DNA from: Prevotella sp.
GTDB taxonomy: Bacteria; Bacteroidota; Bacteroidia; Bacteroidales; Bacteroidaceae
Direction of reading: 5' to 3'
Assembly: GCA_017428925.1 (NCBI GenBank)
Contig: JAFRPY010000023.1
Span: 1-45,984, forward strand
DNA length: 45,984 nucleotides
The notes under the pieces were generated by a model. That model was not told the origin of the DNA. It did no database searches and was given only the letters and a program-made list of their open reading frames with translations. Position numbers and translations under genes: made by a program. Each line of letters starts with the position of its first letter. Position 1 is the stretch's first letter. This document shows, piece after piece, positions 1-45,984 of this stretch.

Positions 1-6
1 GTGGTG

Positions 7-45
7 TGACTCTGGCGTAAAAGCATGCTTTTAAAGACAGAGTCA
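7..45. repeat. Long imperfect hairpin at left edge
   Basis: TGACTCTG (7-14) pairs with CAGAGTCA (38-45), and between them lies the perfect 16-base palindrome TAAAAGCATGCTTTTA (18-33). The two are nearly concentric, with a small internal bulge. No T-tract follows on either strand, so it does not look like a simple intrinsic terminator. The gene to its left is outside the window, so its role is unknown. Confidence 0.6.
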
Positions 46-140
46 TAACACTTGGCACAGAGGCTCAGAATGAGCGTCAATCCCACAGAAGGGGTTTTTA
101 TTGTTTTTTTCTTCATCAAATGAACTCCCGAAAGTTGAAA

Positions 141-194
141 TATAAGATTTTTGTAGATTTTTGTCCTTATAAATTTGTTCCATTCGTTGTTACG
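141..194 (-). repeat. Third, shortened copy of the 59-base intergenic repeat
   Basis: Read on the minus strand this stretch contains AACAACGAAT, then ATAAGGACAAAAATCTAC, matching the two fuller copies at 4576-4634 and 5017-5075 with an internal deletion. It lies in inverted orientation relative to them, just beyond the terminator of the BspA-like operon. Confidence 0.6.
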
Positions 195-195
195 A

Positions 196-238
196 AATAA
201 AAAAAATTGCCCCTTCTCTCGCGGGGAGGAAAGGGGCA
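196..238 (-). terminator. Intrinsic terminator of the BspA-like operon
   Basis: On the minus strand TGCCCCTT and AAGGGGCA (231-238 and 208-215) form an 8-bp stem, followed by a run of T (196-206). It sits about 25 bases after the stop of the small acidic protein gene, as expected for the end of that transcript. The loop is itself GC-rich and resembles the GC-rich palindromic elements found elsewhere in the window. Confidence 0.75.
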
Positions 239-262
239 GGGGAGTTGTGCTGTTTCTTCGTG

Positions 263-466
263 TTATTCGTCCCAGATGCTGCTATGGGCGGGAGCCTCGT
301 CCCAGAGGCCTTGCCCTGCGGCAGTCAGGTCGTCTTCCTCAACGGTGCCGTTCTCCTTGCCTCCGAATACTTCTCCACTGTAGATGCCGCTGGAGTCGGT
401 GTCGAGCAGACTTTCTGTGTGTACCGTTACGACAAGCGTGCTGGGTTTCATATATGCTTTTTTCAT
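263..466 (-). CDS. Small acidic protein of unknown function, downstream partner of BspA-like protein
   Basis: This is a 67-residue protein starting MKKAYMKP and ending SSIWDE. It has no membrane segment and no convincing signal peptide; the C-terminal two thirds are acidic. A clear ribosome binding site (AAGGAG, 476-481) precedes the ATG, and the start lies 19 bases after the stop of the large upstream gene, so the two are surely co-transcribed. It resembles the 73-residue protein at 36612-36833, which also follows a large secreted protein: both start MKK-Y--P, have a Ser-Gly in the middle, an acidic stretch with VE-DD, and a WDE near the end. I infer a small-protein family tied to large surface proteins. 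Function is unknown. Confidence 0.7.
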   Translation of the reverse strand: MKKAYMKPSTLVVTVHTESLLDTDSSGIYSGEVFGGKENGTVEEDDLTAAGQGLWDEAPAHSSIWDE

Positions 467-475
467 ATCAAAATT

Positions 476-481
476 CTCCTT
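476..481 (-). promoter_or_regulatory. Ribosome binding site of small acidic protein gene
   Basis: AAGGAG on the minus strand lies 9 bases before the ATG at 466 and just after the stop of the upstream gene at 486. A strong Shine-Dalgarno is unusual in this window and supports this short reading frame as a real gene. Confidence 0.75.
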
Positions 482-485
482 TCCG

Positions 486-3400
486 TTATTTTACCATTAT
501 TTTCTTTCCGCGATGGATGTAGATACCCTTGGCTGTGGGACGCTCCACCCTTACACCCTGCAGCGTGTACCAGGCGTCGTCGGCTGTGGTGTCATCCTGG
601 CTTATTGTCGGGCGCAGGCTGATGCCTGTGGTCTCTTCGTCAAGGTCGAATACGAGGCTGATTTTCGCGCCTGAGTTGCTCTCGTAGCCGGTGGAACTGT
701 TGGCATCGCCCTCGTTCGACCAGTGGAACATCGTTACGGGCAGTTTCAGGTAGGCCAGGTCGGCTGCCAGTATCACATTGGGCTTCGGACGGCCGAACTG
801 CTTGCTTGACGGCATGAATCCGAAGATGCGATAGCCGCTATTCTTTCCTGCAGGCAGGGGATAGGGATCGGTCGGGTTGATGGCGAAGGGCTGGTTGTTA
901 TTCTTGTCGCACACTGGTTCAAGCAGGTTGCAGTTATCTGTATCGCTGGTGTCTGCATTGTAGGTATAGCGCTTTACGGTTACGCCATCTTCAACCTCCT
1001 TCTGGTAGATCAGGTATCCCTCTTCTGTTCCGATACCCACCACGATAAGACCAGTGTTTCCGGGAATGTAGTCCGTTACCTCGGTGACCGTGGCCACGCG
1101 TGCGGCTTTGTTGGCCAGTGCCTGCGAGGTCTTGTCCTGGCCCTCTGTCCATCCGTCGCTGAATCCCGTCACGCGGAAGAGGCGTGCTATTTTGATGTCA
1201 GAACCGGAGACGGTGGGGATGTAGTAGTCGTCGGGGATGCTATAGGAACGGCAGAAGTCGCCGGTGGGGATGATGACGTCGATGCCGGTGCTGGTGGTGG
1301 CAAACTGCTGCCATCCGTTGGCGGGCGCATACTGTGTGTTCGCGTTGCCAGTCTCGTAGTAGCCGGTTCCAGTGTTAATGGCCATGCCGTTGGGTACACC
1401 GCCGATGTAACCATTGGCAGTGTCGGTGTAACCGTCCTTCATGGCATTCAGGTTGCTCTGGTCAAACGCCAGACCCAGTTTCCAGTTGCCTGCATAGTAG
1501 CTCCAGGCGTTTTTGTCGAAGTGGAGCGTGGCGCGCTGCTCGTTGGTGACGTCGGTCTGTCCTACGAGCGAGACGAAGGCGAAGGCATTCACCTCGCAAA
1601 CCAGCAATCGTTCCGATGGGAGCATTTCCACATAGACATCCTTCAGCTTGTAGGCACTCTCCGTACCGCCTGCAAAGGCACCGCTGCGGATGATGAGTGG
1701 ATCCTGCGTGTCGCCGTTCTGCTTCTGGAAGGTAATCTTCTCGATGTCGAAGCACTCCTGGAAGGCACCGGCTTGAATTTCGGTGACGCTGCGCGGGATG
1801 ACGACCTCTTTGATACCTGAATCGAGGAAGGCACCTGATGGGATGGTCTTCAGACGTGCATTCTCCACGTCTTCCCTGATTTCGAGCTTTGTCAGGCTGC
1901 TGGTGTAGGCGAAGGCATTCGAACCCATGCTTGAGAGTCGGATGGGCAGCGAAAGGTCCTTCAGCTTGCTGCATTCCTGGAAGGCACCGCTACCGATGGT
2001 CAGGTTGGTGTCGTGGTCGATGCTCACGTTTCCATCGTCCACTTTTCTACGGCGCTCGAATGTAACGGTGAACTCGTCGGTGCTGTTACCGGCGCGCTCG
2101 AAGGCGGTGTCGCCAATCTTCGTTACGCGGTTGGGGAATTCCACACCGGTGAGGTTCACGCAGTCCTGGAAGGCATTTTCTTCGATGGTCATTTCCACGG
2201 GGTAGGTGATGCCTGGCAGTTTGTCGGCGTTGCTGTTGCTGTAGTCCTTGTCGAAGGTGAGCGTGGTGAGTGCGTCGCAACGCTGGAAGGCGCTGGAATT
2301 GATGGTGGTAACGTTCTTTCCGATGGTCACCTGCAGACCGCTGGCATAGCCCTCCGAGGTTTTGTGATCCTGGAATCCCGTCACGTTGCCAGCCTTGTAG
2401 TCAACGCTGGTCAGGTTCTTGCAACCGTCGAAGATTCCGTTGGTGATACTGTTGTCGGCATATTTCGACGTGATGGCGGTGGTGAGCGTTTCTTTCCAGT
2501 AGGTGAACTTCATCTGCGAGTAGTCGTAGTTGTCGTAGGTTCCGCCGCTCTCTGTTTCCCATGCTGTTCCTGTGCCCACATACTTGGTGCCGCCGATGAT
2601 GGCGTAGTCGTTCAGCAGGGCTGTGGTGTTGGCATTCATATCTGTCTCGTTGGCAAACTCAAACTTGATGGTCTTCGATTCGCCGTTCGTGTAAGTCTGC
2701 TGTGTCCAGTTGCGGGTAGAGGTTTTCTTGTAGTAGAGTGCAGTGCCATCGAGGAAGCGCACGCAGGCGCCGTCATTGTAGGTGGATTTCACGCTCTCCA
2801 ACTTGTCAGCCTCAGTCTGTTCATTCTCTGTGGTGAGGGTTGCGGTCAGCTCCTTGCCGTTAGGCAGCGACGTGTATGGACCTTCCCATGTACGGGTTTC
2901 CTCCAGTTGGTAGTAGGTGGTGGAATTCAGCACCTTTACTACTTGGTTCTCGTTGTATCCTTCGAAGGTTGAAGGCTTTTCACCAACCAGTGTGGAGTTG
3001 TACAAGTCAGGAACAGTATCGTCCCATGAGCGTGTCCACTCGCACTTATAATAGTGGTAAGTCTCAGGCACCTGAATGATAGTGCCTTCGTTGTTGTTAT
3101 ACCTGTTTTCAGGGTCGTATGTGTCATCGGCATCTATGTCTTCGCTGGTGTAATAGATATATCTCTCGTTGTAACTTGATGGAGTCTCAGTTAATTTCCG
3201 CCAGTGCTTTACACGCTGGTAGTAGGTTGTGGTTGCGCTTTCACCCTCACCTTCGGTAAATTGGATATATGCTCCGAGATTATAGCCATCGTTGACAGTG
3301 GGGTTAGATTCAATCTGTGCCTTGGTGATATTGTTGGGGGTGTTTGCCGTTACTCCGTCAGGCAATAGGTTCACCACCTCCCATTTACCGTAGGTCTGGT

Positions 3401-4283
3401 AGTAGTACGGGCCATTGCCGTCGTAAGGGAATTTCACCCATTTGTTTTCAGTGCCTAAATATTCTGTTGATGTGGTGTAATTACTTTCCGTCTTGTCGGT
3501 TACCATATCTACTGTGGGAGCAGGTGACTCGGTTTCAAGATGTGCTTTCGTCTTGCTTACCCACGCCTTGCTGATGTTGTATTTATAATAGTCGTAGGTT
3601 TCGTATTTCACATAGTCGCCCACGTTGCTTATATTGGCCGGTGTCAGTTCCGACTCTGAAGCATTGGTTGTTACCAAATTGCCCGATGCTGGCTGCGTGG
3701 TGGTCTGTGCCAGCGAGCGTGTCACTTTCATTGCGTAGTAGTTGGCGGGCTGAATTTTGATTTTATCATTGTCTTGATAGCGGTACAGGTAGTCGTCCTT
3801 CTCGCTGTCGCTGAAGTAAACCTCCGTGGCTTGGCTCTGTTCGGTAGCATCGGTGATGGCCGTCCACTGCGAGGTGATGCTGGTGAGTTGCCACAGTTGG
3901 GCACCCTCAACGCAGCGTGCGCCGTCGTAGCCCGAATTGCCTTTGCCATTGGCATTATAGAGGATGTAGTTGGAAGCACCGGCAGAACCCGTAGTAACGA
4001 ACTTTGCTTCGCTCATGTCTACTGTAGTGACGGCTGTGAAACCCTGCGAGTTTTGGATTTTCTCAAGATCGCTTTGGTTGAATTTGCCCGAGAGCACAAT
4101 CTGTGTGCAGGAGGCTTTTTGTTCTGACGTCAGTTGGCTTACATCTAACTGACCAGCTTCATCTGACGTGATGGTAAGCACGCCGTTGCTCAAACTTACT
4201 GTGGGCGTTCCGGCCCATGCAACCCTTGGCATGAGGCATAGTGCCATGATGCTTAGGGACAAGAAAAGTAATGACTTTTTCAT
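486..4283 (-). CDS. Secreted BspA-type leucine-rich repeat surface protein
   Basis: The protein is 1265 residues from the ATG at 4283. That start is chosen because it opens a signal peptide (MKKSLLFLSLSIMALCLMPR, cleavage likely after AWA, residue 24); the frame stays open further upstream, but that part lies beyond a -7 promoter element and is leader. Residues about 610-900 hold BspA/TpLRR (LRR_5) repeats such as IEENAFQDCVNLTGVEF and IGSGAFQECSKLKDLSL. Residues about 165-590 hold tandem diverged Tyr/Trp-rich units (pattern G-YV ... YYY ... R-W) that are not leucine-rich repeats. The last 25 residues (LQGVRV ... GIYIHRGKKIMVK) match the tail of the CotH protein at 31972. The BspA family is known for surface exposure and adhesion to host proteins or other bacteria. 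Adhesion here is inference; the export signal is visible. Confidence 0.88.
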   Translation of the reverse strand: MKKSLLFLSLSIMALCLMPRVAWAGTPTVSLSNGVLTITSDEAGQLDVSQLTSEQKASCTQIVLSGKFNQSDLEKIQNSQGFTAVTTVDMSEAKFVTTGSAGASNYILYNANGKGNSGYDGARCVEGAQLWQLTSITSQWTAITDATEQSQATEVYFSDSEKDDYLYRYQDNDKIKIQPANYYAMKVTRSLAQTTTQPASGNLVTTNASESELTPANISNVGDYVKYETYDYYKYNISKAWVSKTKAHLETESPAPTVDMVTDKTESNYTTSTEYLGTENKWVKFPYDGNGPYYYQTYGKWEVVNLLPDGVTANTPNNITKAQIESNPTVNDGYNLGAYIQFTEGEGESATTTYYQRVKHWRKLTETPSSYNERYIYYTSEDIDADDTYDPENRYNNNEGTIIQVPETYHYYKCEWTRSWDDTVPDLYNSTLVGEKPSTFEGYNENQVVKVLNSTTYYQLEETRTWEGPYTSLPNGKELTATLTTENEQTEADKLESVKSTYNDGACVRFLDGTALYYKKTSTRNWTQQTYTNGESKTIKFEFANETDMNANTTALLNDYAIIGGTKYVGTGTAWETESGGTYDNYDYSQMKFTYWKETLTTAITSKYADNSITNGIFDGCKNLTSVDYKAGNVTGFQDHKTSEGYASGLQVTIGKNVTTINSSAFQRCDALTTLTFDKDYSNSNADKLPGITYPVEMTIEENAFQDCVNLTGVEFPNRVTKIGDTAFERAGNSTDEFTVTFERRRKVDDGNVSIDHDTNLTIGSGAFQECSKLKDLSLPIRLSSMGSNAFAYTSSLTKLEIREDVENARLKTIPSGAFLDSGIKEVVIPRSVTEIQAGAFQECFDIEKITFQKQNGDTQDPLIIRSGAFAGGTESAYKLKDVYVEMLPSERLLVCEVNAFAFVSLVGQTDVTNEQRATLHFDKNAWSYYAGNWKLGLAFDQSNLNAMKDGYTDTANGYIGGVPNGMAINTGTGYYETGNANTQYAPANGWQQFATTSTGIDVIIPTGDFCRSYSIPDDYYIPTVSGSDIKIARLFRVTGFSDGWTEGQDKTSQALANKAARVATVTEVTDYIPGNTGLIVVGIGTEEGYLIYQKEVEDGVTVKRYTYNADTSDTDNCNLLEPVCDKNNNQPFAINPTDPYPLPAGKNSGYRIFGFMPSSKQFGRPKPNVILAADLAYLKLPVTMFHWSNEGDANSSTGYESNSGAKISLVFDLDEETTGISLRPTISQDDTTADDAWYTLQGVRVERPTAKGIYIHRGKKIMVK

Positions 4284-4436
4284 GTTGCTGTTATTTGGGA
4301 ATTTTAAATATATAGTTCTTTCAGTTTCCTTTCTTGCGATGAATTTCTGCCTGTGGGCCGTCAGAAACATGGACTCATTGGCGTTTTTGTGCATCGTTTT
4401 TTCCAAATTCAGGTCTGTTGTTTGCGTACACAGGTG

Positions 4437-4444
4437 CAAAGGTA
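4437..4444 (-). promoter_or_regulatory. Probable -7 element for BspA-like operon
   Basis: TACCTTTG on the minus strand followed by a C matches the Bacteroidota -7 consensus TAnnTTTG. The nearest TTTTG upstream (4469-4473) is 24 bases away, longer than the usual 19-21, so the -33 box is weak. It implies a leader of about 145 bases and rules out the upstream in-frame ATG at 4439 as the translation start. Confidence 0.55.
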
Positions 4445-4575
4445 TACATATTTTTTTTATAATGTGTTCAAAATTTTTTCTTTTTTATGGTGATGTTATA
4501 TTTCGCATGTATATTTGTAACTCTGCGGAGCTGGGAACAGGAAATATGCAACGAATTAAATCGCGTGGTTCCATT

Positions 4576-4634
4576 AAAGAAACAACGAATTTATCGAATG
4601 AAACGAATTTTCTTCTTATGGACAAAAATCTACG
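4576..4634 (+). repeat. 59-base intergenic repeat, copy 1
   Basis: This 59-base sequence (from AAAGAAACAACGAATTTATC to GACAAAAATCTACG) is identical to 5017-5075. Both copies are followed at different distances by the 17-mer CAGAAACGGTAATTACG (4654-4670 and 5132-5148). A shortened inverted copy lies at 141-194. Confidence 0.85.
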
Positions 4635-4755
4635 AAAATCTTATAAAAAGGTTCAGAAACGGTAATTACGTAATGTTTATCAAAAACAACGAATTTATCT
4701 CTTCAACCTCTTCCGCGGGGATGTGTCTGGTCGCTTCGCTTGAAATTATATTTAA

Positions 4756-4923
4756 GGTGGTTTTTATTTATTCGCAACAGCTCCCCTCCCATGTAGGGGA
4801 GGGGTTAGGGGTGGGGTCAGTATCTTCTTTATTGACAGGATATTACAGACCCCTCCCCCAGCCCCTCCCCTTGGAGGGGATGGGAGCGGCTGCGCTGTGT
4901 TTTTGCTATTTATAGAACATACC
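4756..4923. repeat. Left arm of long inverted repeat
   Basis: Starting at GGTGGTTTTTATTTATTCG, this arm holds two GC-rich palindromic elements (4781-4816 and 4850-4886) separated by the linker CAGTATCTTCTTTATTGACA and ends in GCTATTTATAGAACATACC. The reverse complement of every block recurs in the same order at 5773-6035. The arms bound an 849-base segment (4924-5772). Confidence 0.85.
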
Positions 4924-5016
4924 AAAATTATATTTAGAATTATATACAGTAGAGGTGATACGAAAAATTTTATACTTAATTTTAAATTTAATTTCGAGGG
5001 CGTAGCCCGACCAATA

Positions 5017-5075
5017 AAAGAAACAACGAATTTATCGAATGAAACGAATTTTCTTCTTATGGACAAAAATCTACG
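5017..5075 (+). repeat. 59-base intergenic repeat, copy 2
   Basis: This is the same 59 bases as at 4576-4634, in direct orientation, but inside the segment bounded by the inverted repeat. The sequences on either side of the two copies differ, so the repeat itself looks like the mobile or duplicated unit. Confidence 0.85.
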
Positions 5076-5168
5076 TTCAAAAACATTTGTGTCAGATTTT
5101 TGCAGATTTTTGTTTAAGAAAGTGTAGGGGGCAGAAACGGTAATTACGGTAATTTCTTATTTTATTGA

Positions 5169-5189
5169 GGGCGGAATCGTATTCCGCCC
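5169..5189. repeat. Perfect 9-bp hairpin in gene-free region
   Basis: GGGCGGAAT (5169-5177), loop CGT, ATTCCGCCC (5181-5189). It lies at the edge of a more GC-rich block (about 5165-5400) that has no recognisable gene. The only frame across it (minus strand 5157-5435) shows no family match I recognise and no ribosome binding site. No T-tract follows. Confidence 0.65.
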
Positions 5190-5426
5190 AAACTCACTGG
5201 GCGGGCAGGCTGTATCTTTGCCACCGCATGGCTTCCGGACGACTGCGATTGCAGAACGGCAGAATGTCAAGATAATTCCGAATTTTCGTGGGCTGTGCGT
5301 CGCGTGAAAGTCACCATTCGCACATTTGCCGCCAAATACGCGAGTTTTCAGCAATGTTCGTAACTTGCTGGTAACGAACGTTTTACGCGAAAAGTCCAGA
5401 TTACATGCTTTCCTTAGAATATTTCC

Positions 5427-5558
5427 AGACTTCAAAAGATAGGCTTTCAGACTTCAATTGGGTGTCAGTTGGAGTCTGAAAGCCTTTTATTCTGACTTTA
5501 TTTGCTTATCATTTGAAGTCTAAATCCTGGTCATTTGAAGTCTAAATCCCCGTTTTTC
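5427..5558. repeat. 22-base-period array A (six units)
   Basis: Units start at 5427, 5449, 5471, 5493, 5515 and 5537, exactly 22 bases apart. Units 1-2 begin AGACTTCAA; units 5-6 begin GAAGTCTAAATCC, the reverse orientation of the same core; units 3-4 are weaker. Array C (45786-45917) shares period and core, and array B (31615-31746) shares the period with a different core. The array ends 140 bases before the -33 box of the nitroreductase promoter. Function is unknown. Confidence 0.8.
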
Positions 5559-5697
5559 GCCGAACAGTTATCCATGATTTGACCATTAATAACAAAAAAA
5601 GTTTCGGAAAAGTTCAAATCCAGAGCTATTTCCCTGCTGATGTTGGATGTTAATTTGTCGTGGTTTTTTCGGAATAAAGACAAGTAACGTTTCAAAA

Positions 5698-5729
5698 TTT
5701 GGAAGTTTGCGGATTTTGTCGTACTTTTG
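5698..5729 (+). promoter_or_regulatory. Promoter upstream of nitroreductase
   Basis: TTTG (5698-5701), a 20-base spacer, then TACTTTTG (5722-5729) fit the Bacteroidota -33/-7 consensus well. It reads right toward the nitroreductase gene but lies over 320 bases from its ATG. The intervening leader is filled with a CT-rich repeat and the right arm of the inverted repeat, suggesting repeats were inserted between promoter and gene. A 13-codon frame (ATG at 5734) opens right after the promoter. Confidence 0.7.
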
Positions 5730-5743
5730 CACCATGTATCATT

Positions 5744-5763
5744 TCTCTCTCCTCTCTCCTCTA
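5744..5763. repeat. CT-rich low-complexity repeat, copy 1
   Basis: This run of CTCTCTCCTCTCTCCTCTA is one of three similar tracts in the window (also within 13621-13652 and 31551-31579), all in the same orientation and all ending in CTCTA. Confidence 0.7.
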
Positions 5764-5772
5764 ATAATATAA

Positions 5773-6035
5773 GGTATGTTCTATAAATTGCAAAAACACA
5801 GCGCAGCCGCTCCCATCCCTACATGGGGAGGGGCGGAGGGAGCCAACATATTCCCATTCCCCTACATGGGGAGGAGCTGGGGGAGCCAACATACTCCCCT
5901 CCCCTCAAGGGGAGGGGAGGGGGTGGGGTCTGTAATATCCTGTCAATAAAGAAGATACTGACCCCACCCCCAACCCCCTCCCCTACATGGGAGGGGAGGG
6001 GCTGCGCATGATTTATCGAATAAATAGAAACCACC
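5773..6035. repeat. Right arm of long inverted repeat, with GC-rich elements
   Basis: This is the reverse complement of the left arm: GGTATGTTCTATAAATTGC, then ACACAGCGCAGCCGCTCCCA, GC-rich palindromes, TGTCAATAAAGAAGATACTG, another palindrome and CGAATAAATAGAAACCACC. Compared with the left arm it carries about 85 extra bases (about 5820-5905) made of further copies of the CCCTACATGGGGAGG palindrome separated by GGAGCCAACATA. It lies in the leader of the nitroreductase gene. Confidence 0.85.
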
Positions 6036-6052
6036 ATAATAAGGTATAAAAA

Positions 6053-6790
6053 ATGAAAAACTTAGAAAAAAGAACCAGTATCCGCAAATATTCAGGGCGC
6101 GAAGTGAGCAACGAACTGCTCCACAGGCTGCTCCGTGAAGCAGAACGCACCCAGACGATGGGCAACCTGCAACTCTACAGCGTGATTGTAACCCGTTCGG
6201 AAGAACAAAAAGCCGCACTGGCACCCGCCCACTTCAACCAGCCGATGGTAAAGGGGGCTCCCGTGGTGCTTACCTTCTGTGCTGATTTCCGCCGCACCAG
6301 CCGCTGGGCTGAGGAGCGAAAGGCCGAACCGGGCTACGACAATTTTCTGTCGTTCATCAATGCGGCCACCGATGCCCTGCTCTATTGCCAGACGTTCTGC
6401 AACCTGGCTGACGAAGAGGGCCTGGGCTACTGCTATCTGGGCACCACGGTGTATATGCCCACGCAGATTATCGAGGTGTTGGGACTGCCACGGCTGGTGT
6501 TCCCCGTAGCCACCATCACACTTGGATGGCCCGATGAACAGCCTGCCCTCTCCGACCGTCTGCCATTAGAGAGCATCATCCACGAAGAACGCTATGAGGA
6601 CTACACGCGCGAGCGCATCGACCGTTTCTACAATGAAAAGGAACAACTACCTGAGAACCAAGAGTTTGTGCGCATCAACAACAAAGAAACTTTAGCCCAG
6701 ATATTCACAGACATTCGCTATACGCGGAAGGACAACGAAGCAATGTCAGAAGGGCTTATAGAAGCCTTGCGCCAACAAGGCTTCTTGTAA
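6053..6790 (+). CDS. Nitroreductase family FMN-dependent oxidoreductase
   Basis: The protein has 245 residues and begins MKNLEKRTSIRKYSGREV, the typical nitroreductase opening (R-S-IR-Y) that contacts FMN phosphate. The central stretch with QTFCNLADEEGLGYCYLGT and the later ITLGWPDE match the family's flavin-binding region. These cytoplasmic enzymes reduce nitro compounds, quinones or other electron acceptors with NAD(P)H. A C-terminal tail (about 175-245) resembles NfsA-type extensions. The ATG at 6053 follows an A-rich stretch, usual for this phylum. The gene stands alone, driven by the distant promoter at 5698-5729. The physiological substrate cannot be told. Confidence 0.85.
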   Translation: MKNLEKRTSIRKYSGREVSNELLHRLLREAERTQTMGNLQLYSVIVTRSEEQKAALAPAHFNQPMVKGAPVVLTFCADFRRTSRWAEERKAEPGYDNFLSFINAATDALLYCQTFCNLADEEGLGYCYLGTTVYMPTQIIEVLGLPRLVFPVATITLGWPDEQPALSDRLPLESIIHEERYEDYTRERIDRFYNEKEQLPENQEFVRINNKETLAQIFTDIRYTRKDNEAMSEGLIEALRQQGFL

Positions 6791-6914
6791 AAACCTTCAC
6801 CGCGTTTAGGTTACAGGTTTTAGGTTTCCTCACTTATTTCACTAAAAACCGAGCAAATATAAAAACAAAAAAATCATAATATATGGACATTTTGTCAAAT
6901 ATCAAGGTGTTGCA

Positions 6915-6944
6915 CAAAAAACCGCCCCGCAGATGCAGGACGGC
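6915..6944 (-). terminator. Intrinsic terminator after the ExuT-like transporter
   Basis: On the minus strand CCGTCCTGC and GCGGGGCGG (within 6922-6943) form a stem of about 9 bp with a 4-base loop and two G-T pairs, followed by TTTTTT (6916-6921). It lies about 40 bases past the stop of the transporter gene. Confidence 0.75.
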
Positions 6945-6980
6945 CGTTATGAAACCCTATAATATAAATAAGGTGTATGC

Positions 6981-8435
6981 TTATTCTACTTCAATGGGCT
7001 TGTACTTCGGCACGAGCGCCTTCATGATGCACCAGCCAATCAAATAGGCCACGGCGCAAATACAGAAGACCACCATGTAGGCAGCGGGTTTTCCTTCAAA
7101 TCCAAAGAAGGTGAAGTTGGCCCCCTGTTCAGCAGCCCAGTCGAAGAACTTACCGGAACCAAGGTTAATGCTCATCGAACCGATACCGCCGGCCATCGTT
7201 CCCAGACCAACGATAGTACCGATGGTGCTCTTGGGGAACATGTCACCAATGGTAGAGAACAGGTTGGCACTCCAAGCCTGATGACCGGCACCCAGCAAAC
7301 CAATCAGGATGGCGGGCCACCATGCGCTATAAGCTCCTAAAGGCTGGGCAAAAAGTCCCAATACGGGGAAACATGCAAAAATGAACATCGCGCGCATACG
7401 GCCCAGATAAGGATTCATGCCCTTCTTCTCGACGAAATATGTGGGCAAATAGCCACCACCGATGGAGAGAATCGTCACAATGGCATAAAGGGTGAAAATC
7501 AGCGCAATGCCCATAGCAGAGTCGCTGGTATATCCATACTGGTCGCTGAAATAGGCAGGAGCCCAGAACAGGAAGAACCACCATACGCCGTCGGTCATAA
7601 ACTTACCCACGAGGAACGACCAGGTCTGCTTGAAGGTGAAGCACTTCCAGAACGAGATAGTCTTCTCTTCCTTCTGCTCACCACGATCCTGAACCGTAGA
7701 GATATCATTGTCCTGCTCGATATAGTTCAATTCGGCCTGGTTCACACGACTGTTCTTTGCTGGCTTGTCATACAGCCATGCCCAAAGGCCCATCCATATG
7801 AAGCCTAATGCACCGATGATGATGAATGCCATCTCCCAACCCCATGCACGGGCCAGCAGAGGAATCGTGGCAGGAGCTGCCAATGCACCTACAGAGGCAC
7901 CGCTGTTGAAAATAGAGGTAGAGAAAGCACGGTCCTTCTTGGGGAAATATTCTGCCGTGGCCTTGATGGCAGCGGGGAAGTTTCCGGCTTCACCAACAGC
8001 AAGTATCAGACGGCAGGAAAGGAAGAGCCAAACGCTGATGGTGGCAATGGCAACGGCTGCATCAGAGCCGGCCTGCACCAGCCGGAGGGCTTCAATAGAG
8101 TCATAGCCTTCCACCTTCATGGCAACCCATCCGCATCCGGCATGAAGCACGGCACCGAGCGACCATACAAAGATGGCAATGAGATAACCTTTCTTCGTGC
8201 CCATCCAGTCGATAAACTTTCCGGCGAAGAGATTGGCAATGGCATAGAAAAGTGAGAAAAGACCGGTAATCGTACCATAGTCGGCATCTGTCCAATGGAA
8301 CTCTGGTGCAATAAAGTCTTTCCACGTCAGGGAGAGCACCTGACGATCCATGTAGTTGATGGTGGTTGCCAGAAAGAGCAACGCACAAATGACCCAACGG
8401 AAGTTGGACATTTTAGTAGTTTGAACTGCGCTCAT
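6981..8435 (-). CDS. exuT: MFS hexuronate transporter, ExuT-like
   Basis: The protein has 484 residues and about 12 hydrophobic segments. It belongs to the anion:cation symporter family of the major facilitator superfamily: the first helix carries TTINYMDRQVLS, the loop 2-3 motif is GKFIDWMGTKKGY, and helix 4-5 has GEAGNFPAAIKATAEYFPKK, all characteristic of ExuT/GudP proteins. It should import hexuronates (galacturonate, glucuronate) with protons across the inner membrane. The nearby kduI supports uronate use. Other members take glucarate or rhamnonate, so the exact substrate is inferred. The start at 8435 precedes the first helix by a normal distance. A terminator follows at 6915-6944. Confidence 0.85.
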   Translation of the reverse strand: MSAVQTTKMSNFRWVICALLFLATTINYMDRQVLSLTWKDFIAPEFHWTDADYGTITGLFSLFYAIANLFAGKFIDWMGTKKGYLIAIFVWSLGAVLHAGCGWVAMKVEGYDSIEALRLVQAGSDAAVAIATISVWLFLSCRLILAVGEAGNFPAAIKATAEYFPKKDRAFSTSIFNSGASVGALAAPATIPLLARAWGWEMAFIIIGALGFIWMGLWAWLYDKPAKNSRVNQAELNYIEQDNDISTVQDRGEQKEEKTISFWKCFTFKQTWSFLVGKFMTDGVWWFFLFWAPAYFSDQYGYTSDSAMGIALIFTLYAIVTILSIGGGYLPTYFVEKKGMNPYLGRMRAMFIFACFPVLGLFAQPLGAYSAWWPAILIGLLGAGHQAWSANLFSTIGDMFPKSTIGTIVGLGTMAGGIGSMSINLGSGKFFDWAAEQGANFTFFGFEGKPAAYMVVFCICAVAYLIGWCIMKALVPKYKPIEVE

Positions 8436-8439
8436 ATTT

Positions 8440-8551
8440 TTGAATTTAGAATTTAGAGTTTAGAATTTAGAGTTTTTGCTTCGCAATTTTTGAATTTAGA
8501 ATTTAGAGTTTAGAATTTAGAGTTTTTGCTTCGCAATTACTAATTTGGAAT
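8440..8551. repeat. AT-rich tandem repeat, left flank of four-helix gene
   Basis: The words GAATTTAGAATTTAGAGTTTAG and AGTTTTTGCTTCGCAATT recur as two nearly identical tandem blocks of about 50 bases, and a third partial block runs into the 3' end of the four-helix gene, supplying its last codons. The same family occurs at 8935-9000 (inverted) and 14497-14577. Confidence 0.8.
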
Positions 8552-8926
8552 TTAGAGTTTAGAGTTTCCCATATTATTACGTTTGGTTTTAATGATGGAA
8601 ACAAGAAGACGCTTAATCTCTTCACAATCAGGGAAAATAGAATTGAAGTGTTTTTCGTCTATATCGCCGACTGTCCTAAGCAAACGGAGCCAGTAAAGGG
8701 TTTCGTTGCACTCTTTTAAAGAAATATATAGCTTAGCCAGAAAATCATTGTCACTTATGGCACATTCTGCTTCCGCAAAATTAGCTCCAATGCCCATTCC
8801 ACTGCGAACCAATTGATCGGTAGCAAAACGTCCTTTTCTTTCCTTATCCAAAAAGCGACACAAGTTGACAACCCTTGCTGCAAACAAGAGACATTTCTCA
8901 TCAACCATTTTGCCGAAATCGCTCAT
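8552..8926 (-). CDS. S23/IVP-type four-helix bundle protein
   Basis: The 124-residue protein matches the four-helix bundle family first described from 23S rRNA intervening sequences: an early FAARVVNLCRFLDKE, the central QLVRSGMGIGANFAEAE motif, and KLYISLKECNETLYWLRLL. The family's function is poorly known; some members assist diversity-generating retroelements (Avd), but no reverse transcriptase or variable repeat is present here. It separates the ExuT-like gene from kduI and is bracketed by AT-rich repeats on both sides, which suggests it arrived as an insertion. The C-terminal NSKL is encoded by the flanking repeat. Confidence 0.85.
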   Translation of the reverse strand: MSDFGKMVDEKCLLFAARVVNLCRFLDKERKGRFATDQLVRSGMGIGANFAEAECAISDNDFLAKLYISLKECNETLYWLRLLRTVGDIDEKHFNSIFPDCEEIKRLLVSIIKTKRNNMGNSKL

Positions 8927-8934
8927 TGAATAAT

Positions 8935-9000
8935 TCTAAATTGTGAAATGATAATCGGCGAAGCCGACAATTCTTAATTCTAAATTCTTAACTCTTAATT
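8935..9000. repeat. AT-rich repeat, right flank of four-helix gene
   Basis: AATTCTTAATTCTAAATTC and similar words, with the short hairpin TCGGCGAAGCCGA at about 8954-8966, are the inverted counterpart of 8440-8551. In both flanks an AT-rich AATTTAGA-type run abuts a small hairpin with the same central letters (GCTTCGC or its complement). Confidence 0.65.
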
Positions 9001-9028
9001 CCTGTCATCGTATGTCGATGACAGGAAT
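8998..9028. repeat. 13-bp perfect hairpin over the kduI stop codon
   Basis: ATTCCTGTCATCG (8998-9010) and CGATGACAGGAAT (9016-9028) pair perfectly across a 5-base loop. The stem includes the kduI stop codon (9005-9007) and last codons. No T-tract follows on the minus strand, so it may stabilise the mRNA 3' end or act with the following AT-rich repeat. Confidence 0.75.
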
Positions 9029-9979
9029 ATTATCTTTGTCGTTGTAATAAAGGTTCTCGCCAGCCATACCCCAGATGAAAGTGTAATAGTAAGTACCGGC
9101 GGCGGCGTGTATCGACCATTCGGGCGACATGATGGCCTGCTCGTTGTGCAGCCACACCACACGGCTTTCCTCGGGCTGTCCCATGATGTGGGCAATGGTC
9201 TGCTCCTGAGGCAAGTTAAAATAATAGTAAGCCTCAATGCGGCGGCCATGCGTATGCGGAGGCATCGTGTTCCATGCTGCACCGGGGTTCAACTGGGTCA
9301 GACCAAGCTGCAACTGACAGGGACCTTCCTCCAGCACATCGTTGACGATAAGCTTATACACCGTGCGGTTGTTGCACTCTTCCAGCGAACCTACCGGTCC
9401 CCATACTGCTGCCTTCAACGAACCCTTACGGCCATCGAGGGTAATCCATTGCGTCTTGTAATGCTGATGGGCGGTGGCCGAATTCAAGTAGAACTTGGCG
9501 GGTTTCTTCGCATCCTTCGAGCGGAAGAGCACCTCTTTGTTCACATCTTTGTCCTTGCCGATATGACCGCGACCGATGTAGAGAGCCTCTTTCGGTGACA
9601 GGGCATACTCCTTACCGTCAACGATCACCACACCGTCGCCCTCGCCGCAGTTCACCACGCCAAGCTCACGGTTGTAGAGAAAATACTTCTCCTTGATGCT
9701 TGGGTCGACATCGAGTCCAAGTTCCAGGAAATTCTCCAATTTCAGCGTCTTCGTCACAGGCATTGCACCGCCAAAGATAAAGCGGTCGTAATGTGAGTAG
9801 GTCAAGTTAATCTTGTCGGCCTCCATCACCTTCTCCATCACGAAACGCTCGCGCAGCGTCTTCGTGTCATACTTCTTCACATCCTCGGGATGACAGGCTG
9901 TCTGAAATTTCACTGTCTGTTGTGCGCTGGAAATTAATACGCCTAACAGCAATGTCGTTAAAATCAAAGTCTTTTTCAT
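9005..9979 (-). CDS. kduI: 5-dehydro-4-deoxy-D-glucuronate isomerase with signal peptide
   Basis: Residues about 30-324 match KduI along the whole length: [27 protein letters not shown] region, [18 protein letters not shown], and the cupin metal site with His242, His244, Glu249 and His291. The enzyme converts 5-keto-4-deoxyuronate to 2,5-diketo-3-deoxygluconate in pectin and uronate breakdown. It is longer (324 residues) than the classic form of about 280 because it starts with a typical signal peptide ([20 protein letters not shown]), predicting export to the periplasm. A loop insertion also lies near residues 140-165. Neighbours are the ExuT-like transporter and the EIIC permease. The family call is very sure; the location is inferred. 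Confidence 0.93.
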
Positions 9980-10163
9980 ATAGTGTTATTCTATTAATTA
10001 TTTTTCTTATTGGAAACTTAGTTCTGCCATTTTCTCGCCACAAATTATTAGGGATTTCTATGACAGCACCAACCACTTCTTACATACCCAAAGATTCTAA
10101 CCTTGTCATTATAAGAAAATGAAAAAGGATTACAAATAAAATACGGTTTTTATAGTTATTTAT

Positions 10164-11741
10164 TTAATAATAGAAATATAAAAATGCCAAAAGAATTAGT
10201 GAAATGATAAAACCTAGCCAAGCACAGGTTGAATATGTTTTAGCATTGTTTGATTCTTTGTCTTTTAAAATGAAATAAACAATCCAACCAAAAACAGGAA
10301 CAAGAAAAGATATAATGCAAAAAGCAATACTTACATGTTCTTTACAATTCTCATCATTAGTATTAAAAGACCCAATTGTTTCACCTTTTTCATCAGCTAC
10401 GATACACTTGCGGTTCCATGCTACCATACCGATGGTGATAATGGTAAGCAAGCCGGCACCTATCCACCTCAGATTGTTCACACACTTATAGATGACCCAG
10501 CCGAAAAGAGAGGAAGCAAAATCAAGCGCACCAGCCTGGAATCCCTCGGGAATCTTGGCAGCAGGGTCGTTGGTCTGCGCATACACTGCCTGAGCTGCCT
10601 GAGTGAAAGCAGGAGCCATATCGGTAACAAACCAAAGGCCGATACCTACCGCCACAAAACCAATAATGAGCGTCTTCACCACATTACCCTTTGTATAGGG
10701 CAGCACCATCACGAACACATAGAACATGCCCGCCAGCGATGCCAATGGCAGGAACTGGTTGCCGGGAAGCACAACGGCCACCACAAGGGCCAGCGGGATA
10801 AGGATAAGCGAGGCCACCAGCGTAGTGGGATGACCGATAACAAGTGCCGGACTCATGCCGATATACACTTTCCTGCCGTTGAACTTCTTCCTGACCACCT
10901 CCTGCGTCTTCTCGGCAATAGGTTTCAGACCGTCGATAAAGAGTTTCGTGATACGCGGAATCAGTTCCATCACGGCACCCATCGTCACACCGAGGAAGAG
11001 TATCTTCTTAATATCCAATTGTGCCACGGCTCCGATCAGCGCACCAACGATAACACCCAGCACGATAGGCTCACCCAGCACGCCAAACTTCTTTTTCAGT
11101 CCTTCGGCATCAATATCCAGTTTAGAGAATCCCGGAATCTTGTCAAGCAGCCAGCTGATACCTATGGCGAACGGCGTAAAGCTCTGGCAGAAAGGCTGCG
11201 GGATGCTGATGCCCTCCATGTCGTCATAATACCCCTGGAACTTGTCGGCAGTCAAATCGGCCATCACCAGCGTGATGATGTAGCAGACAATAGCGGCGAA
11301 ATAGCCCCAAGCCAAGCTCTGGTCCATCACGAAATAGGCCACCGCGCCGATAAAGGCGAAATGCCAGTAGTTCCACAGGTCGATATTCACCGTACGGGTG
11401 GTCTTGGTAATCAGCATCAGGAAGTTCACGCCCAGACAAATCGGTATGATGAGCGCACCCACGGCTGTGTTGTAAGCCACGGCAGCCGCAGCAGGCCATC
11501 CCATATCAAACACGCCTAACTGGAGGTCATAGAGTTCCGAAATTTCGGAAAGCGGATCACCAAAGTTGTTGGTCAGCAGGGCCGTCACGATACCCAGCCC
11601 CACGAAACCGACGCCCACGTAGAGACCCGATTTCAGGGACTTTCCGAACTTCAGTCCGATGCAAAGACCGATGATGGTAAACAGTATAGGCATCATCACC
11701 GATGCGCCAAGACTGATAATGTAGCTGAAGACTTGTTCCAT
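10164..11741 (-). CDS. Orphan galactitol-type PTS EIIC permease with extra C-terminal membrane domain
   Basis: The 525-residue membrane protein matches the EIIC-GAT (GatC) family: start MEQVFSYIISLGASVMMPI, GVGFVGLGIV, VFDMGWPAAAA, VNIDLWNYWHF, KKFGVLGEPIVLG and LVIGHPTTLVASL. No EIIA, EIIB, HPr or EI gene is in the window, so it probably is not a phosphotransferase channel but a permease, perhaps for a uronate or its ketodeoxy derivative given kduI next door (inference). Residues about 448-525 are an addition with two membrane segments (CIISFLVPVFGWIVYFIL and LGFIISLILLAFLYFYY) absent from GatC; the DNA encoding it (10164-10400) is visibly AT-rich compared with the rest, pointing to a fused foreign 3' end. 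Confidence 0.85.
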   Translation of the reverse strand: MEQVFSYIISLGASVMMPILFTIIGLCIGLKFGKSLKSGLYVGVGFVGLGIVTALLTNNFGDPLSEISELYDLQLGVFDMGWPAAAAVAYNTAVGALIIPICLGVNFLMLITKTTRTVNIDLWNYWHFAFIGAVAYFVMDQSLAWGYFAAIVCYIITLVMADLTADKFQGYYDDMEGISIPQPFCQSFTPFAIGISWLLDKIPGFSKLDIDAEGLKKKFGVLGEPIVLGVIVGALIGAVAQLDIKKILFLGVTMGAVMELIPRITKLFIDGLKPIAEKTQEVVRKKFNGRKVYIGMSPALVIGHPTTLVASLILIPLALVVAVVLPGNQFLPLASLAGMFYVFVMVLPYTKGNVVKTLIIGFVAVGIGLWFVTDMAPAFTQAAQAVYAQTNDPAAKIPEGFQAGALDFASSLFGWVIYKCVNNLRWIGAGLLTIITIGMVAWNRKCIVADEKGETIGSFNTNDENCKEHVSIAFCIISFLVPVFGWIVYFILKDKESNNAKTYSTCAWLGFIISLILLAFLYFYY

Positions 11742-11971
11742 GTATTATTTTACTTTTTTATTTTTTTCCTTTTTACTTTTTTCCCTTTTTCAAGTAGCTG
11801 TAGTTTAAACTTGTCGGCAAAGTTACAAAAAAATATTTAAAACATCCTAATCCCCACCAATAAAATCTCCGTAATCGTTTACATTCACTAGTGTCCACTT
11901 AATGGAAGCAGGTCTTCCACTTATCAGAAGAAATGCCAAATCTATGGTCCACACGCCCAGTTGTGTACTCC

Positions 11972-13519
11972 TCACTCCTGAACGTAAACACGCTTCACGC
12001 GGTTGGAAATGCCCGTAAGCACCTCGTAGGGAATGGTGTCGAGACAATCGCTGAGAACGGTGACAGGCAGATGACTGCCGAAAATCTCCACCGAGTCGCC
12101 CTCGCGGCAGTCGATACCCGTCACATCGATCATCGCCACATCCATACAGATATTGCCCACGTAGGGGGCCTTCTGTCCGTTCACCAGACAGTAGCAGCGG
12201 CCGCGCCCCAAGTGGCGGTTGAGCCCGTCGGCATAGCCGATGGGGATGGCGGCAATCACGGAGTCGCGCGTCAGCACACCCTTGCGGCTATAGCCCACCG
12301 TCTCTTCTTTCGGCACACGACGCATCTGAAGGATAGTGGTCTTCAGCGTTGATACGGTATTCAGGATGCGGTTGTCGATGGAATCCACGCCATAGAGTCC
12401 GATGCCCAGTCGGCACATGTCCAGTTGCCTTTCAGGAAAATGTTCGATACCGGCCGAATTGTCCATGTGGCGCAATATCTTATGTGGGAAAGCCGCCTGC
12501 AACCGACGGCTGGCCTTATCGAAACGCTCGAACTGAAGAGCCGAGAATTCATCGAAGTCCACGCTGTCGCTCCCTACAAAATGACTGAACACGGAACGGG
12601 GCACCACCGCCTGCTGATGCTGGAGGATGTCGATGAGGCGGTCGATTTCAGACTCCCCTCCCTTGGGGAGGGGTTGGGGGTGGGCATCAAATCCCAGCCG
12701 GTGCATACCCGTATCCAGTTTGATATGCACGGGATAGCCGGTGATGCCTTCCTTGCGGGCTGCCTTGATGAGGGCATCCAGCAGGCGGAAGGAATAGACC
12801 TCGGGCTCCAGTTCGTAGTCGAACATCGTCTTGAAGGAGGTCATCTCGGGATTCATGATCATGATGTTCTGCGTGATGCCTGCCTTGCGGAGCGTAACGC
12901 CTTCGTCAGCCACAGCCACAGCCAGGTAATCCACCCGATGGTCTTGCAGCGTCTTAGCCACTTCTACGGCTCCAGCACCATAGGCATCAGCCTTGACCAT
13001 GCAGACGATCTTAGTGTCGGAGTGCAGGAACGAGCGATAGTAATTCAAGTTGTCGACCAACGCATTGAGGTTGACGGCAAGGATGGTCTCGTGAACCTTC
13101 TGTTCAAGCTGTTCGGTCAGGCGGTCGAAGCCAAACGAACGGGCGCCCTTGATGAGGATAACCTCGTCGTGAAGGTTTCGGAAGACTTCGCTCTGGATAA
13201 AGTCCTCGCAACTGCTGAAGAAGTATTTCTGGGGAATAGCAATCTGGTCGGCCTGTGCCGTAAGTTCCGGTCCAATGCCGATGAATTTCTCGACGCCACG
13301 ATTCCCGCAAAGCGATGACACTTCACGGTAAAGAACCTCGGGAGTCATGCCGCTCTGATAGATATCGCTCAGCACCAGCGTGCGCTTGCGCCCCTCGTGG
13401 TCGGGACGGCGGTTCATGAAGTCGAGTGCGATGTCCAGTGAATTGATGTCGGAATTGTAGGAGTCGTTAATCAGGGTGCATCCCTGCCGTCCCTCCTTCA
13501 CCTCCAATCGCATGGCCAC
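11972..13519 (-). CDS. alr: Alanine racemase with MurF C-terminal domain (3' half of split MurF-Alr)
   Basis: The first ~135 residues are the third domain of MurF (RLEVKEGRQGCTLINDSYNSD, then LVLSDIYQSG). The rest is alanine racemase, which makes D-alanine for peptidoglycan: MVKADAYGAGAVEVA holds the PLP lysine, VGYSRKG, IGYADGLNRHLGRG and NICMDVAMIDVT are further active-site blocks. In Bacteroidota MurF and Alr are normally one polypeptide; here the gene is split and this part is in a different frame. Translation may restart at the ATG at 13513, which has GGAG 9 bases ahead, or at GTG 13519. A GC-rich element adds about 11 in-frame residues (AHPQPLPKGGES) near residue 280. Confidence 0.88.
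   Translation of the reverse strand: MAMRLEVKEGRQGCTLINDSYNSDINSLDIALDFMNRRPDHEGRKRTLVLSDIYQSGMTPEVLYREVSSLCGNRGVEKFIGIGPELTAQADQIAIPQKYFFSSCEDFIQSEVFRNLHDEVILIKGARSFGFDRLTEQLEQKVHETILAVNLNALVDNLNYYRSFLHSDTKIVCMVKADAYGAGAVEVAKTLQDHRVDYLAVAVADEGVTLRKAGITQNIMIMNPEMTSFKTMFDYELEPEVYSFRLLDALIKAARKEGITGYPVHIKLDTGMHRLGFDAHPQPLPKGGESEIDRLIDILQHQQAVVPRSVFSHFVGSDSVDFDEFSALQFERFDKASRRLQAAFPHKILRHMDNSAGIEHFPERQLDMCRLGIGLYGVDSIDNRILNTVSTLKTTILQMRRVPKEETVGYSRKGVLTRDSVIAAIPIGYADGLNRHLGRGRCYCLVNGQKAPYVGNICMDVAMIDVTGIDCREGDSVEIFGSHLPVTVLSDCLDTIPYEVLTGISNRVKRVYVQE
12651..12684. repeat. GC-rich palindromic element inside alr
   Basis: CTCCCCTCCCTTGGGGAGGG followed by TTGGGGGTGGG matches the elements in the intergenic inverted repeat. 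On the minus strand it is read in-frame as HPQPLPKGG between the conserved KLDTGMHRLGFD and IDRLIDIL blocks of alanine racemase. Confidence 0.8.
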
Positions 13520-13533
13520 GGGCTCCAGTTGCT

Positions 13534-14496
13534 TTATTCGCTCCGAGATAAGTGAAGAGTGAAGAGTGAAGAATTAGGAGTTAGAAGTTTCTCATTTTCT
13601 CCATTTCTCATTTTCTCATTTTTTCCTCTCTCCTCTCTCCTCTTTCCTCTACTATCAAAAATATACTGGGCAACGGCGGCGCATGCTCCGGCATTCTCTT
13701 TCGACGCACGATCGATAAACGGCAGCCCACCCTCCCATGCATGATAGGGAATGGTCTTACACTTCAGTTCGCCAATATGACGGGCAATTACGGGGTCGCT
13801 GGCGGGATAAAACACCACCTCGGCATCGTGAAATAGTTTCAGTTTCTCGATGCACTTCTCGTCCATCGAACGGAAGTTCTCCTGATGAGCCGCCCCGATG
13901 TTTGTTATCACACCTATCGTCGGCTGGATGATGTCGCGAAGCGAGGCCATTTCGCCCGGTTTGCTGATGCCTGCCTCGAAGATGCCCACTTGCGTCTGCT
14001 CGTTAAGCAGCCATACCGACAGCGGTACACCAATCTGCGAATTATAACTGCGTGGCGACCGAATTACGGCCATAGCGTTAGCCGACGGATCTGTATTAAC
14101 ACCTGAAAGTACCTGATAAAGCCATTCCTTCACAATGGTTTTACCGTTAGAACCCGTAATGCCTACAATAGGTATCTGGAACTCGTCGCGATGCCGCTCG
14201 GTAAGCCTTTGCAGTGCTTCCAGAGGTTGGGGAACCTTCAGGAAATTGGCATCGGGATATTTGGAGGCATGGTCTTGCGGCAGCTGGCCCACAACGAAGT
14301 TTCGGACGCCGCGCCGATAAAGCTCGTCGATGTAGTGATGACCATCGTTTCTTTCACTTTTCAAGGCAAAGAACAGCGTTTCTTCGGGAAAACAGAGGCT
14401 CCGGCTATCTGTTAGCAGGAATCCCACTTCGGCGGGGGTGTCGCCATATCGGTGAGCACCTATCAGTGTTGTTACCTTTTCAATGGAATAATTCAT
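13534..14496 (-). CDS. murF: MurF N-terminal and ATPase domains (5' half of split MurF-Alr)
   Basis: MurF adds D-Ala-D-Ala to the UDP-MurNAc tripeptide, the last cytoplasmic step of peptidoglycan precursor synthesis. Residues 1-100 are the substrate-binding domain (TDSRSLCFPEETLFFAL), residues 112-120 the ATP loop GITGSNGKT, followed by YNSQIGVPLSVWLL, EAGISKPGEM and ITNIGAAHQENF. Native sequence stops at about residue 282 (AAVAQYIFDS). The last 38 residues (RGKRREERGKNEKM onward) come from a low-complexity insertion that also shifts the frame, so the third MurF domain lies in the next gene. MurF is essential, so either the two pieces work together or the break is an assembly error or population variant. 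Confidence 0.87.
   Translation of the reverse strand: MNYSIEKVTTLIGAHRYGDTPAEVGFLLTDSRSLCFPEETLFFALKSERNDGHHYIDELYRRGVRNFVVGQLPQDHASKYPDANFLKVPQPLEALQRLTERHRDEFQIPIVGITGSNGKTIVKEWLYQVLSGVNTDPSANAMAVIRSPRSYNSQIGVPLSVWLLNEQTQVGIFEAGISKPGEMASLRDIIQPTIGVITNIGAAHQENFRSMDEKCIEKLKLFHDAEVVFYPASDPVIARHIGELKCKTIPYHAWEGGLPFIDRASKENAGACAAVAQYIFDSRGKRREERGKNEKMRNGENEKLLTPNSSLFTLHLSRSE
13551..13651. repeat. Low-complexity insertion splitting MurF-Alr
   Basis: About 100 bases made of GTGAAGAGTGAAGAGTGAAG, GAATTAGGAGTTAGAAG, repeated TTTCTCATTTTCT and a CT-rich tract (13621-13652) lie between the codons for YIFDS and for ISERIKQLEPVAMRLEV. In the Alr frame there is a TAA at 13574-13576; in the MurF frame a TAA at 13534-13536. 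The CT-rich part matches tracts at 5744-5763 and 31551-31579. Confidence 0.85.
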
Positions 14497-14577
14497 TTTG
14501 AATTTTGAATTTAGAGTTAAGAATTTAGTGTTGTTGCCTTGGCAATTAAGAGTTAAGAATTAACTGTGAACTATGAA
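14497..14577. repeat. AT-rich repeat between murF and GSCFA genes
   Basis: GAATTTTGAATTTAGAGTTAAGAATTTAG, the small hairpin TTGCCTTGGCAA (about 14535-14546), AATTAAGAGTTAAGAATTAA, and GAACTATGAACTATGAATTATG fill the gap. It is the same family as the flanks of the four-helix gene, again with an AT-rich run abutting a short GC hairpin. Confidence 0.75.
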
Positions 14578-15396
14578 CTATGAATTATGCCCCCATTTGG
14601 CGTCGAATGCTTTCAGCCGGTCTTGAGTCTGCCGCAGGAACAGCTGGTAGGTTTCGCTTTCGGGGTCAAAAGGGCGATGGGCAAGTGCCTGTTTCAGCGG
14701 TTGCCATTCAGAAAGAAACTGCTTGGCTGCATCAGAGAAACAACAATCCACCAGCCTCTGCCAGATATATTCCACAGCCTGGTCGGAAGGATGCAACATA
14801 TCGGGGGCATAGAATCGGTAGTCGCGAAGTTCGTCATTTACTATTTCATAGGCTGGGAAATAGAAAAGTGAAGAGGGGGATTCCATCTTGAGAAGTTTAT
14901 CTACAGCAAGGAGAAGAGTGGACTTGGAGAGTTGGCTGCCATGATAACCGTACTTGCGATATCGGATGGGACTGACCGTGAGGATGATCTTCATCTTGGG
15001 ATTCCACCTGAGCAGCATTGATACACATTGGTACAAATTATCGGCACACTGGTCAACCGTAAGCGATACTTCATGAAACAATGCCTGCGGCCGTTTCTGA
15101 CAATTGTCAACGATTTCACCAGTTTCTTTTTCTATATAGACATGATTGGTGCCAAGCGTGAGGATGACGAGCTGATAACCAAGGTTGTTGTTTTCGTCTT
15201 CAATCTTCTTTAATGTATGCAGGATACTGGCTGGATTGTACATCACGCCATAGGGATTGACGGTTGCTGGAAAATGATTGTCAGAAAAGAAACGGCCAAT
15301 GTGGTCGGCAAAACAAGAACCCACACAAAGTATCCGCTCTGCTGGTTCAATATACCATTGAGGTCGTTCGATATCGACAATTGTCCGAAACTCCAT
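14578..15396 (-). CDS. GSCFA domain protein
   Basis: The 272-residue protein contains the name-giving GSCFA motif at residues 26-30 (ILCVGSCFADHIG), followed by NPYGVMYNP and LTLGTNHVYI, as in the GSCFA family, an SGNH-hydrolase-like group with a later FYAPDMLHPSDQA block that supplies Asp and His. Catalytic activity of the family is not well established; I infer an esterase or acyltransferase-like fold. It lies between the Nudix gene (15-base gap) and the split murF-alr, a placement common in Bacteroidota and hinting at an envelope role. No signal peptide is seen. Confidence 0.88.
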   Translation of the reverse strand: MEFRTIVDIERPQWYIEPAERILCVGSCFADHIGRFFSDNHFPATVNPYGVMYNPASILHTLKKIEDENNNLGYQLVILTLGTNHVYIEKETGEIVDNCQKRPQALFHEVSLTVDQCADNLYQCVSMLLRWNPKMKIILTVSPIRYRKYGYHGSQLSKSTLLLAVDKLLKMESPSSLFYFPAYEIVNDELRDYRFYAPDMLHPSDQAVEYIWQRLVDCCFSDAAKQFLSEWQPLKQALAHRPFDPESETYQLFLRQTQDRLKAFDAKWGHNS

Positions 15397-15411
15397 CAGT
15401 ATCTGTCTTTT

Positions 15412-15855
15412 TTATTCACTTTCTCTTATCAATCGGGCATCCTCGAGTATTTCCTCATGATCGAATGCCAACGGAGGTAGTTCATCGAGACTAAACCACC
15501 GAGCCACTAATGCATCATCCGAACCTTTCACCTTGACAGGTTTTTCTATCTCAGCGAAAAAAGCGATAGTGATAACACGCTCGCGTGGGTCACGGTCGAC
15601 AGCCGTATAGGCCCCAATCTGAAAGACATCTGTCTCAGCAATTTTGATGGTCGTCTCTTCTGCCAATTCACGGACAACAGCTTGCTCAGCCGTTTCGTCG
15701 ATATTCATAAATCCGCCAGGAAAGGCCCAATGTCCCTTACAAGGTTCATTCTTACGTTGAATGAGCAGTATCTGATTGTCTGCCGTAAATACAATGCAGT
15801 CAACCGTCACAGCCGGATGTGGATATTTATATTCGTAACTCATAATAATCTTCAT
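15412..15855 (-). CDS. Nudix hydrolase
   Basis: The 147-residue protein has a full Nudix box, G48 x5 E54 x7 R62-E63-L-x-E66-E67, in GGFMNIDETAEQAVVRELAEE, with Thr instead of the usual late Gly. Nudix enzymes cleave nucleoside diphosphates linked to another moiety; the short form with an early HPAVTVDCIVF strand fits ADP-ribose or damaged nucleotide pyrophosphatases. Substrate cannot be told. The ATG at 15855 lies 6 bases after the fkp stop; a second ATG four codons in (15843) is equally possible. Confidence 0.9.
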   Translation of the reverse strand: MKIIMSYEYKYPHPAVTVDCIVFTADNQILLIQRKNEPCKGHWAFPGGFMNIDETAEQAVVRELAEETTIKIAETDVFQIGAYTAVDRDPRERVITIAFFAEIEKPVKVKGSDDALVARWFSLDELPPLAFDHEEILEDARLIRESE

Positions 15856-15861
15856 TTAAAA

Positions 15862-18585
15862 TCAGCTTCTGCTTACCTGAAGTCCTTTCGTACTTAAAGT
15901 CATATCTACGAAACGGGCATTATCATTGGAGCGATTACGGTTCAGAACCTGTCTTATACGAACAGCGGCATCCGGATCTTTGGCAACCATATAAAGATAG
16001 CCTCCACCACCGGCACCACCTAATTTATAGCCTAAGCATAGATCATCTATCTGCCGTGTGATGGCTTCCACTTCGGCAGGATTAGTTCCGCTATCGATAA
16101 GCTGATTCTGCTGCCACGTCTTTCTAACCAACAATCCCATCTGACGAAAATCAGCTCGCTGAATAGCCTCATACATATCCATAGTATGATTTCGCATGGC
16201 TCGCAACAACCGCAGTTCTTCATTATGGTTAAGGAACATTCGGCGCACGATATCTGCCAGAATCTTTTTTGCCGTTCGCGTTATTCCTGTATAATACAAC
16301 AGGTGACAAGCCTGGTACTCAGGCTGTATGAAAAGGTCGTTGGACAGCCAACGCACAATAGGATTTTGCCCAAAGCCCTGCTCCGTCTGTAACAATTTTA
16401 CCCCCTGAAGGATGCCGCCAAATTGGTCTTGCCATCCTCCACCTGTAGTAAGCAATTGTTCCAAAACCAGCGTACGATGCCCTATTTCGTTCTTATCCCA
16501 AGCCAATCCACAAAAATCATTCAGCGCACCAAGAACCGTAGCTGCCAGAACACTACTCGTCCCCAATCCGCTCCCTGCAGGAATGGCCGACAGCAAAGTG
16601 AGTTCAATACCGCAACCGAAAGCCTCCAGCTGTTGTTTTAAGGAGATAAAACGCTCGGCAGAAAAAATGGGATGGAAACCTGCCAGCACAAGAGCAGCCT
16701 TGGGAATACTGAATGGAGACCCAACTTGCTTGAAATCATAAAGTTCTTCAAAAGTCGTAATCTCCTCCATAGCTCCCAAATCAATACTGCGAAGAATGAT
16801 ATGGTAATCCTTCGAAGGGCGAACATACACCTGCAAAGGTGGCTGGCCATTCAACTCAATGGCAAGGTTTACTACTGTCCCTCCTTCCATCAAGCAATAT
16901 GGCGGTGTGTCGGTCCAACCGCCAGCAATGTCAATACGTACCGGTGAACGGCTCCATACAATCTGATCGCTATAGACCGACATCACGGGCGACTGTTTCT
17001 CAGTAAGAACCTGTTGAGTAAGACCTTGTTGCAATAATGAGAATGCCTTTTCGGAATCATTGCGGAACATTGCATCATGGATGCGAGTCAGCAAAGGGGC
17101 TTCATTGGGCAATTCAGCTGGCAGTGGTATCTTCATTTCCTGATATTCACGGGCAGCATCTTCCAAATCTACTTGATAAAACACGCTATGTTGCCAGTTC
17201 TCAGCCAATAATGGCCAGTTCTTCTTTCGGAACATCTTACGTTGCTCCACCAACCTGAAAATATTGGCCCGACTGGTAATATCTTCGGCAGAGAGCATTT
17301 GGACCTGAGCAGAAATAATATGCTGTCGTTCACGCAAAGCATCCAGTTGCGCCAAGATTGCCTTACCCATGTCATCGATAGTTTCTACTATGTGGAACCG
17401 CTTCTCCTGCTGAGCACTACCTACAAATCTGTCATCAATATGGTAGCAGCGAACAACCCAGGAATGTTCCCCTATAGGTACCACATCAACACATTCGCCG
17501 GGATATAGTTCAATGTGGAAATCATTCTCTGGAACGCCGGTGATGACATGATCGCGGGAAAGTTTCCAATGTTTTCCTATATGACTGTTTTCTATCCAAA
17601 CATTCGTGTTTTCTGAAGTTAGGCGATAGTCGGTTATGGCATTCTGCACAAACAAGGAGGGATGAGGTTTGGTACTATGATGCATGATTCGGCGCTGGTC
17701 GTTCACCAGATTCTGGATGGTCACCATCGAAGAAATCAGTTCACGGGAAGTACCAAAATGATAAAATTCGCCACCAGGAAGAGGAAGTATGGCCACCTTT
17801 AGCCGACTGATTTCATCATCAACGACAGTAGGATTACTTCCCAAAGCCAGACCAAACTCACCATACATATCATATTCAACGACCTCTCCATTCTTCGTTG
17901 AACGATTTATCAACACTTTTATTGCGCGGTCGCTGAAAAGCCATATACCGATATCGGTCAAATAAAAATGGTCCTTTAGCAATGAATTCAGCGTCTCGAC
18001 ACTCGGTTTCTGCAACATATAATCCAAAGCTGTGGGATGCTGACGTGATGAGATGAACACACCATGATCTTTAGCAATTTCCGGCCCGAGCCACAAACCG
18101 TAACAAATCACATCCGCTTCAGGAATCTTCTGAAGAGGTTTTGTTGCCCGAATATAAACGTCCCCACTTACCACCATCGTATGGATATTATCTGGGACAA
18201 TTTCCATAATCTGCTCGTAGAGAGGAACTTGCAAAGACAGCAAATTCTGGGAAAGACGCTGTCCCCTCTCCCATCTGAAAACAGGAATAGGGGTCAGTAT
18301 TTTGCTTGAAGGAGCATACGACGGCAACCTCCTGCTTTGTCCACCAGCATGTAGCAAGATTCTTTTTTCGCTGGAAAGCCAGGATTTTAAGTTATCGGTT
18401 TCAAGCCGAGCGTTATCAACATTTTCTTTCAGATAAGCTTGTTCGAGCAACCATGCCGTTCCCCCACCTGATCCCAACTGATGTCCTGCAGGATCGCTGG
18501 TGCAGAAATATTCCTCATGCGGGAGTCCCGTAACCTGATGAAAGCAGTTGACGAGATTAGGCGGCAACGACAAAAGTTTCTTCAT
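15862..18585 (-). CDS. fkp: Bifunctional L-fucokinase / fucose-1-phosphate guanylyltransferase
   Basis: The 907-residue protein has the Fkp layout. Residues 1 to about 430 are the guanylyltransferase (opening GHQLGSGGGTAWLLEQAY and RILLHAGGQSRRLPSYAPSSK), and residues about 540-907 the GHMP kinase (SRSPVRIDIAGGWTDTPPYC, ATP loop PAGSGLGTSS near 670, and late YKLGGAGGGGYLY). It turns free L-fucose into GDP-fucose in the cytoplasm, which Bacteroides use to fucosylate surface polysaccharide and glycoproteins. The gene is 6 bases downstream of the YfhO-like gene and 6 bases upstream of the Nudix gene, so they form one transcript. It is slightly shorter than the 949-residue B. fragilis protein. 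Confidence 0.95.
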   Translation of the reverse strand: MKKLLSLPPNLVNCFHQVTGLPHEEYFCTSDPAGHQLGSGGGTAWLLEQAYLKENVDNARLETDNLKSWLSSEKRILLHAGGQSRRLPSYAPSSKILTPIPVFRWERGQRLSQNLLSLQVPLYEQIMEIVPDNIHTMVVSGDVYIRATKPLQKIPEADVICYGLWLGPEIAKDHGVFISSRQHPTALDYMLQKPSVETLNSLLKDHFYLTDIGIWLFSDRAIKVLINRSTKNGEVVEYDMYGEFGLALGSNPTVVDDEISRLKVAILPLPGGEFYHFGTSRELISSMVTIQNLVNDQRRIMHHSTKPHPSLFVQNAITDYRLTSENTNVWIENSHIGKHWKLSRDHVITGVPENDFHIELYPGECVDVVPIGEHSWVVRCYHIDDRFVGSAQQEKRFHIVETIDDMGKAILAQLDALRERQHIISAQVQMLSAEDITSRANIFRLVEQRKMFRKKNWPLLAENWQHSVFYQVDLEDAAREYQEMKIPLPAELPNEAPLLTRIHDAMFRNDSEKAFSLLQQGLTQQVLTEKQSPVMSVYSDQIVWSRSPVRIDIAGGWTDTPPYCLMEGGTVVNLAIELNGQPPLQVYVRPSKDYHIILRSIDLGAMEEITTFEELYDFKQVGSPFSIPKAALVLAGFHPIFSAERFISLKQQLEAFGCGIELTLLSAIPAGSGLGTSSVLAATVLGALNDFCGLAWDKNEIGHRTLVLEQLLTTGGGWQDQFGGILQGVKLLQTEQGFGQNPIVRWLSNDLFIQPEYQACHLLYYTGITRTAKKILADIVRRMFLNHNEELRLLRAMRNHTMDMYEAIQRADFRQMGLLVRKTWQQNQLIDSGTNPAEVEAITRQIDDLCLGYKLGGAGGGGYLYMVAKDPDAAVRIRQVLNRNRSNDNARFVDMTLSTKGLQVSRS

Positions 18586-18591
18586 AATTCC

Positions 18592-21117
18592 TTACGCTTT
18601 ATCCGGATTTTCTTTACCTTTTGCCTTCTTCCATTCCATATAAGCAACCAACAGAATGACAAGCAACAGCACAATATAGGCGATATAGGCAATGGTCTCT
18701 GTGGTATCAACACTCTTCGGGAAGAATTGCAACACCACCTTATGCTGACCTGGTTTCAAATTGATGGCACGCAGTACGTAGTTCACACGTCCAACGTCCA
18801 CAGGCTGATCGTCAACTGTTGCCGTCCAACCAGGATAGTAGATTTCAGAGAACACCAATACACCACCCTTCGATGAGTTCACGTCGTATTTCAGTTCATT
18901 GGGTTCATAGGCGGTTAGTTTTATCGAAGTCGTGCTGTTTTCTTGTTCAACAGCCTCACCCAATTGCTCCTTGAACTTCTTGTCGGCCACAGCTTCGTGA
19001 CGGAGATTCATTTTACCCAATGCACTCAATTCCTGTCCAGCGTTGTCCACGTATGATAAATGGTCTACGAACCAGGCGTTACCCAGCGCATAGAGATTTT
19101 TCAGTGGAACCGTCTCGCCATTCTGAAGAGGCATTATCACATAGCGCATATTGAGCATGTTTAGCACTGGCCAAATGCTGTCACCCCTGACGGCAGTCAT
19201 GTCGCCCTGAGCTTCAGCAACTGCTTTCATCATTCCCTGCATCTCGTTTGAGATATAGGCATCTATAAGTTCTTGGTAACGGCGCAGTTTGGCGGCATGG
19301 TATCCGCCAATACTCTTATGGTAATAGCTGGTCTCGTTCTCATTAAACGTGCTCTTTGAGAGATTCAAGACACGATAGTTCCCACAGTCGCTCTTGTCTT
19401 GCAGGATAAACTCGTCTGTCTTGGTCATCTGCTGTGGGGCTTCGCGCTCACTCTTAGGCACAAACATGTCATTGTTCAGATAGCGCTTGTTCACCTGCCA
19501 CATATCAACCAGACAAAGCACGATAACGGCACCTATCATATATTCTCGCTTCAGTTTCCTGGCCATAAACAGTAGCAGGCAAACTGACCCGATGAGTATG
19601 ATGAAGAACGAGCGCCAGGCATCAGCCGTAAAAACAGCCTTACGCATCTGAGTCAAGTTTTCTATGATTGGTGCATAATATTCTGTTGGCAACTGCTGCA
19701 GGGCATGGGCTTCCTGAGAGGAAACGAAACTGCTGAAGAATACTTGTGGCATCAGAGCAAAAAGCAAGGCCACACCGCCAGTAAGCAAGAAAGACAAAAG
19801 GAAAGGTTTCATCCATTTCTTTGATTGAGTGGATGTTTCTTGAGAATCAGCAATTTCCTTTAGTGCCAACATGGCGAGCAAGGGAATGGTAAATTCGGCA
19901 ATGACAAGAATGGAGGCCACCGTTCGGAACTTGGCATACATGGGCACATAATCGAGGAAGAAGTCCGTAAAGCCCATGAAGTTCCTGCCCCATGAAAGGA
20001 GAATGCTAAGAATGGTTGCAGCCAACAAAGCCCACTTCATCGGTCCCTTGACAATAAAAATACCAAGAATAAACAGCATCAGGACGAAAGCACCCACATA
20101 GACGGGGCCTGCCGTCATCGGTTGCTCACCCCAATATTGGCCCAGCTGCTGATAGATCTCCATAAACTCAGGATTCGCTTTCTTCATGGCTGTATTGTTC
20201 TCAGCCAAGGGAACCGAAGCTCCGCCCTTGGTATTCGGAACCAACAGGGTCCACGTTTCATCGACTCCATAGCTCCACTGGGTGATATAGTCACGGTCAA
20301 GACCGCTGTTGGTCTGGTTTCCAGAATCTTTCTTTACCAGTTCGCTCTTGCCACGCATCGACTCTTGTCCATATTCCCACGTATGATAGAGATTTGATAT
20401 GTTCAAGGCTATCGCAATCAACGCTCCTGCCACACATGCTGCAGTTGCTTTGGCGAAATGAACCAGTTTCTTCTGTTGGATGGCTTCAATCAGATAGGCA
20501 ATGACCATAAACAGAATTGGGAAAAGGAAATAATAGGTCATCTGCACGTGGTTGGCATTCACTTCAAAGGCCGCGAAAATTGCCGTTACGAGTAGTCCCC
20601 ACAAGTATTTGCCACGATAGGCGAGCACCACGCCCGCAATCATCGGTGGTAAATAAGCCAAAGCCCAAACTTTCCAAATGTGTCCAGCCGCAATAATGAT
20701 AAAGAAATAGGAAGAAAATGCCCATACGATTGCACCCAATACAGCCATCCACCTACGGAAATCGAACGCCCGCATCAGGATATAGAAACCAACCAGATAG
20801 ACAAACACGAGCCAAACATTCTCAGGCAACCAAAGATGATAGGCCTTAATTGCTTGGTTCAACGGCTTAGCGCTGTTGTATGAAGGAGCCATCTGATAGG
20901 TTGGCATACCACTGAAGAGGGAGTTCGTCCAACGGGTCATCTTTCCCGTTCGCCCCTTGTATTCCAACTGCTCTTGGCCAGCTCCCACACCTGCCGACGA
21001 GTCATGACGGTACAATATCTTCCCCTCGATGTCGGCAGGGAAGAAATAAGCAAATGAAATCAAAGCGAAGAGGACGATAACAATCACCTCGGGCAGAATC
21101 TTTTTGAAGGTTTCCAT
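18592..21117 (-). CDS. YfhO family large membrane protein
   Basis: The 841-residue protein has about a dozen hydrophobic helices in its first 530 residues, a soluble region (about 540-800) containing YRVLNLSKSTFNENETSYYH and NMLNMRYVIMPLQNG, then a last helix (IAYIAYIVLLLVILLVAY) and a basic tail. This is the YfhO layout; family members are thought to act like GT-C glycosyltransferases on lipid-linked sugars in the envelope (teichoic acid glycosylation in Gram-positives). The conserved FPADIEGKILYRHDSSAGVGAG loop near the N-terminus is typical of Bacteroidota forms. Its pairing with fkp suggests surface glycan work, but that is inference. It is the first gene of the minus-strand run. Confidence 0.85.
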   Translation of the reverse strand: METFKKILPEVIVIVLFALISFAYFFPADIEGKILYRHDSSAGVGAGQEQLEYKGRTGKMTRWTNSLFSGMPTYQMAPSYNSAKPLNQAIKAYHLWLPENVWLVFVYLVGFYILMRAFDFRRWMAVLGAIVWAFSSYFFIIIAAGHIWKVWALAYLPPMIAGVVLAYRGKYLWGLLVTAIFAAFEVNANHVQMTYYFLFPILFMVIAYLIEAIQQKKLVHFAKATAACVAGALIAIALNISNLYHTWEYGQESMRGKSELVKKDSGNQTNSGLDRDYITQWSYGVDETWTLLVPNTKGGASVPLAENNTAMKKANPEFMEIYQQLGQYWGEQPMTAGPVYVGAFVLMLFILGIFIVKGPMKWALLAATILSILLSWGRNFMGFTDFFLDYVPMYAKFRTVASILVIAEFTIPLLAMLALKEIADSQETSTQSKKWMKPFLLSFLLTGGVALLFALMPQVFFSSFVSSQEAHALQQLPTEYYAPIIENLTQMRKAVFTADAWRSFFIILIGSVCLLLFMARKLKREYMIGAVIVLCLVDMWQVNKRYLNNDMFVPKSEREAPQQMTKTDEFILQDKSDCGNYRVLNLSKSTFNENETSYYHKSIGGYHAAKLRRYQELIDAYISNEMQGMMKAVAEAQGDMTAVRGDSIWPVLNMLNMRYVIMPLQNGETVPLKNLYALGNAWFVDHLSYVDNAGQELSALGKMNLRHEAVADKKFKEQLGEAVEQENSTTSIKLTAYEPNELKYDVNSSKGGVLVFSEIYYPGWTATVDDQPVDVGRVNYVLRAINLKPGQHKVVLQFFPKSVDTTETIAYIAYIVLLLVILLVAYMEWKKAKGKENPDKA

Positions 21118-21182
21118 CTTGTCTTAAAAGATTTAATTGTGATCTACAAACAATTTGGTTTGAATTTTGAATGCAAAAATAA

Positions 21183-21212
21183 TTGTTTTTTCTCAAATAA
21201 TTCGTACTTTTG
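21183..21212 (+). promoter_or_regulatory. Promoter of mtnN-luxS
   Basis: TTG (21183-21185), 19 bases, then TACTTTTG (21205-21212) followed by C fit the Bacteroidota consensus, 23 bases before the mtnN ATG. The minus strand of the same gap has a possible -7 (TATTTTTG, 21174-21181) for the YfhO-like gene, but without a well-placed -33 box. Confidence 0.8.
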
Positions 21213-21234
21213 CAGAAATTAATATTAAAACAGG

Positions 21235-21879
21235 ATGAAAATCGGAGTTATTGTAGCCATGGACAAAGAGTTGCGACAGTTGCAGCACCTGTTCGACTCG
21301 AATCAAGTAATAGTGGAAAAATGTGGCATCGGAAAAGTGAACGCTGCCATAGGGACATGTGAGATGATACGGCGCTACAAGCCGGACATCATCGTTTCGA
21401 GCGGATGCGCCGGGGGAAACGGCGACGACATCAATGTGCAGGACATGGTCGTCGGTTCAGAAATTGCCTACCACGACGTATATTGCGGAAAGGCCATCGA
21501 CGACTCGACTGTCTATGGGCAAGTTCAGGGTATGCCCGCCCGTTTCAAAACCGATTCCGTACTTTTAGAAAAAGCCCTTGGCATCACGGAAACAGGAGTC
21601 ACTATCCACAGCGGACTAATGGTTACGGGCGACTGGTTCGTGGATTCCAAGGAGAAGATGCGCGAGATTATCGGAAAATTCCCCGAGGCAAAGGCCGTTG
21701 ACATGGAATCGGCTGCCATTGCGCAGACTTGCTATATCTATAAGGTTCCGTTCATCTCATTCCGTGTCATCAGCGACATTCCGCTTCGCGACACCGATGC
21801 TTCGCAATACCACGACTTCTGGGATACCATCGCCGAGAATTCTTTCCAAGTTACCCGCAGTTTTGTAGAATCACTCTAA
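21235..21879 (+). CDS. mtnN: 5'-methylthioadenosine/S-adenosylhomocysteine nucleosidase
   Basis: The 214-residue enzyme (MTAN/Pfs) cleaves adenine from S-adenosylhomocysteine and methylthioadenosine, removing inhibitory by-products of methylation. Catalytic residues are visible: Glu12 in VAMDKEL, the VDMESAAIAQ block with the ribose-binding Glu, and the general acid Asp in VISDIPLRDTD. It lies 16 bases upstream of luxS, which uses its product S-ribosylhomocysteine, so the pair runs two consecutive steps and yields homocysteine and the AI-2 precursor. Confidence 0.95.
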   Translation: MKIGVIVAMDKELRQLQHLFDSNQVIVEKCGIGKVNAAIGTCEMIRRYKPDIIVSSGCAGGNGDDINVQDMVVGSEIAYHDVYCGKAIDDSTVYGQVQGMPARFKTDSVLLEKALGITETGVTIHSGLMVTGDWFVDSKEKMREIIGKFPEAKAVDMESAAIAQTCYIYKVPFISFRVISDIPLRDTDASQYHDFWDTIAENSFQVTRSFVESL

Positions 21880-21895
21880 ATCTCCACCGTCTAAT

Positions 21896-22390
21896 ATGGA
21901 AGTCATTAAAAGTTTTACCATCGACCACACGAACCTGAAGCCAGGCATCTATGTGTCACGTGTGGATAAAGGTTTCACCACTTTCGACCTGCGCATCACG
22001 GAACCCAACCAAGAACCAGCCATAGCTCCTGCCGCTATACACAGTATTGAACACCTGATGGCGACGTGGTTTCGTAATTCTCAAGCGAAAGAAGACGTAG
22101 TCTATGTTGGACCTATGGGTTGTCTGACAGGTATGTACATCATTATGACAGGCGATTACACCGTCGAGGACATGCGCCGGCTGACCATCGAGTGCCTGGA
22201 GTGGATTCTCACGCAGAAGGAAGTGCCTGCAACAACTCCCGAAACATGCGGCAACTACCTGCTCCACGATCTTCCCATGTGCCATTGGGAGTGCCGCCGA
22301 TATTTGAATCGCCTGAAAACCAATTTCCACAGCGAATATACAAAACTTCTTGTTACCCTTGATGACGGTTCGGTCTTTGCAGACGCTTAA
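21896..22390 (+). CDS. luxS: S-ribosylhomocysteine lyase (AI-2 synthase)
   Basis: The 164-residue protein has the LuxS metal site His49, His53 (HSIEHL) and Cys118 (CGNYLLHD), with Glu52 and catalytic Cys76 (GPMGCLTGMY). It splits S-ribosylhomocysteine into homocysteine and 4,5-dihydroxypentanedione, the AI-2 precursor. It follows mtnN on the same transcript. Its stop codon overlaps the stop of the convergent MATE gene by three bases, so neither gene has its own terminator region. Confidence 0.96.
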   Translation: MEVIKSFTIDHTNLKPGIYVSRVDKGFTTFDLRITEPNQEPAIAPAAIHSIEHLMATWFRNSQAKEDVVYVGPMGCLTGMYIIMTGDYTVEDMRRLTIECLEWILTQKEVPATTPETCGNYLLHDLPMCHWECRRYLNRLKTNFHSEYTKLLVTLDDGSVFADA

Positions 22391-23724
22391 CAGTCTGTCT
22401 TGATTTCTCTGCGATAAAGGATAGTTTGAACTAATCCGCGTACAAACATATAACCAAGAAAAGCCGTCCACAATCCATGATTGCCCAAGGGTGTACGCAG
22501 AAGATAATAAAGAACAAAAAAAGTAACAGCAGCCACAAACATGGACTGTAACATCTGCCGTGAAGCCGTCAAACCTATAAAAATACCATCCCACATAAAA
22601 GCGCCAGTGCTGACGAAAGGTATCAGATAAGCCCACCACACATAATCAGCAGAAGCCTTCAAGACGGAGGGTTCATCAGTCAGTAGCCCCAAGAAAGGCT
22701 TTCCTCCAACTACATATATCAAAGTGAAAGCTGTAGCCATCAGGAATCCCCATCCAAACAAATGACGGACAGTTTGTTGGAGCGCTCCCCTATCCCCTGC
22801 TCCATAGTATTTTCCGCTCATCGCCTCTCCTGCATTTGCAAAGCCGTCCATGATGTAACTTACCAACAGATAGAGTTGCATCAACAGTGTGTTCACGGCC
22901 AAAATGACTTCGCCCTGCCACGAACCTGCCGAAGTGAAAAACAACATCACACAGACCATGCAGATTGTTCGAAAAAAGATGTCGCGATTAACTTCGAAGA
23001 AACGCGACATGGATTGCCGGTAGAATAATTTCTTTCTTGATATCGATCTACCAATATTGGCAAAATTTTTCTCAAATCCGATGCGCGGCTTTCCAATAAA
23101 GTGCCAGCAAAGGAAAATCCCCATCAAGAAGCCACTCCACTGAGCTATAAGCGTACCACAGGCGACACCTTCCACTTTCATGCCCAAACCAAAAACAAAA
23201 CAGAGTGAAGCAAGGATGTTTACGACATTCTGGGTTATGGCAATAGCCATCGGGATTTTTGAATTCTGCATTCCTATAAACCAGCCGTTCAGACCAAAAA
23301 GGCCAAGTGTCGCTGGTGCACCCCAGATACAGATATTGTAATAAGTGATGGTTAGAGTTCTTATCTCTTCTGTTGGTTGCATGACCAACAAAGCCAACTC
23401 ACGGATAGGAACCTGTAAAAGCAATAACAATAAAGCGATACTCAATCCGAGAACCTGTGAACGTAGCAACCACATCAGCGTGTCCTCGTGTTTCCCTGCC
23501 CCCAACGCCTGAGATGTCAGCCCGCTGGTTCCCATTCGCAAAAATGCGAAAATCCAATAAACCACATTAAATAGCATACCGCCTATGGCAATGGCACCGA
23601 CATAAGCCGCAGAACCCAAATGCCCGGTAATGGCAACATCCACCAAGCCCAGCAACGGAACAGTGATATTGCTCACGATGCTGGGCAGGGCTATATGAAG
23701 TATCTCTCGGTTTATTGGTTTCAA
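22387..23724 (-). CDS. MATE family efflux transporter
   Basis: The 445-residue protein has 12 predicted helices and the MATE/DinF-type opening REILHIALPSIVSNITVPLLGLVDVAITG. Such proteins export drugs or metabolites in exchange for Na+ or H+; the substrate is unknown. The start codon is TTG: the typA stop and this start share the string TTGA, a 4-base overlap that implies translational coupling to typA. The TTG start is chosen because the protein then has the complete family N-terminus. Its 3' end overlaps the luxS stop. Confidence 0.9.
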   Translation of the reverse strand: MKPINREILHIALPSIVSNITVPLLGLVDVAITGHLGSAAYVGAIAIGGMLFNVVYWIFAFLRMGTSGLTSQALGAGKHEDTLMWLLRSQVLGLSIALLLLLLQVPIRELALLVMQPTEEIRTLTITYYNICIWGAPATLGLFGLNGWFIGMQNSKIPMAIAITQNVVNILASLCFVFGLGMKVEGVACGTLIAQWSGFLMGIFLCWHFIGKPRIGFEKNFANIGRSISRKKLFYRQSMSRFFEVNRDIFFRTICMVCVMLFFTSAGSWQGEVILAVNTLLMQLYLLVSYIMDGFANAGEAMSGKYYGAGDRGALQQTVRHLFGWGFLMATAFTLIYVVGGKPFLGLLTDEPSVLKASADYVWWAYLIPFVSTGAFMWDGIFIGLTASRQMLQSMFVAAVTFFVLYYLLRTPLGNHGLWTAFLGYMFVRGLVQTILYRREIKTDC

Positions 23725-25523
23725 TTCTTATTTGCCTTCTTTCGCTGGTCGTGGTCAAGGATAATCTTGCGCATACGCATCGACTTGGGCGTCACTTCCA
23801 CGTACTCGTCTTCCTTAATGTATTCCAGACATTCCTCCAGACTCATCACGGTCTTCGGAATAATGCGGGCTTTATCGTCAGAACCGGAAGCACGAACGTT
23901 GGTCAACTGCTTGGCTTTGCAGACATTCACCACAAGGTCGTTATCATGAACATGCTCGCCTACCACTTCGCCTATATACACATCCTCACCCGGATCAATG
24001 AAGAACTTTCCGCGGTCTTGAAGCTTGTCAATAGCATAGGCGTATGCGTTGCCGGTTTCAAGAGAAATCATCGAACCGTTGATACGCCTGGAAATATCTC
24101 CCTTGTAGGGCTGGTACTCCTTAAAACGATGAGCCATGATAGCCTCGCCCTGGCTGGCGGTGAGCACATTGGTGCGCAAACCGATGATTCCACGTGATGG
24201 AATGTCGAATTCTATGTTCGTGCGCTCGCCCTGACTTTCCATAGATGTCACCTCGCCTTTTCTCCGCGTCACCATGTCAATCATCTTAGAAGCGAACTCG
24301 TCGGGAACGTTGATTGTCAATTCTTCGACAGGCTCACATCTTACGCCATCAATCTCTTTATAAATCACTTGGGGCTGTCCCACCTGCAATTCGTAGCCTT
24401 CGCGGCGCATGGTCTCAATCAGCACCGAAAGATGGAGCACACCACGGCCGCTGACAATCCACGAGTCTGTGGAATCCCCAAAAGATTCAACACGCAAGGC
24501 CAGATTTTTCTCCAATTCCTTCTCCAGTCGGTCATTAATATGACGACTTGTACAATATTTGCCTTCCTTACCAAAGAAGGGAGAATCATTGATAGTGAAA
24601 AGCATCGACATGGTCGGTTCGTCGATGGCGATAGGAGGCAATGCTTCTGGATTCTCGAAGTCGCAGATGGTGTCACCTATCTCAAACTTATCTAATCCTA
24701 TCACAGCACAAATATCCCCAGAACCAACAGTATCAGTCTTAACATGTCCCATGCCTTCAAAGGTATGGAGTTCCTTGATTTTTGTGCGTTCCGTCGATCC
24801 GTCACGATGGGCTATTGTGACATTCATGCCATTGGTGAGTGTACCTCGATGCACGCGTCCCACAGCTATACGGCCTGTATAGCTACTATAGTCAAGACTG
24901 GTAATGAGCATCTGCGGTGTTCCTTCCAGTTGTTTTGGTGCAGGAATAACCTCAATAATTTTATCCAACAAATAGGTTATATCGTCCGTCGGAGAGTTGT
25001 AGTCCTCGCCCATCCAGCCATTCTTTGCCGAACCATAAACAACAGGAAAATCCAACTGGTCTTCGGTAGCATTGAGTGAGAACATCAAGTCGAATACCAT
25101 TTCATAGACTTCCTCGGGACGACAGTTGGGCTTGTCAACCTTATTGACCACAACAATAGGTTTCAATCCTATTTCCAAAGCTTTCTGCAACACAAAACGG
25201 GTTTGTGGCATGGGACCTTCAAAAGCGTCAACAAGAAGCAGACATCCGTCGGCCATATTGAGCACACGCTCAACCTCACCGCCAAAATCAGAGTGTCCCG
25301 GAGTGTCGATAATGTTAATCTTTACCCCTTTATAGTTGATGGAAACGTTTTTCGAAAGAATCGTGATACCTCGTTCACGCTCGAGGTCATTGTTATCCAA
25401 TACTTGGTCGCTGAGATTCTGTCCCTCACGGAATAGGTTTCCAGCCAGCATCATCTTATCAACCAAAGTAGTTTTACCGTGGTCAACGTGAGCAATAATT
25501 GCAATGTTACGAATGTCTTGCAT
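23721..25523 (-). CDS. typA: Ribosome-associated translational GTPase TypA/BipA
   Basis: The 600-residue protein starts at [20 protein letters not shown] (ATG 25523); upstream in-frame sequence is promoter and leader. G1 is AHVDHGKT, G2 includes RGITI, G3 DTPGHSDF, G4 NKVDK and G5 SAK, followed by EF-G-like domains ([18 protein letters not shown]) and the TypA C-terminal domain. It binds the ribosome and assists subunit assembly and translation under stress or cold. Two tandem promoters precede it (25547-25578 and 25631-25662). Confidence 0.97.
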
Positions 25524-25546
25524 ACTAATACCTTTAAAAACGGGTG

Positions 25547-25578
25547 CAAAGGTACAAATAAGTGAGCGAAATGCAAAA
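25547..25578 (-). promoter_or_regulatory. typA promoter, proximal
   Basis: On the minus strand TTTTG (25574-25578), a 19-base spacer, then TACCTTTG (25547-25554) followed by CACCC. The transcript would begin a few bases before the ATG at 25523, giving a very short leader. Confidence 0.8.
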
Positions 25579-25630
25579 GGAAAACACTTTTTTCTTTTCA
25601 TTTCCGAATGAAAGTACCTTCGATGCCAAT

Positions 25631-25662
25631 CAAAGGTACAAATAAGTGAGCACAATACAAAA
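25631..25662 (-). promoter_or_regulatory. typA promoter, distal duplicate
   Basis: CAAAGGTACAAATAAGTGAG occurs at both 25547 and 25631, and the following ~12 bases are nearly the same, so the whole -33/-7 unit (TTTTTG, 19 bases, TACCTTTG) appears duplicated 84 bases apart. Confidence 0.7.
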
Positions 25663-25676
25663 AAATACCAGTTTTA

Positions 25677-25708
25677 TTTTGTTATTTCCCTAATAATGTG
25701 TACCTTTG
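25677..25708 (+). promoter_or_regulatory. rpsO promoter
   Basis: TTTTG (25677-25681), 19 bases, TACCTTTG (25701-25708), then CACCC. It reads right toward rpsO and leaves a leader of about 105 bases, divergent from the typA promoters. Long rpsO leaders often bind S15 for feedback; AATTTCGGAAAATCCGATGC at about 25717 could fold, but a regulatory structure is only inferred. Confidence 0.8.
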
Positions 25709-25819
25709 CACCCGCAATTTCGGAAAATCCGATGCATTTGACGATGTAACCCCGTTGTGATTAAGGCGGGCAGGCATCCGAAAGATGTAATTGCAAAAAT
25801 CATTAATCAATTAAAAATC

Positions 25820-26095
25820 ATGTATTTAGACAAAGCAAAAAAAGAAGAGATTTTCGGCAAGTTCAGCCACAATGGTAACGCTACTGACACTGGTTCAGCA
25901 GAAAGCCAGATTGCACTGTTCTCTTATCGTATCAGTCACCTCACTGAGCACCTGAAGAAGAACCACAAGGACAATGTGACCGCCCGCTCACTGACTATGC
26001 TCGTAGGTAAGCGCCGCGCCCTGCTTGACTATCTGAAGGATCGTGACATCAACCGTTATCGTGCTATCGTCAAGGCATTAGGTCTGCGTCGATAA
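25820..26095 (+). CDS. rpsO: 30S ribosomal protein S15
   Basis: The 91-residue protein begins MYLDKAKKEEIFGKF and contains the S15 signature (GSAESQIALFSYRISHLTEHLKKN region and LVGKRRALLDYLKDRD). It binds 16S rRNA helices 20-22 and bridges to the large subunit. The start at 25820 gives the standard family length; an in-frame ATG-like extension from 25757 is leader. Its last 26 bases overlap the convergent folK gene. Confidence 0.97.
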   Translation: MYLDKAKKEEIFGKFSHNGNATDTGSAESQIALFSYRISHLTEHLKKNHKDNVTARSLTMLVGKRRALLDYLKDRDINRYRAIVKALGLRR

Positions 26096-26522
26096 TCTCT
26101 CGCAAAGGAACCATTACGAAATCCCTCGTCCACATCAATGGATGGGGGATTTTCAGTTCCGGTTCATCCACAACCAAGTCTTCGTATAGCAAAATGTCTA
26201 TATCAATAGGACGATCGTGATAGACAGGTGATTGATGATTTCGGTCAGGTGCCTGTGTTTTCTTTTTACGCCCTAATTCGCGTTCTATTTTTTGTGTGGC
26301 ACGTAGCACCTCCATCGGTGAAAGCGTTGTCATCACTTTCACAGCAGCATTCACAAAAAGATTCTCCGACTGAAATCCCCAGGGTTCAGTTTCATAAAAA
26401 GCTGACTGGCGAACCACTTCGCCAACCAGCTCCCCTATTTTTTCTATAGCCCGTTCAATGTTGGCGCGCTTGTCACCCAAATTGGAGCCAAGTCCCAAGT
26501 AAACGGAATGAGAATCAACCAT
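26070..26522 (-). CDS. folK: 2-amino-4-hydroxy-6-hydroxymethyldihydropteridine pyrophosphokinase
   Basis: The 150-residue enzyme (HPPK) transfers pyrophosphate from ATP to the pterin, a step of folate synthesis. It shows YLGLGSNLGDKRANI at the N-terminus, the FYETEPWGF loop, and the signature RPIDIDILLYEDLVV, followed by LKIPHPLMWTRDFV. It is the last gene of the ftsX-DUF3098-uppP-truB-queA-folK cluster, 14 bases after queA, and its 3' end overlaps rpsO. Confidence 0.95.
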   Translation of the reverse strand: MVDSHSVYLGLGSNLGDKRANIERAIEKIGELVGEVVRQSAFYETEPWGFQSENLFVNAAVKVMTTLSPMEVLRATQKIERELGRKKKTQAPDRNHQSPVYHDRPIDIDILLYEDLVVDEPELKIPHPLMWTRDFVMVPLREIIDADLMP

Positions 26523-26536
26523 ATATTTCTTTTGTG

Positions 26537-27655
26537 CTAATCGTTCAAAATCAGCATGGCGTCACCATAGCAACCGAACTTATAGCCATTCTCCACAGCT
26601 TTCTCGTAGGCTTCCATCACCAACTCGTAGCCTCCAAACGCACAAGTTTCCATGAGCAATGTCGACAATGGATGATAGAAATTGGCCAACATCGTGTCGC
26701 CAATACCGAACTCGTATGGTGGGAAAATGAATTTATTGGTCCAGCCCTCATATTCCTTCAGCAACCGGTCGGTGCCCATTGCCGTCTCTGTAGCTTTGGC
26801 AACGCTGGTACCCACCACACAGACTTGATGCCCAGCAGCCTTTGTACTGTTGACAAGATCGCAGCACTCCTTGCTGATAAACATCTGCTCGGAATCCATC
26901 TTATGCTTCGTCAGGTCTTCCACTTCTATATCATGGAAGTTGCCGAGTGCGCAATGGAGAGTTAAGTATGCAAAATTGATACCCTTGATTTCCATACGCT
27001 TCAGCATCTCACGACTGAAGTGCAGACCTGTAGCAGGGGCAGTCACCGCACCCTCGTTCTTGGCAAACAGACACTGGAAGTCTTCCATATCCTCAGGTGT
27101 TGCCGGCCGGTGGTCTACAATGTAGTGTGGCAGCGGGGCCTCGCCAAGTGCAAACAATTCCTTCTTGAATTCGTCATGCGGACAGTCATAGAGGAAACGG
27201 AGCGTGCGCCCACGGCTGGTGGTATTGTCAATCACTTCGGCAACCATTGTTCCGCTGTCATCGAAAAACAGTTTATTGCCAATCCTGATTTTACGCGCCG
27301 GCTCTACAAGCACGTCCCACAGGCGCATATCCTCGTTAAGTTCACGCAGCAGGAAAACCTCAATCTTAGCATCCGTCTTTTCCTTCGTTCCATAGAGACG
27401 GGCAGGAAACACTTTGGTATCATTAAATACGAAGGTGTCGCCCTCGACAAAAAAATCCAATACGCTACGGAAGTCGAGATACAACGGATTGCCCTCGTCA
27501 TCTTTCAGAGGTTCACCATTTTCATCAGTCTTAAACATGTCGATAGTCTGCGACTTGCGGTGCAGAATCATCAACCGGCACTCATCCCTATGACGGGGAG
27601 GATCAAGTGCTATCAGTTCTTCAGGTAGTCTGAACTTAAATTGTGACAGTTTCAT
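26537..27655 (-). CDS. queA: S-adenosylmethionine:tRNA ribosyltransferase-isomerase
   Basis: The 372-residue enzyme transfers the ribose of S-adenosylmethionine to 7-aminomethyl-7-deazaguanine in tRNA, making epoxyqueuosine at the wobble position. Family blocks visible: LPEELIALDPPRHRDECRLMIL, FNDTKVFPARLYG, the GAVTAPATGLHFS block, LTLHCALGNFHDI and NFYHPLSTLLM. A short acidic insertion (ENGEPLKDDEGNPLYLD, about residues 45-61) is typical of the Bacteroidota form. It is in the ftsX-folK cluster, 21 bases after truB. Confidence 0.95.
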   Translation of the reverse strand: MKLSQFKFRLPEELIALDPPRHRDECRLMILHRKSQTIDMFKTDENGEPLKDDEGNPLYLDFRSVLDFFVEGDTFVFNDTKVFPARLYGTKEKTDAKIEVFLLRELNEDMRLWDVLVEPARKIRIGNKLFFDDSGTMVAEVIDNTTSRGRTLRFLYDCPHDEFKKELFALGEAPLPHYIVDHRPATPEDMEDFQCLFAKNEGAVTAPATGLHFSREMLKRMEIKGINFAYLTLHCALGNFHDIEVEDLTKHKMDSEQMFISKECCDLVNSTKAAGHQVCVVGTSVAKATETAMGTDRLLKEYEGWTNKFIFPPYEFGIGDTMLANFYHPLSTLLMETCAFGGYELVMEAYEKAVENGYKFGCYGDAMLILND

Positions 27656-27676
27656 ATTTATACTTTTTTTCTTTAC

Positions 27677-28372
27677 TCATTCCACTTCCTGCTTTTCCAG
27701 CCACTCCTTGAAGTTGTCGAAGGTATGGCATTCTTCGATTCTCACATCGCCGGCCTTAGTTCGACATAGGGCTGTCAGATAGGCTCCGCTGTCAAGAGCC
27801 TCGCCGATGTCACGCGCCAACGAACGGATATATGTACCCTTCCCACAAACCACACGTATACTCACCTGCATCTTTTCGGGATCAAAACCTGTCAGTTCAA
27901 TCTCGTCAATGTGAACACGTTTAGGCTGTAGTTCCACGGTCTTTCCCTTGCGCATCAGTTCGTAGGCACGGTCGCCTTTCACCATACAGGCACTGTAGGC
28001 TGGCGGAATCTGGTCGATATCACCTACAAAACGCTTCAGCACCTCTTCAATCTGCTCACGGGTGATATGAGCCGTGGGATATTCCTTATCCACAGGATGC
28101 TCCATGTCATAACTGGGTGTCGTGGCTCCTAATTGGAGGGTGGCGGTATATTCCTTCGTGTGTTTCTGCAGTTCTTCAATCTGTTTGGTAGCCCTTCCCG
28201 TACAGAGAATGAGCACGCCTGTAGCCAAAGGATCCAATGTACCGGCATGTCCGATTTTCACCTTATAACCCAAGTGTTTGGAGAGCACATAGCGGATATG
28301 GGCCAGTGCCCCGAAACTGGACATCCGATAGGGCTTGTTGATGCCCAGAATCACTCCTTCTCTGAAATTCAT
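27677..28372 (-). CDS. truB: tRNA pseudouridine(55) synthase
   Basis: The 231-residue enzyme makes pseudouridine 55 in the T-loop of tRNAs. The catalytic Asp is in GHAGTLDPLATGVLI, with the earlier NKPYRMSSFGALAHIR opening, the QIPPAYSACMVKGDRAYE block and RVVCGKGTYIRSLARDIG. The start overlaps the uppP stop (TGATG), so translation is coupled. The PUA extension of larger TruB proteins is absent, as in other Bacteroidota. Confidence 0.95.
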   Translation of the reverse strand: MNFREGVILGINKPYRMSSFGALAHIRYVLSKHLGYKVKIGHAGTLDPLATGVLILCTGRATKQIEELQKHTKEYTATLQLGATTPSYDMEHPVDKEYPTAHITREQIEEVLKRFVGDIDQIPPAYSACMVKGDRAYELMRKGKTVELQPKRVHIDEIELTGFDPEKMQVSIRVVCGKGTYIRSLARDIGEALDSGAYLTALCRTKAGDVRIEECHTFDNFKEWLEKQEVE

Positions 28373-29250
28373 CAGTCAACCATTGAGAGTGAATGTCCCG
28401 TAAAGATGAGGGCAAGGATGATGAGACCAACGATGATACGATAGATACCGAAGGCCTTGAATCCGTATTTTGATACAAAGTTCACGAACCACTTCATGGC
28501 AAGCAGGGCCACGATGAAGGCAACCACACACCCCACAATGAGCATAGTGATGTTACTTGTCGTAGCCCATGCCCCACCCTCTTTCATCAGGTCGAAGAGG
28601 TCGAGCACAGTGGCACCGGCCATCGTAGGAACAGCCAAGAAGAAAGAGAACTCAGCAGCACGGCGGCGGGTAAGTCCCTGAGCCATACCACCGACGATAG
28701 TTGCCATCGAACGCGACACGCCGGGGATGACGGAAATACATTGGAAGAGACCTATATTAAAGGCACTCCGCTCTGTTACCTCCTGCTTTTCGTCGGGCTT
28801 ATTGAAAATCTTGTCGCAATAGAGCATGAAAACACCGCCCAACACGAGCATGATGGCCACTACGAGCACACTGTCGAGCAACCAGTCGAGCAAACCCGAT
28901 TTCTTTGCTGCCAGACCAATGACCACAGCGGGAATAACACCCACGATAAGCAGCCAGTAGAAATAGAATTTATGCTTCAGCTGTCCGAACGCCGAAGTCC
29001 CTTCGGGAGCCGGTGAATGGTCAATGCGGAAAAAACGCTTCCAATAGAGACAAACCACAGAAAGAATAGCTCCAAACTGGATGATAAACGTGAATGCGTG
29101 AACAAAGGCGGCCATTGTGGGGTCATCCTGCATACGTTCGGTAACACCCAGTAGGTTTTGGGTGATAATCATGTGTCCAGTCGAAGAAACGGGAAGAAAC
29201 TCCGTAAGTCCTTCCACGATAGCAATGATGATAGTCTCAAGGAGTGTCAT
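28372..29250 (-). CDS. uppP: Undecaprenyl-diphosphatase
   Basis: The 292-residue inner-membrane protein (BacA/UppP) dephosphorylates undecaprenyl pyrophosphate to recycle the carrier lipid for peptidoglycan and glycan synthesis; high activity gives bacitracin resistance. Both signature loops are present: EGLTEFLPVSSTGHMIIT and PGVSRSMATIVGGMAQGLTR. It overlaps the DUF3098 gene by four bases upstream and truB by one base downstream. Confidence 0.96.
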   Translation of the reverse strand: MTLLETIIIAIVEGLTEFLPVSSTGHMIITQNLLGVTERMQDDPTMAAFVHAFTFIIQFGAILSVVCLYWKRFFRIDHSPAPEGTSAFGQLKHKFYFYWLLIVGVIPAVVIGLAAKKSGLLDWLLDSVLVVAIMLVLGGVFMLYCDKIFNKPDEKQEVTERSAFNIGLFQCISVIPGVSRSMATIVGGMAQGLTRRRAAEFSFFLAVPTMAGATVLDLFDLMKEGGAWATTSNITMLIVGCVVAFIVALLAMKWFVNFVSKYGFKAFGIYRIIVGLIILALIFTGHSLSMVD

Positions 29251-29501
29251 TTCCCGGTTTTTTCGTTATTTATTCCATCTTTCGGCTTATATACAATAGC
29301 CAAGATAATACTGACAAATCCCAAGAAAGTAATCACGGGAGCCACCTTGATGTGCATAGCCGAAAAAATCTCCGGGTTGAACTGCGTCTCGGTCGAGCCG
29401 CTGCCACTCATCAGGAAAAAGCCGATAATCACCACTGCCACGCCGATGGCCAGCAAGATGAAATTCATTTTTCCAAATGCCAAATTCTTCTTATCTTCCA
29501 T
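29247..29501 (-). CDS. DUF3098 family small membrane protein
   Basis: The 84-residue protein has two membrane segments (FILLAIGVAVVIIGFFLMSG and VAPVITFLGFVSIILAIVY) separated by a short loop with FNPEIFSAMHIKVAP, matching the DUF3098 family, which in Bacteroidota almost always sits between ftsX and uppP. Function is unknown; the location suggests a role in cell division or envelope growth. Its 3' end overlaps uppP by four bases. Confidence 0.88.
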   Translation of the reverse strand: MEDKKNLAFGKMNFILLAIGVAVVIIGFFLMSGSGSTETQFNPEIFSAMHIKVAPVITFLGFVSIILAIVYKPKDGINNEKTGK

Positions 29502-29522
29502 AATGATAATTATATTAATACT

Positions 29523-29553
29523 TCTCCCCTCCCCTCGGGAGAGGCTGAGGGTG
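29523..29553. repeat. GC-rich palindromic element between ftsX and the DUF3098 gene
   Basis: CTCCCCTCCCCTCGGGAGAGG followed by CTGAGGGTG and a run of eight T on the plus strand. On the plus strand it would look like a terminator, but the genes here run on the minus strand; on that strand the T-run lies upstream of the hairpin. It belongs to the same family as 12651-12684. Confidence 0.65.
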
Positions 29554-29559
29554 TTTTTT

Positions 29560-30438
29560 TTATATCTTATACAAATCTCTTGCGGTCATCTTCAAGAACG
29601 TATTCACCGAAACATACGAACAGAGGAATGTGATGAGCAAGCCAAAGACGAATACCGCTGCCGCCGTGATGGCTATCACCTCCCAGGTAATCACCTCCAG
29701 CACTTCAGGTTCATAATACCACAGGGCATAAACGCCTCCGCCAAGCACTGCACAGGCCAAAATGGCAGCAACCAGTCCGATTACCACGCCTTTTTTGAGG
29801 AATGGTCTTCTGATAAAGCCCCACGAGGCACCCACCAGTTTCATCGTGCGGATGCTGAACCGACGGGCATACACACCTAAGCGAATGGAGTTGTTGATGA
29901 GCGAGAACGACACGATGGTGAGCAAAACGGCCAGAATGAGAAGTACCAAATTAATCTTATTCAGGTTTTTGTTTACCGAGTCGATCAGTGTCTGAGGATA
30001 CGTTATTTCCGTTACCTTCGGATTCTTTTGCAACGCAGCAGCTATCCATTTCAGCGAATCGTTGTTAGCATAGTCGGCCTTCAGCTGCAGCTCTATGCTC
30101 CCCAGAAAAGGATTAACACCAACAAACTCGCTAGGGTCGGCTCCCAATTCCTTGGTCTGCTCCTTCAGCGCCTGCTCTTTGCTGATATAGGTCAGTCCGC
30201 TGACGTAGTTCTGCTTTTTCAGTTGCTGACAAAGCTGTTGCGCCTCAGAATTGGTCATGTCTTCTGAGAGGATTGCCGTCACCGTAAGGTTCTCCTTAAC
30301 GTAATTAGAAAGATTGTGGGCCGCAAGAACCGAGAACACAACCATTCCTAACAATACAAGCACCATGGCGGTGCTGATACACAATGTAATGACCTGCAAA
30401 CTGCCACGATTGCGGGTTTTTCTTTTCCTTTTTGCCAT
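29560..30438 (-). CDS. ftsX: Cell division ABC transporter permease FtsX
   Basis: The 292-residue protein starts at MAKRKRKTRNRGSLQV (ATG 30438), because upstream in-frame codons cross the promoter. It has the FtsX layout: a basic cytoplasmic start, helix 1 (ITLCISTAMVLVLLGMVVFS), a periplasmic domain with QLCQQLKKQNYVSGLTYISKE and FVGVNPFLGSIELQL, then three helices near the C-terminus. With FtsE it links division to peptidoglycan hydrolase activation at the septum. It is the first gene of the minus-strand cluster. Confidence 0.92.
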   Translation of the reverse strand: MAKRKRKTRNRGSLQVITLCISTAMVLVLLGMVVFSVLAAHNLSNYVKENLTVTAILSEDMTNSEAQQLCQQLKKQNYVSGLTYISKEQALKEQTKELGADPSEFVGVNPFLGSIELQLKADYANNDSLKWIAAALQKNPKVTEITYPQTLIDSVNKNLNKINLVLLILAVLLTIVSFSLINNSIRLGVYARRFSIRTMKLVGASWGFIRRPFLKKGVVIGLVAAILACAVLGGGVYALWYYEPEVLEVITWEVIAITAAAVFVFGLLITFLCSYVSVNTFLKMTARDLYKI

Positions 30439-30447
30439 ATGATATTG

Positions 30448-30479
30448 CAAAGATACAAAATCAGCACCCCGTTTTGCAA
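30448..30479 (-). promoter_or_regulatory. Probable promoter of the ftsX-folK cluster
   Basis: On the minus strand TTG (30477-30479), 21 bases, TATCTTTG (30448-30455) followed by C lie just before the ftsX ATG at 30438, giving a short leader. The spacer is at the long end of the usual range. Confidence 0.6.
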
Positions 30480-30512
30480 GCTTTTTAATCAAAATTAACA
30501 AGTAAGTAACAC

Positions 30513-30640
30513 ATTTATCACTTATCATTTATCATTTATCACTTAAAAACTCTAATTTTACGTCGCTACACTCCGTGAAATTAGGCTGCACTCGGGAAAA
30601 ACCAAATATTTTTTGGTTTTTCCACTCATTTAGATAAATT
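30513..30640. repeat. Repeat-rich region with two hairpins
   Basis: The gap between ftsX and the radical SAM gene starts with a TTATCATTTATCATTTATCA-type microrepeat (30513-30546), then AATTTTACG/CGTGAAATT (about 30553-30582, one G-T pair) and a perfect 10-bp hairpin AAAAACCAAA/TTTGGTTTTT (30597-30606 and 30612-30621). The second hairpin ends in TTTTT on both strands and could terminate transcription either way, although no gene clearly ends there. Confidence 0.6.
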
Positions 30641-30715
30641 TCTCACGCTCAGGAGATCAAATATATTTGTTTTCTCTTCGCTTAATCGAAATTTTGCACT
30701 AATTTTGCACCCATT

Positions 30716-31525
30716 ATGAGCACCATCATCTATCCTTCGCCCATCTTCGGGCCCGTGCATTCGCGCCGTCTCGGCGTAAGTCTCGGCATCAATCTGTTGC
30801 CGGCCGACGGAAAAGTGTGCACCTTCGACTGCATTTATTGCGAATGCGGTTTCAATGCCGACCACCGTCCAAAACTGAAGATGCCAACGCGTGAAGAAGT
30901 GGCTGAAGCACTCGAAGCCAAGCTGAAGGAAATGAAGCAAAACGGTCCCCACCCCGACGTGCTCACATTTGCCGGCAACGGCGAACCCACGGCAAATCCA
31001 CATTTCCCAGAAATCATCGACGACACCATCCGTCTGCGCGACCAATATTTCCCCGAGGCCAAAATCAGCGTACTTTCCAATGCCACGCTCATCCACCGTC
31101 CAAAAATTCATGCAGCACTGATGAAAGTGGACAACAACATCCAGAAACTCGACACCGTTAATGCCGAATATATAAATAAGGTGGACCGCCCCGAAGGCGA
31201 ATGGTATCAGGTTGACCAGGTCATCGAAGGCCTGAAACGCTTCAACGGACACGTCATCATCCAAACCATGTTCCTAAAAGGAGAGCCCACCCAAACCCTC
31301 CCGAAGGGAGGGAGCCCAGCACCCGTTAATTTCGACAACACCGGCGAAGAATTTGTTGCCCCATGGCTTGAAGCCCTGAAGGAAATCGCCCCACAACAGG
31401 TAATGATCTACACTATCGATCGCGAAACGCCCCTGCAAGGTTTGCAAAAAGCCACCCACGAAAAACTCGACAGCATTCGCGACCGCGTCATTGCCCTCGG
31501 CATTCCCTGCACTGCCAGCTATTAA
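30716..31525 (+). CDS. Radical SAM protein with in-frame repeat insertion
   Basis: The 269-residue protein has the 4Fe-4S cluster motif Cys35-x3-Cys39-x2-Cys42 (CTFDCIYCECG), followed by the GNGEPTANPHF block that binds S-adenosylmethionine, and resembles the short radical SAM proteins annotated near the wybutosine group (COG0731-like). Opening SPIFGPVHSRRLGVSLGINLLP is characteristic. The reaction is unknown. About residues 191-204 (EPTQTLPKGGSPAP) are encoded by a GC-rich palindromic element inserted between FLKG and the conserved NFDNTGEEFVAPWL block. A possible -7 (TAATTTTG, 30700-30707) lies just upstream but lacks a good -33 box. Confidence 0.85.
   Translation: MSTIIYPSPIFGPVHSRRLGVSLGINLLPADGKVCTFDCIYCECGFNADHRPKLKMPTREEVAEALEAKLKEMKQNGPHPDVLTFAGNGEPTANPHFPEIIDDTIRLRDQYFPEAKISVLSNATLIHRPKIHAALMKVDNNIQKLDTVNAEYINKVDRPEGEWYQVDQVIEGLKRFNGHVIIQTMFLKGEPTQTLPKGGSPAPVNFDNTGEEFVAPWLEALKEIAPQQVMIYTIDRETPLQGLQKATHEKLDSIRDRVIALGIPCTASY
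31286..31318. repeat. GC-rich palindromic element inside the radical SAM gene
   Basis: CCCACCCAAACCCTCCCGAAG followed by GGAGGGAGCCC. It is the same family as the element in alr, here in the opposite strand relation to the gene product but again read as TLPKGG. Confidence 0.8.
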
Positions 31526-31550
31526 AAATATAAGTTTCGCATGTTTCACA

Positions 31551-31579
31551 CTCCTCTCTCCTCTTTCCTCTCTCCTCTA
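31551..31579. repeat. CT-rich low-complexity repeat, copy 3
   Basis: CTCCTCTCTCCTCTTTCCTC followed by TCTCCTCTA, downstream of the radical SAM gene, resembles the tracts at 5744-5763 and 13621-13652. Confidence 0.7.
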
Positions 31580-31614
31580 AACGCATGTCAGATGCCATCG
31601 TCCGACTTGTAAAT

Positions 31615-31746
31615 CATAAGCATTCGAATTGTAATTTCAATGAAATTGCAAAGCAAAATCAATTAAATTGCCGACCAATTTCAATTAAATTGGTGAGCAA
31701 TTTAATTGAAATTACAACTCGGAAGATAAGGATTGGCAATCAGGAT
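31615..31746. repeat. 22-base-period array B
   Basis: Units at 31615, 31637, 31659, 31681, 31703 and 31725. The core of the central units is CAATTTCAATTAAATTG-like, itself an inverted repeat (CAATTT ... AAATTG). The core at 31677 (AATTTCAATTAAATT) and the next one at 31699 (AATTTAATTGAAATT) are exact reverse complements, exactly 22 bases apart. The spacer letters GAGC/GACC before CAAT recur in array C. The array ends about 135 bases before the -33 box of the CotH-protein promoter. Confidence 0.8.
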
Positions 31747-31879
31747 AATCGTTTCTGACACATAAAACACTGGTTTCATCCAACTGAGAAAAAGTAGAGC
31801 ACCGATGTCTCTGCCCTATCCAAAGAAGGCAAGAAAAATGAAAAAAAACAAAAAGAAATAAAGAAAATTTACGTAAACG

Positions 31880-31911
31880 TTTGCACTATTCGTAAATAAT
31901 TCTTACCTTTG
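31880..31911 (+). promoter_or_regulatory. Promoter of the CotH-domain protein operon
   Basis: TTTG (31880-31883), 20 bases, TACCTTTG (31904-31911) followed by CAC match the Bacteroidota consensus. The leader to the ATG at 31972 is about 55 bases and A/T-rich. Confidence 0.8.
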
Positions 31912-31971
31912 CACATGATAAATCATCAATAGTCTACAACCTAAGTATTTAACTAACTTCAATAATTAAAC

Positions 31972-34900
31972 ATGAAGAAACTATTACGCATGGCCTTCAC
32001 GGCCCTTTCTTTGTTGGTGTGCAGTGGTGCATGGGGAGACACGGATGTCGAGTTCGACGTTACATCATGGGATGCAAGTGCTTATACCAGCTATTGCGGA
32101 CAGACATGCAATGTGACATTGAAAAACAGAACGTTCACGGCATACGAGTGGGACGGGGCCATCTTTCCGTTCACCGCCTCGACAGAAATCCTTAACGCCA
32201 CCTTCGGTGAAGGCAAATGGGATCTACAAGAATTTGATTCCTACGACGGAAATACGATTACGATGAAAGCAGCAACCTCCATAGTGGCAGGCACTCCATA
32301 CGCCATTCGCGTAAAAGTGACCTCTGCCAACCCCACTTTCAGCGGTGTAACGTTTGCTTCGAGCATTTCCACCGACTTCGTCAAGGTTGAACTTAATGAC
32401 AATTTGCAATTCTGGGGAACATACTTTAAGATTGATTGGTATAAAATAGTAAATGGGCAGGGAACTCCGGTTACTGCTTTTTCATTTAAGAGTGACGGAA
32501 CAGGATTAGGCAATTGGCGCCTTTCTAACAGTTTCAGGGCTGAAGACGCAGGCAGTGGGAGTGGATACTATGGAACCCTCGCCTGGTTTTATCATTCTAC
32601 GCTCAACTCGGAAACGCCTTCCCTTTCTCTTGACATTTCCAGCAGCGGCGGCGAAGGCGGAAATGAAGGCGGCGACGACCCCGATCCAACAACACTGGCC
32701 GGAAAGATTGCGCTAAAACAGCAATTGACCAACGCACCAACCATTTATATAGAATTACCCGACAGAAACGGTGCCAGCTTAGATGACTATCTCTATAAAA
32801 TAGGAGGCAAAGGCCAGAAAGCAGACGAAGCCCCCTATCGGAGAGCATCAATCAAGGTGGTGGCTACGGACGACGAGACCAGTGCACACTATATAGAATC
32901 CTTTGAGGAAGATGCTGATCATTTGGAAATCAAGGTGCGTGGTAATTCCACAGCATCTCCAGGAATCCCTTGGTGGGAAGGACAGACCGACCGAGGCGGT
33001 ATGAAGAAACCATACCGACTGAAATTCGCGAAAAAAGACAAAACTACGGGACAGAACTTCAAGCACGACCTACTGAACAACGGATACAGCAAACGCAACT
33101 GGACGCTTTTGGCCAACGCTTTCGACCATTCGCTTATCCGCAATGCCATCACCTATGAACTGGGAACCATCATTGGCATGCCGTTCAATCCAGGCTATAA
33201 ATTGGTCGACCTTGTCATCGACGGCGACTATCGTGGCACATACCAAGTGAGCGATCACTGCGAAGTGGACGCCGATCGAATCAACGTTAATGAAGGCACC
33301 GGTTGGTATCTTGAATTCCAGGGACGCGGAGACATGCTCGACTATCCCATGTGCTTCAGCAGCCCACTTCAGGCAAATGTGAAAAATCCTGAGCCTGAAG
33401 ATGATACCGACGAAGAGCAACGCAATGCCATAATGAATCCCATCAAAGAATGGATTCAGACTTGGCAGAAAGGCTTCGGAACGAACACGACTCATCCCAC
33501 CAAAGGCTGGCGTGCCTATAACGACGAGGAGACGCTGTTGAAATGGTGGATTCTGACCGAACTGACCGGTGACTATGATGGACTGATGACCGTAAAGGTT
33601 TATCGCGAGGCCGACGGCAAACTCTGCTGGGGACCCATGTGGGACAAGGACCTGGCTTACGGTAACTGTAATGAGGGAAACATGAGTAGTCCCACGACGA
33701 GCCTTGTCGCACTGAGCGATGCCAATTCGTCCAGCGTGAAGGGCTATTTCCGAGACAAATTAGCCACAGACCCAGAATTCATGACCAAAGTCAAGGCGAC
33801 AATGGATGCGCTGGTTACCAACAATCTGAAAACCACCATCTGCGCGAAAATAGACCAGTTGGCAGAATATGCAGCTGAGACGGAAGCCCTGAATGAAGAA
33901 AAATGGAGACTGGCAAAATGTGGGAGTGGACTGGAAGTCTATCATTCCGGAGTGGAAGGCTACGACAATTACGCAGCCTACATAACGCAGTTGAAAGACT
34001 GGATCGGTAAGCGCATTGATTTTGTACAAAGTGAATTCACCCGTCTTTGCACTGCAGCCAATACCGTTAGTGCAACCGTGACCTACGACGTCACAAAGTC
34101 GAGTTCTGACAATGGAGGAACTGGATACATCTATCAACAAGGAAATGTCGATAAACTGCTCAACGTAAATATGGCTGGACGAACGTTTACGGCCAACGAG
34201 TGGGTTCCCATCTCTTTGCCATTCTCTGTTAGCAAGAGCATGCTGCAGAGCATCTTCGGTACAGGCTTTGACCTCAAGACTTTTACGGGAGTTTCTGAAG
34301 ACGGAACAAAGATGATTTTCGAGACACCCGAAGACATGAGCATCCAGTCCGGGTTCCCTTACCTGATTAAGCCCACGCAGACCGTAACCGACCCAACCTT
34401 CAATGGTGTTGTCTTTAGTGGCTACACAAGCTGGGACAGCACGGTCAATGCCGACGGCGAGTCTGTCACGTATGGCAACTACACCCTGACCGCTAATGTC
34501 TACAAAAAGAGCATAACTGGATACCTGATGGCCACCGACGGAACGACAGAGAATACGACGCTTACCTATCAGAACTATATAGAGAATAACGGTTCTATAT
34601 TTTACATCACTATAGCCAACGGGGCAGAGGAACCCGTCATTCAGTTCGGTTCGGATAATCCCGTAGAGCGCGGAGCCACCCACGGCATTGGTGCCATCTA
34701 TATCGACACGCAGGGCAAAGCCGCCATCAACCCGAGCACGGGCGACTATGTGAACGCAGAAATTGAGGTGTATAAGGCCGACAACACCAAGGACTTCGAA
34801 GAGAAGTCGCAGGAAGTGAGCGGTACCGCGAAATACTATCTGGAAGTGCGCGGACGCGGCATGACGGAGTGGAATGCCTACGACAAGCACTCCTACCGAC

Positions 34901-36597
34901 TGAAGTTTGCCAAGGACGAGAAAGACGCTTCGGGCAATGTGACCGTCTCGCATAAGCACAACCTGACAGGCGGCTCGGTAAACAAGCGCAACTGGGTGCT
35001 GCTGGCTAACAGTTCGGATGAGAGCATGATGCGCAACGCATTGACCAAGACGCTGGGCGACCAGATGGGAATGGCATTCACACCTGGCTATATCTACTAC
35101 GACCTCTACATCAACGATGTGTATCAAGGGCTTTACATGGCCACCGACTTCGTGCAGGCCGACAAGGAAGAGGGCTCCACCTCTACCCGTATACCTGTTG
35201 ACGAGAGCACGGGCTGGGTCCTTAACATGACACGCGACGGCTCCACATTCGCAGAAGGCGACCTGACCATCACAGGCAGCACAACCACGCCTTATTTAAT
35301 AATAAAGAATCCCGAAACGTCGAAGAAGGTTACAGCCGAGCAGATAACCACGCCGATAAGCACATTTATCGCCAATATGTGGGAATATCCGCAGACGTAT
35401 GTGGACCAGACTTCGTTCGTGAACTGGTACATTGCATCCGAGATTTTGGGCGGTGCACGCACGATATCAGATTTCTACGCCTACAAGGAAGCCGACGACG
35501 AAACGCTGAAATTCGGCCCGCTATGGGGCAACGAAGACGGCTACGACAACACCACGAGCAGCCAGATAACATTGATGGGAGACCTCAATACAGAAGACTC
35601 ATACAACGGCATGCTCTTCCAGATGGGCGAAACCGGTGCATGGAAGTCAAAGATTGCGGAACTCGTTGGAGAAAAATGGTTTGCCGATGCCGTGTACACC
35701 CGATTCACGGCGATTAAAGAGAGCACGCTCGCAGCCCTGAAGTCGGAAGTGAACACCATAAAGAGCACCATCGGCGAAGCATGGACGGCCAATTACGCTC
35801 TGGACACGGAGAATGGCTGGCAGACCACGACCACGCTCGACGCAGAAGCCACGAAGATAAGCACATATCTTGATGCCCGCTTCCCGTATCTAGAGGAGAA
35901 GTTCAAGGAATTGAGCGACAACGCCGTCATCGTGTTCGATGCCAAAGACGCAACAACCGACTACAGCGATTATATGAATGCAGAAGGCAGCGTGAGAATA
36001 AAGAACCGCACATTCAGCAACGCCTACTACAACAGCATTTCGCTGCCCTGCTCGGTTTCGGCAGACCAGGTCAATGAGGTGTTCGGCTCAGGCACCGACC
36101 TTGTGGCCTACACTGGAAAGGAAGACACGAAACTGAAGTTTACCACCGTTACAAATGGCATAGAAGCCGGTAAGCCTTACTTCATCAAGCCTGCACAGAC
36201 CGTCACGGATCCACTGTTCACGAATGTAACGGTTTCGATGGTCACAGGCGGCGAGAGTACCGACATCGACGGCTTCGGCTCATTCCAGGCCAACCTGCGC
36301 CCCGTGGAACTCAAGACTGACGGTTCACAGGTTTACCTCACCACCACCAAGAAACTCTCAAAACCCTCACAGGCCACGAAGAACTTTTCTGGCACGCGTG
36401 CATTCTTCAACATCAACAGTGGGACGCAAGCCAAGCAGTTCACATTCGAGTTCGACGGCACGCCCACCGCTATTGACGGTATTGACGGCACACCCGATGC
36501 CTCAGGGCCGGTGTATAACCTACATGGACAGCGCGTTAGCAACGTTTTGCGTCAGGGCATTTACTTGAAGAAAGGAAAGAAAATCATTGTTAAATAA
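31972..36597 (+). CDS. Large secreted protein with two CotH-like kinase domains
   Basis: The 1541-residue protein starts with a signal peptide (MKKLLRMAFTALSLLVCSGAWG, residues 1-22). CotH-like domain 1 spans about 317-700 (KVRGNSTASPGIPW, KKPYRLKFAKK, SKRNWTLLANAFDHSLIRN at 373-391, and GPMWDKDLAYGN at 554-565). Domain 2 spans about 955-1320 (EVRGRG, SYRLKFAKDEK, NKRNWVLLANSSDESMMRN at 1004-1022), but its counterpart of WDKD reads WGNE (1185-1188), so the acidic catalytic pair is altered. Three related beta modules (about 45-130, 728-816, 1338-1420; pattern NRTF ... LPFS ... FG-G-DL ... G-PY-IKP--TVTDP-F) surround them. CotH proteins are atypical kinases that phosphorylate spore coat proteins; the role here is unknown. 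The tail GIYLKKGKKIIVK matches the BspA-like protein. Confidence 0.88.
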   Translation: MKKLLRMAFTALSLLVCSGAWGDTDVEFDVTSWDASAYTSYCGQTCNVTLKNRTFTAYEWDGAIFPFTASTEILNATFGEGKWDLQEFDSYDGNTITMKAATSIVAGTPYAIRVKVTSANPTFSGVTFASSISTDFVKVELNDNLQFWGTYFKIDWYKIVNGQGTPVTAFSFKSDGTGLGNWRLSNSFRAEDAGSGSGYYGTLAWFYHSTLNSETPSLSLDISSSGGEGGNEGGDDPDPTTLAGKIALKQQLTNAPTIYIELPDRNGASLDDYLYKIGGKGQKADEAPYRRASIKVVATDDETSAHYIESFEEDADHLEIKVRGNSTASPGIPWWEGQTDRGGMKKPYRLKFAKKDKTTGQNFKHDLLNNGYSKRNWTLLANAFDHSLIRNAITYELGTIIGMPFNPGYKLVDLVIDGDYRGTYQVSDHCEVDADRINVNEGTGWYLEFQGRGDMLDYPMCFSSPLQANVKNPEPEDDTDEEQRNAIMNPIKEWIQTWQKGFGTNTTHPTKGWRAYNDEETLLKWWILTELTGDYDGLMTVKVYREADGKLCWGPMWDKDLAYGNCNEGNMSSPTTSLVALSDANSSSVKGYFRDKLATDPEFMTKVKATMDALVTNNLKTTICAKIDQLAEYAAETEALNEEKWRLAKCGSGLEVYHSGVEGYDNYAAYITQLKDWIGKRIDFVQSEFTRLCTAANTVSATVTYDVTKSSSDNGGTGYIYQQGNVDKLLNVNMAGRTFTANEWVPISLPFSVSKSMLQSIFGTGFDLKTFTGVSEDGTKMIFETPEDMSIQSGFPYLIKPTQTVTDPTFNGVVFSGYTSWDSTVNADGESVTYGNYTLTANVYKKSITGYLMATDGTTENTTLTYQNYIENNGSIFYITIANGAEEPVIQFGSDNPVERGATHGIGAIYIDTQGKAAINPSTGDYVNAEIEVYKADNTKDFEEKSQEVSGTAKYYLEVRGRGMTEWNAYDKHSYRLKFAKDEKDASGNVTVSHKHNLTGGSVNKRNWVLLANSSDESMMRNALTKTLGDQMGMAFTPGYIYYDLYINDVYQGLYMATDFVQADKEEGSTSTRIPVDESTGWVLNMTRDGSTFAEGDLTITGSTTTPYLIIKNPETSKKVTAEQITTPISTFIANMWEYPQTYVDQTSFVNWYIASEILGGARTISDFYAYKEADDETLKFGPLWGNEDGYDNTTSSQITLMGDLNTEDSYNGMLFQMGETGAWKSKIAELVGEKWFADAVYTRFTAIKESTLAALKSEVNTIKSTIGEAWTANYALDTENGWQTTTTLDAEATKISTYLDARFPYLEEKFKELSDNAVIVFDAKDATTDYSDYMNAEGSVRIKNRTFSNAYYNSISLPCSVSADQVNEVFGSGTDLVAYTGKEDTKLKFTTVTNGIEAGKPYFIKPAQTVTDPLFTNVTVSMVTGGESTDIDGFGSFQANLRPVELKTDGSQVYLTTTKKLSKPSQATKNFSGTRAFFNINSGTQAKQFTFEFDGTPTAIDGIDGTPDASGPVYNLHGQRVSNVLRQGIYLKKGKKIIVK

Positions 36598-36611
36598 TCA
36601 GTCATAAAGAA

Positions 36612-36833
36612 ATGAAAAAACAATATGTTGCCCCATGCGTGGGGCTGGTAGGAATAAGATTGAGTCAGGGTATTTTGGATTTAGTGATAGATCCCAATGA
36701 GCCGATAATGAGCGGCGGCGATCCCGCAGCAAGATACCAAGCTTACGTTGAGGATGATTATAGTGACGAAGACGACTTGGATATTTCTGAGTTCCACATG
36801 AAGAGCGTGTGGGACGAAGAAGAGGATATTTGA
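36612..36833 (+). CDS. Small acidic protein, downstream partner of CotH protein
   Basis: The 73-residue protein begins MKKQYVAP and ends SVWDEEEDI, with a very acidic second half (YVEDDYSDEDDLDISEF). No signal peptide or helix for membrane insertion is visible. It starts 14 bases after the stop of the CotH-domain gene and before a terminator, so it is the second gene of that operon. It is a relative of the 67-residue protein at 263-466, which occupies the same position behind the BspA-like gene. Acidic serine sites could be kinase substrates of the CotH domain, but the BspA partner has no kinase, so I would not assume that. Confidence 0.7.
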   Translation: MKKQYVAPCVGLVGIRLSQGILDLVIDPNEPIMSGGDPAARYQAYVEDDYSDEDDLDISEFHMKSVWDEEEDI

Positions 36834-36876
36834 TATGCTTCCAAAGAGTGGGAAGTAAAGCTGTCAAACATAAATA

Positions 36877-36914
36877 AAGAGAACGAATCTCGCGACTCGT
36901 TCTCTTCTTTTTAT
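36877..36914 (+). terminator. Terminator of CotH operon, possibly bidirectional
   Basis: AAGAGAACGA (36877-36886) and TCGTTCTCTT (36897-36906) form a perfect 10-bp stem with a 10-base loop, followed by CTTTTTA. It lies between the small acidic gene and the convergent lpxA-family gene and could serve both. Confidence 0.85.
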
Positions 36915-36933
36915 GGAAATAATAGGTATGAGA

Positions 36934-37707
36934 TTACATTTTTCCGACAATGCCTAACTTGGTGCTACTGATGAATTCCACGATATTACGAATCTCCAGA
37001 CTATCGGGAACCTGTTCCTTCACCTGAAGCACGGCATCGAACATGGAGGTTTGTCCATGGAATATCAGACGGTAGGCATTGGCAATGTGCATCTGCGTCT
37101 TTTCATCAACACCGTGAGCAGTAAGCACCTGTGCATTCAGACCGCCATAACGGACAGGATTGTCGTTGACCACAATATAGGGAGGCACATCTTTGGAAAC
37201 GCGGCAACCGCTACTGACCATGGTGCCAATACCGATACGTACCTGCGGATTGACGATTACGTTGGATGAAAGAATCACGCCGTTACCAAACTCCGTATCG
37301 CCGGCCACTTTGGAACCATAGCCGAACACGCACCCGTCGCCCACATGGGTGTCGTGAGAGAGATGGACACCTTCCATAATGAAGTTGCGATTTCCTATAC
37401 GGGTTTCGCCACCCTTGAAGGTGGCACGGTTGATGACGACATTCTCGCGGATGATATTGTCGTCGCCGATGATGAGCACCGTGGCATCGCCGCGGTAACT
37501 GAAGTCCTGCGGGATGGCTCCCAGCACCGTGTTCTGATGAATCTTGTTGCCACGCCCCATGCGTGTGCCGTTCATCACGCTGACGTATGGATAGATGATG
37601 CAATCGTCACCAATCTCAACGTCGTCTTCGATATATGCAAAAGGGTAAATCGTGACGTTTTTCCCGATTTTCGCCTTTTCGCTGACTACTGCTTTATCAC
37701 TAATCAT
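36934..37707 (-). CDS. lpxA: LpxA-family UDP-N-acetylglucosamine acyltransferase
   Basis: The 257-residue protein (start MISDKAVVSEKAKIG, ATG 37707) is a left-handed beta-helix of hexapeptide repeats with the LpxA landmarks: GAIPQDFSYRGD, IRENVVINRATFKGG, MEGVHLSHDTHVGDG (His115 and His118, the latter equivalent to the catalytic His125 of E. coli), and the C-terminal helical part. LpxA puts the first 3-hydroxyacyl chain on UDP-GlcNAc in lipid A synthesis. The E. coli VHQF stretch reads VNPQ (152-155) here, and no lpxC, lpxD or fabZ is adjacent, so it may be a paralogue with another acyl or sugar substrate. The upstream in-frame ATG at 37737 lies in a GC-rich element and is rejected. Confidence 0.8.
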   Translation of the reverse strand: MISDKAVVSEKAKIGKNVTIYPFAYIEDDVEIGDDCIIYPYVSVMNGTRMGRGNKIHQNTVLGAIPQDFSYRGDATVLIIGDDNIIRENVVINRATFKGGETRIGNRNFIMEGVHLSHDTHVGDGCVFGYGSKVAGDTEFGNGVILSSNVIVNPQVRIGIGTMVSSGCRVSKDVPPYIVVNDNPVRYGGLNAQVLTAHGVDEKTQMHIANAYRLIFHGQTSMFDAVLQVKEQVPDSLEIRNIVEFISSTKLGIVGKM

Positions 37708-37722
37708 AAGAAATAAGGGAGA

Positions 37723-37778
37723 CCCACCCCTGCCCAAGCCTACCCCCGCCCCCTCCCGAAGGGAAGGGAGAGGAGAAG
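37723..37778. repeat. GC-rich palindromic element upstream of lpxA-family gene
   Basis: ACCCACCCCTGCCCAAGCC, then CCCCCTCCCGAAGGGAAGG and GAGAGGAGAAGGGAGGG: a family copy lying directly before the lpxA-family gene, where a promoter would be expected. Confidence 0.7.
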
Positions 37779-37870
37779 GGAGGGAGTTATTACCTTTTCA
37801 AGAGGCTGAACGGGTCATTGTTTTTATTGTATTACGTTATTAATAAATTACTGTCATTGAGAGTATATAC

Positions 37871-37904
37871 TCCCCGCCCTATAGGGAGGGGCCGGGGGAG
37901 GGTC
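37871..37904. repeat. GC-rich palindromic element after the efflux operon
   Basis: CTCCCCGCCCTATAGGGAGG followed by GGCCGGGGGAGGG. It lies a few bases beyond the stop of the outer-membrane factor gene and could end that transcript, but no T-run follows it on the minus strand. Confidence 0.7.
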
Positions 37905-37909
37905 TTCTT

Positions 37910-39370
37910 CTACTTACTACCTCCACCCAGTGCCTGATATAAACTCACCACGGCCTGCATCTTGTTGAAGTTGTCGGTAACCAGAGAGATTTCGGCATTG
38001 AGCAACGAGTTCTGTGCCGAGATAACCTCAAGATAGGTGCTGGTGGAAGAACTGACCAGGGCTCGTGTGTCCTCGACATTCTTCTTCAACACTTCCACCT
38101 GATGGGCTTCGAGCCTGCCCTTGGCATCGTAGGCATTGTAGGCCACCAAGGCGTTAGACACCTCACTGCCAGCTGTGAGAACGGCATTCTGCCATGTGTT
38201 GTAATTCTGCTCGTAGGTGTCCTGCGCCACTTTCAGTGCAGCCGTCAAGCGACCGTTCATAAAGATGGGCTGAACAAGCGATGCAACGGCTGAAGCCAGT
38301 ATTTTACCGGGATTGACAACCATGCCGCCACCACTGTTGGTAAAAGCACCTGTAGCACTGATGGTAAGGCTGGGATAGAACTTTGAGCGCGCGGCATTGA
38401 CATCATAGAAGCTTCCGGCAAGCTGCATCTCGGCTGCATGCACATCGGCCCTGTTCTTCAGAAGCTGGATGCCCACACCCGTAGAGAACTTTGAGGGTAG
38501 CTGCTGGTCGGCAAGTTTTCCGCGCTGGATGGTCTGAGCGGGTTGTCCGATAAGCAACGAGAGAGAATTCTCCACTTCGCGTATCTGGCGCTTGATGTCT
38601 TCGGTCTGAGCCAACACACTGTAATAGCCCGACTCTGCACTCTGGACGCTGGTGGAACGATAGCGTCCCAGCTGCATCTGCAGTTTCATCATGTCCCATG
38701 TATCCTTGGTCAAACTGGCCATATCGTTGACAATTTCCAACTGGCGGTCGAGCATCAGCAAGGTGTAATACATATTGGCAATGCCCGAGACAATCTTGGT
38801 CTTCACCACGGTCTGGTAGTCCTTTGTGGCCAGGAGCGTCATCTGCACGGAACGCTTCTGGTTAAGGATATTGCCGAAGAGGTCGACAGTCCACGAGGCA
38901 TTCAACGGCAAAGAATAAGTCTGCGAGGCCTTGCCGAAATCCCACGATGACAGCGTACCCTGAGGCGAGAAAGTCACCTGGGGCAAGAAGGCCAACTTTG
39001 CCATTTTGAGCTGTGACTCAACCATGTGTACGCTGAGTGCGGCGTTCAGGAGGTCGGGGTTATTGTCGAGTCCTTGCTGGATAAGTTTCTGCAACTGAGG
39101 ATCAGTGAACACCTCGCGCCACGGCAAATTAGCAAAGGTTGTGGTGTCGGCGGTTGCTTTCAGAGTATCCACAATGCTCAAAGTATCGCGGATGATACCG
39201 GTTGTATTTACTTTGGGCCGCTCATATTTGTCGTAGACCCCGCAGCTGCTGAGGAGAAGAGGGAATAACAAAACCCATCCCCAGCCCCTCCCTAAATGGA
39301 GGAACCCACCCCCTGCCCCTCCCGAGGGGAGGGGAGTAGATATAGCTTTCAGATATTTTGATATTTTCAT
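37910..39370 (-). CDS. Outer-membrane efflux lipoprotein (NodT/OprM type) with repeat in signal peptide
   Basis: The 486-residue protein is an outer-membrane factor: lipobox LLLSSCG (Cys near residue 43), then the family features LPWREVFTDPQLQKLIQQGLDNNPDLLNA, a paired helical repeat, and QPIFMNGRLTAALKVAQDTYEQNYNTWQ. It forms the exit duct of the tripartite RND pump encoded upstream. Residues about 12-33 (TPLPSGGAGGGFLHLGRGWG) come from two GC-rich palindromic elements lodged in the signal peptide before its hydrophobic core, making an unusually long n-region. No start codon lies between the insertion and the core. It follows the permease gene by 15 bases. Confidence 0.92.
   Translation of the reverse strand: MKISKYLKAISTPLPSGGAGGGFLHLGRGWGWVLLFPLLLSSCGVYDKYERPKVNTTGIIRDTLSIVDTLKATADTTTFANLPWREVFTDPQLQKLIQQGLDNNPDLLNAALSVHMVESQLKMAKLAFLPQVTFSPQGTLSSWDFGKASQTYSLPLNASWTVDLFGNILNQKRSVQMTLLATKDYQTVVKTKIVSGIANMYYTLLMLDRQLEIVNDMASLTKDTWDMMKLQMQLGRYRSTSVQSAESGYYSVLAQTEDIKRQIREVENSLSLLIGQPAQTIQRGKLADQQLPSKFSTGVGIQLLKNRADVHAAEMQLAGSFYDVNAARSKFYPSLTISATGAFTNSGGGMVVNPGKILASAVASLVQPIFMNGRLTAALKVAQDTYEQNYNTWQNAVLTAGSEVSNALVAYNAYDAKGRLEAHQVEVLKKNVEDTRALVSSSTSTYLEVISAQNSLLNAEISLVTDNFNKMQAVVSLYQALGGGSK
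39272..39338. repeat. Two GC-rich palindromic elements inside the signal peptide region
   Basis: CCCATCCCCAGCCCCTCCC with TAAATGGAGG, then CCCACCCCCTGCCCCTCCC with GAGGGGAGGGGAG. Both are read through by the outer-membrane factor gene on the minus strand without stop or frameshift. Confidence 0.8.
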
Positions 39371-39385
39371 ATTTTACTCCAATTA

Positions 39386-42300
39386 TTATTTCACGTAATC
39401 TTTATTTGTTATTTCCAACGGACGGGTGTACTGCAACAGCTCGGTATCGACATCGGCATCGTCGTCGTCGAACTTCATCGGCTTAATCTTCTCCTGCAGT
39501 GACTGGAAGATGACGAACAGTCCGGGAACGACGATAATCTGGAAAAGCGTTCCGATGAACATTCCGCCCACGGCAGCCGCACCGAGCGTCTGGTTTCCGT
39601 TCTTGCCCACACCAGATGCAAACATCATAGGCAGCAGTCCGATCACCATGGCCAGCGAGGTCATCAGGATAGGACGCAGACGGGCCGCAGCACCAAGGAT
39701 AGCCGACCACGAGATAGCCATACCCGTCTGGCGGCGCTCCAGGGCGAACTGCACAATCAGGATGGCGTTCTTGGCCAGCAGACCGATAAGCATGATAAGC
39801 GAAATCTGCATGTAGATGTCGTTGGCGTGGCCGAAGAGCATTGTAAAGAGGAAACAGCCAGCAAGGCCGAAGGGTACGGAGAGCACCACAGCCAGCGGCA
39901 AGATGTATGATTCGTACTGTGCCGACAGGATAAGGTAAATAAACATGAAGCAGAGCAGGAAGATCATCCACGTGGAGTTGGAAGCCTTGGCCTCCTCACG
40001 TGTCAGTCCGCTGAACTCATAGGAATATCCTGCAGGCAGTGTCTGGGCAGCCACTTCTCCGAGGGCTTTGATGGCCTCACCGGTAGAGACACCGTCGGCC
40101 ACTGTTGCCTGTACGTTGATAGAGGTGAAGAGGTTGAAGCGGTTGATGTTGGCAGGGCCGTAGACACGCTCCAGACGGCAGAACTCGTTGACGGGTGCCA
40201 TACCGGCTCCGGTGCGTACATATACATTATTGAGTGACTCCTGCGTCATGCGCGTCTCGGGCGCACCCTGCACCATGACACGGTAGAGTTTACCGTAACT
40301 GTTGAAGTTAGAAGCATAGAGACCGCCGTAGTAACCCTGCAGCGTAGAGAGCACCACGCGGGGCGAGATGCCGGCCTGCTTACACTTGGCCACATCAACA
40401 TGAATCATGTACTGCGGGTAGTTGGGGTTGTAACTGGTCTGGGCACGGCTCACCTCCGGCCGTTCATTATATGCCTTGAGGAAGTTCTGGACAACACTAT
40501 AGAACTTGTTCAGGTCGCCGCCAGTACGGTCCTGCATGACAACGGAAATACCGTTAGAGGCCGAATAACCCTGCACCATAGGCGGCGCGAAGGCCAGAAT
40601 GGAAGCGTCCTTGATGTGAGCGGTCTTCATAAACAACTGGGCCTGGATTCCCGTCACCGCATCGGGATCGAGGAAGAAGCGATAGATGCCGTCGCCCTGC
40701 CACAATCCGCTGATTTTCCACCACAGTCCGTGCTGGCGTTCCTCGAAGGGCTTCAACTTGATGATAAATGTGGCCTGGTCACTACCCGAACCTGCGATGA
40801 AGTTATAGCCCTGCAGTTGCTCGCGGCTCAGCACGGCGGGGAAAGCGGCAAGGATGGAGTCCACCTCGTTGATAACCTGCTGGGTGCGTGCTACCGAGGT
40901 TGCCGGCGGCATGGTGATGGTACAGAACATCACGCCCTGATCCTCGTCGGGTACCAGACCTGTCTTCGTTGTAAACATTGTGATGCCCAGCACAACAATA
41001 CCCAGGATGACCGTCGTGATAACGGCGATGGGCTTGCGCACCAGTTTCTGAACCGCATTCTTATATTTCGTGTTCATCGCGTTAAAAGACGTATTGAACG
41101 ACGTATGGAAGCGGTCGAGCATGGACATCTTCTTCTCATGACCTTCCTTGTCGTGCGGTTTCAGGAAGATGGCGCAGAGGGCCGGCGACAGCGTCAGTGC
41201 GTTGGCTGCCGAGATGACGATGGCGATGGCCATTGTCAGTCCGAACTGCTTATAGAAAGTTCCTGTAACACCGCCCATGAACGACACGGGGATAAACACC
41301 GAGGCCATAACGAGCGTAATAGAAATGATGGCTCCCGAAATCTCGTTCATGGCATCGATAGAAGCCTGCAGGGCACTCTTATAACCGAGGTCAAGCTTGG
41401 CATGCACGGCCTCTACCACCACGATGGCATCGTCCACCACAATGGCGATGGCCAGCAGCAAGGCCGAAAGCACAAGCAGGTTGATGGAGAATCCCATCAT
41501 GTTGAGGAAGAAGAACGTACCGATGAGCGATACGGGAACGGCAATCAGCGGGATAAGCGTTGAGCGCCAGTCCTGCAGGAAGACATACACCACGAGGAAC
41601 ACCAGAATGAGCGTGAGGACAAGGGTGAATACCACCTCCTCGATGGACGCGAAGAGGAATTCCGTCACGTCCATATTGATGCGGTATTCCAGTCCCGGCG
41701 GGAACGACTTAGCCTGTTCCTCAAGCACATTCTTACAGTCGCGGGCAATCTGCGTGGCATTGGAGCCGGCCACCTGCTGCACCATACCCATGACCGACGG
41801 CATGCCATTGTCGTGCATCGACACGCTGTAGGTCAGTGCGCCAAGTTTGATGTCGGCCACGTCTTTCAATTTCAGCGTCTGGCCACTGCCATCGCTCGAA
41901 ATGATGATGTTTCCAAACTCCTCTGCCGTCTTCAGTCGGCCGGTATAGCGCATGTCGTACTCGAAAGCCACATCGCTCTGCTCGCCGAACTTACCCGGGG
42001 CAGCCTCGATGTTCTGCTCAGCCAGCACACTGGAGATGTCGGAAGGCATCAGGCCGTGCTGTTTCATCACGTCGGGCTTCAGCCACACGCGCATAGAGTA
42101 GGTCTTCATACCCGGAGACTGCACATCGCCGACGCCCTCTACACGTTTCAGCGCCGGCACAATGTTGATGTTGGCATAGTTGGTAATAAACTCGTCGTCG
42201 TAACGGCCGTCAGGCGACACCAGTGCATACATGATGACCTGTGAGTTCTGGCGCTTTTGCACCTGCACACCAATCTGCGTCACCTCGGAAGGCAGCAACG

Positions 42301-42646
42301 ACTGTGCCTGCTGCACACGGTTCTGCACGTTGACGGCACACATGTCGGGGTTGTATCCCTGACGGAAGGTGATGGTAATCTGTGCCGATCCAGAACCGGC
42401 GGTAGAAGTGATGTAGTCCATACCTTCCACACCATTGATGCTTTCCTCGAGCGGTGTGATGACGGAGTTCTTCACCGTCTCGGCATCGGCACCGGGGTAT
42501 GATGTCCAGACGCTCACCGTAGCGGGTGCAATGTTTGGATACTGCTCAATAGGCAGCGATACCAGTCCGATGAAGCCCAAGATGACGATGAGGATAGAAA
42601 TCACCGTCGAGAGCACCGGACGTTTTATAAATGCGGTAAATGTCAT
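39386..42646 (-). CDS. RND efflux permease (HAE1/AcrB family)
   Basis: The 1086-residue inner-membrane pump opens FIKRPVLSTVISILIVILG and has the two-fold RND repeat of helices and periplasmic loops. The proton-relay pair is in helix 4, AIVVDDAIVVVEAVH, and GFSINLLVLSALLLAI, FMGGVTGTFYKQFGLTMA and GLLAKNAILIVQFALE are further hallmarks. It exports drugs, dyes, bile salts or fatty acids using the proton gradient together with the adaptor and outer-membrane factor on either side. It begins 24 bases after the adaptor stop. Substrates cannot be told. Confidence 0.96.
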   Translation of the reverse strand: MTFTAFIKRPVLSTVISILIVILGFIGLVSLPIEQYPNIAPATVSVWTSYPGADAETVKNSVITPLEESINGVEGMDYITSTAGSGSAQITITFRQGYNPDMCAVNVQNRVQQAQSLLPSEVTQIGVQVQKRQNSQVIMYALVSPDGRYDDEFITNYANINIVPALKRVEGVGDVQSPGMKTYSMRVWLKPDVMKQHGLMPSDISSVLAEQNIEAAPGKFGEQSDVAFEYDMRYTGRLKTAEEFGNIIISSDGSGQTLKLKDVADIKLGALTYSVSMHDNGMPSVMGMVQQVAGSNATQIARDCKNVLEEQAKSFPPGLEYRINMDVTEFLFASIEEVVFTLVLTLILVFLVVYVFLQDWRSTLIPLIAVPVSLIGTFFFLNMMGFSINLLVLSALLLAIAIVVDDAIVVVEAVHAKLDLGYKSALQASIDAMNEISGAIISITLVMASVFIPVSFMGGVTGTFYKQFGLTMAIAIVISAANALTLSPALCAIFLKPHDKEGHEKKMSMLDRFHTSFNTSFNAMNTKYKNAVQKLVRKPIAVITTVILGIVVLGITMFTTKTGLVPDEDQGVMFCTITMPPATSVARTQQVINEVDSILAAFPAVLSREQLQGYNFIAGSGSDQATFIIKLKPFEERQHGLWWKISGLWQGDGIYRFFLDPDAVTGIQAQLFMKTAHIKDASILAFAPPMVQGYSASNGISVVMQDRTGGDLNKFYSVVQNFLKAYNERPEVSRAQTSYNPNYPQYMIHVDVAKCKQAGISPRVVLSTLQGYYGGLYASNFNSYGKLYRVMVQGAPETRMTQESLNNVYVRTGAGMAPVNEFCRLERVYGPANINRFNLFTSINVQATVADGVSTGEAIKALGEVAAQTLPAGYSYEFSGLTREEAKASNSTWMIFLLCFMFIYLILSAQYESYILPLAVVLSVPFGLAGCFLFTMLFGHANDIYMQISLIMLIGLLAKNAILIVQFALERRQTGMAISWSAILGAAARLRPILMTSLAMVIGLLPMMFASGVGKNGNQTLGAAAVGGMFIGTLFQIIVVPGLFVIFQSLQEKIKPMKFDDDDADVDTELLQYTRPLEITNKDYVK

Positions 42647-42670
42647 ATTCGTTTATTGAAAAAAGTTATC

Positions 42671-43858
42671 CTATTTCTTCTGCATCGTCTCGACTATTTC
42701 ACCGGCAGTCATAGCTCCTGCCTGATCCTTAATCTTCTTCTGATACTGCTCGGGCGTGATAGGTTTGATTTCCATTCCGTCGGAGAGTTTGGTAATTCCG
42801 TTGGTGACATATTTGTCGCCCACATTCAGTCCACTGGTAACGATGAAATTGTTGCCATCGTTCTGGGGATTGACGGTAATCTCTGTGTATTTCACCTTAT
42901 TGTCCTTGCCCAGCACATAGACGAATTTCTTGTCCTGCACCTGGCTGACCACACTCTGCGGAATAACAATGGCCCTGCTGTCGGCGCGATCGATGACGAT
43001 AGAACCCGAACCGCCACTCTTCAGCAGACGCTCAGGGTTACTGAAGCGGGCAATGATCTGAATGGTACCCGTAGCAGCATCCACCACACCACTGGCTTTT
43101 ACCACACGACCTTCGTGGCCATATTCCGAACCGTCGGCCAACTGGAGTTTTACTGAGGGGAAATTGGCAATGGCAGCATTCATTCCACCTGCGTTCTTCG
43201 ACATGGAGAGCATATCTTTCTCCGTCATGGAGAAATAAACTTCCATCGTACTAATGTTAGACACCGTAGTCAAAGCAGGAGTGCTTGAGGCACTTACCAT
43301 AGCTCCCACCTTATAAGGAAGCGAGCCAATGACACCGCTCGTAGGACTTTTCACATAGCAGAACTGCAACGTCTCTTTGGCATTGGCTAGTCCAGCCTTG
43401 GCCTGAGCCAGCTGTGCCTGGGCAACCTGATATGAATTCTGGGCACTCTGCAATTCATACGCACCCACCACATTGTTCTCATTCAGTTTCTTGGTGTTCT
43501 CGTAAGTCAACTTAGCCGTATTACATTGAGCGGCTGCAGTATTGACGGAAGCCTGAGCCTGACGAACAGCTGCCTGATAGGTCTCATTGTCAATTACGAA
43601 GAGCAACTGTCCGGCTCCCACGCTCTGGCCTTCCTTCACACAAACGCGGGTAATAAAGCCAGCCACCTTTGGACGGATTTCCACATCCTGGATACCTTTG
43701 ATGGTAGCAGGATAAGTGGCCTGCAGCGTTGCACTGCTGACACCTGCCGTTTCTACAGGATACTCATTGTCTCCGAAACTCATGCCACCTTTCTTACCGC
43801 CGCATGAAACTATAAGTGCAGCAAGAACTGCAATCATTAAAAACTTGTACTTTTTCAT
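42671..43858 (-). CDS. RND efflux periplasmic adaptor lipoprotein
   Basis: The 395-residue membrane fusion protein starts MKKYKFLMIAVLAALIVSCGG (lipobox with Cys near residue 19); the in-frame ATG at 43888 is too far upstream of the signal peptide. It shows the lipoyl half-motifs (VEIRPKVAGFITRVCVKEGQ and FCYVKSPTSGVIGSL), a coiled-coil hairpin rich in Gln and Ala between them, and the beta-barrel region (LLKSGGSGSIVIDRADS ... VIPQSVVSQVQ). It joins pump and outer-membrane factor. First gene of the operon adaptor-permease-outer-membrane factor. Confidence 0.95.
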   Translation of the reverse strand: MKKYKFLMIAVLAALIVSCGGKKGGMSFGDNEYPVETAGVSSATLQATYPATIKGIQDVEIRPKVAGFITRVCVKEGQSVGAGQLLFVIDNETYQAAVRQAQASVNTAAAQCNTAKLTYENTKKLNENNVVGAYELQSAQNSYQVAQAQLAQAKAGLANAKETLQFCYVKSPTSGVIGSLPYKVGAMVSASSTPALTTVSNISTMEVYFSMTEKDMLSMSKNAGGMNAAIANFPSVKLQLADGSEYGHEGRVVKASGVVDAATGTIQIIARFSNPERLLKSGGSGSIVIDRADSRAIVIPQSVVSQVQDKKFVYVLGKDNKVKYTEITVNPQNDGNNFIVTSGLNVGDKYVTNGITKLSDGMEIKPITPEQYQKKIKDQAGAMTAGEIVETMQKK

Positions 43859-43950
43859 ACCTATTTTATAAATTATATTTTTTGACAATTAATCGATATG
43901 ACGATAAATACTATTTGAAAACTTTTTCCTGATTTTCAGTTTTCAAGATG

Positions 43951-43958
43951 CAAAATTA
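43951..43958 (-). promoter_or_regulatory. Possible -7 element of efflux operon
   Basis: TAATTTTG on the minus strand followed by C fits TAnnTTTG, about 95 bases before the adaptor start. No convincing -33 box is spaced correctly, so this is weak. Confidence 0.35.
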
Positions 43959-44076
43959 CATAAAAAAACCGAATGCTGAGTGAATTAAAGATTTGAAGTA
44001 GGCTGATTTATGTTTTTTTAATCCTTAATCCCTCTTAACGCACCATAAATCCATCAGAACATCAAAATCCCCTATC

Positions 44077-45513
44077 CTATTTCTCTTTCATCACCAACCC
44101 CATCTTGGCAGCTTTCTTCATCAGCAGTTCCATCAACGGTTCACGCTCATTTTCAACTAAATTGTCGAGAACAGCATCTTTCAGGCATTGTTTCAAGGCT
44201 CCTACTTGTGGTGAAGGTTTCAGATTGAACATTTCCATGATTTCATTACCGTCGATGACTGGCTGAAGCAAACGCTTGTAGTCTTTCTCCTTCAGGTCGG
44301 TGATTTTCTCGCGAACCATACGGAAATTCTCACGAAACTGTGCCTTGCGCACTTCGTTCTTCGAAGTGATGTCGGCTTCGCAGAGCGTCATCAGGTCGTC
44401 GATGTCGTCCCCGGCATCGTTAAGCAGACGGCGGACGGCACTGTCGGTAACCACCTCGTCGGCAATCACTATAGGGCGCATGTGCAAGTCGACGAGCTTC
44501 TGCACATACTTCATCTTCGCATCCAACGGCAACTTCATGCGGCGGAAAATCGTAGGAACCATCTTGGCACCCAGATAGTTATGATTATGAAAAGTCCAGC
44601 CCGTCAATGGGTCCCAACGTTTCGACTTGGGCTTTCCGATATCGTGCAAGAGCGCAGACCACCGTAGCCATAGTCCCCCACCCTTCATGGCAACGTTATC
44701 CACTACTTCCAAGGTGTGGTAGAAATTATTCTTATGGGCACGACCGTTACGGGTCTCCACGATGTCGAGGGCGCAGAGTTCGGGCAGGAACTGATACAAC
44801 AGTCCCGTGTCGTAAAGCTCGTAGATGCCACGACTTGGTTTTTCGGTCATCAGAATCTTATTAAACTCCTCCTGGATGCGCTCACCACTGATAATCTGCA
44901 AACGGTTGGCATTGCGGGTAATGGCATCGCGAGTCTCGCGTTCGATGTCAAAGCACAACTGGGCGGAAAACCTTACGGCACGTAACATGCGCAACGGGTC
45001 ATCCGAAAAAGTAATGTCGGGGTCCAACGGGGTGCGGATAATACCATCCTCCATATCGTAAAGTCCGTCGAAAGGATCTACAAGTTCACCAAACCTATTC
45101 TTATTCAGACAGATAGCCAACGCATTAATAGTGAAATCACGGCGGTTCTGGTCGTCTTCCAGCGTACCATTTTCCACAACAGGTTTACGCGAATCATGGC
45201 TATAGCTTTCCTTGCGAGCCCCGACAAACTCCACCTCCGTTTCCTTGAACTTCACCTGAGCAGTCCCAAAATTCTTGAAAACGGAAAGGTGGGCTTTACG
45301 ACCCAGTTTTTCTTTCAGACGTTTAGCCACCTCGATACCACTGCCTACAACAACCACATCGATATCTTTCGAAGGACGTTCCAAGAAAATATCACGCACG
45401 AATCCACCCACCACATAGCATTCCATTCCCAATTCGTCAGCCGAATCAGAAATCAAATGAAAAATGTTTTTATCGAGAATCTCTGCTAATTGTGCGTCGC
45501 TGTAGAGTATCAT
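44077..45513 (-). CDS. cca: CCA tRNA nucleotidyltransferase with HD domain
   Basis: The 478-residue enzyme adds or repairs the CCA end of tRNAs. The nucleotidyltransferase motif is YVVGGFVRDIFLERPSKDIDVVVVG, followed by RRDFTINALAI, DPDITFSDDPLRMLRAVRFSAQ (nucleotide-binding region) and, in the second half, an HD phosphohydrolase-type domain (HNNFYHTLEVVDNV, LLHDIGKP). Class II architecture with HD is usual in Bacteroidota; a poly(A) polymerase activity cannot be fully excluded. It stands alone on the minus strand. Confidence 0.94.
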   Translation of the reverse strand: MILYSDAQLAEILDKNIFHLISDSADELGMECYVVGGFVRDIFLERPSKDIDVVVVGSGIEVAKRLKEKLGRKAHLSVFKNFGTAQVKFKETEVEFVGARKESYSHDSRKPVVENGTLEDDQNRRDFTINALAICLNKNRFGELVDPFDGLYDMEDGIIRTPLDPDITFSDDPLRMLRAVRFSAQLCFDIERETRDAITRNANRLQIISGERIQEEFNKILMTEKPSRGIYELYDTGLLYQFLPELCALDIVETRNGRAHKNNFYHTLEVVDNVAMKGGGLWLRWSALLHDIGKPKSKRWDPLTGWTFHNHNYLGAKMVPTIFRRMKLPLDAKMKYVQKLVDLHMRPIVIADEVVTDSAVRRLLNDAGDDIDDLMTLCEADITSKNEVRKAQFRENFRMVREKITDLKEKDYKRLLQPVIDGNEIMEMFNLKPSPQVGALKQCLKDAVLDNLVENEREPLMELLMKKAAKMGLVMKEK

Positions 45514-45538
45514 ATCCCAGTTGTTTAGAATTCACGTG

Positions 45539-45546
45539 CAAAAGTA
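45539..45546 (-). promoter_or_regulatory. Possible -7 element of cca
   Basis: TACTTTTG on the minus strand followed by CACG lies 26 bases before the cca start, an excellent -7 match and position. The -33 box is unclear. Confidence 0.6.
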
Positions 45547-45785
45547 CAACTTTTTTTTCAATTCCCGATATATATCCCTAAAAAAGCCGCAGCCAAGGTT
45601 CCAATTGCAGAACCACTGCCCCCCATTCGCAGAACACAAGATCACCTTTTGCGGATATTCAAAATTCCCGACATTTTCACTTCAACAATTCATTGAAAAG
45701 TAGAAAAAGGGAAATGGGATTTCGGCGGATTCTGTGTCTTTGAAATGCAAAAAACCAGCATCCGCCAAGCAAATCATCAGCATTT

Positions 45786-45917
45786 AGACTTCAATTCCTG
45801 TTCATTTAAAGTCCAAATGATAAGCAATTAAAGTTCGGATAATGAGCAATCAGACTTCAACTGACGGTCAGTTGAAGTCCAAAAGCCTATGATTTAAAGT
45901 GGTTCATCCGAGAAATG
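45786..45917. repeat. 22-base-period array C
   Basis: Units at 45786, 45808, 45830, 45852, 45874 and 45896. Units 1 and 4 begin AGACTTCAA; units 2, 3, 5 and 6 begin (A/G)AAGT, the opposite orientation. The unit ends read TCATTT, GCAATT, GCAATC, TCAGTT, TGATTT. The same core and period occur in array A at 5427-5558. The rest of 45547-45785 has no gene or family I recognise; only short frames without support cross it. Confidence 0.8.
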
Positions 45918-45984
45918 ACGTGATGCCCTTGTTATGAAGGTCATATAGTCTGAGTTTAAAGTATTGTTCATCCCTGAATCCATA

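Follow-up and report, generated by a model that had tools for sequence, protein, structure and literature searches.

A 22-bp-phased array with reversed units is part of a MITE-like intergenic repeat family in Prevotella

How does a tandem array keep an exact 22-bp phase when some of its units lie in reverse orientation? The question is raised by array A (5427–5558) of the window, the stretch of 45,984 nt of Prevotella DNA analysed here. Its six units start at 5427, 5449, 5471, 5493, 5515 and 5537, a spacing of exactly 22 bp. Units 1 and 2 open with AGACTTCAA, units 5 and 6 with GAAGTCT, and units 3 and 4 with the degenerate sequences GGAGTCT and TGACTTT. Over the plus-strand stretch 5415–5560, direct autocorrelation was best at lag 22 (z 7.0; runner-up among lags 8–40, lag 16 at z 2.7) and reverse-complement matches were best at modulus 22 (z 15.8; runner-up among moduli 14–31, 3.7). 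Lag 22 rose far above the controls, which were mononucleotide shuffles of the same stretch; the exact spacing and the flip of the core between units 1–2 and 5–6 without loss of phase, as described in the initial annotation, are both borne out. A single long hairpin occupies the middle, built from units 2 and 3 and the end of unit 1. Array C (45778–45908, minus strand), found again by the search of the genome and in alignment A1, has the same core, period and flips, also as claimed (direct lag 22 z 6.5, inverted modulus 22 z 16.6); as it lies on the minus strand, the unit order of array A is read backwards. A third array with in-phase flips, array B (31600–31745), has a core of the CAATTTAATTGAAATT type, unrelated to that of A (lag 22 z 8.2, inverted modulus 22 z 14.3), and a profile search with the left-block model R3 found no conserved left block alongside it. 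The window thus holds three 22-bp arrays with in-phase flips.

Is array A an isolated tandem array, as it had been taken to be? The genome of the window (G000; 3.56 Mb, 122 contigs) indicates otherwise. Array A gave 40 local matches in this genome, 15 of them long (at least 80 bases, 72–82% identity, perhaps counting the window's own two). In alignment A1, 18 places have an array of the A type with a shared unit order and align along the full length of the module, and 15 of them also have a conserved block on the left. The three that lack the block (copy C, C80 and C5) all lie at or near contig ends; in a further copy, C62, the left block is present but is itself cut by the end of its contig. 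Since the 18 dispersed places align along the module, the flips belong to the fixed build of an element that has been copied and did not arise here as separate events. What is conserved is the 22-bp period and the surrounding element, and it is the latter that the initial annotation missed.

The repeat of which array A forms one module is dispersed, intergenic and non-coding; here it spans approximately 5265–5659 and consists of a conserved left block (~120 bp), the array and a conserved right zone (~100 bp). Alignment of the copies in this genome and a search for terminal sites place the left end at TGTCAAGATAATTC (5265–5278, plus strand), one half of a palindromic terminal motif. The left block, or block B (5269–5389, plus strand; alignments A3 and A4), is an imperfect palindrome with a core like YGCAAATACGCGAG, and is matched by R3 at 94.6 bits (E 8.6e-16). 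In alignment A1 the right zone covers 5561–5659 on the plus strand, ending in TTGTC, and 45670–45777 on the minus strand for copy C, where block B is not recognisable, R3 has no match and the contig ends at 45984. From block B to the right end, 13 of the 15 full-length copies measure 391–394 nt, and the other two 381 and 414. Upstream of the left end, the alignment of copies revealed an extension common to most subfamily I copies of this genome (5184–5220, plus strand), made up of the inverted repeat CCGCCCAAACTCACTGGGCGG (5184–5204) followed by TATCTTTG (5213–5220), in which we presume a resemblance to the Bacteroidetes -7 box. By eye, such an extension is not common upstream of the elements read in other genomes. 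A coding origin was considered and set aside: the frame over block B is partly open, being interrupted by a 1-base gap in four of the 16 rows of alignment A3, the copies share no start, and six-frame reading found no frame of at least 45 codons over block B common to all 15 copies. Moreover, 83 of the 88 loci with a gene on both sides have no overlapping long ORF, as judged by naive ORF calling with several copies per genome. The repeat is thus short, non-coding, multicopy and intergenic, the traits of a MITE.

A model of the left block alone (R2), built without array sequence, gave at least 30 matches in the same genome, 16 to subfamily I and 14 to more distant copies. The latter comprise seven of the TTCCTTATCTTTTGCTCATCAA type and an eighth apparently cut short, three CAATTAGACTTT-like, one mixed and two ambiguous; direct lag 22 was best in 13 of the 14 (not in C107) and inverted modulus 22 in ten. 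The units of subfamily II in this genome appear by eye to lie the same way round, and six of seven of these copies have an inverted signal at modulus 22, as has G093. Only a few arrays (C7, C6b, G143 and G238) have the direct 22-bp period without the inverted signal. The number of units differs between copies (e.g. C97). Solo terminal sites may also be scattered through the genome: at up to two mismatches there are 78 matches, about ten of which are ends of elements, compared to 24 for the reversed pattern.

Does the period extend beyond this genome? Taking the E-values of models R1–R3 as the rough values they are, R2 had matches at E<=1e-3 in 23 of 249 genomes of the genus, the window's own included. 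In the 230 nt downstream of the left block, lag 22 was the best of 33 lags in 19 of the 22 other genomes, with a mean z of 5.32; every other lag from 8 to 40 stayed at or below 0.94, and the upstream control at lag 22 gave -0.12. This set comprises 42 of 46 loci, as stretches shorter than 120 nt were left out of the lag and modulus tests, for which mononucleotide shuffles again served as controls. The exceptions are G178 (best lag 21), G161 (17) and G011 (16). Reverse-complement folding of the same stretches gave a mean z of 9.64 at modulus 22 (next 1.54), which was best in 17 of the 22 genomes, the others being G178, G011, G054, G143 and G238. A wider left-block model, R3, built from 36 sequences, matched 63 of the 249 genomes at E<=1e-5, the own genome included, and among 247 genomes drawn from the order the own genome alone. 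Twenty of the 40 newly found genomes were examined; lag 22 was best in 18 (mean z 6.09; exceptions G075 and G165), which brings both sets together to 37 of 42 genomes. Neighbouring lags were low in the two sets (0.77 and 1.51 at lag 21; 0.38 and 0.66 at lag 23). Lag 11 was weak as well (0.94 and 0.34), which makes simple curvature from A-tracts spaced one turn apart improbable as a cause. In a collection of 84,980 species genomes, 51 stretches contain an exact 20-mer of the left block, carried by Prevotella, Prevotellaceae, Hallella, Hoylesella, Leyella and one Bacteroidaceae bacterium. Lag 22 was best in 16 of the 19 named genomes with enough sequence (not in RUG414, L268 and RUG515); several of them are of the same species as genomes already counted, so they do not make a third independent set. 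Cultured species with elements peaking at lag 22 include Leyella lascolaii khD1, Hallella colorans and Hoylesella timonensis. As a separate observation, RUG414 holds three copies of what looks like a different repeat (L229, L232 and L270), which share the 20-mer and have no 22-bp array and surroundings unlike those of the family.

What changes between genomes is the array sequence. By BLAST at E<=1e-3, array zones are similar in 39 of 2273 pairs between genomes and in 73 of 73 pairs within a genome, while 820 of 2525 between-genome pairs match in the left block, a figure favoured by the choice of loci on left-block similarity. The array of a sister copy, L012, had no match in 39 other genomes (23 of the same genus and 16 of other families). 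A longer sister copy, L014, had a match of only 50 bases in one of 149 other genomes of the genus, among the four candidates scored per genome. Units of the A type are present in a sheep MAG, Prevotella RGIG5985 (L235, L259, L261 and L263). In one orthologous element of two related MAGs (L241/L262), identity was 0.90 in the left flank, 0.75 in block B, 0.50 in the array zone and 0.79 in the right zone; lag 22 is the peak in each of the two arrays. In three further orthologous pairs (timA/timB, L246/L256 and G129/L234) the arrays have stayed similar (0.89–0.99), and turnover is therefore not seen in every pair. The expectation that related genomes would carry such arrays holds: arrays of 22-bp period with units flipped in phase occur in most of the element-carrying related genomes examined, but their sequence is not shared across the genus. 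The family has one architecture, an exact period, in-phase symmetry and an array sequence that is for the most part specific to a lineage. Copy numbers range from one to dozens and are mostly minimum values, few candidates having been scored in each genome.

Based on these observations, we tentatively propose that the family is a MITE-like repeat whose array serves as a platform of phased, putative binding sites for a fast-evolving partner. The elements are ~400–550 bp long, non-coding and intergenic, are scattered across Prevotella sensu lato, and in about half of the genomes have a right end with TTTTCTTGACA or a related motif. The array would present phased, roughly symmetric sites to a sequence-specific partner, which may be a mobilising enzyme or a host protein. 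Such a partner would need its sites two helical turns apart on one face of the DNA, would tolerate either orientation, and might change its specificity quickly along with the array. The in-phase flips could arise when template switching, or pairing between units, turns a quasi-palindromic core around its own centre, out-of-phase products being selected against. The 22-bp phase is invariant while unit sequence and unit number vary, and this is most easily explained by recognition of spacing on the double helix. Among the points that count against the platform, two turns of B-DNA fall slightly short of 22 bp, and the terminal motifs are not universal. The initial annotation had suggested phased binding sites or a repeat maintained by some process; the period data fit this suggestion, and the sites themselves are inferred, no binding protein, transposase or autonomous copy having been found among the loci read. 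With more reserve, we consider it possible that these are genus-wide, fast-evolving phased arrays, in which spacing and symmetry would be selected, the sequence of the sites replaced and a recognition protein co-evolve with them. Such arrays might be akin to satellite or centromere-type sites of eukaryotes, carried here by a dispersed bacterial repeat.

Why should the spacing matter? Repeats usually keep their sequence, whereas in 37 of 42 genomes here the spacing is kept while the array sequence differs. This points to a reader of the period rather than of the letters, or to a race of specificities between repeat and partner. Additionally, the element is a marker family for genome evolution in Prevotella.

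Symmetry and spacing mostly go together, and a folded single strand therefore remains the main alternative to recognition of phased sites on the duplex. The array would then act as a transcript or a single-stranded DNA intermediate folding into hairpins of 22-nt modules, as a structured RNA or a hairpin-bearing mobile element might. In its favour, the in-phase symmetry is widespread, and in the central hairpin of subfamily I 97.5% of the cells are paired over 18 copies, with a covariation of 0.244 compared to 0.171 in shuffles, a value reached by none of 500 shuffles. As related copies inflate such a count, the covariation of these 18 is suggestive and falls short of proof. G.T cells exceed A.C cells in the array stems of subfamily I (43 to 8), G082 (75 to 34, some places being included twice) and G136 (16 to 3). 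Covariation and the G.T bias suggest that a single-stranded structure is kept at least in subfamily I. In all remaining sets, however, G.T and A.C are about equal (103 to 110 summed), and we rejected a wobble signature common to the genus. Array zones fold better than mononucleotide shuffles, with a mean z of -3.7 (42 genomes, each represented by the plus strand of one locus), yet eight of the 42 fold no better than z -1.5 and all eight still peak at lag 22. The palindrome of the left block is likewise two-sided: 70.2% of its cells are paired, as opposed to 25.0–41.1% when the sequence is slid, but covariation is not above shuffles (70.2% paired versus 69.1%). Rfam yielded no gathering-level match over the window and four copies, and one chance-level match at E<=1 over seven other loci, and a known RNA family was discarded on these grounds. 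On balance we regard a single-stranded role for the array as rather unlikely across the family.

How do the elements move? Their dispersal is most evident in G082, which has 82 R2 matches at E<=0.1 and 23 at E<=1e-3, as against one in G161 (75% complete). All 36 G082 loci, representing 29 distinct places, match a G082-specific profile, some places being counted twice in that comparison. The 19 places that were kept have readable end motifs, so that their ends match by selection; 16 of these elements measure 422–434 bp, the others 329, 396 and 408, and they run from a TATGAATTTTCTTGACAA-like to a TATGAATTATTTTTACAAA-like sequence, the two ends being direct repeats (some places again stand twice in the set used for the ends). 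Flanks mostly differ, although the left flank is common to two places and a stretch on the right to four. A search for target-site duplications in these 19 distinct places of one genome gave nothing above background (best z 3.2 over 500 offset pairs). Across genomes, TTTTCTTGACA is present at the right end in 22 of 45 (3 in shuffles) and TGTCAAGAAAA, with up to two mismatches, on the left in 11 of 46 (0 in shuffles); in the opposite sense, TGTCAAGAAAA is found on the right in 8 of 45 (5 in shuffles) and TTTTCTTGACA on the left in 6 of 46 (0 in shuffles). Many copies of the window's genome have a TTGTC-like sequence at both ends, but those of G082 do not. No clean empty site was recovered among the loci compared: a locus of G067 orthologous to the L247 copy lacks the element and is too diverged for the junction to be placed, and G161 was rejected as a near relative of G082 since the 98% match spans only 383 bases around the element. 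A phage or plasmid origin was also rejected, as viral contigs contain no stretch with the exact 20-mer and a plasmid collection no match to a subfamily I copy. We infer that transposition spreads the copies, the enzyme being provided in trans.

Might this enzyme be a REP-associated (Y1, HUH) transposase? REPs are dispersed extragenic palindromes of 20–40 bp with lineage-specific sequences and a possible trans-acting transposase, RAYT. The Prevotella elements resemble REPs, REPINs and BIMEs with RAYT in being dispersed extragenic palindromes, in their lineage-specific sequences and in a possible transposase acting in trans; they differ in length, the repeated unit being ~400 bp with a 22-bp-phased array. 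In this alternative, block B would be the recognised hairpin and the elements passengers like REPINs or like PATEs of the IS200/IS605 type. Several copies start after TTGTC and end in TTGTC, as a pair of cleavage sites could. In G143, a gene for a 326-aa REP-transposase-like protein (L298:2275-3255) lies upstream of an element on the same strand, 150 bp separating the two from the stop codon onwards, and in G014 an element lies ~260 bp upstream of the frame of a Y1 gene. The G143 protein has relatives 82–87% identical in G082 and G009; it matches the NCBIfam REP transposase model at 38 bits and its G082 relative at 33 bits, below the cut-off of 80. Against such a partner, the Y1 domain is found in 13 of 20 genomes with the element and in 5 of 14 without it, and seven of the 20 element-bearing genomes have no match at E<=0.001, although some assemblies are incomplete. 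Several families are represented among the Y1 proteins, and G009, which has no element at E<=1e-5, likewise carries the G143/G082 type. As no Y1 gene tracks the element, the case for a Y1/RAYT partner is weak and we judge it improbable. Among 638 ORF translations, no neighbouring gene family recurs under more than five genome labels. Two further observations concern the neighbourhood. At one syntenic spot, G157 has an element (L086) and G183 a Y1 gene (L305:3045-3872), with flanks 75–78% identical, which may be a coincidence. In 58 of 88 loci of the genus the gene on the right is directed towards the element, but in a separate G082 set this holds for 11 of 21; as the bias is missing there, we draw nothing from it.

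Could the array instead be a mutational by-product of a passive repeat, its 22-bp units created and made uniform by slippage and by template switching at quasi-palindromes, with no selected function? Template switching at a quasi-palindromic core by its nature yields in-phase flips, the variable unit numbers seen in copies such as C97 would be expected, and the array has diverged more than the ends in the orthologous element of L241 and L262. However, neutral slippage gives no reason for lag 22 to prevail in 37 of 42 genomes despite replacement of the sequence, or for lags 21 and 23 to stay low, and we find such an origin hard to credit. Chance or plain duplication of one unit in tandem has practically no likelihood left, given a signal far above shuffles and a unit order common to 18 dispersed copies.

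How does a family of phased, putative sites relate to known systems? The 22-bp iterons of plasmid R6K are tandem binding sites arranged as direct repeats beside the rep gene at the origin. The Prevotella arrays share with them tandem, here putative, sites at 22-bp spacing, but are dispersed, contain units reversed in phase and, for a subfamily I copy, have no plasmid match. A search of the open-access literature, with subscription papers and preprints outside its scope, found no description of the family. The nearest described element is BrickBuilt of Porphyromonas gingivalis, which, as far as the accessible part of its description goes, shares the plan and differs in unit length, ends and a narrower reported range. 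BrickBuilt is an intergenic, non-coding MITE with 19 copies in P. gingivalis ATCC 33277, in which a central 23-nt minisatellite lies between a non-repetitive leader and tail and long stem-loops are predicted; it is reported there from P. gingivalis and P. gulae (PMC4596501). In that account, as here, the element is intergenic, non-coding and multicopy, has central units of near-identical length between non-repetitive ends and predicted long stem-loops, and has a species-restricted sequence. The period differs: BrickBuilt units measure 23 nt, whereas lag 23 reached only the low values given above and 22 is the period in Prevotella. BrickBuilt units are direct repeats, with no mention of flipped in-phase units in the accessible part of PMC4596501, and its terminal inverted repeat is GAGACCTTTGCA-like (IS5-like; Table 2 of PMC4596501), in contrast to the TTGTCAAGAAAA-like ends and in-phase reversed units found here. 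Compared with the range given in that source, the Prevotella family spans one large genus, over which the period is kept and the sequence replaced. We therefore describe it as a minisatellite-bearing MITE-like repeat whose distinctive, putative property is selection on the period with turnover of the sequence. Two other repeats were noted in the window. A G+C-rich repeat of the CCCCTCCCC/GGGGAGGGG type, with a conserved GTATGTTCTATAAAT end, lies in inverted orientation on both sides of the array A element (4800–4925 and 5774–6005), and a 50-bp tandem repeat with TTTAGAATTTAGAG-like units is present in 2.7 copies at 8436–8567.
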